From NCBI RefSeq assembly GCF_025698545.1, contig NC_068575.1:46137980-46201979 (forward strand): a stretch of DNA of 64,000 bases, read 5' to 3'. The DNA comes from Gossypium raimondii (lineage: Eukaryota > Streptophyta > Magnoliopsida > Malvales > Malvaceae). This document shows positions 1-64,000 of this stretch, piece by piece. Under the pieces are notes generated by a model, which was not told the origin of the DNA, did no database searches, and saw only the letters and a program-made list of their open reading frames with translations. The translations under genes were made by a program, and so were the position numbers. How positions within the stretch are numbered: the stretch's first letter is position 1; every line of letters begins with the position of its first letter.

Positions 1-59
1 TTTTACTTTTTTTCAGATATCGACATCGACATGAAAAAAGTCAAAAAAAATTTATCAGA

Positions 60-280
60 TCTGGGTGCGGCCATTGATGTGTCAAGACCTAAACAAAGCT
101 TTTTTTCCCTTCTTTTTTGTATATCAGTATTATAAAATTTTTAAAAAAATACACGGGTTTCGGCCATTGATAGGCCAAAACCCCAAAAAATTATTTTTTT
201 AAGGTCTGACACAATTATTAGGCAATCATGGGTCCAAAATACGAGTGGGTTCTGGGCATTGACAGGCCACAACCCAAATT
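60..280. repeat. three diverged palindromic motifs, probable TE remnant
   Basis: Three imperfect inverted repeats follow one another at about 62-91, 153-185 and 248-276. Each has the form GGGT..CGGCC-ATTGAT-AGGCC..ACCC with a conserved CATTGA loop. The spacing is roughly 90 bases. They are AT-rich between the arms. This looks like the edge of a transposable element that begins outside the window. I see no coding capacity in 1-370. Confidence 0.4.
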
Positions 281-431
281 TACTGTTCATTTCAGGTTAT
301 TTTGGTTATTGTTTTTAAACCTGGGTTATTTTTGTAAATATAATATTTTTTTGGGCTATTTAGGTAAAATAGCCTCTAATTCAGCCAGAAAATCTAATTC
401 ATGAAATTACAAAATTTATACATTAAATGGA

Positions 432-437
432 TATATA
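432..437 (+). promoter_or_regulatory. TATA box of chitinase unit A
   Basis: A TATATA motif lies about 50 bases before the ATG at 487, and the same sequence is kept before the copy at 7505. Between TATA and ATG the DNA is AC-rich, as in plant 5' leaders. This suggests that the chitinase part brought its own promoter. Confidence 0.4.
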
Positions 438-486
438 CCCTCTAGTACTTGCTCAATCCAAAACTAAAAACCCACACCAAGTATCA

Positions 487-1509
487 ATGGATACGAAAAA
501 GTTGTAGGCTCTTTGACGCTAAGTAGTCTAGCAATATTCTTGCAGCAGAAGTGTGCGGAAGACAAGCAGGAGGTGCTCTATGTCCAAATGGACTGTGTTG
601 CAGTCAATTTGGGATGTGTGGCAGCACGTCTGACTACTGCAGAACTAGCTGCCAGAGCCAGTGTAGTGGCAATGATATTGGCAGCATTATCACTCAACAC
701 CTCATTAATAATATGCTTAAATATCTAAATTATTCACGTTGTCCTGGAAATGGTTTCTACACTTATAGTGCTTTCATTATCGCTGCTTGATCTTTAACGG
801 ATTTGGCACAACCGGAGATCTTACAACCAGAAAGAGGGAACTCGCAGCTTTCTTAGCTCAAACCTCTCATGAAACAACAGGAGGATGGCCAAGTGCACCA
901 GATGGCCCATATGCATAGGGATATTGCTTTATAAGGCAACAAAACAACCACCAAGCATATTGTCTTCCTGGTGTCTAGCCGTGTCCTCGTGGAAGATTGT
1001 ATTATGGACGAGGACCCTTCCAATTAGCTTAGTAAGTTTCTCAGTCGCTTGACTAATGAAGTACTAGTTCATGATGTTGTTAACTGACTCAACACAACTT
1101 TCACAATTTAATTTCCTCAGCAACTTCATCATGGGCCAGCTAGAAGAGACATTGGAGTAGACCTAATAAATAATTCAGACCTCGTAGCCACCAACCCGAC
1201 TATATCTTTCAAGACGGCCATTTGGTTTTGGATGACCCCGTAAGGAAACAAACCATCAAGCCATAACGTAATTGTTGGGCAATGGACACCGTCTGCTGCA
1301 GAAAGGGATGCAGGTTGGCTCCCTGGCTATGGAGTCATCAGTAACATAATCAATGGTGAGCTAGAGTGCGGTCATGGTCCTGATGACAGAGTGGCGGACA
1401 GGATTGGTTTCTATCGAAGGTACTGTGACATATTAGGTGTAAGCTACAGGAGCAACTTGGATTGCTATAACCAAAGGCTTCATACAAGCGGACGATCCCA
1501 ACATAGATA
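487..1509 (+). pseudogene. class I chitinase (hevein + GH19), unit A, decayed
   Basis: This was a pathogenesis-related class I endochitinase that cleaves chitin. From 546 the reading is a chitin-binding hevein domain ([20 protein letters not shown]), followed by the GH19 domain with the catalytic-region motif [16 protein letters not shown] near 835-890. After an intron at about 1030-1121 come the [13 protein letters not shown]-type block, the FKTAIWFWM block and the C-terminal NLDCYNQR end near 1450-1485. The ATG at 487 starts a signal-peptide-like MDTKKL, but a TAG and a frameshift follow at once. Further stops interrupt the GH19 domain (784-790, 915, 980). The last coding bases run into a site homologous to the splice donor of units B and C, but here GT has become AT at 1507-1508, so the junction to the receptor exon at 1722 is lost. 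Confidence 0.85.
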
Positions 1510-1721
1510 ATAAATGCATGTCAATTTCAACATAAAGTCTTATACGAACCGACGATCTCAAGGTAGTGGTGATTGTTGATGTCACCACGATAGGTGACAT
1601 TAGCAATCAACCCTTTCTTATATCTCTTCTCTGAAAATTTTTGAAAAAGAAATTGGATTCTATTTCTTTCTACCTCTTCTTCTGTTTTGCTTAATCTTGC
1701 ATTTCTTGTTTCACCACCCAG

Positions 1722-2085
1722 TCCTAGTCAATTGTACGAGAAGTGTCGTGATGCAGTGTTCAAATGTGGGAATATCTCCATTGGATATCCTTTCTCCGGA
1801 GGTGATCGAGAACCAGAATGTGAACATCCTAATTTGGAGCTTCGCTGTGACGATTTTACTAATACTACTAAGATTGAAATTGTTGGTATTAAGTATAAGG
1901 TATTGGACATTCATCATGAAAGTCAGATTCTAAGAATTGCGAGGGAGGACTTCATCAACAATGGCTCTTGTCGTCCTCAAATTCCAATTCAAGATTCGAT
2001 CCTAAATTCTGAGTCATTTGTTCCCAGTTCTCAGAATACCAATCTTACTCTGTTATATGATTGCCAATCTTCATCGAGTCTTGGA
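1722..2085 (+). pseudogene. GUB_WAK ectodomain exon fragment, unit A
   Basis: The GUB_WAK_bind domain of an LRK10L-2 receptor kinase (galacturonan-binding type extracellular module) is recognisable from [20 protein letters not shown] onward. The reading is open but stops matching the sister copies at about 2085, after the SSSLG residues. There the domain is cut and joined to unrelated DNA. The preceding pyrimidine-rich stretch ending in CAG (1721) is homologous to the 3' splice sites of units B and C. No ATG precedes it in frame, so it is an internal exon remnant. WAK_assoc, transmembrane and kinase parts are absent. Confidence 0.8.
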
Positions 2086-2392
2086 AAAATGCAGAGAAAT
2101 TTGGAGTGGGGTTTTCCTTCTTTTTCCTTTTATCTTTTTTATGTGACAGAAAAAAGGCAGAAGCTTTATGTTCTTAAATATATGGAGTCAAGCTATTGAT
2201 GATTACTGAGGCCTGCTCAAAGACATGACTGTTTTCTTAGTCAACTGAAAAAGAAAACTAAAAAAAGGGGGAGATGAACAGTTTTTTAATTAAGTTTTAG
2301 GGTTTAAAATTTTTAATTAATTAAATTTATTTAATTAAAAATCTATCATCATTCTATTAGGAAATTCAAGTTGACACTTAAAATCTAGTTGG
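2086..2392. other. unassigned sequence between truncated unit A and MITE remnant
   Basis: From the break in unit A the sequence becomes pyrimidine-rich and then AT-rich. An open frame runs on to 2199 but has no recognisable domain. I see nothing else here. Confidence 0.4.
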
Positions 2393-2555
2393 GCTGCCAC
2401 GTAGGATTACCGTTAGGGATATAACAGAACTTAACGGAAGAGTGATCACTTCGTAACAAAATAATAACATAAGTGACCAAAACGTAAGATTTCAAACATA
2501 AGTGACTAAAATGTAACTTGAGGCAAACAAAAGTGACTTTTTTTGTAGTTTACCC
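2393..2555. repeat. half copy of a fold-back MITE
   Basis: The CATAAGTGACTAAAATGTAAC and AAAAGTGACTTT blocks ending in GTTTACCC match the right half of the complete fold-back element at 21310-21745. The left half is missing. Confidence 0.6.
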
Positions 2556-2707
2556 AAATTTTGTAATCTTTAAAAGAATTAAAAGAATATTTTTTTATTT
2601 TGTAATTTTTTCAACAGAATATCTTAGATATTAGATGAAAAAAATATTAATACTTTTCTAATAACAGTGACAAAATTAATAAAAAAAATTAAAGGAGTAA
2701 TTTCGCC

Positions 2708-2716
2708 GCAATCAGC
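2708..2716. repeat. left 9-bp target-site duplication of the MULE
   Basis: GCAATCAGC, identical to 7236-7244. Confidence 0.88.
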
Positions 2717-2925
2717 GGGCAAAACACCATTAAAAGCCCTTTTTTTAAATTTACCGAAATGGGCCATTTATTTTATTATTTACCGGAATGGCCCTTTTCC
2801 CCGAAATTGTGTCCCTAAGGGCGCACTTTGCTTAAGTAGACGGCAATCGCTCCCTCAAGGGCGCGTTTTGTTGCCACATAAGCGCTCCCTTGGGGACTCG
2901 TTTTGCCCATTTCTCCACGTTAGGT

Positions 2926-2987
2926 TTTAGGTTTTTAGGGTTAGGGTTAGAGTTACGGTTAGGGTTAGGGTTTAGGGTTTTTAAAAT
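2926..2987. repeat. telomere-like TTTAGGG/TTAGGG run
   Basis: About eight degenerate units of the plant telomere motif (TTAGGG, TTTAGGG, TTAGAG) lie just inside the left TIR of the MULE. The run is short and degenerate, so it is an interstitial telomere-like repeat and not a chromosome end. Confidence 0.6.
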
Positions 2988-3165
2988 TTTTAAGGTTTTG
3001 GAGAAAATTAAACAAATAAAGGATTATGGTTTAGGATTTCTTAATTAAATTAATTATATTTTTTTAAAAATTGGATTAGGTTTCGTGTTTATGGGTTTTT
3101 AAGAAAAAATTAATTAAATTTGGGTTTAGGGTTACGTGAGTAATTAAATTAAAAATTTATTAAGG

Positions 3166-3455
3166 AAATCGCTCCCACGTGGACGCGCTTTTGCTACAGT
3201 AGGTCCTGAAAAAATAATTCCGAGTTGACGTTTCTGAGCAAATAGTATAAAAACCACTTCAAGTAGGATGCTTTATTAGAAGAATTTCTGAAATCGCTCC
3301 CACGTGGACGCGCTTTTGCTACAATAGGTCCTGAAAAAATAATTTCGAGTTGACGTTTCTGAGCAAATAGTGTGTAAAATGCTTTAAGCAGGATGCTTTA
3401 TGAGAAGAAATACTAAAATCGCTCCCACGTGGACACGTTTTTGCTACAGTATCAT
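3166..3455. repeat. about 125-bp tandem repeat inside the MULE
   Basis: The motif ATCGCTCCCACGTGGAC recurs at about 3168, 3294 and 3418, followed by GCTACAGTAGGTCCTGAAAA and GAGTTGACGTTTCTGAGCAA in the first two units. The period is 124-126 bp and there are about 2.3 units. Confidence 0.75.
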
Positions 3456-3554
3456 GTTTGGGCTGAGGTTATAAATGAGGCAAAAAAATATTCTCAGATT
3501 GCATAAGTTACAGCAAAAACAATTTATAGAGGCTAAGAAGGTTAGAAATTAAAG

Positions 3555-4198
3555 ATGAGTGAACGTCTTAGTGATGTTATTTACTATGATGGTGAGATTT
3601 GCCACACCGAGAACGGTGTTATTTTTTTATCGGAGAATACAATGCGACCGGTTTTTAACCAGAACATAGATTTGACAGAACTTCGTAAAAGATTAGGCGT
3701 AAAATTTTTGGAACAACGCCAATGAAAGTTCTGTTTATTATGTATCGATTTTGTTCTTCTGTTGATCCTGTGACATATGACTCGTTCGACATAAAAGGTG
3801 CTCGTAGCTTGGAGGCAATGGTGTAGACTCATCTTGCTAGTGGAGCACCTTATATTGAGTTATATGTACAATTTACATCGCCAAATGATGTACTTGCGAC
3901 TGGTGTTCGAGAAGTATACACGACCCCTGACCGACACTCGGTTAGCGGGTTACAAAACACGGAACAGCCCGTGTTTAGTAGCGGTGTGGAATGCACATCC
4001 CCTGCAAGACACTCTATTGGTGGATGGGACATGTACGTCGATGGCTCGATGTTTGATGCTAGAAATATGTACTGGGAAACAGCATCAAGTTCTAGTGGTT
4101 GGCAATCTACATCCAATTGGAGACATTATGAAATGCCCAAAAGAAGGGATGATGTACTCCCTACGACGTCCACCAGTGAGGGGATATCTGAGAAATAG
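3555..4198 (+). pseudogene. MULE transposase N-terminal fragment
   Basis: From the ATG at 3555 (MSERLSDVIYYDGEI) the product resembles the N-terminal part of plant MuDR-type transposases. After a stop at about 3723 and one or more frame changes, the frame at 3971-4198 reads a Ser/Thr-rich stretch containing GGWDMYVDGSMFD. The SWIM zinc finger and DDE core that should follow are absent; the DNA after 4260 is AT-rich. I recognise this from the style of such proteins in plant MULEs. The assignment is moderate. Confidence 0.5.
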
Positions 4199-4971
4199 CC
4201 AGTCAATAGAAGTTGTGTGGATGGTGTAGGAATCCAGGCCATACAAGTCGATCATGCCCAAATCGCAATAGTTGAACGTCATTGTAAACAACTTTGTATT
4301 ATTTATATTTTTTTGAAATAAAAAATTGGCACAAATATTCAAAATATTTACTTATTTTATTTTAAATTTATTTCATTAAAAATATTAAAGTAAATTACAA
4401 TCACTTTATTCAAAATTATTTTATATTTTATTAAATGAAATAATATCAAAATATTCAAAATAAACTATTTTATATTTTATTACATTAATAGAAACTATTT
4501 TGTACAAAAATATTAAAATAAAATTCAATCTCCGTGCCCGTTGAATTCAGTGCCACATGGCGGTCGTCGACGGTTACGCGCTAGATTTCTTTTTTGTCTA
4601 ACTTCCAGCGGGGGTTGTTGTTGCTCCGACGTGGATTCTGGTTCATCCGGTAGGGGATCTGGTTGTCGGTGTTAGGACAATGATCCACTTTGATAGAATA
4701 GTGAATGTAGAGGTGTTTGCATCACCAACGACTAAGGTGTTTGAAATCCATACAGTAATAAGGTTTGGTAAAAAGAAGAGCTCCCCGACGGCCCCTCTTA
4801 CGATCCCTCATGCGACGATGGCCTAAACATCGGCTGTCCACTCGGTGTAATCAAAAATGGAAATAAACCGGGCCATTGACTCTAACCTGCCATGGGACTA
4901 GAAAAAGGAAATATATAAGGGTTAGGACATATATAAGGGCTAGGATACACACCTGGCATCATCTGAAAAGG

Positions 4972-6489
4972 TTATGCCATGGGTATCGTCGGTTGAACTG
5001 CTGGGTCGAGTGACTGTGTCAGTGCTATTGCTGGGCCTGATGAAGTTATGGGTGCTGATGATGGGCCAGGTGAATTTTTGGGCCTCGTTGATGGGCCTGC
5101 GTCGTCGTCACTTCTTCTTGAATTTAAAGGGTCACGTCGTTCCCTTTGGACACGCAATTGCTGCTGCCTTTCCTCTGGTGACTATAAATACGGCTTCCCA
5201 TAGATCCAAAATCATAGCATATATTCTGGCACGCACGCTAAATCTAGAACGATGATCGGTTACCGAGTAGGTATATAGTCATATCGATCTTCTCACATTT
5301 GGATGTAGTATGACCAGAATCTCGATCAATCCATATGTAATTGCCGTAGGTCGATTTTGTGATGATCATCCAACACCTCAGGTGCCACGGGAATAGATTG
5401 TTAGAATCCAAATTGCCGCAATACTCTGTCCAACTGGTGCATCTTTACAGTCACAAAGTTGACCAATGGGACTTTCGCATGCCAAGCGTTTGGATTTTGG
5501 AAGTACTCATCCGGAATTACTGCCCGAATTACCGGATCCTCGTATGGTGTCCATTGAAACTATATGACCATGATAGAAATATTAGTTATGTACTAAATAC
5601 TAAATACCAATCAACTATCTCATTATGAAAATCTCTATTTTATTTAATACTTACTTGTGCTTCCAACTGTTGGTCCAATAGAAGCCGTATATCTTTAAAA
5701 GAAGTAGGTAATCGAGCACAATTTGTTGGATGGTTCCACCTAATTAAATAAATTTTTAGCATTCGATTATATTTTAAATCTACGTAATAATTATAAAATC
5801 TAATACAAAATTTACCTTGTTATAAGTGAGAATGTATACGGGTGGTCCACTTGATAACGTAAAAATAAAAAGCGAAACCGTGCCCATGACTGCAGTAGTG
5901 ACAAGCAACCTTCGATTTTCACTTTATTCGGTCACGTCACCCCACACATCTCCCAATACAATGTTGCCAACACGGTAAACCCCCAGCTAAATTCACCAGC
6001 TGCTTGAAAATCAACGAGTTTCAGTAGCCATCTTAGATGCACGAGGTTTTTTAACAAGTCCGGCATCAGATAACCTCTAATTGTTTGAAAAATGTATGTC
6101 CGAGCATGTCAGATTCTTTCTATTTCGGTTGAATCATCATCTTTGGGAATGTGTCTCGTAACTAGCCCATCTCGATTCGACCTCCGTTAATATTCTCCAG
6201 AATAGCGCCCAACAGCTCATAGCATACCGCTCCCCAATCACCAGATTGAACAGGACCCAGTGACTGCGTACCCATCCACTGGCAACCCTAATTGTAATTT
6301 GACATCTTCCAAAGTGATAGTGCACTCTCCACATGGAAGATGGAATGTATGCGTCTCAGGTCTCCACCTCTCAATCAACGCACTGATGAGTTTCGGGTCC
6401 AACTTGCATCCCCGGCCTACCGTCGCCACGTGCCAAAAACCTGTCTCCCGCAGGTAATTCTCTACCAATGGTGATGGGGGACCATGCAT
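4972..6489 (-). pseudogene. plant mobile domain (PMD/MAIN-like) gene carried by the MULE
   Basis: On the minus strand the ATG at 6487-6489 starts a typical plant mobile domain: LSALIERWRPETHTFHLP-like residues, CGECTITLEDVKLQLGLP and VDGYAVTG within the first 80 residues. The homology continues with frame breaks through about 5850 (block about residual LLGAIL and QLVNLAG). A Pro/Ser-rich C-terminal tail (about 4972-5157) also matches PMD proteins. Stops and shifts (for example near 6240 and 6140) make it a pseudogene. PMD domains are known to travel with MULEs, and the long TIRs here fit that. Confidence 0.75.
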
Positions 6490-6783
6490 ATTGCGGATAT
6501 AAAATTGGAATATCCGATCTACAGACTTTTATAACAAATAATTAAATAATAAAATAATAATTATTTAAAATTGCATAAATAAAAAAATCTTAAATAATAT
6601 TTAAAAATTAAATTTAACACTTACCATATTCATTTGTTCTACAGATATATGCTTGTCATTAATACGAATCAATTCTCCGACTATTGCTAAATTGGTACAA
6701 ATTTTTACGATTTAAAAAAATTCAAAAAATAAATTTTAAAACTATTTTAAAAATAATTAAAATTTTAAAGATCTTTTAAATAG

Positions 6784-6875
6784 AAATTTGAGAGGAATTT
6801 GAGAGGAAATTAAGAGGAATTTGAGAGGAATTTGAGAGGAAATTAAGAGGAATTTGAGAGGAATTTGAGAGAATA
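6784..6875. repeat. short tandem repeat GAGAGGAATTT
   Basis: Units of GAGAGGAATTT / GAGAGGAAATTA recur seven to eight times inside the right part of the MULE, next to its right TIR. Confidence 0.75.
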
Positions 6876-7235
6876 TTAGAGAAAAATTGAGAGAAAGGAT
6901 TTAGTTGTGAAAAAAATAAAGGTGGGGGGGTTTATAGTTTTTTTTACCGTTGGGGGGTCACCAACGGTCAAAAAAGTAGTCGTTGCTACTGTTCACGCGC
7001 GGGCAAAACGCTTTTCCAATGGAGCGCTTACGTGGCAACAAAACGTGCCCTTGAGGGAGCAAATTTCGTCCAAGTAAGCAAAGCGCGCCCTCAGGGACGC
7101 GATTTTTTGCCACGTCCCCTGACATCGCGCTGACGTGGATATGATTTCGAGGAAAAAGGGCCATTCCGGTAAAGAATAAAATACCGGGCTCATTTCGGTA
7201 AATTTAAAAAAAAGGCTTTTTATAGTATTTTGCCT

Positions 7236-7244
7236 GCAATCAGC
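7236..7244. repeat. right 9-bp target-site duplication of the MULE
   Basis: GCAATCAGC, identical to 2708-2716. Confidence 0.88.
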
Positions 7245-7393
7245 ATTACTTTTCTATGTTATTTAGTCAAATCTATTTTGAAAATCTAACAAAATTATTT
7301 TAATGGACTAAATGATGAAATAAAATAATCATATTTGTCCACAGATCAGATTGGATAGATTCGGGAGCTGGAACATTTTCTTCATTTTATTTT

Positions 7394-7504
7394 TTAATTC
7401 AGCCGGAAAGTATAATTCATGAAATTACAAAATTTATACATTAAATGGATATATACCCTCTAGCACTTGTTCAATCCAAAACTGAAAACCCACACCAAGT
7501 ATCA
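7394..7504. repeat. start of duplicated unit B (copy of 375-486)
   Basis: From AATTCAGCC onward this DNA repeats the region upstream of chitinase A at more than 90 percent identity by eye, including the TATATA box (about 7450). It defines the left edge of the tandem duplication A/B. Positions 7245-7393 hold only AT-rich sequence. Confidence 0.75.
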
Positions 7505-8441
7505 ATGGATACGAAAAAGTTGTAGGCTCTTTGACGCTAAGTAGTCTAGCAGTATTCTTGTAGCAGAAGTGTGCAGAACTGGCTGCCAGAGCCAGTGTAG
7601 TGGCAATGATATTGGCAGCATTATCACACAACACCTCTTTAGTAATATGCTTAAATATCTAAATGATTCACGTTGTCCTGGCAATGGTTTCTACACTTAT
7701 AGTGCTTTTATTACTGCTTCTCGATCTTTTAACAGATTTGGCACAACCGGAGATCTTACGACCAGAAAGAGGGAACTCGCAGCTTTCTTAGCTCAAACCT
7801 CTATGAAACAAAAAGAGGATGGCCAAGTGCACCAGATGGCCTATATGCATGGGGATATTGCTTTATAAGGGAACAAAACAACCTCCAAGCATATTGTTTT
7901 CCTAGTGTCTGGCTGTGTCCTCGTGGAAGATTGTATTATGGATGAGGACCCTTCCAATTGGCTCAGTAAGTTTCGCAGTCGCTCGACTAATGAAGTACTA
8001 GTTCATGATGTTGTTGACTGACTCAACACAACTTTCACAATTTAATTTCCTCAACAACTTCAACTATGGGCCAGCTGGAAGAGACATTAGAGTAGACCTA
8101 ATAAATAATCCAGACCTCGTAGCCACCAACCCGACTATATCCTTCAAGACGACCATTTAGTTTTGGATGATCCCGCAAGGAAACAAACCATCAAGCCATA
8201 ATGTAATTGTCGGGCAATGGACACTGTCTGCTGCAGAAAGGGATGCAGGTTGGCTCCCTGGCTATGGAGTCATCAGTAACATAATCAATGGTGAGCTAAA
8301 GTGCGGTCATGGTTTTGATGACAGAGTGGCGGATAGGATTGGTTTCTATCGGAGGTACTGTGACATATTAGGTGTAAGCTACAGGAGCAACTTGGATTGT
8401 TATAACCAAAGGCCTCATACAAGCGGACGATCCCAACGTAG
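7505..8441 (+). pseudogene. class I chitinase (hevein + GH19), unit B, decayed, spliced to receptor exon
   Basis: This is the sister of the chitinase at 487. It shares the same early lesions (MDTKKL then TAG), so those predate the duplication. An 84-bp in-frame deletion removed most of the hevein domain: the bases matching 557-640 of unit A are absent after 7574. The GH19 part follows ([30 protein letters not shown]). The His-Glu-Thr catalytic motif seen in unit A is damaged here (SMKQKEDG). After an intron of about 7968-8053 comes the second GH19 half, ending [21 protein letters not shown] interrupts FKTTI-FWM at 8158. The reading ends AGG TAA (8440-8445), and the same bases form a splice donor AG|GTAATA at 8441/8442. 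Its phase (2) fits the GUB_WAK exon starting at 8657. Confidence 0.85.
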
Positions 8442-8656
8442 GTAATAAATGCATGTCAATTTCAACATAAAGTCTTATACGAACCGATGATCTCAAGGTA
8501 GTGGTGATTGTTGATGTCACCACAATAAGTGACATTAGCAATCAACCCTTTCTTATATCTCTTCTCTGAAAATTTTTGAAAAAGAAATTGGATTCTATTT
8601 CTTTCTGCCTCTTCTTCTGTTTTGCTTAATCTTGCGGTTCTTGTTTCACAACCCAG
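8442..8656 (+). other. intron joining chitinase to GUB_WAK exon (unit B)
   Basis: GT-AG intron of 215 bp. The donor is AG|GTAATA and contains the chitinase stop codon. The acceptor is CACAACCCAG|TCC after a pyrimidine-rich tract that reads as a former signal peptide ([10 protein letters not shown] in one frame). Both sides are phase 2, giving a new AGT Ser codon. The intron is homologous along its length to the one at 19937-20142. Confidence 0.7.
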
Positions 8657-9385
8657 TCCTAGTCAACTGTACGAGAAGTGTCGTGATGTAGTGTTCAAAT
8701 GTAGGAATATCTCCAATAGATATCCTTTCTCCGGAGGTGATCGAGAACCAGAATGCGGACATCCTAATTTAGAGCTTCGCTGTGACGATTTTACTAATAC
8801 TACTAAGATTGAAATTGTTGGTATTAAGTATAAGGTGTTGGACATTCATCATGAAAGTCGAATTCTAATAATTGCGAGGGAGGACTTCATCAATAATGGC
8901 TCTTATCGTCCTCAAATACCAATTCAAGATTCGATCCTAAATTCTGAGCTGTTTGTTCCCGGTCCTCGGAATACCAATCTGACTCTGTTATATGATTGCC
9001 AATCTTCATCGAGTCTTAGAATCTTTCCTTGCAATTCTTCAAATAACAACAATGTTTCCATAACTACAGATAATATCCGTGGAGATGGATGTTCAGCTAA
9101 TGCTAGAGTTCCTGTTCTTCAATCTTGTTGGGGAAGATTTCGAAATAAAACCTTGGATTTGGAAGAAGCACTGGAAACAAGATTCGAGGTGCAATGGGAA
9201 GAGGATATGGAAGCCTGCTGGAAGTGCAATGCTTCCGGTGGAGGCTGTGGTTTTAACGATTCAAACTATCAAACAGTCTGCTACTGCCCGTCAAGATTTG
9301 AGAGTTCATCAGATCCTAACGAATGCCATCAATCCCATCTCCCACCATCTTCAGCATATACCAAAAAACAACAATAATACCAAAG
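8657..9385 (+). pseudogene. GUB_WAK + WAK_assoc ectodomain exon, unit B
   Basis: This encodes the extracellular part of an LRK10L-2 receptor kinase. The GUB_WAK_bind domain starts LYEKCRDVVFKCRNISNRYP and the WAK_assoc C-terminal Cys module contains CWKCNASGGGCGFN and CYCPSRFE. The open frame runs to a TAA at 9373-9375, caused by one extra base in an A-rich stretch close to the exon end. In unit C the same place reads through to the donor AG|GTATGT, here at 9385/9386. The Cys of the canonical KCGN is changed to KCRN. It has no ATG in frame, which fits an internal exon downstream of the chitinase exon. Confidence 0.8.
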
Positions 9386-9414
9386 GTATGTATATACTTT
9401 CCATTTATGCAATT

Positions 9415-10866
9415 AAACAATTTTGTTTATCTAATATGAAATATTACATAATTTTTATATTATGTTAATTTTTACAAAATTAAATGAATTACTTATTATA
9501 AAATCTTATAAAAACTAATTATTATATATAATAGTTGAAATGTTATAAAATCTCAAAAATAAAAAAAGTTTTAATTAAAAAGAATATATAATAAATAATT
9601 AAACATATAGTTTGAAACTAAATAATAATAGCACATACAATGCGCATTTAAATTATAATGAAAAAATTATATTAAATAATAGGCAAAACAAAATTTAAAC
9701 ATGTAAATATATCAAATTAACAATATTAAATTTAATATAACTATTTATTATATTGGTGTTATTAATGTTGAGTTAATGCCAAGTGACATGAACTTAATAA
9801 GAGATTTAAATAGTAGTATATATATATTAAAAATAATTATAAAATTAAAAATATAGATATTTTAGTAAACTTTTTTGGACGGGATAAAACTTGCTCTCAA
9901 ACCTGCCCTTATTAGGTGAGGGTGAAACTTGATGGATTCGAGTTATTTTACCATGTAAAATTATTGACTAATCAATTATTCAATCAATGTATACTAATAT
10001 AAAAAATTAATTGAGTTAATTAATAATTTTACAATAATAAAAATAATGGTTGAAAGCATTGAATTAATTGTTTTTTCAATAGGTTTTTTTAGAAGAGTGG
10101 AACCAATAAGAGTTTATTAATAATATCATTATTTGGTATATTTATGGTGATTTTTTTAACTATACAAACGAAATTAAGAAATTGTCTTATGTCCTTAATT
10201 AGTATTTAAAAAATTAAAAACTAGATGAGCTGTACATGGTGGGTTTTTTATCCTACTTGTATAAAAAATTTCTTCACCAACGGGTACACAAGGGATGAAG
10301 ACGAGAGGGAATAAGAAGGAGATCAAGTGGTGCAATGGAGATCGATTCACCTATAAAGGTCAAGAGCTGGAACAAGAACAATGGGACAAGTTGAACAAAT
10401 AGATGAATATAGAGAATAACCTTAGGATGCTAAAAGGTCAATCTTTTATTCGTCGTTTCAGAGGGTATTTATAGGAAATGTCCCCTTGTTCGAAGGTATG
10501 ATGTGTCAGAATATAGATTTGATCCCATTAAATGCATAATAGACAATCATAGACATGTATCATGAGACTCTATCAACATAAGATAGTTAAGCCTAAATAG
10601 ACTTCTTATTAGAATAGTATTCACATTTAAATTTGTGTAGATGACTCTTTAAGGTAGAATGGGTGATCACATTCAGAAATAATGGATGAGAGGTTTGTTG
10701 AAATGTTATCTTAAAGAAAGCCAACGCAGAGTCAACGATGCCTTCAGTGCTGACATGTGTCTGTTCGACGGAGGGATATGACACTATTATTAAAAGCTCC
10801 TTCCTATTTCAACTATGTCCACCAATTGCAGTACCAGATGATTTGGTTTTATTATAATTTGACAAA
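9415..10866. mobile_element. about 1.45 kb insert in the intron of unit B, class unknown
   Basis: The corresponding intron in unit C is only 186 bp (20868-21053). In unit B its two halves (9386-9414 and 10867-11040) are separated by this insert. Similar short sequences AATTAAACA and AATTCAACA flank it. The interior is AT-rich; read on the minus strand, the sequence near 10460-10490 has a TATAAATA box as in LTR promoters. I cannot name the family. Confidence 0.5.
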
Positions 10867-11040
10867 TTCAACATGGCATTTATTTATTTTCTGTTTGTAA
10901 TATTCTTTCTTTCTTAAAGAAAAAGGTAGTAATATTAATTTGGTGTGACTGTTTTAACCCAAAAAAAAAATAAAATTGTTGAAATTATTTGAATGATTGA
11001 AATTGTAAGTAACTAATGTGTGGAATATTGTATTGAATAG

Positions 11041-11082
11041 GTGGGTCCAAATCCAAGTTGAAGCTGGCTCCAATTTTAACGG
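11041..11082 (+). pseudogene. juxtamembrane mini-exon, unit B
   Basis: A 42-bp exon (14 codons, phase 1 on both sides) lies between AATAG and the donor GG|GTATGA. It reads [14 protein letters not shown] and leads into the transmembrane segment. It matches the 42-bp exon at 38701-38742 in gene D, which supports this splice model. Confidence 0.6.
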
Positions 11083-11594
11083 GTATGAAACATTTTTGTG
11101 GTTTGAATTAATTATATACCTTCTACTATAATGTCTTATTGGGTAATAATATGTGGTTTTATTGCTACTATAGTTAATTTTTAAAGTTGGAATCAAAATC
11201 AACATGTCTAATCCAAAGCAATATTTTCATGTACTCACTTTTAATTAAGATATACTCCAATTAAACTTTTAGGATTCAAGTCGGTTTTAATTAATATAAC
11301 TTAATTGGTTTTAAACAAATATAATCAGGGCAAATCCAGCAACTCATTATTGAGTGCCAAAATAAAAGTTTAAAAGAGACTTAAATTAAATATCTCACAA
11401 ATAAAACGGGTTAAAATAAATATTTTACCTTTTAGCTAAGGCGGGAATGCCAAAATGCTTTTCTTTTAAATTAACAATGATACTTTACGTGTTACAGCAA
11501 ACACAAGTTTAAGGGTTTCCTTCAAGATTTTTCTTTAATTTTATTCATTACGTTCTTGTACTTAATTAAATATTACATATGTGTTAATAAACAG

Positions 11595-11741
11595 GATTAA
11601 CAGTTGCTGGAATTGTATTGGTTTTTTCCGTTTGCTTCATTGTCCTAAGGTTCAAAGGAAAATCATTATCGAAGATAAACGACGATGCTAGGATTGAGGC
11701 ATTCATCACAAAGTTTGGTCTTTTTGCTCCAAAGCGATACT
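11595..11741 (+). pseudogene. transmembrane and kinase start, unit B
   Basis: After the acceptor ACAG the frame reads LTVAGIVLVFSVCFIVLRF (transmembrane helix), a basic stop-transfer segment and the juxtamembrane DARIEAFITKFG...PKRY. This is identical in arrangement to unit C at 21868. The kinase is broken off at 11741, directly after the codon for the Tyr of KRYSYEE, where the LTR-like insert begins. Confidence 0.8.
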
Positions 11742-13456
11742 TGCAGCAACCAAAAATTTAGCACGGGCGCTAGTTAAGGCGATTATTGAAAATTTATAAA
11801 CAAACAGAGTCTTGATTTTACTTTTTTTTATTTAAAAAGAGAGTCACCGTCGATCTTTTTTCTAGGTGTGATCGGACACCTATTAAATTCTCTTTTTAAA
11901 AGATAAATTTTTTAAAATTTTCTTTAAAAGAGTCGATTTTAGGTCCGCGTTAAAAAATCCAAAGAAAATTAGGGTTCGGGAGTCAGTTACGCGCGAGGAA
12001 GGTATTAGCACCCTCGCGACGCCCAAAATTGATATCTCGTTAAGCGCGCACTGTCTTAATTTTCAAAAATACGAATTCAATTTAATATTTAATCATGATC
12101 CGATTGAAACACGAGAATTTTAATAAATTACATATTATTATATATTCATTTAAATATAATTTGATAATTTACGAAAAATAGACATTTTGTTTTAAAACAC
12201 GAGAATTTTTTGAATTTTTTTTATTTTAAAAAGACCGTATCGTATTTAACACGAACCGATGATATTCACCCAACATAGCAATGAAATCAACGACTTGGTG
12301 TCAAATCGATTCGTTGCCTTATTTATTTAAATTATTTAAATTAAAAATAAAATAAAATTAAAAATATAAATACAAAAAAATGCGTAAAAAAATCCCAATA
12401 ATATTCAAAACGAAACATCATCAAAATACATGAATTAAATTAAAAGTGGGTAAAAATTAAATTACCGAAAAGCCCGAAAATACAAGCTTGATCGAAAGGG
12501 CTACACGACTTGAGCTTCACTTTTTCCTTTTTTTTCTCTTTCTTCTTTTTTCTGCTGGGTTGGGCGCTTGTTGGGCTGCTGCTTGCTGCTGGGCTAGCCT
12601 GGTCCTGCTGCAGCGGGCCGCTGGCTGTTGATGTGGCTTGCTGGGAGGTGCTAGGCTGTTGGGTTGCTGGCCTGCTAGGCTGTTGGGCTACTACTTTTGG
12701 GCCTGCTGTTTTTTTTCTTTTTCTTTTTTTTTTGCTGGGCCTGACTGGGTTGGCCTGTTGCTGGGTGTTGATGGGTGGTCGGGTCAGGTTGCCGGTCGGT
12801 TAACGGGTCAGGTTGGGATGACCCGACTGTTAAAATTTTTTATTCTTTTTCCTTTTCTTTTCTTCCTTTTTCCTTTTTCCTTTTTTCTTTCCTTTCTTTT
12901 TCTTCTTCTTCTTCTTCTTCTTTTTCTTCTTCTTCAAAAGCCTAGCCCTTTCGTCACGCCGCTGCTTGCGCCGTTTCCTCCATCGCCGTCTCCTTCGTCG
13001 CTCGTCCCCTTTCTTCTTTTCCTTCCTTTTTTTTACTGCCAAAACTCTTTTTTTTGAAACTTTTCTCTTCTTCTTTTTTTTATTCGTGGGGGTTTCTGAT
13101 TTTGGGGGAAAAACCCCCTTTTATTGTTGATTTCTTGCTTCTTTTTGCAGGTAGCAGGTGGGGAGGGCAGAGGGAGGCCATACCTTAGGCCGGCTGCCGA
13201 AAATCGCGGAGGGTAGGTGCGCAAATCGCACTGGTGGCTGCCAGAAGGACCAAATTGAAAATACAACAAAAATTTTAGGGCCAAAGTGTAATTTCCAAAA
13301 AGTTCAAGGGTTAAAATGAAATTTTAAGAAAGTTTAAAGGTTAAAATGTACTTTTGAAAAGTTAAGGGGTCCAAATATAATTTTAGGCAAGTTCAGAGGT
13401 TAAAATGTAATTTTGAAAAATAAAAAATTTGACCCGAACAAAATTCAGTGATTACA
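11742..13456. mobile_element. solo-LTR-like insert replacing the kinase core of unit B
   Basis: The 1715-bp segment begins TGCAGCAACC and ends GTGATTACA, so it has TG...CA ends. It contains the block GCGCGAGGAAGGTATTAGCACCC that I associate with plant Ty3/gypsy LTRs, a long pyrimidine-rich promoter-like stretch (12520-13080), and a series of degenerate AAGGTTAAAATGTAATTT units near the end (13280-13430). No internal gag or pol is seen. The flanks ATACT and ATGTT do not match, so there is no target duplication. About 0.6 kb of kinase is missing at this point. Insertion plus deletion is therefore likely. Open frames in the pyrimidine stretch are low-complexity and not genes. Confidence 0.65.
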
Positions 13457-13704
13457 ATGTTGAAGCGTCCCGAACTAGTCAAATATATTTTCCGTCATTG
13501 ATTTATAAGCATCTTGACCAGTCTACAAACTTGAATATTAATGAAGAAATAACAGAAGAGGAAGCAGAAATAATAGGGAAATTGATTGCAGTGAGCCTTT
13601 GGTGCATTCAAACCAAACCATTGGATCGACCGTCAATGTGTAGAGTATTAGACATGTTGCAAGGAAGCCTTCAATCATTGGAACTCTCGCCACGACCTAC
13701 TTAA
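13457..13704 (+). pseudogene. kinase C-terminal end, unit B
   Basis: This continues the LRK10L-2 kinase after the insert: VEASRTSQIYFPSLIYKHLD, then [20 protein letters not shown] and ELSPRPT before the stop. It matches the tail of unit C. Subdomains I to about IX are missing. The 3' region after the stop stays homologous to unit C until about 13807. Confidence 0.85.
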
Positions 13705-14024
13705 ACATTTTTGTGGAAATTATTGTGTTTATTATTATTTTTAATTTATTAAACATATAGTGTTAGTGAATTTAAGAGAGTTATAAATATGGGAAAATGC
13801 AAATAAAGGCTATTAGTATACCTTAAGATACTGTTAGTTGGTTAGGTTGTTGTCAATTTAGTTGCGTGTTTGTTAGTGAGCAGTTAGTCATTGAGGTTTT
13901 ATATATTGGCTTCTTTGGAAGTTCAGAAAATAGATTGGAAAATATAGAAACATTCCTTTAAATTTGTTCTTTGTTTTTGTTTCTTTACCTTATTCTTTTA
14001 TGGTATCATTCGCTGGTTGCTCCT

Positions 14025-14789
14025 ATGGCCATGGCTTCCGCTGAATCTGGAGATCCGATTCCTACTGTGTTTACTGGTGATCGAGTCACCAACACATTTC
14101 CTCGACATGAGATCATTAAACTTGACGATGGTACTTATTTGCAGTGGCACAAACAAGTCAAGTTAATTGCTGATGGATATGGTCTTATTGGTTTTTTAGG
14201 TGGTACGTTGCCTTTGTCGTCGCAGTTTGTTCAGTTGTCTGATGGTTCTCGTGCTCCAAATCCTGCCGCTTTGGTGTTCACGCAGCAAGATCGCCTTCTT
14301 ACTTCTTGGCTTTTGTCCACGATAAGCTCATTGCATCAATCCTCTTTTACTGATGCTTCCAAAACGTGTGATGTATGGGATACAGCAACTCGTTTGTTTG
14401 TTGCCGATACTGGAGTGAAGCAGTCCCGGATTCATCATGAGTTACATTCCTTAAAGAAGGGAAATCTTTCTGTTAAGGTGTATGTTACTCGTATTAAAGA
14501 GCTATGTGCTATTTTGGAAACTTATGGTTCTCGTATCACGGAAGAGGAGAAGATCGAAATGTTGTTTGCAGGTTTGCCGTCAGAGTTTGAAGCCGTTATT
14601 TTTTCAGCCCGGCTGTCAACTGGCGTCCTCTTCTTTCAGCACTTAGTTAATGCACTTGTGGATTGTGAGGCTCATCAGGCGCGACTTTTTCAGGATGTTG
14701 TTTTGGTTGCGAATGTTGTTGAAAATTCATCATTCGATGAGGGGGATGTTCGCTGTGGTGGTCGTGGGTTCAATCGTGGCCGTGGTTAG
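14025..14789 (+). pseudogene. copia gag region
   Basis: The ATG at 14025 (MAMASAESGDPIPTV) opens a copia gag with the usual block LDDGTYLQWHKQVKLIADGY, followed by the LHSLKKGNLSVKVYVTRIKEL and EEKIEMLFAGLPSEF motifs. A stop after the Gly/Arg-rich stretch (14789) cuts it before the CCHC knuckle; the downstream part (14790-15470) continues in other frames. Confidence 0.8.
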
Positions 14790-15499
14790 AGTTTTTGATC
14801 TCGCGTTCAATGCTAAATCTGTAGTCGGTTTGGTCATGTTATGCAAAGATGTTATTATCGTTACCATCGTGAATCGAATGACTAGTCGTGGTATCTACGT
14901 GTTCTTTTTAAGGGTTTCTATCATCGATGCTTGGCGGTTATGGCGAAGGGCAGGCTCTTCGTCAACAGAAAAGTTCGAGGGTGAGTTTTGGTCAATATTA
15001 CTATGCCGGTCAAAGTAATAGTCTAAATTTTGACCAAAATTTTTGTGGTTATGCTCCACGTAGGCCGGTTGTGTTTGATGGTCAACATGGGGATCGAAAT
15101 TTCGGTCGTTCTTAGGCTGGTGAATTTAGGCCTAGGTTTAATGATGCTGGACCATTTGATGTTGGGTATAGGCAAAATGAATTTCCTGGGCCAAGTGTTG
15201 ATGTTGGATATAGGCAAAATGGGTTTTCTGAGCCGACTATTAGTTTTGCTAATGTTGAATCCAGTTTGTATAGACCGGTTGGGTATGGCCCGAGTATACG
15301 TCCTACTGGCCCAGTTGGTGGTGGTCCAATTTTGAGGTCAACTAAACCACGTGCTCGAGTTTATGATGGGTTCAATCCGTGTATTGGTCTTCCTCGGTTA
15401 GGTGATTTGCATGCCTCTAATTTTTCTGACTCTTCTATTCATACTATTTAACCTGGGTCCAATGCTGGTAAGGATGGTTCATATGTTCCTGGTCATATT

Positions 15500-17731
15500 G
15501 GTACCACTTCTTGGTATCTTGATTCTGGTACGAGTAATCATGTCTGTCGCGATGTTTCTGCCCTACATGATGTCACGTCGTATTTAGGTATGTCATCTCT
15601 TTTAATGGGTGATGGTTCTCCTGCACATATTTCCTCAATCGGTAATGCTATTATCCCAACACAGTCTAAGTCGTTACGCCTATCTAATGTTCTATGTATG
15701 CCAAGTATAAGGAAAAATCTTTTATCAGTTTCACAATTTACTTACGATAATGATGTTTTCTTTGAGTTTCACTCTACACATTATGTTTTAAAGGATGCCG
15801 TGACCCGAGAGATGTTGCTGACGGGTCGCATTCGTGATGGACTATATCAATTTTCTGTACCAGATGTGTCGTCTTCATCTAATGGTGTTTTGTTTGCTGC
15901 TCATTCTCAAATCCAACCTAAAGTTCCAGATTGTCCAGTTTTTGCTTTATGGCATAATCTGCTAAGCTACTCGTCTGCTTCTGTGGTTAAGACTGTTCTT
16001 AATAAATGTAATATTGTTTCAAATAAATATAGTTTTGATGGTTTTTGTACTGCGTGTCAGCAAGGCAGGTCACATAAGTTACCTTTTTCAGTTTCAACCA
16101 CTAACTGTCTTCCGTTTGAATTGATTATTTCTGATATTTGGGGACCTGGGTCTGTTGCATATGATGATAAGCGGTATTACGTTTCGTTTATTGACATGGG
16201 TTCTAGATTCACCTGGATTTATCTTTTACGACAGAAATTTTAAGTTGTAGAATGTTTTCTTCAGTTTCATCAGTTCGTCAAGACTCAATTTGGTAGATTT
16301 ATTAGGCAATTTCAGAGCAATTTCAGTGGTGAATATCAGAGTCTTATGTCTATTTTACAGTCTCAAGGTATTGTTCATCGGTTAACTTGTCCGTATACTT
16401 CTGAACAAAATGGTGTCACCGAATGTAAACATAGACACATTGTTGAAATAGGTATTACGTTGTTAGCTCAAGCACATATGCCTATGGACTACTAAGGATA
16501 TGCATTTAGCTGTGCCGTACATCTTATAAATCGACTTCTTACTATTTTTCTTCAAGAGTGTTCTCCGTTTCAAGCTTTTTATAGAAGTGATCCTACTTAT
16601 GATTATCTTCGGGTGTTTTGTTGTTGTTGTTTCCCTTATCTACGTCTGTTTGTTAGTCGTAAATTAGAATTTTGTTCTCAGCCGTCTACGTTTTTGGGTT
16701 CCAGTTCTCGTCACAAAGGTTATCAGTGTCTTTTACCAGAAGGTAAGGTGATTGTTTCTCGGTATGTGGTGTTTGATGAGCTGCGGTTTTTATTTTCTGA
16801 AGCTAGCTATGGAAAGTCTGAATCTTCTTCTCTTTAGACTAGTTCAACGGTTGTTCCTCTTGTATGGCCTAATATGTCGTCTCATCCGTTTCAAGATGTT
16901 GAGTTGATGTCTCCATCCACTACTTCTCAAGCAGGTGTGGCTAATGATGATTTGGTTCAGTCACCAGATGTTTCAAGTAGTAATGTTCAGTCTGACTCTG
17001 CAATATCTGAAGGTGTTTCATCTTCTTCTACTAGTTCAACTAGTGCAAATCCTGTACGTAATACTCATTTAATGATTACTCGGGCTAAGGTTGGTGTTTT
17101 TAAGCCTAAAGCCTTAACTGCTGAAATTCTAGAACCTTCTACGATTGAGGAAGCTATGACTACTACTAAATGGAAAGCCGCAGTACAAGATGAGTATGAT
17201 GCTCTTATTCGTAATTCTACGTGAGAGCTGGTTTCAGCTTCATCTGATCGTAAAATAATTGGATGTAAGTGGTTGTTCAAAACTAAAAGGAATTATAATA
17301 GTACTATTGCCCGTTGGAAGGCTCGGTTAGTTACGAAAGGTTGTTTTAAGGTTCTGGAATGTGATTTTAAGGAAACGTTTAGTCCTGTGGTTAAACCAGC
17401 TACTATCAGAATTGTTTTGTCTATTGCTGTTTCCAGGGGCTGGTTGCTTCGGCAAGTGGATGTTAATAATGCTTTTCTAAATAGTGATCTTGATTCTGAA
17501 GTTTTTATGCAACAACCTCCGGGTTATGTTCATTATGACACCAATGGTAAATCTTTGGTTTGTCATCTAAAGAAAGCGTTGTATGGACTTCGTCAGGCTC
17601 CCCGTGCCTGGTTTGAGAAGCTAAAGACATTTCTTGTCTCTCTGGGATTTGTTGTCTCGAAGTCTGATGCCTCGATTTTTTATCTAAAGAAGAAAATGAG
17701 CTTGATTGTCATGTGGATTATTTGTGCTTAA
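15500..17731 (+). pseudogene. copia pol region (protease, integrase, partial RT), broken
   Basis: The protease motif WYLDSGTSNHVC lies at about 15512. Next come LCMPSIRKNLLSVSQF and the GAG-pre-integrase block. The integrase starts near 16130 (DIWGPG) with a stop after LLRQKF at 16241-16243, and further stops at 16492-16494 and 16836. The RT begins near 17150 with EAMTTTKWKAAVQDEYDAL, has TGA in place of a Trp codon at 17222, then KARLVTKG, QVDVNNAFLNSDL and KKALYGLRQAPRAWFEKL. The frame ends at 17731 before the catalytic YVDD. Confidence 0.85.
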
Positions 17732-17735
17732 CCTC

Positions 17736-18600
17736 GAATTGAAAATTTTCAATAATAGTAAGTGTAAGTTTGATTATACTGCCAAGTTTTCTGGTACAAA
17801 TCAAGAGGGGTTAATACCTTGAAAAGTTAATAAATTGTAAACGTCTTCCATCCTATTTCAGTACGCCCGGACATTTTTTGTTACCTCCAAAAAAACCTCC
17901 AAAAATAAATATTATGATTTTTTTAGTATAATAAGGATAGAACAAAGAGTGAGATGTCTGGCCTGAATTTTATTGGCAAATTTGTAGCTCCAAATGGACA
18001 GAAACTGATAGGCTCTGTGGTCTTGAATGATGGTATTTCACCCGCAGTCATGCTATTTCACCCGCAGTGGACGATGTAAAAAGAGAAAGTCCAGTTGGAG
18101 AGGGGACTTTCAACGAGATCCGATATTTGAATTCTTGATTGAGGATTCTACAAATTGTTGAAAGGGAAGGCGTTTATTATAGAATTATGAAAATTTTAAA
18201 TGTGATCGTTTAAATTATTTAAATTTGAACTCAATTCGATAATACCTAAATCGAATTCTCTTTTCTTTTCTTTTTTTGAGTTGGACAAAGAAAACTGCGA
18301 GCAGCTATCTGATAATGACATTTGATTCATGTTTTAATTAGATCTTTGGTTGTTTAGTTATACGGTTTTTGATTCTCCTATTGAAACTTTTGCATTTTTT
18401 TCTATATATATTTGAAAAGAATTATAAGATTATAAAAAATCATACATTTTCATCATTAAATTTTATTAAAATAATTTTATAATTAAAGAATTATATTAAA
18501 TTTTTATATTTTATACTTAGATTTTAAATAATAAATGATATTTTTAATTAATACATAAAAAAATAAGGCCAAACTGGATCGGCCCAAAATACAAAATAAT
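17736..18600. other. non-coding gap between copia remnant and unit C
   Basis: AT-rich sequence with no supported gene. A short direct repeat TATTTCACCCGCAGT occurs at about 18035 and 18052. I see nothing else. Confidence 0.4.
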
Positions 18601-18852
18601 TTATCCGAAATCCAACAGAAACAGAAACTAATAACATGAGCCATGTCCATCTATGTTCCTTTGGACAGGTAATTATGTTGGGAAGCTAAAAGTCTTAAAG
18701 GCCGAATTTATAGTCAAACCCTTTTGTTTGACAATTTCCTCGAAATTCATTTGAGCTGAGCTGAGACAAAAATCAATGGTTTCTATTTTATTATCATTTG
18801 ACTGGTTATCCTACTATCTCTTCTCTGAAATTTTTCTAAAAACAAATTGAAA

Positions 18853-19940
18853 ATGAAATCATCAGCATCAGCATCAGCATCATCAGATCTTGCTCTTCTT
18901 TTGCTTTCCTTATCATTCACGATGCTCGAGGTTGCTGTTTCACAAAGTAATAATACCAGAGGTATGTATGCATGCACTTTCCATTTTAGAACTATTCTTT
19001 TTGGGTAATGGTAATAAAATTAAGATTAGGGTTGCGTGCATCTGCCGGTTTAATAACTTCCTCTTGGGTTGGGTGGTTAACACAAGTATGTTCTGTTTCA
19101 AGGCCTCTCTCAGTTTAACTTATAAACTCTCCTGTTTGAAACTCGGCTTGGATCCTTTTCTTGTCTTGTCCCTGTTCATTTAACTCTTTTTGTGTGTGTG
19201 TATATATGTTTTGTGTAGATTTAAATTCATTTTCCTGTTGCACAGGTGCTCGTCTATCGATGTTTACTATTGTAAATAATTGCAGCTATACAGTTTGGCC
19301 AGGGGTGATAACAGAGAGCGGAGGCTCACAGAGTTTTCCTACTACAGGTTTCAGTCTTAATCCCGGTGAATCAACATCTATTTCTATTCCAAGATCTTGG
19401 ACAGGTCGAATATGGGGTCGAACTCTTTGCACTCAAGACTCTTCTGGCAATTTCTCTTGCCTCACCGGGGACTGCGGCACATCTAGACCAGAGTGTTCTG
19501 GTAGGTTGCCCAGGCCCCTGGCAACCCTTGCAGAGTTTACTTTCGATAGTTCTGTGGGATCCGATTTCTATGATGTTAGCCTTGTTGATGGATTCAATCT
19601 ACCATTGATGATATCCCCACATGGTGGAACTGGAGGTGACTGTAACTCATCTGGATGTGTTGCGGATTTGAATGATGACTGTCCTTCGGAGCTTAAGGTT
19701 GTCAATGGGAGTGAGACAGTTGCATGTAAGAGTGCTTGCTCTGCTCTTGGGGAGCCCCAGTATTGCTGCACCGGAGATTATGGTTCTCAAGCTACGTGCC
19801 AGCCCACTTCTTACTCACAATTCTTCAAGACTGCGTGTCCTACAGCGTATAGCTACGCCTATGATGATGCAACCAGTATGTTCACTTGTGTTGACGCTGA
19901 TTATGATATTACTTTCTGCCCTACCCCTTCCACCAGGTAA
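18853..19940 (+). CDS. thaumatin-like protein (PR-5), short product if intron 2 is retained
   Basis: Exon 18853-18961 gives a signal peptide with a (SA)-repeat start ([11 protein letters not shown]) and hydrophobic [10 protein letters not shown]. Exon 19246-19940 gives the thaumatin domain, ending FCPTPSTR and TAA. By eye there are sixteen Cys, and the acidic-cleft residues of PR-5 proteins (Arg before TLC, Glu in AEFTF, Asp residues in [10 protein letters not shown]) are kept. The product would be a secreted protein of about 266 aa of glucan-binding, antifungal type. The stop codon lies within the splice donor AG|GTAACA, so this short form and the receptor form exclude each other. It is the only complete PR domain in the cluster. 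Confidence 0.8.
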
Positions 19941-22926
19941 CAAATGCATGCAAATTTCAATATAGAGAACGGGCGATCCTAAGGCAATGGTGTCCGTTGA
20001 TGTCACCGGTCCGCGGTAGCATTGGCAATCAACCGTTTCTTCCATCTCTGCTTTGAATTTTTGGAAAAGAAAATGATTTCTCTTTCTTTCTGCCTCTACT
20101 TCTGTTTTGCTTATTCTTGGGTTTCCTGTTTTCACTACCCAGTCCCAATCAACTGTACGAGAAGTGCCGCAATGCAGTGTTTAAATGTGGGAATATCTCC
20201 ATTGGATATCCTTTCTCCGGAGGTGATCGAGATCCAGAATGCGGACATCCTGGTTTGGAGCTTCACTGTGACGTTTTTACTAATACTACTAAGATTGAAA
20301 TTGTTGGTGTAAAGTATGAAGTGTTGGACATCCATCATGAAAGTCGAATTCTAAGGATTGCTAGGGAGGACTTCATCAAGAATGGCTCTTGTCATCCTCA
20401 AATTCCAATTCAAGATTCGATCCTGAATTCTGAGCCATTCGTTCTAGGTTCTGGAAATACCAATCTTACTCTGTCCTACGACTGCCAATCTTCATCGAGT
20501 CTTGGAATCTTCCCTTGCAATTCTTCAAATTACAACAATGTTTCCATAACTACAGATAACATTCGTCCAGATGGATGTTCAGCTAATGTTAGAGTCCCGA
20601 TTCTTCAATCTTCCTGGGAAAGACTTCGAAACGATTCCCTGGATTTGGAAGAAGCATTGGGAACAGGATTCGAGGTGCAATGGAAGGAAGATACGGAAGC
20701 CTGCCGGAAGTGCAATGCTTCTGGTGGAGCCTGCGGTTTTGACAAGTCCAACAATCAAACATTCTGCTACTGCCCATCAGGATTTGAGAGTTCACCGGAT
20801 TCCAACGAATGCCATGGAGCCCTTCTCCCACCATCCCCAGCAAATACTGGAAACAATAATACCAGAGGTATGTATGTACTTTCCATTTATACAATTCAAC
20901 ATGTTATTTATTTTCTGTTTTAAGATAGTAATATTAATTGGATGTGAATGCTTAACTTAAAAAAAAGAAAGAAAAGGAGTTGAAATTATTTAAATAATTG
21001 AAATCGTAAAGCAACTAATTGATTGCTTTGTGTTGTATATTGGTATTTAATAGGTGGGTCCAAATCCAAGTTGAAGCTGACTCAATAATCATAGGTATGA
21101 AACTGTCTGTTGGGTAATAATGTGGTTTGAATTAACTATATATCTTCTAAGCACACACTAAATACATCACAACTACTATAATTGTAGTGTTGAAATAGCT
21201 TTTAATTAAGTTGATTTTAAATAAATGTATATACTCTTTCTATATCTTTTAATGCTTTTCTTTTAAATTAATAATCATACTTTTTTTTTTTAACTTTTAT
21301 GATTTTTTTGGTAAACTATTAAAATAGTCACTTTTTTTGTTTCAGGTCATATTTTAATCACTTATGTTTGAAAAATTACATTTTAGTCACTTGCATTATC
21401 GTGTTATAACATTTTAGTCACTAAGTGTTAATTGTAGTTAACAGTGTAACGGTAAGCTGATGTGGCACGTTAAATCATCATTTCAAATGAAAATTTTAGG
21501 TTAAAATTTAGCTCTAAACGAAAAAATATAGGGGCCAGTTGTATAATTTAATCTACAATTTTTGTTTGAAATGATGATTTAACATGCCACGTCAACTTAT
21601 TGTTACACCGTTAACGACAATTAACGGCTTAGTGACTAAAATGTTACAACATGGTAAGGTAAGTAATGAAAATGTAATATTTCAAACATAAGTGATTAAA
21701 ATGTAACCCGAGATAAACAAAAGTGACTATTTTGATGATTTACCCTTTCTTTTTAAGTTTATTGTTCGATTTTATTCACTGCTTTCTTTTTATTTTAACC
21801 AATGTTTTCACTTTAATTGAATCTTATCTATTGAGCTAGCAAAAATTGATTAATAATTCATAAACAGGATCTGTTGTTGGAGTTGTATCGATTTCTACTA
21901 TATGCTTCATTGTCTTATGGTTCAAAGGAAAATTATTATCAAATTATCTCTGCCAAGGAAAGATGAACGACGATGCTAGGATTGAGGAATTCATCACAAA
22001 GTTTGGTCCTTTTGCTCCAAAGCGATACTCTTACGAAGAAATCAAGAAAATGACAAATAAATTCAATGATAAATTAGGTCAAGGAGGTTTCGGAAGTGTA
22101 TATAAAGGAAAATTATCCAACGGTCATCTAGTGGCGGTTAAATTCCTAAGAGAAATGAAGGGAAATGGAGAGGATTTTATGAATGAAGTAGCTAGCATTA
22201 GCAGAACTTCTCATGTTAATATAGTGACTTTACTTGGTTTTTGCTTTGAAAGATCGAAGAGAGCTTTGATCTATGAATTCATGCCCAAAGGATCATTGGA
22301 CAAGTTCATTTATGGACAAGGATCGGATAATCAAAGTCGTCAATTGGAATGGGTAACTTTATATGACATTGCACTCGGCATCGCTAGAGGACTTGAGTAC
22401 TTACATCAAGGTTGTAACACAAGGATCTTGCACTTTGACATAAAGCCTCACAATATCCTTTTGGATGAGAATTTTTGTCCCAAGATCTCCGATTTTGGCT
22501 TGTCGAAATTATGCGAAAGAAAGGAGAGTGTTGTATCAATGACAGGTGCTAGAGGAACAGCGGGTTATATTGCTCCAGAAGTATTTTTTTCGAAATCTGG
22601 GAGGAGTTTCTCACAAATCCGATGTCTATAGTTACGGAATGATGGTTCTTGAAATGGTCGGAGGAAGAAAAAATATCAATGTCGAAGTGTCCCAAACTAG
22701 TGAAACATATTTCCCCTCATGGATTTATAAGCATCTTGATCAATCTATGAACCTGAATATTAATGAAGAAATAACAGAAGAGGAAGCAGAAATAACAAGG
22801 AAATTGATTGCAGTGAGCCTTTGGTGCATTCAAACCAATCCATTAGATCGACCATCAATGACTAGAGTATTAGAAATGTTGCAAGGAAGCCTTCAATCAT
22901 TGGAACTTCCCCCACGGCCTACTTAA
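18853..22926 (+). CDS. thaumatin / GUB_WAK / LRK10L-2 receptor-like kinase fusion gene (unit C, with two small lesions)
   Basis: Predicted exons: 18853-18961 (signal peptide), 19246-19936 (thaumatin), 20143-20867 (GUB_WAK and WAK_assoc), 21054-21094 (mini-exon) and 21868-22926 (transmembrane and kinase). Phases at the first three junctions are 1, 2 and 1, and all fit. With the mini-exon skipped the kinase is in frame. The product would be a plasma-membrane receptor kinase with a PR-5 module outside and a Ser/Thr kinase inside, of about 860 aa. Kinase motifs: [23 protein letters not shown] (non-RD), DFGLSK, GYIAPE. Lesions: the mini-exon is 41 nt instead of 42 and contains TAA, and an extra T in the run at 22585-22591 shifts the kinase so that it would end at 22631; the true frame resumes at [15 protein letters not shown]5K-type kinases are known relatives, but the extra GUB_WAK module and the splice-over-stop arrangement are what I infer here. 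Confidence 0.65.
18961..19246 (+). other. intron 1 of unit C
   Basis: The donor is ACCAGAG|GTATGTATG and the acceptor GTTGCACAG|GTGC (intron 18962-19245, phase 1). The last 13 bases of exon 1 and the first nine of the intron are the same as at the GUB_WAK exon end (20855-20876). This suggests that exon 1 arose from a receptor gene by loss of its GUB part. Confidence 0.75.
19937..20142 (+). other. intron 2 of unit C: stop codon inside the splice donor
   Basis: 206-bp GT-AG intron. The donor CACCAG|GTAACA holds the thaumatin TAA (19938-19940). The acceptor CACTACCCAG|TCCC follows a pyrimidine-rich tract that, read in the GUB frame, is [19 protein letters not shown], a signal-peptide-like stretch without an ATG. 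Splicing joins AG and T to a Ser codon in phase 2. Confidence 0.75.
20143..20867 (+). other. GUB_WAK + WAK_assoc exon of unit C
   Basis: Intact ectodomain exon: [37 protein letters not shown], several N-x-S/T sites, then the WAK_assoc motifs [13 protein letters not shown] and FCYCPSGFE. There is no stop before the donor AG|GTATGT at 20867/20868. Without splicing the frame ends at 20923. Confidence 0.85.
21054..21094 (+). other. juxtamembrane mini-exon of unit C, 41 nt with in-frame stop
   Basis: Homologous to the 42-nt mini-exons at 11041 and 38701, between TTTAATAG and ATAG|GTATGA. One base is missing and the reading ends CTGACTCAA TAA. Skipping it keeps the phase (1 to 1). Confidence 0.6.
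21310..21745. mobile_element. fold-back MITE in the last intron of unit C
   Basis: A 436-bp palindromic element. It starts GGTAAACTATTAAAATAGTC and ends with GACTATTTTGATGATTTACC. Inside are paired blocks around ATTTTAATCACTTATGTTTG and a central pair GATGTGGCACGTT / AACATGCCACGTC. It has no coding capacity. Related copies are at 2393-2555 and 51285-51672. Confidence 0.85.
22585..22591 (+). other. frameshift site: extra T in homopolymer of the unit C kinase
   Basis: GAAGTA is followed by seven T, then CGAAATCTGGG. With six T the reading continues as [18 protein letters not shown], as in gene D (VVCRNFGGVSYKSD). Either a true mutation or a homopolymer sequencing error. Confidence 0.85.
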
Positions 22927-23454
22927 ACATTTTTGTGGAAATTGTTCATTAAACATGTGTCTATTTTTTTTTAAATCTATTAAACATGTAGTGTTCGTGA
23001 ATTTAAGAGAGTTATAAATATGGAAAAATACAAATAAGGGCATGCAGAATATATGAGTATCTATTTGATGATTTCTAATAGAATCTATAATTGATTAAAC
23101 AAACTATCATTCGAAACGTAACATAAAATTTGATAGGTTTTTTTTACAATACTTTTTAATACTACCTGCCAAATTGGAAAATTAACAAATGCATATGGCT
23201 TGGTGTTTATTCACATGGACAATGTGTATGATTTTGTTGAAAGTGAAAATATCAGTGAAAATGAGATTGAAAATATTTAGAGAAGTTTTCGAAGTCTTGT
23301 CTTTAAGAATGTCAATCAAGTTTCTCAACAGTGGAAAGTATTGTCCCTTAGGGGAGGGTTTTATCTCCAGCTATGCAGAGAGCCATTTACAATTCACAGA
23401 GGGAAACGCTCGACCATATGTGGATGTACGACCACCCATCAAGAGGCGACGTAA

Positions 23455-23782
23455 GTGTCTCACCCTTCATAAATCCGATGTCTATAGTTACGGAATGATG
23501 GTTCTTGAAATGGTCGGAGGAAGAAAAAATATCAATGTTGAAGTGTCCCAAACTAGTGAAACATATTTCCCCTCATGGATTTATAAGCATCTTGATCAAT
23601 CTATGAACCTGAATATTAATGAAGAAAGAACAAAAGAGGAAGAAGAAATAACAAAGAAATTGATTGCAGTGAGCCTTTGGTGCATTCAAACCAATCCATT
23701 AGATCGACCGCCAATGGCTAAAGTAATGGAAATGTTGCAAGGGAGTCCTCAATTATTAGAACTGCCGCCACGACAGACTTAA
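23455..23782 (+). pseudogene. duplicated kinase C-terminal half (LRK10L-2)
   Basis: From [20 protein letters not shown] to LPPRQT this repeats the last third of the unit C kinase. It is nearly identical in the first 170 bases and diverged later (NEERTKEEEEI). The open frame upstream (23189-23454) is not kinase and I do not recognise it. No kinase N-lobe, transmembrane part or ectodomain precedes it, so it is a partial duplicate. The product cannot be a kinase. Confidence 0.85.
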
Positions 23783-24700
23783 GATGCTGCAAATATTTGT
23801 TTACTTGAGTAATTTGTTCGCATTGAAGCAATCATAAATAAATTTAATAAATTATATATTTTGATTTCATAAATTTTTTAATTGATATTTTTTAAATATA
23901 TTTTAAATGTTAATTGTGTAAACATAAATTATTAAATGCATAAAAAATCAAATAAATTTTTTTGTATTTATCAGTATTAACTTTGATTTCTTTAAATGTG
24001 TTATATTTGTATATTTAATAGAGGGTAAAAGTATCATGGAAGTCCCTATACTTGCAGTTGAATTGCATTTTGTCATTGCTACTCAGAAAATGGACAAACT
24101 AGTCATTGCACATTAGATTAAAAAGCAAATTTGTCATTTCTGTTAAAAAAATTCATATATTTATGTAGTCAAAAATTAATATGGTTGATGGGATAATCAA
24201 ATAGTGACATGTTATGTTACAATTATTCTATGTATCTAATAATTATGCTACTATAAATTGCAATAGTTAATTGTAATTTATTTTGCAATTAAGTTGGTTG
24301 ACTTGGTTATTATATTATTGTATTTTATTTAATTAAATATTTATTTTTTAGTATCTTTTAAGAGATTTTAGGCAACAATTTTTAGATTAATTAGGAGAAA
24401 TTTAGCTAAGGAATGATAATCTGAAGTTATCTAATATGATTTTATTTTCTTATTTGAGACATTAAATCAAGAAGTTTAAATTAAAAAAAAATCTCTACCT
24501 TAATTAAAAAAAATTAAATGATAGGTTTGAAACCTATCGGCCCGGTTTTTTTCATCTCGTCCCTAAATCCAAACGTAACGTCATCTCTTAACCGTTCCAC
24601 TAATTCCCAACTCAGTGACTCACTCTTCCCTCTCCTTCTCAGCCTCCAATTTCTTTCGTTCTTTTTTTTTTTTCGTTTTTCCTTCCTAAATTTCTTCTTC
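23783..24700. other. intergenic region before BRF1
   Basis: AT-rich DNA without a supported gene up to about 24560. After that a CT-rich stretch (24560-24720) resembles a plant 5' UTR leading to BRF1. A TTTATAAAT motif lies at about 24710. Confidence 0.4.
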
Positions 24701-24876
24701 CGATTGCTTTTATAAATCTATTTTGATCTAAATTATTCTGTTTATTACTAACTTTGATTTCATACTCTAAATTTGAAAAATTCATAGTTTCAATTTGATT
24801 GCTGAGAAAAAGAAGGCAAGGGAAAGAAGAAGGCGCTATTCTTTTATTTAGAATTTTAAATTCGTAATTGAGCAGG

Positions 24877-27800
24877 ATGGTTTACTGTAATAATTGCTCC
24901 AGAAACGTTACTGGAGAACGCGTCGACGACGGTCTTTTGTAAGTGGATTTCTTGCTCATAAACAGTGTGGGTCTTTTTTGGAGAAAATTTCAGTTTCTTG
25001 TTTCATTATTTATTTTACCTATTTATCTCTTCTGTAGGTCTTGCACTTTTTGCGGGAAGGTGTTGGAAGATTGCATTTTTGCAACCGAACCTCAATTCGT
25101 TAAAGATTCATCTGGCCAAGTAATGATTCTTTCTTTATACGTAATTTTTAAGTTTGGAACTATGTTATGATAAAATTTAGTTGAATAGATGCGAGTTAGG
25201 TTTAAGCTAGGTGATATGTACTCTTAAATTTTGTGCGAGGTTCATTGTTTTTGTCATAGACAATTACTTCTTACTAGCTATTTGTAGTTTCCTAACTACG
25301 AGAATGGCTGGCTGAATATGCCATCAAACAGAAGAAGAAATTGGCAAGCTAATCTCATTGTCAGACGTGTTTTAATTGAGTGAAGTGCATTGAATTGTGG
25401 AGTTCAAGTTTTGTTTCCCTTTGTTTAGTTTGTTGATAACTTGATCTTTGCTTTCTTGTTTTTGACTTGCATTTATTTTGATTTCTATTGCTAATTTCAC
25501 TTTGTTCCCAGAGCAAACTATCTGGAAATTTTGTGAAATCTACGCAAAGTATTTCAGATTCACGCCAGCATACCATAGCTAAAGGTATGCTTTATTAAGT
25601 TGCATCTATGTTATGCAAGAAGCTATATGTTGCCAACTTTTGATAAAGGATTATTTATACATTTCATCAAATTCGCTCTTTCAGGGTGCTCTGATTTCAA
25701 AACCTTTTGACATCTTTATTGCAGGCTCAACTTTACTTTTATGTGTTATTTCAGTTTGTTGTCGTGGCTAATTATGTGTTAGCATTACACACTTATTGCA
25801 ATGTGACTTATAAATATCTTGTTTCTGGTTTTAATTTCATGGTGATACAGCTCTTGATGGTATCAGATCTTTGAAGACTGGATTGCTTATTGACGAGTAT
25901 AGTGATGATGTTGCTAATGTTGCTTTACGGTTTTATGAAGTATGTTTTCTTTTTCGGAACTTTCATTTCATGCTTGTTATTTTTGTCCTCCCCCCCCTCA
26001 ATATTTTAAGCTATTTTTATATTTACTGTGAAGGTTGGCCTTGAACGGAATTTCACTAAGGGACGCAGATCAGAGCTAGTACAGGCTGCATGTCTTTATC
26101 TTGCCTGTCGGTGAGGAATTTCTTCTTTCTTAAACTTGTAATGTGGTTACATGGAAATACTATTGCCTGAATTCGAACATGGTCTATTGTCTTAAACTTA
26201 AATGTGATGATTCAGCTGTTTATATCTCAGTTTACTAAACAAACATGTAGACGTCTACTGATTATGTGCATAAGCACTTGCTAAAATAAAATTTCACTCA
26301 TGTAACTTACAAATGCATATTTTCACTAAAATATAGGGTCATGCAGATGGTAGTAACTTCTACTACTTCAAACCTCTCGTTCTCATTTGTAAAATAACAA
26401 GCGGGATTCTTTACCTTCTATCCTTTTATTTATGGGAAGTATCTGATCTTTTTTCCTTTCAAATCTTTTTTGAAATTTGTGCAGTATTGGCTACTTTTTC
26501 TTCTGCAAAACACAATAAGCTGTGACTCTTTACTTCATCTTCTCGTATATGTTTTTTGGTCATGGATTTTGCTTGAGTTTGGCTTAGGAAAAGGCGGGTA
26601 ATACTGTAATTGTTAAAGATTTTTTTGTTGACTAGGATTTTCAAGAACGAGGGTAAGAGTCTTGTATTTTAGGGTTTGATATTGGTCAAACAGATGTGTT
26701 TGTGGCTGGGGTTGGAATGCAGAAAGAATATTGCTGGTCTGGAATTGAGAAAGAAAATATTGGATGGGATCTCTTTCAGCTAGTGGTCCACTAGTTGAAA
26801 AAAACACAAAAGGTTCATGCTGTGCTCGTAAGAGCCATATTAAATATTCAAATTAGCTCTATACTTTCTTGAAAATTAGATCATTGCAGAGATACACAAA
26901 TCAGTCAGTGAATGAAAGAGTCAGGATAGGGAACTGTAGAGGGAGAGGAAGAGAGAAAGAGGGAGAGCTATCATGAGCGACATGATTCTTTTTGTTTCTT
27001 CTTCAATTTAGGGTTGAATTGTTTACCCTCCTTTTTATCACTTTTTTGTTTCTTTTTGTTCTTTGAACTGTTGAACTATTTCCCTCCTCAACCATATAAT
27101 TTTTGGCAGGCAAAAGGGAAAGCCATTCCTTCTTATTGATTTTTCACATTATTTACATGTAAATGTGTAAGCAATTTTCCCCCTTTCTACCCCTTTTAAA
27201 CAAATTTAACTTGCTCGATAATTCTTTATCTCTCTGTTTCTGCGTGATGAGGTTTTTTTTTGACAGATGTTCTGTTGTTTCTTCTTCAGTTATGAGCTTG
27301 GCTCTGTATATCTGCAACTTTGCTATGTGCTGTACCTTGCTGACTCAAAGGATCTTCCGAAACTAATTGATCCTTCAATTTTTATTCATAAATTTACAAA
27401 TGGTAAGTTGCTTAATCAATTTCTGTACCTTGAGATTTTTTAGTTGATCGCATGCTCCCAGTGTTTGTGCATTGAACTTAGACATGCATAATAGACATGC
27501 ATAATAACCAATATACTTTGCAGCTTTGATTCCAGAAGGAAATGATGAAGTTGTTAAAACTGCACGGGACATTTTAGCTAGCATGAAACGGGACTGGATG
27601 CAGGTGTGATTTTATTCAAAAGTACTTTATTTTGATTCTGTGTATTATCTAGGTAATTTTTGGAGTTAAAATCTTACTGTAACACAAATTAACAGACAGG
27701 GCGGAAACCCAGTGGATTATGTGGTGCAGCACTGTACATTTCTGCACTTTCACATGGTCTGAAGTTTTCTAAGTCAAAGATTGTAAGTTATAGTTCATAC

Positions 27801-30800
27801 CTTTTTGTTTTTTGCCTTCTTTAATAATCATATGTTGTTGTTCCTTTTGCTTGAAAATCTATAAGTTTTTACTTTTTATTTATACTATTTGGTTGACAGG
27901 CTTTGCAATTTTAATTTTATGATAGGGGCTTGAAATTCAGTAGATGTTTTAACTTCCAACCATGTCATGATTGTTCTCATACACATTCTAAATAAGGTCC
28001 TAACTCATATTAGGTGGTTTTGGATTAGGTTCATGTCTTGGCCTAAGCTAGAGTAGGGATTGTTTTAGATGCCTCACTGCCCTGTCTAAGACCCCCTCTA
28101 CAATTTTCATTGTAGTAATATGCACATGTCCATGTTGTTATTATTATTATTTATTTTTTATTCTTTTTCCGTAAAGTAAACTTTAGCATCATGGTACTAA
28201 AAGGTGGAGGCATAAAATAACTGAAGTTTAATACGATAAAAATGAAAAAGCAAAAGTAAAATAAATCCACGACAGCCTTAAGCCATAACAATACTGGATA
28301 GCTTGATATTACCATTTAGCATCTGCTAGATAATGAATTTTTGTTTTTTCAGTTTAATTTATTTCATTATACTTATTTATTTATGCTTGTGGGCAGTTTA
28401 ATTTTTTGTTTTTCCAATTTCTTCTTTACTTAGATTCATGTTGATTCTTGTTTTTCCCCCCTTTTGCTTATTATACTCTCTCTCTCTTAAATTGTTCGGT
28501 TAATTAAGGTCTGTTTATCAGATAGAGGTTGTTCACATTTGTGAAGCAACATTGTCAAAGCGGTTGATTGAATTTGAGAATACCAACTCTGGAGCCTTAA
28601 CGGTATGCATTTTTTTACTTGTGCATGGTAAAATAGAACTACATTGTGCTAGGAAATTGGTAATGGAATAAGATTGTAAATTAGAAACTATGGAATGAAG
28701 AACCATATTCAACTGATGCTTACAGTAGTTTGAAATTTTTTTCCCCTTTTGATGTTGATATGACTTTCTATCTGCATATGGTCCTAAGTAGAGCATGATG
28801 GCATAATCCGATCTATAAGGCTTGCAGTATCTTGGGCGAAAAAAGCTTTGTTGTTGTTGTAATTGTAACTTGTGTCAGTACAATTATTTTTTTCTTATGC
28901 TAGAATTTGATTGTTAAATCTTTACTATTATTACTGTTGATGTTACTTTTGTTCACACTACAGAGTATCTAACTAATTTTATGAAAAAATTGATGCCAAT
29001 TTTTCATCATTACCTCAGGTGTCATGTTGAATTTGTTGTATTCCACATCTTGTTACTTTTCCTCCTTCGTATTTCTTGAAAATACCTCCTTTGTTTTGAA
29101 CTTGTGACCAGATGGAGGAATTTACGGAAAAGGAGAGGGAGCTTCGAACTAGTTCATTAACTGAAAAACAGCCAAATATTGGGTCAAAAGAAACCAGCTT
29201 AGATGAAGTGCTATGTAGGCATGTGGGGAGAAAACCTTTTGCCTATGGACTTTGTAATGAATGTTATGAAGAGGTGGCACCCATGTTTTTTTTGTACCTT
29301 TTTATATTCTTTGACCCACTACAATTGTACTACTGGAAACTGTTTTATCATTGAAGCTGAAGTTCATGCTGTTACTGGCTCGTGCAGTTCATGAAGGTTT
29401 CAGGAGGGATTGATGGAGGGTCAGATCCACCTGCATTCCAACGGGCTGAGAAAGAGAGAATGGCAAAATTATCTATTGAGGAAAATAATAAAGTAAGTTC
29501 TGTAATTATACCTTTTTAAAGGCTTAAGGACAGTGAATGTTGAGAATCTGAATTGTAGACACTTCATATATTTTGGATTGCAAGATTCACATCATGGGCA
29601 TGCAAAAAGGTTATTCTCTCACAATGCCCCCTCCCCCCCTCATGTGCTAACTGATCTCTTAATGTGCTGTCATTCTTTTCAGTTTAAACACTTAATGGTA
29701 AAGAATTTATTTATTGTTATGTTGATTAACTATGACAGACTGAACTCTCAAAATCTTGTCACAGGACGCTTGAGTCCTTTCTTCTCTTGGATTTTTTTTT
29801 ACCTTTATTTATCATAAGGTTATCTTCTGGATTGTGAGATTCATGTGAGCATGCAGAATTATTCTCTCCTCCGTCCTCATGTGCCAACTGATCTCATAAT
29901 TTGGTGCTGTCTTCTTTTTAGTTTAAAAACTTAGTAATGAAGACTTTATTAATTGTTCTGTTGCTTAATTATGAGAGATTAACCTCTCTCAAATTTTTGT
30001 GACAGGACACTTGAATCTTTTTATTATTTATTATGAGGTTATCTTCTGCATAGTTTTAACTTTCATTCTTTAGCACGATATTTCATTGTTGTGGTTGTTT
30101 TTGATAACCCAGAGCATATCTAGCAGCACGTTTGCAAGTGGATCTGAAATACCTGAAAATAGTGGTAAGTTTTATTATCATGAGTAATCATGCATGACAT
30201 GGTTTAATAATTGGACTTTTTTATCTAAATGCCCTAGATCTTTTATTAGAAAAGGTATTTTTCAGGGTTTTTAGAGGATGCAACTAACAAGGCAGCCATT
30301 CGTGAGGGTGACAATGATAAGTTACCTGGAGTTGATGATAGTGATGATGGATCGGATAACTTTTCTGATATTGATGATATTGAGGTGCAGAATAAGTCTG
30401 CTTTCTTGTATTTTGACATTGCATTGTCCATAGGAACTTTAACAAACAAAAGTACTTCATACTCTACCCAAGTGCTAAACTAACTACATTGGTTATATTT
30501 CCTAGTCTAATGGAATATTGTTTTAAGATGTATATAGAATTATGTAAATTACATCAAGTTTCTTGAGCTTTGACTAGCTTAACTGTTTTGCTTCTTTTAC
30601 TTGCATATCATCTTTTTTCCTTGCATTCATAAACCATCTAAGATGCTCTACACTTGATTTGAAGTCAACTGGGCTTAAATTCAGCTTTGATCACTGCTAC
30701 CAAAGTAATCCTGAACGTTTGGGTGGTTGTCTGTCTTATGCAATCAGCACCGCTATTGTTATAGTTTCTTCTGAGCTACTCTGGGTCTAAATAATGGTTG

Positions 30801-33800
30801 ATCTGTAAAGTTGAGTCTTCAGAATACAAAATTGTCAATTTGAAAGGGAAAAATGTTCAAGAACTGACTACAATTTACCTAAACTAAGTTTATTGTTTAG
30901 GTCTACTCTCAGTTTATTGTTCAGGTCTACTCTTCAGTATTTAGAGTTTGGTTCTTCATAACTTTCTTAGGAGGTGAGTTTGGTTGGTCTGGTACAGAAT
31001 CAACCATCCTGAGATCTAGTCATATAAATAGCCTTCAGTGTACACCTTTTCTCAACAATATTTTCATGCCTTTTAAACTGTTATGTCTTTATTAATGCAT
31101 GCATGCATTTATGTATACGTGCATTAAATTTTATCTTCTTACTTTGACGTCATTTTCTTATCACTCTTGGGAACTACTCATTATTACATTTTCAGGTTGA
31201 TGGTTACCTTCACAATGAGGAGGAGAAGCATTTCAAAAAGATCATTTGGGAAGAAATGAACCGGGAATATGTTGAGGTGATTTGAACCATGACTTTGTTA
31301 AGTACAACATTATTTTGGCCTCCTCTACTCTAATCTCACAGATTAAATGCAATATTCATGCATTGGCATGTGCTCAAGTAAGGGCATTGGAAAAGCATTT
31401 TGTATCTTTCTAGTTAAAAACATACATAAGAGGATGATTTCTCCTTGAAGAACAATTCAGATATATTTGACTATTGAAAAGACGGACTTTTAGATGGTTT
31501 TTCTCATACTTTTGGTCAAATTGAGCCCTGAATCTGTGAAATTGTTTGATATAATTTATTTGAGTCTCAGTGCATTTGTGTATTAGAAGGTAAATGGAAA
31601 ATGCAACTCGACTTTCCTTTCATGAATTTATTGAATAAATAAATAAACCTAGCTAGTTACAGGAACTTAATCATACTGCAATCTTTGCAGGAACAAGCAG
31701 CCAAGGAAGCAGCTGCAGCAGCAGCTAAGGAGGCTTGCATGGCCAACTATGATAAATGCCCAGAGGATCTCCAAGCTGCACAGAAGCTTGCTGCAGATGT
31801 TGCAGAACTAGTGGCAAAATCTAGAAAGGTGATTCTTGAATATCAAGAAAAATTGGAAGTTTCCTGATTTCTGAAAATTATATCAAGAGAAATGCAAGCC
31901 ACCTCTTGTACTTTATTACTTATTGTTAAGATAGTCATGGAAGGCAATATCTAAAAGGCTAAAATGAAAATGCAAAACAAACTATAAATGGTACCACACG
32001 TAATAGCTGGATTGCATGCACTTAATTCTTGATCTCTATTTCAGCTGACTTTTGCCACTTTGGCTTGATGCAAAGTTTGTCTTTCTTTTTTAATTATGAG
32101 CATTGTTCTAAGCTTAGCAATTAGCATGTTGCAAGATGTAATTCTTATGTCCAACCATGATCGTCTTTAGATTATGGTACTTATCTTTTTAAGATATATT
32201 GTTTCCAGAAATCTTTCCTCTATTTTAGCTTGTTTTTCTCTCTTTTTTTTTTTGGTTTGCTTTTGTTATATTAACAGGAGAGGCAACAAAAGCGAGCTGC
32301 TGAAGAAAAAGATGCAGGTCCTGCTCAGACTGCTGCCGAGGCAACCCGGCGAATGCTGGTTAGGAAGGTATTAGATAGCCTTTCTTTCTTGTTTTGGCCT
32401 AAGGGGTACCGCGTGGCTGAATAGATTTGTGATTATGATGAAACTGCACTTTGAAATGGGAACATTGTAGTGTTATAGTAATTAAGATCTAAAGTAATTT
32501 TGGGTTAATGAAACTAAAACTAATAATAATCTCTCCAGAGGGCTGTAAAATTGCCTCATTATTCTGTAATTTTAAAATAATAAGCAATCAAAAGATTTAG
32601 GTCTTTTTTTAAAAAAGAAAAAAGGAAATCCCTTTTACACAAGACTTTACTGAAAAGAGCTTCATCTTTGTTGGAAGAATATGGTTGAACAGGTTAAGAA
32701 ACTAAATACTACAATATTGTCTCTTGTTTTTTCACCAGAAGACATCAAAATTTGTTAATATATCACTTTCTTGGCTTGTATAAACATTATGCAATTCAAA
32801 ATTTTTAGGATGCCTGGAATTTGTTTGTTAAAATAATGTCAAAAGTTGGCTTCTTATTTAATCCCATCAGGCAATTACCTAACTGAAATGGAAACCTTGA
32901 ACAGGAGATTAATCTGATACTCCTTTTGCAGACAATCTCAATGAGATTTAAAAGTTAGTAGACAGATTAGCTATATGCCTTGATAACCACCCCGGAGTCG
33001 AACAAAGTGATCCTGAAAATGAAATGCTGATTTTGCTTGGATCCATTTGACAGGCCTAGCATTCACGCATTTCTGCAATCTACAGTTGTTGTCATAATCA
33101 TGCATTTGTTTAGGTTCTATAATTTTTTAAGTGTTTCATGCACGTATGGATGTTTACTAGTAAAACTGTCATTTTAGTACTTTATATGGATTCTACTAAC
33201 CGAATTGCTTAACTTTTGCCTTGAATGCTTATACTTGTATTGGTTCTGTGCAGAGATTAAGTTCAAAAATAAACTATGATGCATTGGAGAAGCTCTTTGA
33301 TGACCCGGTATGTTTATGCCTAATTTGTTTTAATGTTTCAAATTGATTGTTAGACCGTAGACACGAACTTACAAACAAATACTTGGTAATTTCTTTTGTA
33401 TCCCTTATTGTATTTGACAAAGACTTATTCATTTGGGTGGTATGATACCTATGTTACTCCGACTTGGAAGTGTTGGATATGATTATTCTCAACGCGTCAA
33501 CCTGGATACTTCAGAGTCGGACTAACATAGGGTTGCTTTAGAGGGATTTGTTTTTTAAAAAACAAAAAAACTTCATGAAGTTATCTTAGGATTTCTTTGG
33601 TATAACAGGTTACAGAGAAACCCAAGAAACAAAGAATAGAATCAAATTCAGATGAAAAGGAGGAGAAGGCTTCTAAAATTGGCAAAGAAGGTGATTTAGA
33701 AGATGAATATAACGACAATGATGATGATGGATATGGAGGAATTTTTTACGGTGACACTGAATATGAGTATGAGGATAATTATGATTACGATGGATATTGA
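24877..33800 (+). CDS. BRF1: TFIIIB subunit BRF1 (B-related factor 1), 19 exons
   Basis: BRF1 links TBP and RNA polymerase III at tRNA and 5S rRNA promoters in the nucleus. My exons: 24877-24938, 25038-25119, 25512-25584, 25851-25939, 26034-26110, 27110-27166, 27290-27402, 27524-27603, 27696-27782, 28522-28602, 29112-29273, 29388-29492, 30113-30164, 30266-30384, 31196-31276, 31691-31828, 32278-32367, 33254-33307, 33609-33800. All are GT-AG and all phases fit, giving 597 aa. Residues 1-30 form the zinc ribbon (YCNNC...CTFC). Two cyclin-like repeats follow (SLKTGLLIDEYSDDVANVAL; AACLYLACRQKGKPFLLID; GAALYISALSHGLKFSKSKI). The BRF1-specific block is VDGYLHNEEEKHFKKIIWEE. An Ala-rich helix, basic KRLSSKINYDALEKLFDDP and an acidic Asp/Tyr-rich tail end the protein. 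It is intact and unrelated to its receptor-kinase neighbours. Confidence 0.93.
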
Positions 33801-36134
33801 ATTGTCTTTTATGTTGGAGTTGGGTGAATTCTTATATTCGGAACTCTACTCGTAGAGCAAAAGAAGCAAATGGCGTTAGTAAAGAGGGAGTTAAAACTGC
33901 AGTCATTAGTGATAGTTTTACTCTTGAGGAGACACTAGGATGGACGGTGAGAATAATGATTTTATTGAAATTGAATATATTCTATAGGTGGGTTTTAATC
34001 AAACATGGAAACTTCTTGAGTTTTAGCCCAATTATCAGCTTCTCAAGTTTGACGGCATTGTATAATATTTAACACGTATTTTTATATTAAGCAAGTAAAA
34101 TTTATAACGTTTATGAAATTCCAAATTAAATGGCAAGAAATAAAAATTATAGCACTAAAAAGAGTTATATTACATTTGACAAATAAATTTATTTAAACAC
34201 ACGTTGCTGGAATTGTGGGTTCTTCATGCAATACAAAAGTGGCAGGTTTTACCAGTTTGCAACATAATTAACGATTTTTATAGCATACAATTAAATTGCT
34301 AATGGTATCTCATTCCCTTTATATTGATTATTTATTTAATCCCACATGACAAAATCGACTATAAATACCATTCTTCAGTCTATCAGAAACTTGAGGTAAT
34401 GTGTTCCCATCTAAATTTATGTTTCTCATTTTAAATCCAACCATTTTCAATAATGTGAAAATTACAAATATTAATTTAAATTGTATTTGTTCAAAAGGAG
34501 ACATACATCACCATATTAATTACTTTTAAATTTCTACACACTAAAACTATGCAATAGGAGATATTATTCAATACAACCATGTTGTGGAGTGTCATTCATA
34601 TTTTGGATAAAATTACGGTTGATGTCCGAATGAAGAAGAGCCAGCATCTTGATGACACGATACCGACATCATGACAAGAGGTTTTTCCATGTCTCGACGA
34701 CATGATGAAGGGCACCTCGCATGCCACGTCACGGCGTGGCGACATATTCCATACTTAATCTGATTTCTTCTCTTAGTTAAACTTTGTTACATATTTCCAA
34801 TTTAACTCTAATTATTCTAGAGATATTCTAGTCACATTTGTACACGAAATTCAACCTATAAATAGGCCTTAAGAATAACAACAACAAAATTAAGGGAGAG
34901 TTTATGAGAATTTCGAGGAATTTTTGTATTTTGATTTTTGCTATCAAGTTTTCTTTACCCGTGATTTGTTTTATCCACATAGATTTTGTATCTAATTTTC
35001 TCGATTTTCGTTTGTGTTTGTTGCATAATTCGGGTTTGATTTAATACATGCTTTACTCGATTTTTTGGTTTTATTTCTTTTAAAAGTACTTTCTATTTTA
35101 ACAATTTTATTTTCGTCTTAAATAATATTCAATAAAATAGTAAAATAACTTCTAATTCAAAAACAAATATTTTCAAAAATAACAACAAATAAATTTAAGA
35201 GTGTTAACTGTTGGACTTGAATTTTAAAATCCAAAAAGTAAAGAAACTATAATTCTTATAAATAAAAATATAAAACTAAATTTCAAATTTATGAATAGTA
35301 TCCTATCATACAGGGCAAAGCCAAACAAATTTTTTGGGGACACAACTAAATTGTATATTTTTACGATAGTAAAACACAATTTTACCATTTTAATAACCTA
35401 TATCTTTATAAATTTTAAAGGATTAAATCAAATTTTTATCATTTTGAGAGTATCCAAAATTTAATTTTATCATTACTAATTTAAAATTTTATAAATTTTC
35501 CATTTTAGAACTTAGTGGATTCGCCGCTGCTCTCATACATAGATAATCTAAAAAATGATACTTATTTCTTAAACAATATATTATTAAAAATGTATTAAAC
35601 ATTGATTAAAAATTCAATACCTTTTAAACATATTTTATTTTTTAATTATTGATATTATCATAGAATTCCAATTTATATTAGAATTGTTAATTATTCATTC
35701 ACAACCTCGCCATAATCTTATAAACATTTATTAAAAATTGAAATTAAATAAATATTAGTTAAAGACTCAAATTGCGTAAATGTTTATTAAAAATTGGATA
35801 ATTTTAGCACTTTTAAAATTGTTAAATAACTATATTTACAAATATAAAATTAATTCATGTTTTAAAACTAATTTAAAATATTGTTTTATGTATTAATTTA
35901 AATTTATTTTAATTATTAATTTCTTTTTAAATTTAGATTGACTATGCATTTATATTATTTTAAAAACTATCAAGATTTTACATACTATATATTTATATTG
36001 TTATGTTTTAATTTCTCAATCAGAATATTTTTGAAAGGTTACAATTTTTGTAACAATTTTTGAAAAATATATATAACATATTTTAATTAATTTATACAAT
36101 TAAATTCGTGCATCGCATGGGACGAAAATACTAG
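33801..36134. other. intergenic, AT-rich, with LTR-like remnant
   Basis: The BRF1 3' UTR occupies the first 300 bases or so. At about 34620-34960 there is an LTR-like piece with GCCACGTCACGGCGTGGCGAC and a TATA-type CCTATAAATAGGCC (34857). The rest is AT-rich non-coding sequence without a gene. Confidence 0.45.
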
Positions 36135-36850
36135 TTATAAAATATATTTTAAGATTACATGTTATAATTATACGAAATCTTATAATTAAAATTAATTATT
36201 ACATTCATAAACAATAACAATAATAGAAATTTAAATAATCTGATTTTCGATTGCGTCTTAACTTAGTTGATATTGACATTGTTGCTAGTGAAAGAGGATG
36301 GGGTTTGAGCGTGTTAAAACACATTTATACTCTTATTTAAGAGTTAGGAACTAATTATAGGTAATTTTAGGAATTATATATTGCACTTTTAACAAGTGTG
36401 TGTGGGGCAATTTGATTTTGTTAAATCAAATACCATTTAGGAAAGCTATATAATGATTCGTCCTACAAAATTAAAAGTTCGGAATTTGGGTTCGGTTTAA
36501 GCTCCATTGAGTTTTAGTTTTAAAGGCAAACTATATTGAATGTCACTAAATTATTTGTAAGTTTACATTTTGATTATTTAACTTTAAAAAGTTACAAAAT
36601 GACCATTGAATTATTCAAAACTTTTCATTTAAGTGACAAGACTGTTGAAATCGTTGTTGTACAACCTTCTCTGTTCAATTGTCTGCACCAATTGAGAGCT
36701 TTCTTTCTTATTCTCTTTTACAATAATTCGGTGTTTTTTTTTTCATGAAACAGTTTTGAACATCATAAATCTCCAAGTTAAAATCTAAACAACTTTATTC
36801 TCCGATCATTGACACCAATTGATGGATTGACTTGGATTTAAGATATGTTC
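36135..36850. repeat. segment duplicated at 53549-54150
   Basis: The blocks ATATATTTTAAGATTACATG, CAACAAGTGTGTG...GGGGCAATTTGATT and ATTCGTCCTACAAAATTAAA recur in the same order at 53549-54150 with substitutions and indels. The copies share the left end of the MITE at 36524. This is an old segmental duplication. Confidence 0.75.
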
Positions 36851-37031
36851 TTTTACTCTTCAATATGTATTGATCTATCGTACCGGTCGTCGAATCATAA
36901 CTTGAAACTCACTAGCCGGACTTAAAATAAACAAAAAACTTAACAACCCAATGATTTAAATAAAATTTTTTGAGTAATTAAGTGATGGTTTTGTAATTTT
37001 TAAAATACTAATAGTTTAGTTAATTTTGCCT
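36524..37031. mobile_element. MULE-type MITE with 9-bp TSD
   Basis: The 508-bp element starts AGGCAAACTATATTGAATG and ends TTAGTTAATTTTGCCT. Its ends are inverted repeats (AGGCAAA). It is flanked by the 9-bp direct repeat TAGTTTTAA at 36515-36523 and 37032-37040. No coding capacity. Confidence 0.8.
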
Positions 37032-37449
37032 TAGTTTTAATGCGTGAGATCAGCTGGAAATAAAGATTAAACTGCTTGATTATGTTGAGTTAAGCTCTTT
37101 TAGTTAATAAAGAATGAATTTGGTTCCCATGATTCTGGGATACTCGAATGAGACTCCACTAATGCCCAACCTGAATTCAAATATTTTGCATAAATGTCTG
37201 GCTTACACCTGATCCATGTTTTGGTTGTCCAATCATCTCCCTGCAGTTTCCATCTAATTCTCCATTTCAACTTTTTGTCTTCTTCCAATAGCTTATATAC
37301 ATAGACTTTGGCAACACTGTAAAGTCAAGATTCCAAGATGTTAATCTAGAAATTCCATGTATCCGCTTGCAATTTCCTGTATATTTCCAGACTTGAAGTA
37401 TCACTACTATCATTTACTTTAATATATAAAATGGTTTCAACGCTGTAAG

Positions 37450-37577
37450 TTCACACTTAATAATATATTATTGCCATGGTAGGCTACCGAAATTTCCATA
37501 GACTGGCGCTTAATGGTGTCATATAACAGAGGTTTCCTTTGGAAAATTTTCAACTTTGAATTAGTCAAATACCAACT
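37450..37577. repeat. promoter segment of gene D, duplicated at 57702-57833
   Basis: TTCACACTTAATAATATATT, GCCATGGTAGGCTACC and GAATTAGTCAAATACCAACT recur with few changes at 57702-57833. It lies 100-230 bases upstream of the gene D start codon and marks tandem duplication of LRK10L-2 genes. Confidence 0.8.
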
Positions 37578-37676
37578 ATTTGATCATGAAGATCAACACC
37601 AATTCACTTTCAGACGCTCATTTTATATCCAGCTACTCTCAGTTTCTTTCCCTCATGCTCTCCATCCTCTCCGACA

Positions 37677-40600
37677 ATGCCATCCAAGTTTTCGTTCACC
37701 ATCATCATCATAAGCTTGGTCCTGATCCTTTCTCCAAAACCAGTGTTTTCGAATAATTATTTGAGCTGCAGTGTCCGATCTAGTTGCGGAAATATTTCGG
37801 ATATCGGTTACCCTTTCTGGGGATTGGATCGGCCGGAAAGTTGTGGATATCCTGGATTCAAGCTCAGCTGCAGTGAAAGTGAGCTAGAAATCACAATCAG
37901 CTCTGCAACATACCGAGTTCTTGCAATAAACAAGGAATCACAAACACTTCATGTCTCTAGAACCGATTACAGTGAGAATCTTTGTCCCACTCATCTCATC
38001 AACTCCACTTTTGAAAGTGAAACCAGTCCTTTTCGACAAAACGGGGATAGTCAGGATATAAGGCTGTATTATGGTTGTCAGCCTCTCACAGCTCCACAAA
38101 ATCTCACATCAATTCTCGGGATTTCCAATCAATTCGACTGCACAATAAACAATACAAAGATCGTAGGTTATTATGTGACAAGGGAATTCGCGGGAACTGT
38201 CACCGGCAATTTCCTGAGATCTTGCAGTAACAGTGTGATTATTCCAGTCCCGAATTCCCAAGTTCCGTCACTGGAGGAAGGCCGGGATCCAGATGATTTG
38301 GAAGAAGCGGCTAAAATTGGGTTTCAGCTGTGGTGGTCTGCAGATGATACCCGTTGTAATAATTGTGTAAACAAAGGTGGGCAGTGCGGGCGTAACCTCG
38401 TCTCAGGTGGATTTGAATGTTACTGCTCAGATGGCGACGTTTGTTCCCCAGGTACAATCTTTGTTCTTTGCTGTACCTGTTGAAATATCTCTTGGAGTGG
38501 GATTTAAGTGGTACGATTTCGGTTCCCAGAACCCAGTGTTTTGGGGAAACCCCAAGCCAGAAACTTGGGAATTGGATGCCATTAAAGTTGACCCAGTTCC
38601 CATTTGTTTTTCCCTACCCATTGACCTACTCCAAAAATACCACCTTCAATGTTGTTTATTCATCAGCCAATAATAAGTGTATTGCATATTTCATTTACAG
38701 ACTCCAAATCCAAATTCAAATTCAAGTGGAAGCTATTCATAGGTATGAAACAATTACTTTCTCTCTCTTACATACACAAAACTTGAAATTACAAAAATAT
38801 TACTAATTACGTATAACAAACTTCAAGATTTTAATTGATGCGTGTGGAACAGTTGTAATCAATACGTATTCTGTCCCCATATGTTTTTATAGACACTCAT
38901 GCTTTACTTACATTTGAATATTAGATAATTTTAGGATATTAAATTGAAAAATCAAAATAGAAGAAATGGATGAAACAATCTGGAGTAGTTATTGATAAAA
39001 CCGGATGTTTTTAAATATCCATGCCATCATAGGGCGGAGGTTAATGGCACAATCTCCCCTTCATTATCATTTCATATGTTAGCCATTATTAAAATTATAG
39101 GATTATTGTTTATTTTACTCTCTTTTTTTTTCAAAATTCCAAAGTAATCTTTTTCTTCGGATAATATTAACTCATTTTTACTATAGTTTAACTGGATTTC
39201 AAAGTAATAATGAAAATATGTATCATTGATTGAATAACTTATATTTTTCCTTATAAATTAATGGCGATCTTTTATTTGTTACAATTAGCATCTATTAATA
39301 ATCGTTATTGTGGTTTTGAGTACCAAGGTTCGAGATTCATCATGTGTAATTGTATATGCGGGTATCTGAGTTTCATTACATGCGATTGCCATGTGTGTGT
39401 TTTAATTCAGTTTGTTAGCTTTAGTTTAAATTGTACAAGTTCTTAGTCCATTTGTACTTATAATTATTTGATTCAATTTTGTGGTTACTCGACAGTATGT
39501 GTTGAAATAGTTTGATACTCATAATTACTTAGACATATATTTATATTGTACTTGTAACACTTTAAAAAAATTACCCTATTTGAATTTAGTATTATTTATC
39601 AAGTAACATTAGTTCAACAAAAATAATACATAAAACCCATTAAAACAAATAATAAATCTTTATGAGACTACTTTGGTGTTTTAGTTTTTTTTTTAAATAA
39701 AAATTTTTCTAATTATTTATTAACATTTTTCTAGATTTCTAACAAACTATGCATGTTGTTATTATTTCAGTGTTTTCCACTGCTCTATTATTTTTCTCTT
39801 ATCTTAAATGTTTCACTTACTTTCTCTATATATTATATCTCCAATTGATTGTTTATTTGACCCAATTCCATGAGCAGGATTGGCAGCGGCTATAACCATT
39901 GCCATATGCTTCGTTGTCTTGTGGCTCAAAAGAAAATGGTTACCGAATCAAGGAAACAAGAATCAGGATGGCAGGATTGAGGCATTCATCAAAAAGTTTG
40001 GTTCTCTTACACCAAGGCGGTATTCTTATGCAGAAATAAAAAAAATGACAAATAAGTTCAATGATAAACTAGGTCAAGGAGGATATGGCAGTGTATACAA
40101 AGGGAAATTGTCTGAAGATCGTTTTGTGGCAGTCAAAATTTTAAGTGAATCAAAAGGAAACGGGGAGGATTTCATGAATGAAGTGGCTAGCATTAGTAGA
40201 ACTTCTCATGTTAATATCGTGAGTCTACTTGGCTTTTGTTTTGAGAGATCAAAGAGAGCTTTAGTTTATGAATTTATGCCCCATGGATCCTTAGATAGGT
40301 TTATTTATGATAGAAGATTGCATCATCAAAGTTGTCAATTGGAGTGGAGAACCTTGTATGACATTGCACTTGGCATCGCTAGAGGACTCGATTACTTGCA
40401 TCAAGGTTGCAACACAAGGATCTTACATTTCGACATAAAACCTCACAACATCCTTTTAGATGAGAACTTTTGTCCCAAAATCGCTGATTTCGGTTTATCT
40501 AAATTATGTGAAAGAAAGGAGAGTATCATTTCCATGACTTGTGCTAGGGGAACAATAGGTTATATTGCTCCAGAAGTGGTTTGTCGAAACTTTGGTGGAG

Positions 40601-40968
40601 TTTCTTATAAATCTGATGTCTATAGCTATGGAATGATGGTCCTTGAAATGGTGGGAGGAAGAAAAAATATTGATGTTGGAGTGTCTCAAACTAGTGAAGT
40701 ATATTTTCCGTCTTGGATTTATAAGCATCTTGATCAGTCTATGAACTTGAATCTTAATGGAGTAATACTTGAAGAAGAAGAAGAAGAAATAGCAAGGAAG
40801 TTGATTATTGTGAGCCTTTGGTGCATTCAATCTTATCCATCTGATCGACCATCGATGACTAAAGTGATAGAAATGTTACAAGAAAATCTTCAATCATTGA
40901 TAATTCCACCTAGACCTTTTGTATCTTCTCCTGTAAGATCTCCTAAAAGTTTAGAACATCAACAATAA
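37677..40968 (+). CDS. LRK10L-2 (LEAF RUST 10-like) receptor-like kinase, gene D, intact
   Basis: Three exons: 37677-38451, 38701-38742 and 39878-40968, phase 1 at both junctions, 635 aa. The signal peptide is about residues 1-25 (FTIIIISLVLILSPKPVFS). GUB_WAK_bind follows (SSCGNISDIGYPFWGLDRPE), then the WAK_assoc Cys module (CNNCVNKGGQCGRN, CYCSDGD). The mini-exon brings SKFKFKWKLFI, leading to the transmembrane helix (about 270-290). The kinase has the Gly-loop GQGGYGSV (about 338), the Lys of VAVK (about 359), HFDIKPHN (Asp about 458; Phe in place of the Arg of RD kinases), DFGLSK (about 476) and GYIAPE. It is predicted to be a plasma-membrane Ser/Thr kinase of the family that includes wheat Lr10 and Arabidopsis LRK10L. 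No lesion was seen. It has no PR domain, so it shows the ancestral layout for units A-C. Confidence 0.92.
38701..38742 (+). other. juxtamembrane mini-exon of gene D
   Basis: 42 bp between TTTACAG and ATAG|GTATGA, phase 1 on both sides, too short for simple ORF finding. It supplies the basic residues and start of the transmembrane helix. Homologous mini-exons exist in units B and C. Confidence 0.75.
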
Positions 40969-41497
40969 TTTAGGCTTAGTAAAAAAGGTTGCAACAATTC
41001 AAAATGTGCTGACAATTTTAGATGATGAAATAATCCTCTCTTTTTTTATCGTATGAATTAAATTGATTTTAATCAATACATTTTGTTTCATATAAAATTA
41101 TATAAAGCATTACGATAGATTATCGGTTGGAACAATGATTATTGATAAATAAATAATAACGATGAATTTGAATAATTTTTTGTCTTAATTTGAGAGAGAT
41201 TAAGAAATCATCGATTTGCTTGCTAGAGTGAGAAAAACGACAAAATTAAAAAGAGCATAATAAAATATGAAAGGAATATAAATTTTAAATAAAAATGATT
41301 ATTTCTAAAAAATAATCACTTTAAATTAGAATAAAGAGGAGAGAAAATGATAAGGTAAAAGTTAAGTGTCTATTTTATAAAATTATGTATTTTTTAAAAT
41401 TTATTATTTCTCTTATTTTTCAATTTCACTAAACATTGAAAGGAAAAACAATATTTTTTTATTGGTTTATCCTACGAAGCTAATATAGGAAAGAAAT

Positions 41498-41840
41498 ATG
41501 TCAAAATTCACAAAGTGGAATAAAGTTGAAATGCAAAGAAAATTCCCAAATTTAAGAGCTTTGGAGAAAAATTGCAACTTAGACCTGAGTCATAAATGTC
41601 TAGCATTAGCAAATGATAGCAATATCTATCAACATGAATGTTCATATATTGCCAATGTTTCAATTCTTCAAACTTCATTGGAAGGACTTTGCAATCTATC
41701 CTTGGAAACAAGATTCAAGGTGCAATGAAGGAAGGGGGATGTAGAAGCATGTAGGAAGTGCACTTCTTCCTGCGGAGCCTGCAGTTTTAAAGATCAAACA
41801 TTCCTTTGCTACTACCCACATGGATATTGGAGTTGGATGG
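41498..41840 (+). pseudogene. WAK_assoc ectodomain fragment E, left part
   Basis: The frame from about 41630 reads CSYIANVSILQTSLEGLCNL, then ETRFKVQ, stop, and after it ACRKCTSSCGACSF and FLCYYPHG. This matches the WAK_assoc part of unit C ([15 protein letters not shown]...[13 protein letters not shown]). It is broken by a TGA at 41726-41728, and then by a 2.7-kb LTR. The 34 bases after the LTR (44518-44551) look like the exon end, with a donor CCAG|GTATGC. No kinase remains. Confidence 0.65.
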
Positions 41841-44517
41841 TGTAACATCCTAAAAATCGTATTAGAAGAAATTGAGTTAGTGAAACCCAGAATGGTTACG
41901 CCCTGAGTTAAGTTAAAATTTTGAAATTTATGACAAATGATTGTTTTGGTTTAGTGGCTTGGTGCTGTGTTTGTGTGTGTGAGGTTCTGGGTTCAAATCC
42001 TTTCTTTGAATTTTAGCAATTTTTGTCTAAACCCCTATTTTTGAACATCTGACATAAGTGTTATTTTCGCTCAATTGTTGATAATGATAAGCCTAGTGGT
42101 TTAATGGTTAAGCTTCTGTATACTCTCTAATCTTGTGTTTGAATCTTTGTGAAAGTAATATAAAAATGTTTTTATTTTGCTGACTCGTGAGATAGTTTCA
42201 TTTTGTTTTTAAATCAATCAAAATTCTCTCAACTTCCCCTTCGCCTGTTGCGTTTCTTTCTGTTTTTTACTACCGTTTTTTCTCATTTTCTGTTTATTTG
42301 TCAATTACATCCACCATCGATTTTTGTTGAATCTTTGTAGCATCTGTTCTTCTAACTTCCTTACGCGGTTAATCTGTAATCAATTGTATAAGTATTCTCT
42401 GTCCAATACCTGCATAAGTTTTGTTGTTGGGCGGGGTTATTTTTCGTTTTGTGTAACATAAACGTTGACTTGTGAAAATCTTTGTTAGGTGAAGGTCTCA
42501 TGTTTAACGTTCTCCTGACGACTTAAGGTCTGCATAATTGTTGTTTGATTATTGGTAAGTGTGGTCTGATTTGGGGTTTTTTAGTTGAAGTTCTTCGACG
42601 TAGTTTCAGTTGGTATTCTAGTTAGCGATTTGGTTTAATTATTTCATCTAAATAGTCAATTGAATGTTGTTTTTAGGTTTCAATATCATCTCAGTTGCTT
42701 CTACGTCAAAACTGTATCATGTGGGTAACAAAACCCCAAATTTCTAAAATTTACGAATGTCGGAAAACATTGCTTTCGATGCCACACGACCGTGTGTCAG
42801 GCCATGTGGTAGACCATGTGAGGCATTGTTTGGGTCACACGGGTTAGGGACACGAGCGTATGTCCAGGCCGTGCTCGACACTGTTTTGCTTTAAGGTCAC
42901 ATGGGCTCGGGCCATGGACGTGTGTTCAGATCGTGTGAGAGATATTTTGGGTCTTGGGTCACACGAACGTGTACAAGGCCATGTGCTAAATCGTGTAACT
43001 CACTGTTTTGAGCCACACAACCATGTGCTAGACTATGTGATGAACTGTGTACAGCATTAAGAGGGTCACACGGGCGTATGTTAGGTTGTGTAGGCCACAT
43101 GGGCCAAACACCTAGGCCGTTTGGATCCATACGGGTGTGTGGGTCAATATTTTAAAATTTTCCCTAGGACCGTGAACATTGTCTAGATCGAACGTAGGCC
43201 TTCTGTAGGGTTTGTATGATCTATAATAAGCTATAAAAATCACTAATTGTTGATATATTAGTGTGTAATCCGTTATTTGTACGTATTTCTGTTTTGATAT
43301 AAACTAAGGATGGCTTGTTAATGTATAATGTATCTCTGATTGGATGCGTTAAGGTATGTGATTTATCCTGGTACAACCCGTATTCTGTTAAGTTTGATGG
43401 TATGCCTTTGTGTTACTCTGTTGATTAAGAATATGTGATATCTGAATATGTTGAATTGATTGGTACTGGTTTTGATTTTTAACCATTCATGTGTCTTCAT
43501 GGCGAATCTAATATGACTTGTTGAGGTTTGATAACTTTATTTTACAAAGCATGGACTCCCATGCCTATTGATTTTGTTATTGTACGATAGCATGACCAGC
43601 ATGTTTATCACTCTGATTCAGTATATGTATGACATGACGTATTGCATGAGATTTAGGATGATGTGAAAGGTGGAAGTTTCTGGTAGTTACTGATCTGTAT
43701 TATCTGATGGTTTAGCCATAATTCTATTATGGTAGCTTGGCTACAATATAGTGGCTTGACCACATGAATCTGATTTGGCAGTTTAAACTACAAATTCTAA
43801 TGGCACTGCCACAGTTATCAACTGGTGTGATTTAGTTGGACGAGTTCTTGGGAACTCTATTTTGGTGTATAGCTAAATTAGGTAAGATATTTTCTGATAA
43901 TTCTGCATTTTGATTTGTTTTGGAAAGTATTGCATTGACATAACATACATCCTCTGTTCTGTTTTGGTTTGTTCTATTGTACGATTGTTATAAGAGTTTT
44001 TGTGATACTCCGATCTGTTCCGTTTTGGTTATACCATCGCTATTAAATTCTCTTTGTTACTCTGATTTATATAAATTGTATCCTGTAAAATTGTATTTGA
44101 GGTTTGTTATACAAAGTGTTTTGTAGCTCACCCTTTTGTCTTATATTTATTTGTTCAGGTAAACCTCTGACTTAGGACTGGATTGCGTGTGGGAGCTCAG
44201 ATTTTTTTTGCACTGATGTAAATATGTTTGATCTTTTGGGTTTGTAATCTATTTTTGAACTCGTCGTGGTTTTTGCTAAACTACAAAATCACTTAAGTCA
44301 ACAAAATGGATTTCGACTTTCAACACTAAAAGTTTGAAAAAGTTTTCCACGGCAAGATAAGTAATTTCTTAAGTGTTTTCTGAAAGTGAACAAATAGTTT
44401 TCTATTGACTGTTACAGAAATCGTATTTTCTAAATACTTACTAAATCAATTTTCATCACGTTGGTGTAACTCCTCCAGATTTGACTTAAACTTTTAGGCT
44501 GGGTGTGGGGTGTTACA
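41841..44517. mobile_element. solo LTR (Ty3/gypsy type) in fragment E
   Basis: The 2677-bp segment starts TGTAACATCC and ends GGGGTGTTACA, the inverted-terminal form of many plant gypsy LTRs. Positions 42780-43150 hold about ten repeats of CACACGG / CCGTGTG or CCATGTG words. No gag or pol is present. Flanks GATGG and GCTAA do not match, so no target duplication is visible. Confidence 0.7.
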
Positions 44518-46506
44518 GCTAAAAGGCAAAGAATGTTATCCTCTACCAGGTATGCATTATCCCTTTTTACAACTAAACAAAATTTTCTATTATTATTATT
44601 ATTTTCCCATTGGATTAAACTTTTTTGAACTCAAAAGTCGGCCTATTCATTGATGAATAGAGCAAAGAAAAAAGACAAATAAATGAACCAACAGCTAAAA
44701 AGAAAACACGAAAAAAAACTTTCGGCCATGGGATTCCGATCGGCAGTTGCTCAACAAAAACATTAACAATACTGAATATAGAGCAACCAAAACAAGAAAT
44801 GGAGTCTTAAAAAAGTAAATCCTCACAACCCTTCAAAGAAAACCAACAGTTCAATGGAGGTTCATGAAGATGACAATTTTTTGCAGCCACAGCTTCTACC
44901 AACGCTGAAGCTTCTTCGACCCAATAGTCATCCTCGCCTCCACTTAATCCTTCTTGCGCCATTGCATGTGCTATTTTGTTACCAAATCGACATAAAACTC
45001 CTTCGCTATCTCTTTTGCAGACCAGGTAAGAGCACTGATATTCGAGAAATCTTGTTCATGGTTGTTAATATCCCCGATAATAGATCTTGAGTCTCCCTCA
45101 ACTATTATTGACAGAAAACCCAACTCTTTAGCAAATTAGAGCCCATGTATCATCGCAACTGCTTCTACTACAAAAGCCGAAAGAACATGATAAGTGATTT
45201 TGCAACAAGCCCCCAAAATTTCCTTATTTTCATCTCAAATCACAACCCCTACTACTGCCTTCTTTTGATTTAATCTAAACCTAGCATCAATGTTTATTTT
45301 GACCACCCCTGTAAGTGGTGGAGACTACCGAACTTGAATGCTAAAGAATACACCATTATTCATAGGAATCACAGAGACCAACTCCACATAATAGTTGCGA
45401 ATGAAGCTAACAATCTCACCTATACTCTAGTTCGTTCCCTCATGCACCATACGGTTCCGGGCAAACCATATAACTTACATTGTAACACAAATTTCATTAT
45501 GTTTTGTTGTATGATGTATCTTTAGAACCCATGAAAGCCACTCATGGAAATCTATTTGAGCAGTAACCATATGCAATGGGTAACCCAACATTACCCACAC
45601 ATCTCTCACTTTAGCACAAAATCTTAGCAGATAGTTTACTGTCTCATGATCAACATTAAACCTCGGACAACTTGGGTTATTTTCAACTCTTCTATTGTAT
45701 AGGCATGATCTAGTGGCTACAAAACTATGAAAAAATTTCCACAAAGCTATTTTGATTTTCGAGGGACATTTAGTTTCCCAAATTTGCCTGAAAACGTCAT
45801 GCCCAAATGATAAAGGAGTCGGTTGTTGGAGTAATAAATGATAACCACTACGAACATAGTAGATACCCGAACATTCACCACCCCAGACGAGACCCAGACG
45901 AGACAATCTTCTTGAGGAACAAATGGTAAAGGAATACTTCGAATAAGGATTATGTCGGCAACTACAAAAAATGAGTCAATCAAATCTCGATTCCAACCCA
46001 TTCCATTTGGCAAAATAAGTTCAGACACCCTCTCAGTATTACCTGATTTAGGAGTTTGAACTCTTCCAGCTAAAGACCTTAGCACCTAACCTCCCAAATG
46101 CTAATACTTTCACCAGTCCCCACATTCCATTTAAGCCCCATCTCAATTAATTTCCTGGCACTCCAAATGCTCCTTCAAACGAGTGATGGTTTGGGATCTA
46201 ACTGAGCACTAAGAAACCTTGTATTAGGAAAGTATTTGGCCTTTATAATACATTCCATCAACGATGAAAGGTGTATTAAAACTCTCCACCCTTGCTTCCC
46301 TAATAAGGTGACATTAAACTTTGCAAGATCCCTAAACCCCATCCCTCCATCATCCTTCAAATTACTTAAAAACAACAAAGTACACCAATGGATGCCTCTC
46401 TTATCGGCCGCCTTTTGCCACAAAACTTAGCTAAAATACCTTCAATTTCTTGAAGAATGGATTTGATGAATACCTTTCTACCACCCATAGATAACAGCCT
46501 CGTACT

Positions 46507-47457
46507 CTAAAAAGATATCCGACTTTGAATCTTATCCCTTAAGCTAACAAAGGCCCACTTCTTCTTCTGACCAACCATACATGGTAAACCTAAGTATTTC
46601 TCCCAATTATCAACATGATGAACCCCCAAAATTCTCTCTACATCTAACCTATTCCCCATGGCAACATTAGAACAAAAGAAAACTCTAGATTTTTCAAAAT
46701 TGACCAACTGACATGAACACTTGGCATATGATTGAAGCACTTTCAAGACATTCGATGCTCCTATTGCCGTGACATTCCCAGAAATAAGGCTGTCATCCGT
46801 GAACAATAAATGAGTAACCCTTGAGGTCCCTTTTACCACCCTTGTTCCCTTTATCGTACCACTACTTTTTGCTAACCTAAGCAAAGCTGAAAGACTCTCA
46901 CCACAAACTAAGAAAGGATACAGACTCAAAGGATCTTCCTTCCTAAGACTCTGAGATGGCGTAAACTTATCCCCCACCCTATTATTAACCACAACCGAGT
47001 AAGTAACTGGCGTGATGAACCGCATAATCCATTCCATCCAATTGATCGAAAAACCCATTTTCAATAACATCTCCTTAATGAACCGCCATTCAACACGGTC
47101 ATATGCCTTACTTATATCCAACTTAAGAGCAAACGACCCTTTTTTATCAAAATTTTTATTTTTCATGGAATGAAGAATCTCATAAACGGCCATAATATTA
47201 TCAGAAATAAGATGCCCCAATACAAATGCGCTTTATGCCTCATCAATGCAAAATCGAAGAACTTTTTGAAACCTATTCACTAAATCCTTTGAAGCAATCT
47301 TATAAAGTACATTGCAAAGGCTTATGGCATGAAAATTTATCATGTTTCGAAAACTCTTTACTCTTGAAATTAAGACAATATGCGTATGATTAATAAGGTT
47401 TATAGGAACCTCACTGTTTAAAAGACCAATGCAATAACCAGCCACTTCATTTCCCAA
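46507..47457 (-). pseudogene. LINE reverse transcriptase (element at 44621)
   Basis: Two frames: 47233-47457 carries the N-terminal RT part (NFHAISLCNVLYKIASKDLVN) and 46507-47220 the palm with SKAYDRVEW and FTDD in place of the usual FADD. The catalytic Asp pair is present. A stop separates the two frames. Confidence 0.8.
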
Positions 47458-48300
47458 AATATGCTAAAAACACTAATAGAAAAACCATCCTCACCTGAAG
47501 CTTTTAGAGCCGACATTGATAACAAAGCACTAAAAATTTCCTCTTTAGTGAATGGTCTATCTAAATCGGTATTCATGGAGTCTATGATTCACTTGTTAAC
47601 GCCTAAGATAATATCCTCCTCATCAATGACACATTGCATTGAAAAAAAATTAACAAAATAACCATATGCAATCCTTCCCACTCTCATATCCCCTTCAACA
47701 ATCTGACCATCACTGCCTTCAACGCAACTAATTCAATTCAACTACTTCCTTTGAGATGCAAACTTGTGAAAAAAATACGATGTTCCTGTCTCTATTTTTT
47801 AACCAATTTGCTCGTGCCTGTTGTTCCCAATAAATTTCTTCTCTATCAACCTTCATATTTATATGCAATTTAGCAATCACCATTTCTTCCACCACAGCAT
47901 CTGACGGGGTTAATGAACCCAAATGAGTAATACAAGAATGCAAAGAGGACACATTAATTCTTTTTTCTCTACGAACTCTTTTAAACCACTTATTAAGACC
48001 AAGATAAACATAGCTCAATCTTTCAGATATAGTACCGTTTGAACCATTTCAAAGGTGTACCACCTCAGTTTCACATATTTCCTCAAAAAGTCAAGCTGCC
48101 TCAAATTTGAAATGTTACATTCGATTTCTATGGCCATCATCCTCTGTGTCTACAATAATTGGACAATGATTTGAAAAGGAATGTGTGAAATGAGATACCT
48201 TGTAAAGCTGAAAAGTTGCACTCCATACACTATTAGCAACAACCCTATCCAACCTCTCTATGATGTTATTGCTAGCAAACCTCCCACATTCCCATGTATA

Positions 48301-48809
48301 CTATACACCTTTATACCCTAGATCCTCAAGCTCACAATCCTCAAGGGCAGTACTGAAAGCTTTTATCTGCCTATCATTAAGTAGCAAGCCACCTTTATTT
48401 TCGAATGAAAATAATATTTCATTGAAATCCTCGAATACAAGCCAGGAAATTGTAGAACAATCATTTAATTGCCGCAATAGTTGCCATGATTTTTCTCTAC
48501 GAGTCTCTTGCGGCGCTCCATAGAAGCCAGTGCATTGCCAACACTTCCCATTAGTATCTTCATTAATCAGGACATCAATATAACTATTAGAAAATGACCT
48601 CAAAGTAACAGAAATACCCGATTTCCATCCAAGAGATAGCCCCCACTGCTACCCACCGAAGGCACTTCAATACCATTCAAATAACCACATGATCTATGAA
48701 CTCCCTCCATCCACCTACTCTGTAATTTCATTTCCACCAGAAAAATTACAAAGGGGTTAATGTCATTCAGCGTGTGCCGAAGACAACGAACTGTCCTGAG
48801 GTTACCCAA
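48301..48809 (-). pseudogene. LINE endonuclease region (element at 44621)
   Basis: Minus strand, two frames. FVIFLVEMKLQS and WQCTGFYGAPQ match plant LINE endonucleases (exonuclease-endonuclease-phosphatase fold). Confidence 0.7.
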
Positions 48810-49146
48810 GCCCTAGACGTTCCAGCTAATGAGCCCACTGAGGGAGACCTGCCGATATTTTATTTTGGTGTTCATCACCATTTCTTTTGTTATTTCCTTC
48901 ACTATTAGCCAAGTAAAGGCGAGGCCACTTCAAGCCTTCCCCATTAAACGTTGGATCATCCTCCCTTATAGCATCATCAAAACCACCACCCAAAAGCCCA
49001 TTTGATGGCCCATCTTGCGCTATAACCAAATCTATTTTACTCCTCCGAATTAAACCCTGATCCTGAGCATTTTGAGTCAAATTTTCCTCGTCTACCTGCC
49101 CAAGATTCGACCTTAATTGCCCATTACTAGGTCACACCAATCTCTC

Positions 49147-49960
49147 CTACATATTACCCATGACAGAGGTGTTCCCCCTAAAATTCCTCCCTTCCATACC
49201 TGGTGAACCACCACCCTCCTCCCTCAACCACCTGCTGGAATGAGATGTCGCACGCCTAAACGGAGCTTTCAAAGAAATATCCCAGCCAAAAGAAAGCTCC
49301 TGATCATCTTGCAAAACACGTAGCGGACAAAAGCTCTCTCCGTGGCCTAATTTTCCACAAAGGAAACAAAATAGGGATAGCTTTTCGTATGCAAATTTCA
49401 CATATCTCATTGTTCCATTCAGCAGAACTATTTTTTTTTATGTTTTAGCGGTTTCTCTACATCCACCCTAACTCTTACTCTCAAAACCCCGATATAGCCA
49501 AGATTGATAGCTTTAAAATCATAATTGATAAATTGCCCAATGAAATTTCCTATTTGTCTAGCCACCAATTTTGAACTAAATCCATGAGAAAGATCTTACA
49601 CTAGAACCCAGAAATCAACGGTGTTTAATGGAATAGTATTAGGATCATCTCCATCATGTAACCTTTGTAGAATCAGAAGATGTGAATTGAAATTTCATGG
49701 TCCTTCCACTTTTATACGATCAGCATCTACCTTATGAAATAGTCTATACTGAAATCTCCCATCAGATAAATCAAAAATCATGATCCCTCCTATAGGATGC
49801 CAAACATTCACCAAAATGGCTCTCATTGACGGAAAATTAATCACGCTATATGTTAGAAATGTTCCGGTGAGGCAATTCTCCAGCAATTCTCCAGTACTAA
49901 AAACAAGTGCTTCTAATCTGACAGCTTCCTCTTCTTCAGCATCTTTCAGCGACTACCCTT
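49147..49960 (-). pseudogene. LINE ORF1 (DUF4283 + CCHC), broken
   Basis: Minus strand. The DUF4283-type nucleic-acid-binding domain reads SMRAILVNVWHPIGGIMIFD; the zinc knuckle is CFLCGKLGHGESFCPLR. A frame change separates them at about 49400-49690. Confidence 0.7.
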
Positions 49961-50112
49961 GAAAGTCCCCTTCCACATCAAACATCTCAGAACCCAAAAC
50001 TCTCCCAAAACCCAGACCACCAATCAAAAAATAAAATAAAATAAAAAACAAAACAAAACCCTAGATAACGTGCTATAGTAGCAGAAGACTCTTGTGAATT
50101 AAATCAATAATT

Positions 50113-51240
50113 AATTTTCCATTAGATTAAACTTGAATACATAATTAAAATCTAACATCAGTTTTTTAAAATAATTTTTAAACAAAATAAGCATTTGATA
50201 GATGTAGACTTGCATTGCAAACATGTCTATTATTTTGATGGAATATTTAATATATATTAGACCAAATACTTGTGCTTATCTTAGTAAAGTATATAGTTCA
50301 TTGTTTTAAAATTAAAGTAATTTATATATTATTATTATTATTATTAATATTTTAGAATTTCAATTGATAAATCTAATAGCATAATCATAATTTTTAATCA
50401 ATTTAATATCTCTATTATATCTAACAAAAATATCGTATTCAAGCAACATCATTTTCAAATTTAATAAAGAAAATCACGTGAGTTTGGATTATCCCAAAAG
50501 GAAGGGGGAAAGCTAATATGAAGGGAAGATGGAATTGAGTGAAATTAAGAAATCTTTTGTTGATTCACCTAACAGTAAAACCTGCACACCCTAACAAATA
50601 TGATATGAAAGAATCAATAAGATGATGAGTTTGTATACATTGAAATGAGGTAAGTATTAGAAGAAATGGAGTTTGGGAAAGTTTTTCAGGATGCAAACTA
50701 GACACTATGGTTTTTAATAGAAAATAGTTGAAGTGAATATGTTAATTTGATGTATAGAAGCTGCAAGTATTTTAATAATATGAGTATCATGTTATCTTTT
50801 TAGGTAAGAATTGGATAACAGCATCACTCTAATACTCGTAATCTTTATTATTATTATTAAGAGTAGCATACATTTTATGCATAACTTTTCTTATCTAAAT
50901 AAAACAATTTCACAATTTTGATTTACGGCTTTAAACAAAATATTTGTGCTCCAATTTAGTTTTATTATTGTTGACTCAACTCAAACCACAAATAATTAAT
51001 TTCAAACATGAATTTAAGTGGTTGGGAAAAGAGTTTACTTTAACAATTGAGTTCAATTAAATTTTCAAAAACTTTTGGGATTTTGAGGATTATAATCTTA
51101 ATTAAGATTCACAATATTTTAATAATCTCTCTATCGTTATAGTTGACATTTTAAGTCAAAATTTTTAAATTTTGAGATTAATTATTTTAAATTTTATATA
51201 TTGAAATTTTTATAATGTATTTTTGAAATTTTATCTATAA
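50113..51240. other. AT-rich non-coding sequence
   Basis: Continues the intron-like DNA after the LINE. No gene or clear element seen. Confidence 0.35.
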
Positions 51241-51284
51241 TAAATTTTAGAGAATAATAGCTAAATTTTTTTCACTAAAAGTCA

Positions 51285-51672
51285 AAATTATAAATTAATC
51301 ACTATGTATAGTTTAAAATACATTTTGGTCACTAAATTTGAAAAAAATTATGATAGGATCACTAATGTTATCAATATGTTACATTTTGGTTATTGAGTTA
51401 TTAATTACCGTTAATGATGTAACGATAATCGATATGACATGTTATATCATCATTTCGCATTTAAAATTTTAGGTCAAATTATGCAATTTATCTCTATACT
51501 TTTTATTTGAAAAAAATAAAATTAAAAATAATTAAATTTGCTCTAAAAAAAGTTTAGGGATTAGTTGTTTAGTTTGGTGTAATTTTTTGTCTAAAATGAT
51601 GATATAACGTGCCATATTAGCTTGCTGCTACAATTTTAATGGTAGTGACTCAATAACCAAAATGTATATACG
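51285..51672. mobile_element. decayed fold-back MITE
   Basis: Arms such as ACATTTTGGTTATTGAGTTA and ACTCAATAACCAAAATGTA pair with each other, around a centre with ATATCATCATTTCG / AAATGATGATATAACG. Same family as the element at 21310. Confidence 0.6.
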
Positions 51673-53548
51673 TATAATTGATGCCTTTGTGAACTTAGTA
51701 AAATGTTAGAATATGATTGACATGCCAATAGGGTCTTATGCGTACTTATACGAGATATGTGGTTATATGGAAATTGTCACAAGTTATATCGAGATTCAAC
51801 ATTTGCTGCAGATCATCGAGTATTTTATGTTTCTATGGAGACTCTGGTGTGGTGGAGGGATGTATTAGCATATGAATACACATACAATGCTTATGGGCTT
51901 TGCATTTCGGTGCCTTGGTGTGGTGTAGTTTTTGCTTGGACGAGCAACTTGGTGTGGTGTAGTTTACCCCTGTATCTGAGTCCGTTTATTAAGGTTCCAT
52001 TGGACGAAATGATATAAATGGAATCGGGAATTTGAAATTGGATGAAATGAACTTGGTCTCAAATTGAAATGTTACTGAAAGAACATTGGACGAAATGGTA
52101 TAAATGAAATTGAGAATTTGAAATTGGATGAAATGAACTTGGTCCTCAAATTAAAATGTTATTAAGAATTTAATTGCAAATTATTCATCCATGTGTATTA
52201 ATGATAAAAATATGATTGAAATGAATTGTGTATACATGGTAGAAGCTTATAAATTGTTGATTGAGTATGCTTTTGTGATAAGTCATGTAAAGTAGTATAA
52301 ATTGGTATGTTTGAATTGTTATAATGTTTAAATATTATGGATAAATATGTATAGATACGTGCACACTAGTTAATGTTGTTATGTGCTATAAAATGGCCAA
52401 AGTTATGCCAATTAAGGTAGCTAATATGCTTATAAAAGAACAAGATAACCATGATAATCCTATTTGAACTTATTAAGCATTTTATATGCTTACTCTAATT
52501 ATTTTCCTTCTCTTGTAGATTGTCACCTTGTGGAACATGTCAAGTCAGATCAACGTGAATCGCACACTATTGAAAGACGGTAGAATTATGCTCTTTTGAG
52601 TCCAAAATTGTGGCATGTATATAGGGACACTTAAGTGTGCAAATGAACATTTTAGATAGCTAGTTTTGTGACAATTTAAACATATTTGGTTTTAAGTAAT
52701 ATGAGTTCTTTGTGGCTTGGTAAGTGCACGGAAATGAACATATTTAATGCTATTACAAGTGATAGTCATAATCTTGAGAGTGATTCGGTAGTTAAGTTGA
52801 TGATTAGCTAGTAATGGTATTAACTTATGTCATACTTGAAATATGTAATTAGTACTTGATTGTTCTTGTTCATGCTAAAGTCCCACTGATCATTGATGCA
52901 TAAAATGTATAGAAATGTATGTATGGCATGTACGTTTTGGTATTGGTAGATTTGACATTAATTTGAATGAATGTGATGAAATGAATTGATTTTGAATAGG
53001 TTGGACTCATGTTTGAATTGGTTGTGGTTGAAGTTGGTTAGGTAATTTGTTTGGCATAAAATGGTATGAATTTGAATTGGTTTTGATGGTATAAGATTGT
53101 ATGAATCATTTATGTAGTATTGCCCATCTTGAAATGGAACCAAAATGGTGTTTTTGTCAAAAATAGGGTTCTCGTCACGACTACCAATTCCCAACGTCGT
53201 AACATGATGCCAACAATAAGAGATGTCACGATGTCGATATGTATGAAGTTGCAACGTGACATACCGAGTTGGGGATGTCACGGTGTGGAGAGAGTGAGGT
53301 CGCGACATCGGCCCGAAATTTTCTAAACCTTATACTTTGGTCCTAATTCAAGCTCGAGTTAGCAAAAAAACTTTTATAAGTTCGTGTGGGATCCAACAAT
53401 GATTGCGTAACATATTATGTATGTCAATGTTGTTTATTTACATGTTTGAATGGTTGAATGTTGCATAACGGTCTTAAACTTACTCTATTAGCAATTGTAG
53501 CATCTCGTAGCTCAGGCCCGACGACCGAGTCGGCTATGGGGTGTTACA
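51673..53548. mobile_element. LTR fragment, right end intact
   Basis: The right end GGCTATGGGGTGTTACA is typical of plant gypsy LTRs and abuts, at 53549, the DNA duplicated from 36135. Positions 53150-53310 hold repeated CACGATGTCG / GCGACATCGG words. The left end was not found. No coding region. Confidence 0.5.
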
Positions 53549-54150
53549 ATATATTTTAAGATTACATGTTATAATTATACAAGAATTTAGAATCAAAATT
53601 AATTATTACAATCTTAAACAATAGTAATAACAAAATTTTAAATAATTTAATTGTCGATTGAGTTTTAAGTTAATTAACATCAACATTATTATCAATACTG
53701 AAGGATATAGGTTATAAATAATTCTAAGCATAGAATATTTCACCTTCAACAAGTGTGTGGGGCAATTTGATTTGATTAAATCAAAAGTGATATAATGATT
53801 CTTCCTACAAAATTAAAATTTTGGAAGTTTGAGTTTTAGTTTTAAGGGTAAATTATATTTAATGTCCCTAAAGTATTAATAAGTTTATATTTTGATTCTT
53901 TAATTTTAAAAATTATAAAATAATTATTGAATTATTCGAAAATTTTATTTAAATCATTGAATTCTTAAAATATTTGTATGACTTTTCGTTCACGTCACTT
54001 ACACCAAGTAAAGAGTTCTCTTCCTCTTTTAGGTCTATTTTTTTATAAAACAAATTTAAATATAATAAATTTATAAACTAAAATCCAAATAATTTTATTC
54101 TCCAACTATTGATATTAAACATTTAATAAAATTTAGATCTAAAATATATA
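53549..54150. repeat. second copy of the 36135-36850 segment
   Basis: See the entry at 36135. The copy starts right after the LTR end and holds the left part of the MITE (from about 53840) without its right end. Confidence 0.75.
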
Positions 54151-54270
54151 TTTTTTTGTACTCATCAGAGATACTGATGTTCCATTATGTTACTCTAGAT
54201 GGTTCTCAATTTAGGTGTAATTTTCCTCCCCTAACGTCGTTTTACTCCTTTATAGTTAAAAAGAAAAATT

Positions 54271-54500
54271 CAGTTAAAACGTTTAACTCCATGCCCATTG
54301 CCATTTTTTTCTTCCTCAACCCCGATTCTTAAACGCCCAAATTTGGAACCCCAGATTTTTCTCTGCAAACTTTTCTTAATCCTTCTTTCGTCTTTGATTT
54401 CGAGAAGCGTAAGCGACAGCGTCCAGACGGTAAACACCACTGACACAGCCATCGTTTCCGCCGAGTCCACAGTCCAGCACTGAGTCTTCAATTGTTCAGG
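54271..54500. other. possible exon or leader fragment of an unknown gene
   Basis: A GC-richer, CT-rich stretch that ends AATTGTTCAG|GTAACATG, a plausible splice donor. At 55280-55430 a second stretch reads, over a frame change, FGDPLTKLKFSELQ and NEQIQTLVSRVKPTV. Both may be remains of one gene, which I do not recognise. Confidence 0.3.
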
Positions 54501-55230
54501 TAACATGTTTATGAATGCCTATTGTTTTAACTATTAAATATCTTAATTTGTTTAGAAAATATGAAAATGAAGAAGTGAACAAGAGATCGAGTAGATGACC
54601 GGATAAACCATGTTCTCTTATTATTTAGGAGCTATAGGCTTTCTTTTAGCTTACTTGTTCCTACTTGAAGGAGAACAAGGAATTTCCTCCTGAGCATTGT
54701 ATTTTTCAAAACTGAACGATCCACTAATTATTCCCAGTTTAAATTGTTAACTTACTTGACCTGTCTCAAATGCTTTGGCTTTGACAGTGATGCAGAATGA
54801 ACTGCCATGACTTCTGGGCGGAAGGTCTTGTGATTAGGAGTGGAACACGACTCCCTTGATTTTTGGGTATAACTTGGGTTTGAATGAGAATTTTAAAAGA
54901 TCCTATACTTGACGATAAAATTGCAAACTGGTTATAGGTGTAAGTTGTGTTTGATTTTTGGCAAATATGTGTAAAACTAAAAAATGAAAATATTTTTTTG
55001 AGAGAAAATATTATTAAATAATATATTTTGAGTTTTTGAAAAGTGTGTTTGAGATAAAAAATTATTTTGTAAAAACCATTTTTAGTCAAAACAAAATAGA
55101 AAATTTTAATTTTTCCTAAAAAGTGTTTTTGACAAAATAAAAACTTTAAAAAGTAATGCAAAATTAAGCCTATCTCGATAAAAGATTCGACTTTAAAAGT
55201 GATTCTCTATGATAGAATTAATTTAACTGC

Positions 55231-55480
55231 TGACTCCGGTCTTTTCTTATTATTCAAGCTGATAACAAGCAAAACGACAACGTTGAAGATTTACAAAGTT
55301 ATAGGATTTTGAGAATCAATTTGGTGATCCCCTTACCAAACTCAAGTTTTCTGAATTGCAGAGTTGAATGAACAGATTCAAACTTTGGTTAGCCGAGTGA
55401 AACCAACAGTGTGCTCTTTATTCAATTGCAAATCCTAAAGAAATTAGTGGTAATGATGAGTTCAGACCCTAGGATACTTT
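55231..55480 (+). pseudogene. unknown gene fragment
   Basis: FENQFGDPLTKLKFSELQS is followed by a stop and, one frame away, LNEQIQTLVSRVKPTVCS. The protein-like composition and frame break suggest a decayed exon. No family recognised. Confidence 0.3.
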
Positions 55481-56431
55481 TGTACTAACTACATTAGGTG
55501 ACTATCCTTGCTGGTTTATGATAATATTCTTATGCAATAACCCAGTTAACCTAAAGAAAGATACAACAGGTGCTCTTCATGGAATTTTTTTTTTTTTCAT
55601 TTGAAGCAAAAGATATTCAAAGAAGAGACACCCTTTTAACTCTTCCATTTACGTCTTTATTGAGCATATTATACTTGATTATGATTATTTTGGAAATTTA
55701 AATTTTTATAATTATTTTTGGATTTTTTAAAATTAACTCGAATAAACATATTTGATTCGATTCGATTAAAATTTTATATATTTGAAAAAAATTAAATTGA
55801 GTTTATTGATAAAATAAGATTCGTTAACTTGACTAATTCGAACTTTTTCAAGCGTTTTGTCTCACCTCAGTCGAACTTTTACCTCTACGGATAAGGTTCT
55901 AGGGGAAGGTTGAGGTTTGGCTAAATAAAAGTAATTAAGACTAGAGTAAACATAAGAAAGGAAATTTTAGGAATGCAATTGGAGTTCTAGTTTGTATAAT
56001 TATTTTTAAAATTTTAGTCAAGTTCCATTTCATTGCTTTGATCTTCATTTAGTCCAACATAAAGAAAATTCTTAATAGAAGTGGGGACTTGGCACCCAAT
56101 TTCCAAATTATTTTGGTTTAAGTCTCCACGGATTCTTAATTTTAGTTCTTCGATTTGGAATTAGGGTGTTTTTAGTGTTGTCAATTTATGTAATATCCAA
56201 AGCATTTCCTGCCAGTTTCCTTCAAATTCTGCCATCGAAGCTTTGGTCTTCTTCCCCGTAATAGATGCCTCCATAGACTTCTGCAGCACTCTAGAACCAA
56301 TTTTCCAACTCCTGACGTAATTTCCAGATTAGAAAAGGATTAAACGTGTATACTAATATTGTAGAATTCAACGTTGACCATTCCATAATTCATAAATATA
56401 TTCAACCCATCATCCTTGTAACGTCAACAAG
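55481..56431. other. intergenic, upstream of gene F
   Basis: AT-rich DNA. A run of 13 T at 55587-55599. No gene seen. The last 100 bases are the probable leader of gene F. Confidence 0.35.
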
Positions 56432-57199
56432 ATGTCTTCGCTTTCTCTTCCGATATCTTCCCTTCTGGCCCTCTTCTTTCTCGTTTTCTTAACCAGAGTT
56501 CCGACGATTTTATTCGCTGACGATCCGCGGGCCTGCAGGGAAACGCTAACATGCGGAAGCGTATCAAGTATCGGTTACCCTTTCTGGGGAATGAACCGTC
56601 CGAGTTATTGTGGCCAACCAGGATTTGAACTGAGGTGCGAGAATAATGTAACGGAAATCCTGATGAATGAAAACACCTTACGAGTTCTTGACATAGACCC
56701 TGAACGACAGATTCTTAAGGTAGCTAGGGAGGATTACTGGAATGGTTATTGTTCCACGGAATTTATCAACACCTCAATCGACTTCAACCACTTCAATTAC
56801 GGCTCAAACTTTAGGAACCTCACCCTATTCTACGGATGCTACCCGCTGGCAACCTCGACATCTCTTCCTAACTGCACCATAAATAGTACACTTACTGATG
56901 TGTCATATGCTGTTAGAAACATGTTGGGTGATCCTCGCTATAGCATATGCCGTGAAATTGTGGTAGTTCCGGTTTATGAAGCTGCAGCAAAGGAGCTGGA
57001 GGTGAACCCTATGAGTATGCAGGCTGCTTTAAGTGGAGGTTTCGAATTGCAATGGGAAGCGGTTAATGATCAGTGCAGAAGATGCAGAGATTCAGATGGG
57101 ATTTGTGTATATAAACAAACTTCATATAGTTTCACTTGCTTTTGCAGCGATAAACTTAGTTTAACCACATGTTTTCCAACAACTGAAGGTACGTTATAG
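56432..57199 (+). CDS. GUB_WAK ectodomain gene F (LRK10L-2 first exon, no kinase in window)
   Basis: The ATG at 56432 starts a signal peptide (SSLLALFFLVFLTRVPTILF), followed by the GUB_WAK_bind domain (LTCGSVSSIGYPFWGMNRPS) and WAK_assoc (CRRCRDSDGICVY, FTCFCSD). The exon would end at 57188 with the donor GAAG|GTACGT in phase 1, like gene D. Without splicing it ends GTL and TAG at 57199, giving a 255-aa secreted protein. No mini-exon, transmembrane or kinase part was found in the next 6.8 kb, where a LINE is inserted. It is either a truncated receptor, a receptor whose kinase lies past the window edge, or a soluble ectodomain. Confidence 0.8.
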   Translation: MSSLSLPISSLLALFFLVFLTRVPTILFADDPRACRETLTCGSVSSIGYPFWGMNRPSYCGQPGFELRCENNVTEILMNENTLRVLDIDPERQILKVAREDYWNGYCSTEFINTSIDFNHFNYGSNFRNLTLFYGCYPLATSTSLPNCTINSTLTDVSYAVRNMLGDPRYSICREIVVVPVYEAAAKELEVNPMSMQAALSGGFELQWEAVNDQCRRCRDSDGICVYKQTSYSFTCFCSDKLSLTTCFPTTEGTL

Positions 57200-57701
57200 T
57201 TCTTCTTCCGTATAAGTTTGCTCAGCTGTTTGTTGTTGCAGAACTTACTGTTTCATTGAATATCTCGAACCGTAACTCTTAGTAACCTTCACGGTTTGAC
57301 TCATTCTGATGTCCAATCTTCATTAGCAGTAGCAGCAAATTGGCCTTTGTTACTTCAGATCGAATCCTAATCTAAATCTCCCCAAGAAGCCAATGACTTC
57401 ATTAACTCTAACCATTTTGATTGGTTAATACCAGTTCATCTTCAAATTCCATGGTCGCTTGTTCTCTTTCCCATCACAACTGCATCAGCTAGCAGATAAA
57501 ACGTAGGGTCTTACCAGTTGCTTATAGATTCGACCTAGAAATACTTTCAGCCAAAGTAGTACTATTATTGATTTATTCAATCATTAAAATCAGATGACCT
57601 TTTCCAATTACAGCTATCTTCAAGTTTTCACCGAACTCGAACTGAGTTTATACCTTTATGAGTTCCGAGTCCTGAGAGCACTATTATAATGAACTGGGCT
57701 A
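57200..57701. other. region after gene F, no kinase exon seen
   Basis: Could be intron 1 or the 3' region of gene F. I found no mini-exon like the ones at 38701 or 11041. Confidence 0.4.
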
Positions 57702-57833
57702 TTCACACTTAATAATATATTATTGCCATGGTAGGCTACCTAAATTTCCTTTGACTGGCACTTAATGGTGGCATATAACTGAAGTTGAGAAATTTCAACT
57801 TTGAATTAGCCAAATACCGACTATTTTTTTTGG
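57702..57833. repeat. copy of the gene D promoter segment, cut by LINE
   Basis: Matches 37450-37577. Homology stops at ACCGACTAT where the T-run of the LINE begins. The receptor gene that belonged to it is displaced or lost. Confidence 0.8.
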
Positions 57834-58040
57834 TAAATAAAGTCCCAAAAAGATTACATTGTTGTTTCAGTGTCATCATCCATAAACCTACTATCAAACG
57901 TAAATGATCAACTATCGCTTCCGGGGTTCTTGGAAAACTATCGGGGGGGTCGGGACATAAGAGAACGCTTTCATCTTTCCAGTCAATGTATGTGCAGTTG
58001 CATTAACTTCTCTTAGAATCTTCCTAATGGTCACCCTCCA

Positions 58041-59455
58041 TGATGGGTGTCGAATCCACCAATATAAACCTACGCCTAATTTGCGATTTCAGCAGTATAG
58101 GAAGTAGGGTCGATCCCTCAGAGACTGGGTTTACTGTAAATTGTTCTTCTCTTGACCAGATTTATGTCGGGGCAGTTGTCGTGCCTAAGATATTATGGGG
58201 GAGGATAAAGTCGAAAATCTGGAGCCTGAAATAAATAAATAAAAATCGTAAAAAGTAAAAGTTGAAGACAGAATAATAAAAACAGTTAAATAAAATATGT
58301 AAAAGAATTAATTAAGATAAGCTCAACCTTAGGCACGGATTTTCCCTCGTCTTTGAACCGATCCTCGAAATTAAATGAACTCCTCTTCTCCAATAAGCTA
58401 GTTATAGCTACCAAGGACGCCTCGGACACCAACTCTTCCTTCTGTAAATTAGTTATGGAACGTCCAATAACTAACCCTTACCGATCGAACAACCACGAAA
58501 CGTTCGTGATTTAGAACTCCGGCAGCTTTGCTTTCTAGAAGAGCCTAGCTCGAACCAGTGCCCTCAACCGCGTGGGGCATTTAAATCCGGTTACTACTTC
58601 CCTTGACGGAACCAAACAGCAATCTCCACTTGGCACGCCAATGTGTTCACAGAAAACCGATTAGAAACGTTCCTTTCGGAATTCCAACTGTACGTCTAAC
58701 CACACTAAATCAAACGACGTCTTTTTTGACTTAATGTTGATCTGACTTTGTGAGTTGACAAAATCATACTCTTAATCCGGAGAAATAATAAGTACTGGAA
58801 TTTAGGAGTTAAATTGTTCGGGTTCGTAACTCACGGGTTTTGACGAGGTTAATTCCGACCTAAAGCTGAAAATGAGTTTAGTTAACTAAGGTTTGGGGCA
58901 TGTTGACTATTGGATAAATTAAATAAGATAAATGAGTGGTTGGCTACTGGAAATAAAAAGGGAATTTGAAAAAGGAATTGCAAATTATTTAATTGGGTGG
59001 CTAACTAGGAATTAATAAATTGAAGAAAAAGAAACTATGAACAACAGATGCTACGTGAGAAAAAATGGAGAAAAGATTGAATTCAAAGATGAAAATTGAT
59101 TTATGAATTGATGATTAAAATGAACAAATGTAGTCTCTATTTATACTAGTGGCCTTGCTAAATTAAGAGCCAACTAGTATAGAAAATCAAGGAAAATATT
59201 TCATAATATAAAAAATATCCCAAAATAATCTCCCACTAAGTCAACAATATCAGCTAATTAATATTGGAAAAATTCTACTTTGGCCCTCCTTCTTTGCTTC
59301 TTTCTTCAATCTAGCCCAATTGTTTCCTTTTTCTTCTATTTAGCCCAAAATTGCATTCCTGCACAAAATTCAATAAATATGGCAAAATTAGTGGTGCATT
59401 CTAATAAATCAACCAATTTAAGTTACATAAAATATGTAACTTTAGCATTTAATCA
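58041..59455. mobile_element. solo LTR nested in the LINE, with 5-bp TSD
   Basis: The 1415-bp segment starts TGATGGGTGTCG and ends TTTAATCA (TGAT...ATCA). It is flanked by the direct repeat CTCCA at 58036-58040 and 59456-59460. Taking it out restores the RNase H frame as CRRQWRVTIRKILREVN on the minus strand. No gag or pol. Confidence 0.85.
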
Positions 59456-59460
59456 CTCCA

Positions 59461-59853
59461 TTGCCTTCTACAAAGCTCTTGAATTCTTGAAATTAGGTCC
59501 TTGTACAATTGCCCACAAGACCTACCTAAAATGACTTCCACAGCTTGCGCACAGTTTGTTTCAACTATAATATTGATCCAATTATTATCCCACGCCAAAT
59601 GGAGTCCACCATAGATTGCCCAAAGTTCTGACTGCATAACACTGCATTTCTCAATGTTTCTTCCAACTCCACACCATAAACCAATATCATCTCTAGCCAC
59701 AGTCGCTGCTGAAGCATCCCCCGAAGCAGGATCCCTTGCTCCATCTGTATTTAACTTAATGAACCCCACTGGAGGAGGATTCCAAGCTTGATCGCTTCGT
59801 TGCTTCATAATACCACCCACGGATATTGCAGGATGATACTTAATGGAATTCAC
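59461..59853 (-). pseudogene. LINE RNase H, first part
   Basis: Minus strand: PPPVGFIKLNTDGARDPASG, SELWAIYGGLHLAWDN and VETNCAQAVEVI. The catalytic Asp of NTDGA, the Glu of SELWA and a later acidic residue (VETN for the usual VESD) are seen. It continues at 58040-57900 past the solo LTR. Confidence 0.8.
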
Positions 59854-60068
59854 TCAACACCACGTTAAATGAATAATGTGGGAGCTATTTGAGCTTACCC
59901 CTTAAAACACCCACAAATTTCTTTGCTTCCAAAGATTCTAGCAAATAATTCCAAAGAAAGACTGCCATTTAACTTTCATAAAAGCCAAGCCAAAGTCATT
60001 TTTTAAATTCAACAAGATCCACTCCACCAATGGAGCAGAAAGAAAATCTCCCCAAATCCTTGAAGGGA

Positions 60069-60597
60069 TTACCTGCCTCCACACTTCTCGTGCAAAGACA
60101 CAATCTCACAGGACATGAATAATAGACTCTTCAACCTTTCCTTAAGAACCAACCAAAGAAATCGTCTTACTCTTTGGGGACCAGTAAAGGACCAAGCGAG
60201 CTTCCATATGTTGTCTTCTGGATTGAGACTCATGCGTAAGAAAGTGATAAGCAGATTTGATAGTAAGTTGACCATGGTCAGACCATCTAGAGATCAGTTC
60301 CTCATTGCCTAATAAATGATTAGGAGGTGGAATGACCGCAATATAGGACAATATGCTATTATCCACAAAAAAGCTTAGAAAATTCCAATCCCAACTACAG
60401 TCAGTTAATGGAATCTCGTTTAAGGTTGTATTCAAATCAATATTCTCCATATGGTGACGAAAGTTTATTAATGGCCCAATCTCTGCGACACAATTATCAG
60501 CGCAAATCCTTATAAGACTTTCATCCTCAACTGACCAAGCCAGGTTTGACGAAGGATTGACCATACTTTGGACAAAGATATCCAAACAAAAGAGCAC
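60069..60597 (-). pseudogene. LINE zf-RVT region
   Basis: Minus strand. Reads SWDWNFLSFFVDNS, LISRWSDHGQLTIKSAYHFL and, after a shift, RVRRFLWLVLKERLKS, the C-terminal block of plant LINE reverse transcriptases. Confidence 0.75.
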
Positions 60598-60638
60598 GAT
60601 CTTCTCGAAATATCTTCAGGGCAAACCTCCATAACCTT

Positions 60639-61783
60639 TTATTTGGCTCTAAGGATCTTAACCCACAATGCTTGCTTACTAGTAAGAAGATTAAATCCCA
60701 GCTTAAGCAAAAAGGATTCATTTTGCTCCTTAAGATTCCGAATGCCAAGACCACCGTTGATGAAAGGTTGACAGTAGTCTGACCATTTAACAAAAGATAT
60801 CCCATGCCTTCCTGTGTCTCTTACCCAAATAAAATCCTGTGCAATTCTTTCAATCTCGGCACAAATACTAACAGGAATTTTGACAGTTTGCATAAAGTAA
60901 TTTGGTATCGCCATAAGAACCAAATGTGCCAGAGTAACTCTCCCTGCCGTGGACAACATTTTAACATTCCAACTGTCCAACTTCCTCCTGATTTTTTCCA
61001 CTATAAACTTGAACTTGCTAGTTGTAACCCTTTGATGCAACAATGGCATGCCCAAAAAAAGCCAAAATCATTCGTCTCAATAAATCTCAGGATACTACAA
61101 ATACCATCTTTTTCAAGTGGCCGAACATTTTTAGAGAAAAAAACCTCCATCTTGTTAGCATTCACTTTGTGACCTGAAACCGCTCCGAAAACATCAAGAA
61201 CTTTCCTCACCATCCGTGTTTGATTCACATCCACTTTCATAAACAAGAAAAGGTCATTAGCAAAGAACAGATGCGATAAGGATGGGCCATTTTTTGTATT
61301 CAATATAGGCCTCTAAGAATTATCCTCGACTTCTTTGTGAACAAGCTGACCCAATCTCTCCATGCATAGAACAAAAAGATATGGGGAGAGGGGGCACCCT
61401 TGACGGATTCCTCTCCTCGGCTTAAACCCCTCTGTAAGGCTTTCATTCCAAACAATCTACATAGATACAATAGAAATGCATTCCATGATGATTCTAGCAA
61501 AAGAGAAAGGGATACCTGCATCAACCAATGTGTCTTCGATGAAGTCCCATCTCAGTCTATCGTAAGCCTTTTCTAAATCCACTTTGATTGCCATCCACCC
61601 TTTCCTGCCCCTCTTGGTTCTCATTGAATGATTGACCTCTTGGGCAATAATAATATTGTTAGTAATTTGCCTCCCTACAACAAAACTGACTTGGTTCCGA
61701 GCAATGAGTCTAGGACACACAAGCTTAAAACGGTTTGCAATGATCTTTGTAATAATCTTATACAAAATATTGCAATGGGTCAA
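60639..61783 (-). pseudogene. LINE reverse transcriptase (element at 57834)
   Basis: Minus strand, three frames: NILYKIITKIIANRFKLVCP and VDLEKAYDRLRWDFIEDTL (61457-61783); LSHLFFANDLFLFMKV (61001-61303), where the FADD motif has become FAND; and LDSWNVKMLSTAGRVTLAHL (60639-61055). Confidence 0.8.
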
Positions 61784-62238
61784 AATTGGGATAAGGACTT
61801 CGGACTTTTGACTTTAGGGATAAAGACCAACAAGGTTTTGTTGACATTACAATCAACCGAACCACCTGCAACTATTTCCTGAATCCAAGGGCACACATCC
61901 TGGCCAACCGTCTTCCACTGGTTCTGGTAGAATAAGGCATGAAAACCATCTGATCTCAGGGCCTTTAGTGGACCCATACTAAAAAAAGGAATATGAATCT
62001 CATCAACGGTTACAACCCTAGCCATATCCTCCAACCCCTCCATATCTAACCTTGGAAAAATCCCACGCAAAGGAAACAACACATGCCTTTGGTCATTCAG
62101 AGAGTACAATGATTTGAAAAATGAAATTGCTTCATGTTGAAGAACTTCGTCATCAAAACACCAATCACCATCAACCTTTAAAGCATAAATTTTATTGAAG
62201 TTCCTCCTTCTCAAAGTCTTGGTGTGAAAATATTTCAT
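61780..62238 (-). pseudogene. LINE linker between endonuclease and RT
   Basis: Minus strand: NFNKIYALKVDGDWCFDD, PLKALRSDGFHALFYQNQW and NKTLLVFIPKVKSP, the conserved block ahead of the RT fingers. Confidence 0.75.
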
Positions 62239-62405
62239 ATTACAATCCCTTTGTTGGATCCATTCTATTCTAGATTTCTGTCAACATAAAGATTCTTCTT
62301 CATCAAGGACCTTTTCATACTCAATTCTTAGCTTCAATTCTAGATCCAAAAGAAATCTAGAACACTTTCTATTAAGCGCGGCTTGGATTTTTCCAATATG
62401 ACGGG

Positions 62406-63322
62406 CTAGGCTTGCTTCCTTCTGCCAATGTGCCCATACACTTCCTTATTCCATTTTTGAAGCTCCACGGAAAGATTGCTGACACAGGTAGAGATCTCCT
62501 GTCCACAATTCCAATTCTCACGAACAAAATTTCTGAATGATGAGTGTTGAACCCAAGAGGCCAAAAAGCGGAAAGGCCGACTTGGTCTATTGACCATAGA
62601 GGAATCCTTTGAAAGCAAAAGCGACCTGTGGTCTGATTTCAAACGAGGAAGGTGAAAGACTAAAACATCTGGAAAAATTTGAAGCCAATCAAAGTTTCCA
62701 AAAGCCATATCCAATCTCTCAAATGTAGTCCCCCTTCTCCAAGTAAATTGAGGCCCCTTAAATCCAAGATCTTAAAGACCATCCACCTGGATAAAACTTT
62801 GGAACATTTACGTCCCGACGACACTGATCGTCCCCCTCTTTTTTCACCCGAAGATAAGTAGGCATTAAAGTCTTCCACCAATAACCAAGGCCCATTAACA
62901 GGACGAGCAATTAAAATTAAACAATTCTACAAATCCCTACGCTTTCGCTTATCCGGACTACCATATACGAAAGTCACAAAAGCACCCTGAACCTCCATTT
63001 CATTCTTAATGTAACTATGAATAAATTGGGGGTTATTATTCAGCACTTGAATCTGAATTCCACTCCTCCAGCAGACCCAAACTCCCCCAGAAAATCCCTG
63101 TGCTTCGACTCTATAGGAAAAGTCAATACCAAGCTTGGCAATAATTTTTTCCGCCTTAGGACCACTAACCCAAGTTTCAAGGAAAACTGCTATCACAACT
63201 TCATGTTCCACAAAATAGTCATTAACCACCTTGATGAATTTGGGACTTGCACAACCTTGGCAGTTCCAAACAAAAATCTTAGGCAATAACATAGACAAAA
63301 ATGGTAAGAAAAGCAACCCCAC
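62406..63322 (-). pseudogene. LINE endonuclease (ORF2 start)
   Basis: Minus strand: PKIFVWNCQGCASPKF with the WNCQG motif, VIAVFLETWVSGPKA, FVTFVYGSPDKRKR, then, after shifts, PRLKSDHRSLLL with the SDH motif. Endonuclease-exonuclease-phosphatase fold of the L1 type. Confidence 0.8.
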
Positions 63323-64000
63323 CTCACAGAGTGGTTATATACCATCCATTACCAGCTTGCTACCCTCCTTTGCCTCCGAAATGGAATTGGTAGCCACTCT
63401 TTCAATATCATCAACAATACGGCTCATTGCCTCCGAAATAGGTAGTCGCCTAGACCCTCGGCTCTTAAATTTGTTGCTCTTGCCCCTTAAGGAGATTGAT
63501 TTTTTTTACCACGTTTGGGTATCCCCTTCGTATTAAGAGTTATCCCAGACACCCTCCCCGACACCACCTCCAGCTTTTTATTATTCCTCCATGCATCTTC
63601 TAGTCAGTTACGGTCTTGATTTTCAACAAAAATCACAGCCAAATGATTATCCTTGTTGAGCTTGGTTTTCAAAGCTTTTTCTATCACCAAATTAGAAGCA
63701 GGTGAATTTAGATGGACAGTACGCTTATCAATTAGTGTAAAAATAATGGTAATTATAAAATTACATATTATAATAATATTATAATATGAGATAAAAATAA
63801 ACTAAATACATTATATCGCACCTATTTACCTATCCAAACTCATCTTTAATGTCGATGGATTGCGCTGGTCGGTAGACTTTTCCTATGGAAGTTCAATAGC
63901 AGCAGGTTGTGTGAACGATTCCAAGTTACTTATGGGAATCGAGTCATTCCTGTTAGAACCCATTTCACCCCCTAAACTTGAGGCTCTTATGGGCCCGCCA

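Follow-up and report, generated by a model that had tools for sequence, protein, structure and literature searches.

A probable chimeric PR5K/LRK10-like receptor-kinase gene, or its recently broken remains, in a tandem cluster of LRK10-like genes

PR5K and other thaumatin-like protein kinases (AtPR5K1-3 and the poplar TLP-Ks) are described with a signal peptide, a thaumatin ectodomain, a transmembrane helix, and a Ser/Thr kinase (PMC3048497, PMC6822995). The poplar TLP-Ks are about 650 aa long and are clustered in tandem alongside other kinases (PMC3048497, PMC6822995). Proteins with PF13947 have been termed 'rust resistance kinase Lr10' (PMC9978785), and 14 conserved Cys residues were given for the LRK10-like ectodomain type (PMC7313013). 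In tobacco, the chitinase-related receptor kinase CHRK1 has a class V chitinase-type domain before the receptor kinase (PMC10573068). Thaumatin, GUB_WAK, and kinase are mentioned together as domain tables or as separate genes in PMC7333395 and PMC7202023, and the three terms also occur together in PMC8912425. Among the listed titles and beginnings of abstracts from the open-access literature, none reported thaumatin, GUB_WAK, and kinase in one protein.

In this study, we analysed a stretch of 64,000 nt (the window) in which these three parts follow one another. Its features point to what is probably a chimeric PR5K/LRK10-like receptor-kinase gene, or what is left of such a gene after a recent break, within a tandem cluster of LRK10-like genes, with a GPI-type thaumatin exon inserted. 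The label LRK10-like rests on the presence of GUB_WAK plus kinase.

Gene model and domain content

The features of the locus and of two related copies upstream are shown in Table 1. The gene model begins with the ATG at 18853. The exon 1 stretch and its 5' flank were similar to the first exon of the LRK10-like gene L042, and the last codons and donor of exon 1 were similar to the end of the GUB exon. In a Pfam profile search, thaumatin (PF00314), GUB_WAK_bind (PF13947, 59.1 bits), and WAK_assoc (PF14380, 70.8 bits) each exceeded the cut-off. The thaumatin ectodomain was complete (profile positions 1-209 of 209), and both the thaumatin and the GUB exons of the window were fully open with all Cys residues kept. 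Alignments of the window thaumatin to 3zs3 and 2ahn had R, E, and D residues matching REDDD, at positions that we take to be those of the acidic cleft. The GUB exon gave 0 matches to solved structures at E up to 1. Between thaumatin and kinase, a transmembrane helix of 19 residues was predicted by hydropathy only (mean 2.19). The thaumatin exon is supported as a regular internal exon that would join the GUB exon in frame, and exon phases and paralogues suggest that thaumatin and kinase may lie in one spliced mRNA.

Table 1. Features of the locus and its upstream copies. Positions are those of the 64,000-nt window; introns and splicing are predicted from the sequence, and a slash marks a splice site.
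Feature	Position	Strand	Remarks
Copy 1	545-2086	+	Decayed chitin-binding and GH19 chitinase (c. 545-1500); homologous intron 1507-1720; truncated GUB exon
Copy 2	7620-11745	+	Degenerate GH19 chitinase (7620-8400), homologous intron (8442-8655), then GUB exon, small exon (open), and beginning of kinase exon
Exon 1	18853-18961	+	Start codon and signal-peptide-like stretch of 37 residues (hydropathy only); phase 1 end
Thaumatin (PR-5) exon	19246-19936	+	Phase 1 to phase 2; PF00314 272.8 bits; 16 Cys
Predicted phase-2 intron	19937-20142	+	206 nt; donor AG/GTAACA, acceptor CCCAG/T
Signal-peptide-like stretch inside intron	20072-20142	+	GUB frame, no in-frame ATG; present-day pyrimidine tract and acceptor
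GUB_WAK_bind + WAK_assoc exon (LRK10-like ectodomain)	20143-20867	+	14 Cys, no Met, phase 1 end
Small juxtamembrane exon	21054-21094	+	41 nt; in-frame TAA if included
Transmembrane helix + protein kinase exon	21868-22926	+	Two frames, split by T7 run 22584-22590
Partial tandem duplicate of kinase 3' end	23467-23782	+	93% identical to 22611-22926

The stop codon in the donor and the origin of the acceptor

The thaumatin frame ends in FCPTPSTR followed by a stop, and this apparent stop (TAA, 19938-19940) lies in the splice donor, within AGG TAA at 19935-19940. The first-pass annotation had read the exon end as AG/GTAA, with a phase-2 acceptor at 20142/20143 opening the GUB_WAK_bind/WAK_assoc exon in frame, and this reading was correct. 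The stop in the donor is not specific to this gene: we found an in-frame AG/GTRA at the same place in 16 of the 47 other thaumatin ends examined in the genome (14 GTAA, 2 GTGA), and the idea of a special device was dropped after this comparison. Retention of an intron whose phase-2 donor begins with GTAA or GTGA will in every case bring a stop directly after the exon.

The nearest of 14 compared thaumatin loci were two GPI-type thaumatin-like genes, L005 (70% identity) and L002 (68%). Both have the acceptor ACAG/GTGCTC, as in the window, and the donor CCACCAG or CCACAAG/GTAATA; the next introns measure 327 and 710 nt, and the homologous third exons behind them encode a GPI-like tail and start with the AG/T Ser codon. 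Both splice borders of the thaumatin exon are thereby common to the window, L005, and L002. In a tree, the window thaumatin paired with that of the sister locus L044 (89/87), and these two grouped with L005 and L002 (93/93), both forks being below the tool's star level and L044 being a long branch. These results suggest that 19937-20142 is very likely a real, inherited, and ordinary intron.

The stop in the donor had been proposed as a switch, in which intron retention at one locus would yield a soluble thaumatin-like protein and splicing would yield a thaumatin-GUB_WAK receptor kinase. Both frames are open, and retention would end the protein right after the complete 16-Cys thaumatin domain. 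However, the same donor and stop stand at the other thaumatin ends counted above, and in both genes with a recognised third exon they belong to an ordinary intron. The kinase frame is also broken, and the small exon contains a stop. In addition, an mRNA that retains this intron ahead of further introns would probably be degraded or kept inside the nucleus. With the nearest thaumatin genes having the same donor and a third exon behind it, the switch was unsupported, and we consider it most improbable. A stop within a phase-2 GTAA donor should not be taken for a regulatory switch.

Six AGs after C or T were present between about 19973 and 20500. Among these, the AG at 20142 alone preserves the whole GUB exon, and it has the best pyrimidine count (12/15); the AG at 20364 (8/15) is also in frame and open, and its use would remove the first third of the GUB domain. 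The 3' part of the intron, from about 20089-20117 on, matched the signal-peptide stretches of the LRK10-like genes L042, L043, and L045, and the match was weak farther upstream. The acceptor tract resembles a degenerate stretch that once coded for the signal peptide of an LRK10-like receptor kinase. The GUB domain directly follows the signal peptide in L042 and L043, whereas in the window the corresponding stretch sits in the predicted intron.

A signal-peptide-like stretch directly ahead of the GUB domain would also fit two neighbouring genes, namely a thaumatin gene without a third exon that ends at the TAA at 19938 and an LRK10-like kinase that starts downstream. The closure of the thaumatin frame at this stop is in line with such an arrangement, as is the result that no GPI-tail exon surviving near the window thaumatin was found in the sequences searched. 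However, no ATG occurs in the GUB frame between the preceding stop (before 20057) and the end of the 241-codon exon, and the ATG at 20073 belongs to another frame. With no Met of its own, the GUB exon needs an upstream exon. The in-frame ATG before GUB has been lost in copies 1 and 2 too, the gap between the two genes would be only about 200 nt, and the stop is the splice-donor motif of many thaumatin genes in the genome. An independent GUB-kinase gene is unlikely because the in-frame ATG is absent, and two separate genes are very unlikely to account for the locus.

Frame lesions, related loci, and selection

The receptor kinase of about 860 aa put forward by the first-pass annotation is not encoded as assembled, and 762 aa is the most that can be read. 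The four exons total 2584 nt, which is no multiple of 3, and beyond the APE motif the T7 run shifts the kinase, which is thereby split over two frames. At this site L044 has T6, and L042 and L043 likewise stay in frame. Instead of a complete in-frame Ser/Thr kinase, the Pfam kinase was found in two pieces (positions 4-170 and 174-259 of 263). As assembled, the gene cannot yield a complete kinase. The small exon, which had been missed earlier, is 42 nt long and open in copy 2 and in the dispersed copies L039-L041, and 39 nt long and open in L044 (lengths in copies counted by eye). Its in-frame TAA in the window means that the receptor reading also requires skipping 21054-21094. The two 1-nt differences in the window could be assembly errors. 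With the L044 kinase as query, the window kinase pieces matched at 85% and 90%, and the next best five were kinases of the C11 cluster (75-78%); the window kinase is nearest to other cluster kinases, as a member of the LRK10-like group would be.

In L044 the kinase is intact and the thaumatin lies in three frames. The donor is kept there. The GUB exon has lost its front part to a deletion, another acceptor is still compatible with phase 2, and the GUB remnant scores under the Pfam cut-off. A by-eye comparison of 63 thaumatin places with the best 116 kinase places in the genome gave no thaumatin-kinase pair closer than about 40 kb besides the window and L044. The next closest pair among these best kinase candidates was about 45 kb apart, on C5. 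In copies 1 and 2, located 7-18 kb upstream, a decayed class I chitinase stands ahead of the same intron and GUB exon. Copy 1 has AGATAA in place of AGGTAA, and copy 2 retains the donor. The kinase of copy 2 is interrupted, and 13455-13810 is similar to its 3' part.

Between the window and copy 2, the GUB exon differed at 55/549 nonsynonymous and 38/156 synonymous sites (p 1e-5), and the intron differed at 46/203 sites, similar to the synonymous sites. These counts indicate that the GUB exon is constrained and that the intron is drifting; the constraint could be partly older than the fusion. The dN/dS against copies at dS of about 0.3-0.4 was 0.10-0.37 (copies 1 and 2 for GUB, L044 for the kinase). 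For the thaumatin exon, dN/dS between the window and L044 was 0.72 (p 0.11), with no clear constraint. Since both thaumatin-kinase loci are damaged, the window in its kinase frame and small exon and L044 in its thaumatin, the fused frame may now never be translated.

The lesions at both loci, the decayed chitinase copies, the duplicated kinase tail at 23467-23782, and the lack of clear constraint on the thaumatin exon are consistent with a dead tandem relic, a chance juxtaposition in a rearranged cluster that was never a working fusion. Nevertheless, the window thaumatin and GUB exons are open with every Cys present, the low dN/dS holds for the GUB and kinase comparisons, and the phase match is preserved at two loci with different acceptors. 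We regard such a relic as fairly unlikely.

Origin of the chimeric gene and comparison with known systems

The in-frame join, and the donor kept in L044 and copy 2, support the earlier suggestion of a PR5K-like gene to which a GUB_WAK module, here of the LRK10-like type, was added. From the homologies and shared splice borders, a GPI-type thaumatin gene would have contributed its middle exon with both of its own splice borders, and this exon would have been set between a signal-peptide exon and an LRK10-like GUB_WAK exon. The native phase-2 donor AG/GTAA, which elsewhere joins a GPI-like tail exon, would then have been re-paired with a new acceptor. This acceptor would sit where the GUB exon formerly encoded its signal peptide, in a stretch whose leucine and phenylalanine codons would form the pyrimidine tract. 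The intron would most simply be spliced constitutively.

The cluster might further hold a receptor scaffold with an exchangeable slot for PR proteins, which we consider unlikely. The shared flanks would be the signal-peptide exon, the phase-2 intron derived from the former signal peptide, the GUB_WAK exon, and the kinase; the slot would carry the PR-5 thaumatin exon in two copies and the PR-3 class I chitinase in two others. If so, related species with working versions would have receptors in which the sensor is swapped between antifungal proteins.

For the chimeric gene itself, the borders can be seen: the donor of an ordinary thaumatin intron appears to have been put to new use, and the acceptor tract appears to come from signal-peptide codons of the gene downstream. 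This may be a simple and possibly general route for the fusion of neighbouring secreted-protein genes, and it predicts what to seek elsewhere. Thaumatin receptor kinases are known, and in the passages of the papers covered here there was no exon-level account of a secreted defence protein turning into the sensor of a receptor.

Like PR5K and TLP-K, the window gene has a complete thaumatin domain and a transmembrane helix, but its kinase is frame-broken. A GUB_WAK/WAK_assoc module is not mentioned in the portions of the PR5K and TLP-K reports cited here, whereas the window gene has a 241-codon module between thaumatin and the membrane helix. The GPI-type genes L005 and L002 share with the window the thaumatin-exon acceptor, the phase-2 donor, and the joined Ser codon; their third exon is a short GPI-like tail, and the window has the receptor portion instead. 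CHRK1 resembles what copies 1 and 2 may have had, a chitinase-type domain before a receptor kinase; in contrast to its class V domain, the chitinase of these copies is of class I (GH19; copy 1 also has a chitin-binding domain) and decayed, and their fusion is putative. The LRK10-like (Lr10-type) kinases L042 and L043 of the same cluster have, like the window, GUB_WAK_bind plus WAK_assoc with 14 Cys and a kinase exon. In these two the signal peptide runs directly into GUB, whereas in the window it is split off and the thaumatin exon stands between.

Exons and domains of the chimeric gene

The window (C11:46137980-46201979 of a 751-Mb plant genome) contains a genuine, though damaged, chimeric gene for a receptor kinase, here called the window gene. 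The first-pass annotation had joined a thaumatin exon, through a splice donor containing its stop codon, to a GUB_WAK exon and a kinase. Its coordinates and phases were correct: the exon borders, the in-frame acceptor at 20142 and the AG+T (Ser) joint between 19936 and 20143 were all reproduced.

Features of the gene and its surroundings (window positions)
Feature	Position	Length	Phase or remark
Copy 1	545-2086		plus strand
Copy 2	7620-11745		plus strand
Retrotransposon-like gag-pol frames	13962-17731		presumably Copia-like; end ~1.1 kb before the start codon of the thaumatin reading
Exon 1, signal-peptide-like	18853-18961		phase 1
Thaumatin exon	19246-19936		phase 2 end
Intron	between 19936 and 20143	206 nt	
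GUB_WAK_bind/WAK_assoc (GUB) exon	20143-20867		phase 1 end
Small exon	21054-21094	41 nt	in-frame TAA
Inverted repeat, MITE-like	21310-21744	437 nt	intron before the kinase exon; 80% match to own reverse complement; related pieces near 2453-2558 and 51319-51639
Kinase exon	from 21868		
T7 run	22584-22590		
Tandem partial duplicate of kinase 3' end	23467-23782		93% identical to 22611-22926

Pfam matched thaumatin over the full profile and confirmed both GUB_WAK_bind and WAK_assoc. The thaumatin part contains 16 Cys residues and the GUB exon 14; Met is absent from the latter. Of the AGs in about 19973-20500, six follow a C or T, and only that at 20142 retains the GUB exon in full. The AG at 20364 also keeps the frame, but the first third of the exon is lost.

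The stop codon within the donor

A thaumatin search of the genome gave 63 matches, many of them partial. Besides the window gene and the second thaumatin-kinase locus, L044, 47 thaumatin ends were read (8 loci and 39 short stretches; four stretches without an end readable by the pattern used, one odd and two without a stop were all counted). An FCP...R* end with an in-frame AG/GTRA was found in 16 of the 47 (14 GTAA, 2 GTGA). Nearest among 14 compared thaumatin loci were L005 (70% identity) and L002 (68%), in which the acceptor and donor of the thaumatin exon are those of the window. The following intron spans 327 nt in L005 and 710 nt in L002, and the third exons begin behind the acceptors TTTTGCAG/T and TTGTTGCAG/T with homologous tails (SVKSSNPMAVDISS... 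and SLKTSDPMAVDISA..., respectively) that look like GPI-anchor signals. The same simple scan recognised no convincing third exon in the other six of L001-L008.

Since 16 of the 47 ends carry this motif, and L005 and L002 share the donor with a third exon behind it, the thaumatin clade of the window gene has AGG TAA as its last donor. This explains the central observation of the first-pass annotation, because a phase-2 intron starting GTAA, if read through, always gives an immediate TAA. The shared donor also makes the window intron more credible. The overlap is ordinary rather than a special device, and the proposed splicing switch between a soluble protein and a receptor is unsupported.

In the sister locus L044 (C11:46090000-46099900), the thaumatin exon is spread over three frames and ends in the same donor. 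Behind it, a new acceptor at 4187/4188, read directly and again fitting phase 2, opens a remnant from the 3' portion of the WAK_assoc region, with a Pfam score under the cut-off (20.6 vs 27); the kinase is intact. When thaumatin and kinase places were compared, the window and L044 were the only thaumatin-kinase loci among the matches listed, and neither gene is intact.

Origin of the acceptor and of exon 1

In L042 and L043, LRK10-like genes of the same cluster, the signal peptide directly adjoins the GUB domain. By blastn and alignment, the 3' end of the window intron matched the LRK10-like signal-peptide coding stretch from 20117 (L042), 20115 (L043) and 20089 (L045), and only weakly farther upstream. 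Read in the GUB frame, the intron end still holds a 21-residue signal-peptide-like stretch. No ATG was found in the open GUB frame, which begins at 20057; an ATG at 20073 lies in a different frame. The 5' flank of the window gene together with exon 1 matched L042 (68% over 187 nt), and exon 1 closes with a repeat of the GUB exon end (86% over 42 nt when compared with L039 and L040). An identical AATAATACCAGAG/GTATGTATG junction at 18949-18973 (exon 1 end) and 20855-20879 (GUB exon end) suggests that exon 1 derives from a GUB exon that has lost its core.

L039 (C11:56.77 Mb), L040 (C3:0.70 Mb) and L041 (C5:26.57 Mb) are three scattered loci that each hold a copy of the GUB exon and the small exon with pieces of intron. 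All begin at the point corresponding to window 20098, are 94-96% identical and sit within longer repeats common to the three loci; they look like a gene fragment captured by a mobile element.

In the simplest history, with an order of steps that we infer, the first exon of an LRK10-like gene would have been duplicated. The outer duplicate would have been cut down to signal peptide and donor, the signal peptide of the inner one would have become intron, and the thaumatin exon would have been inserted between them.

In copies 1 and 2 the homologous intron and GUB exon follow a decayed class I (GH19) chitinase in place of thaumatin. The chitinase shows stops and broken frames on direct reading; the GH19 matches contain stops, of which single ones may be introns. 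Homology to the window gene starts at 19935, the donor, which is kept as AGGTAA in copy 2 and reads AGATAA in copy 1. An exon-1 homologue (L053, 74% over 514 nt) lies ~3.5 kb upstream of copy 1, and none was found for copy 2 within the window. Judged from these sequences, two PR domains, thaumatin and chitinase, may have been exchanged in one receptor scaffold.

Constraint, damage and known relatives

dN/dS was calculated by Nei-Gojobori with rounded site counts. Between the window and copy 2, the GUB exon had 55/549 nonsynonymous and 38/156 synonymous differences (dN/dS 0.37, Fisher p 1.2e-5); values were 0.25-0.58 across 11 comparisons having finite dS. The intron differed at 46/203 aligned sites, resembling synonymous sites (p 0.71) and departing from nonsynonymous sites (p 1.9e-5). 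Kinase dN/dS was 0.19 and 0.10 (two pieces) against L044 and 0.75 against the copy 2 kinase remnant (47 codons). By these dN/dS values and the synonymous-like intron divergence, the GUB and kinase parts were maintained as the former signal peptide drifted. No such support came from the thaumatin part, which was not clearly constrained (0.72 against L044, p 0.11).

The four exons total 2584 nt. The T7 run (T6 in L044) shifts the kinase frame after APE; the frame at this position is maintained in L042 and L043, and L053, which shares the L042 kinase through overlap, was left out of this comparison. The small exon has 42 nt and no stop in copy 2 and the three dispersed copies. With this exon skipped, the gene encodes at most 762 aa, and roughly the final third of the kinase is missing. 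Both single-nucleotide lesions, the T7 run and the 41-nt exon, could be assembly errors.

PR5K/TLP-kinases are reported to consist of a signal peptide, a thaumatin domain, a membrane helix and a kinase, with ~650 aa in poplar, and Arabidopsis and poplar are the only dicots in which Petre et al. 2011 record them (PMC3048497, PMC6822995). Two papers (PMC7313013, PMC10573068) give LRK10-like and thaumatin receptor kinases as distinct types, and the cotton GbRLK paper (PMC4597213) treats PR5K and LRK10 as relatives, leaving the GbRLK subclass open. Among the matches listed, the literature named no thaumatin, GUB_WAK and kinase protein; annotation databases may hold one. The points of interest that remain are how the fusion arose at the level of exons and that thaumatin may have been exchanged with chitinase.
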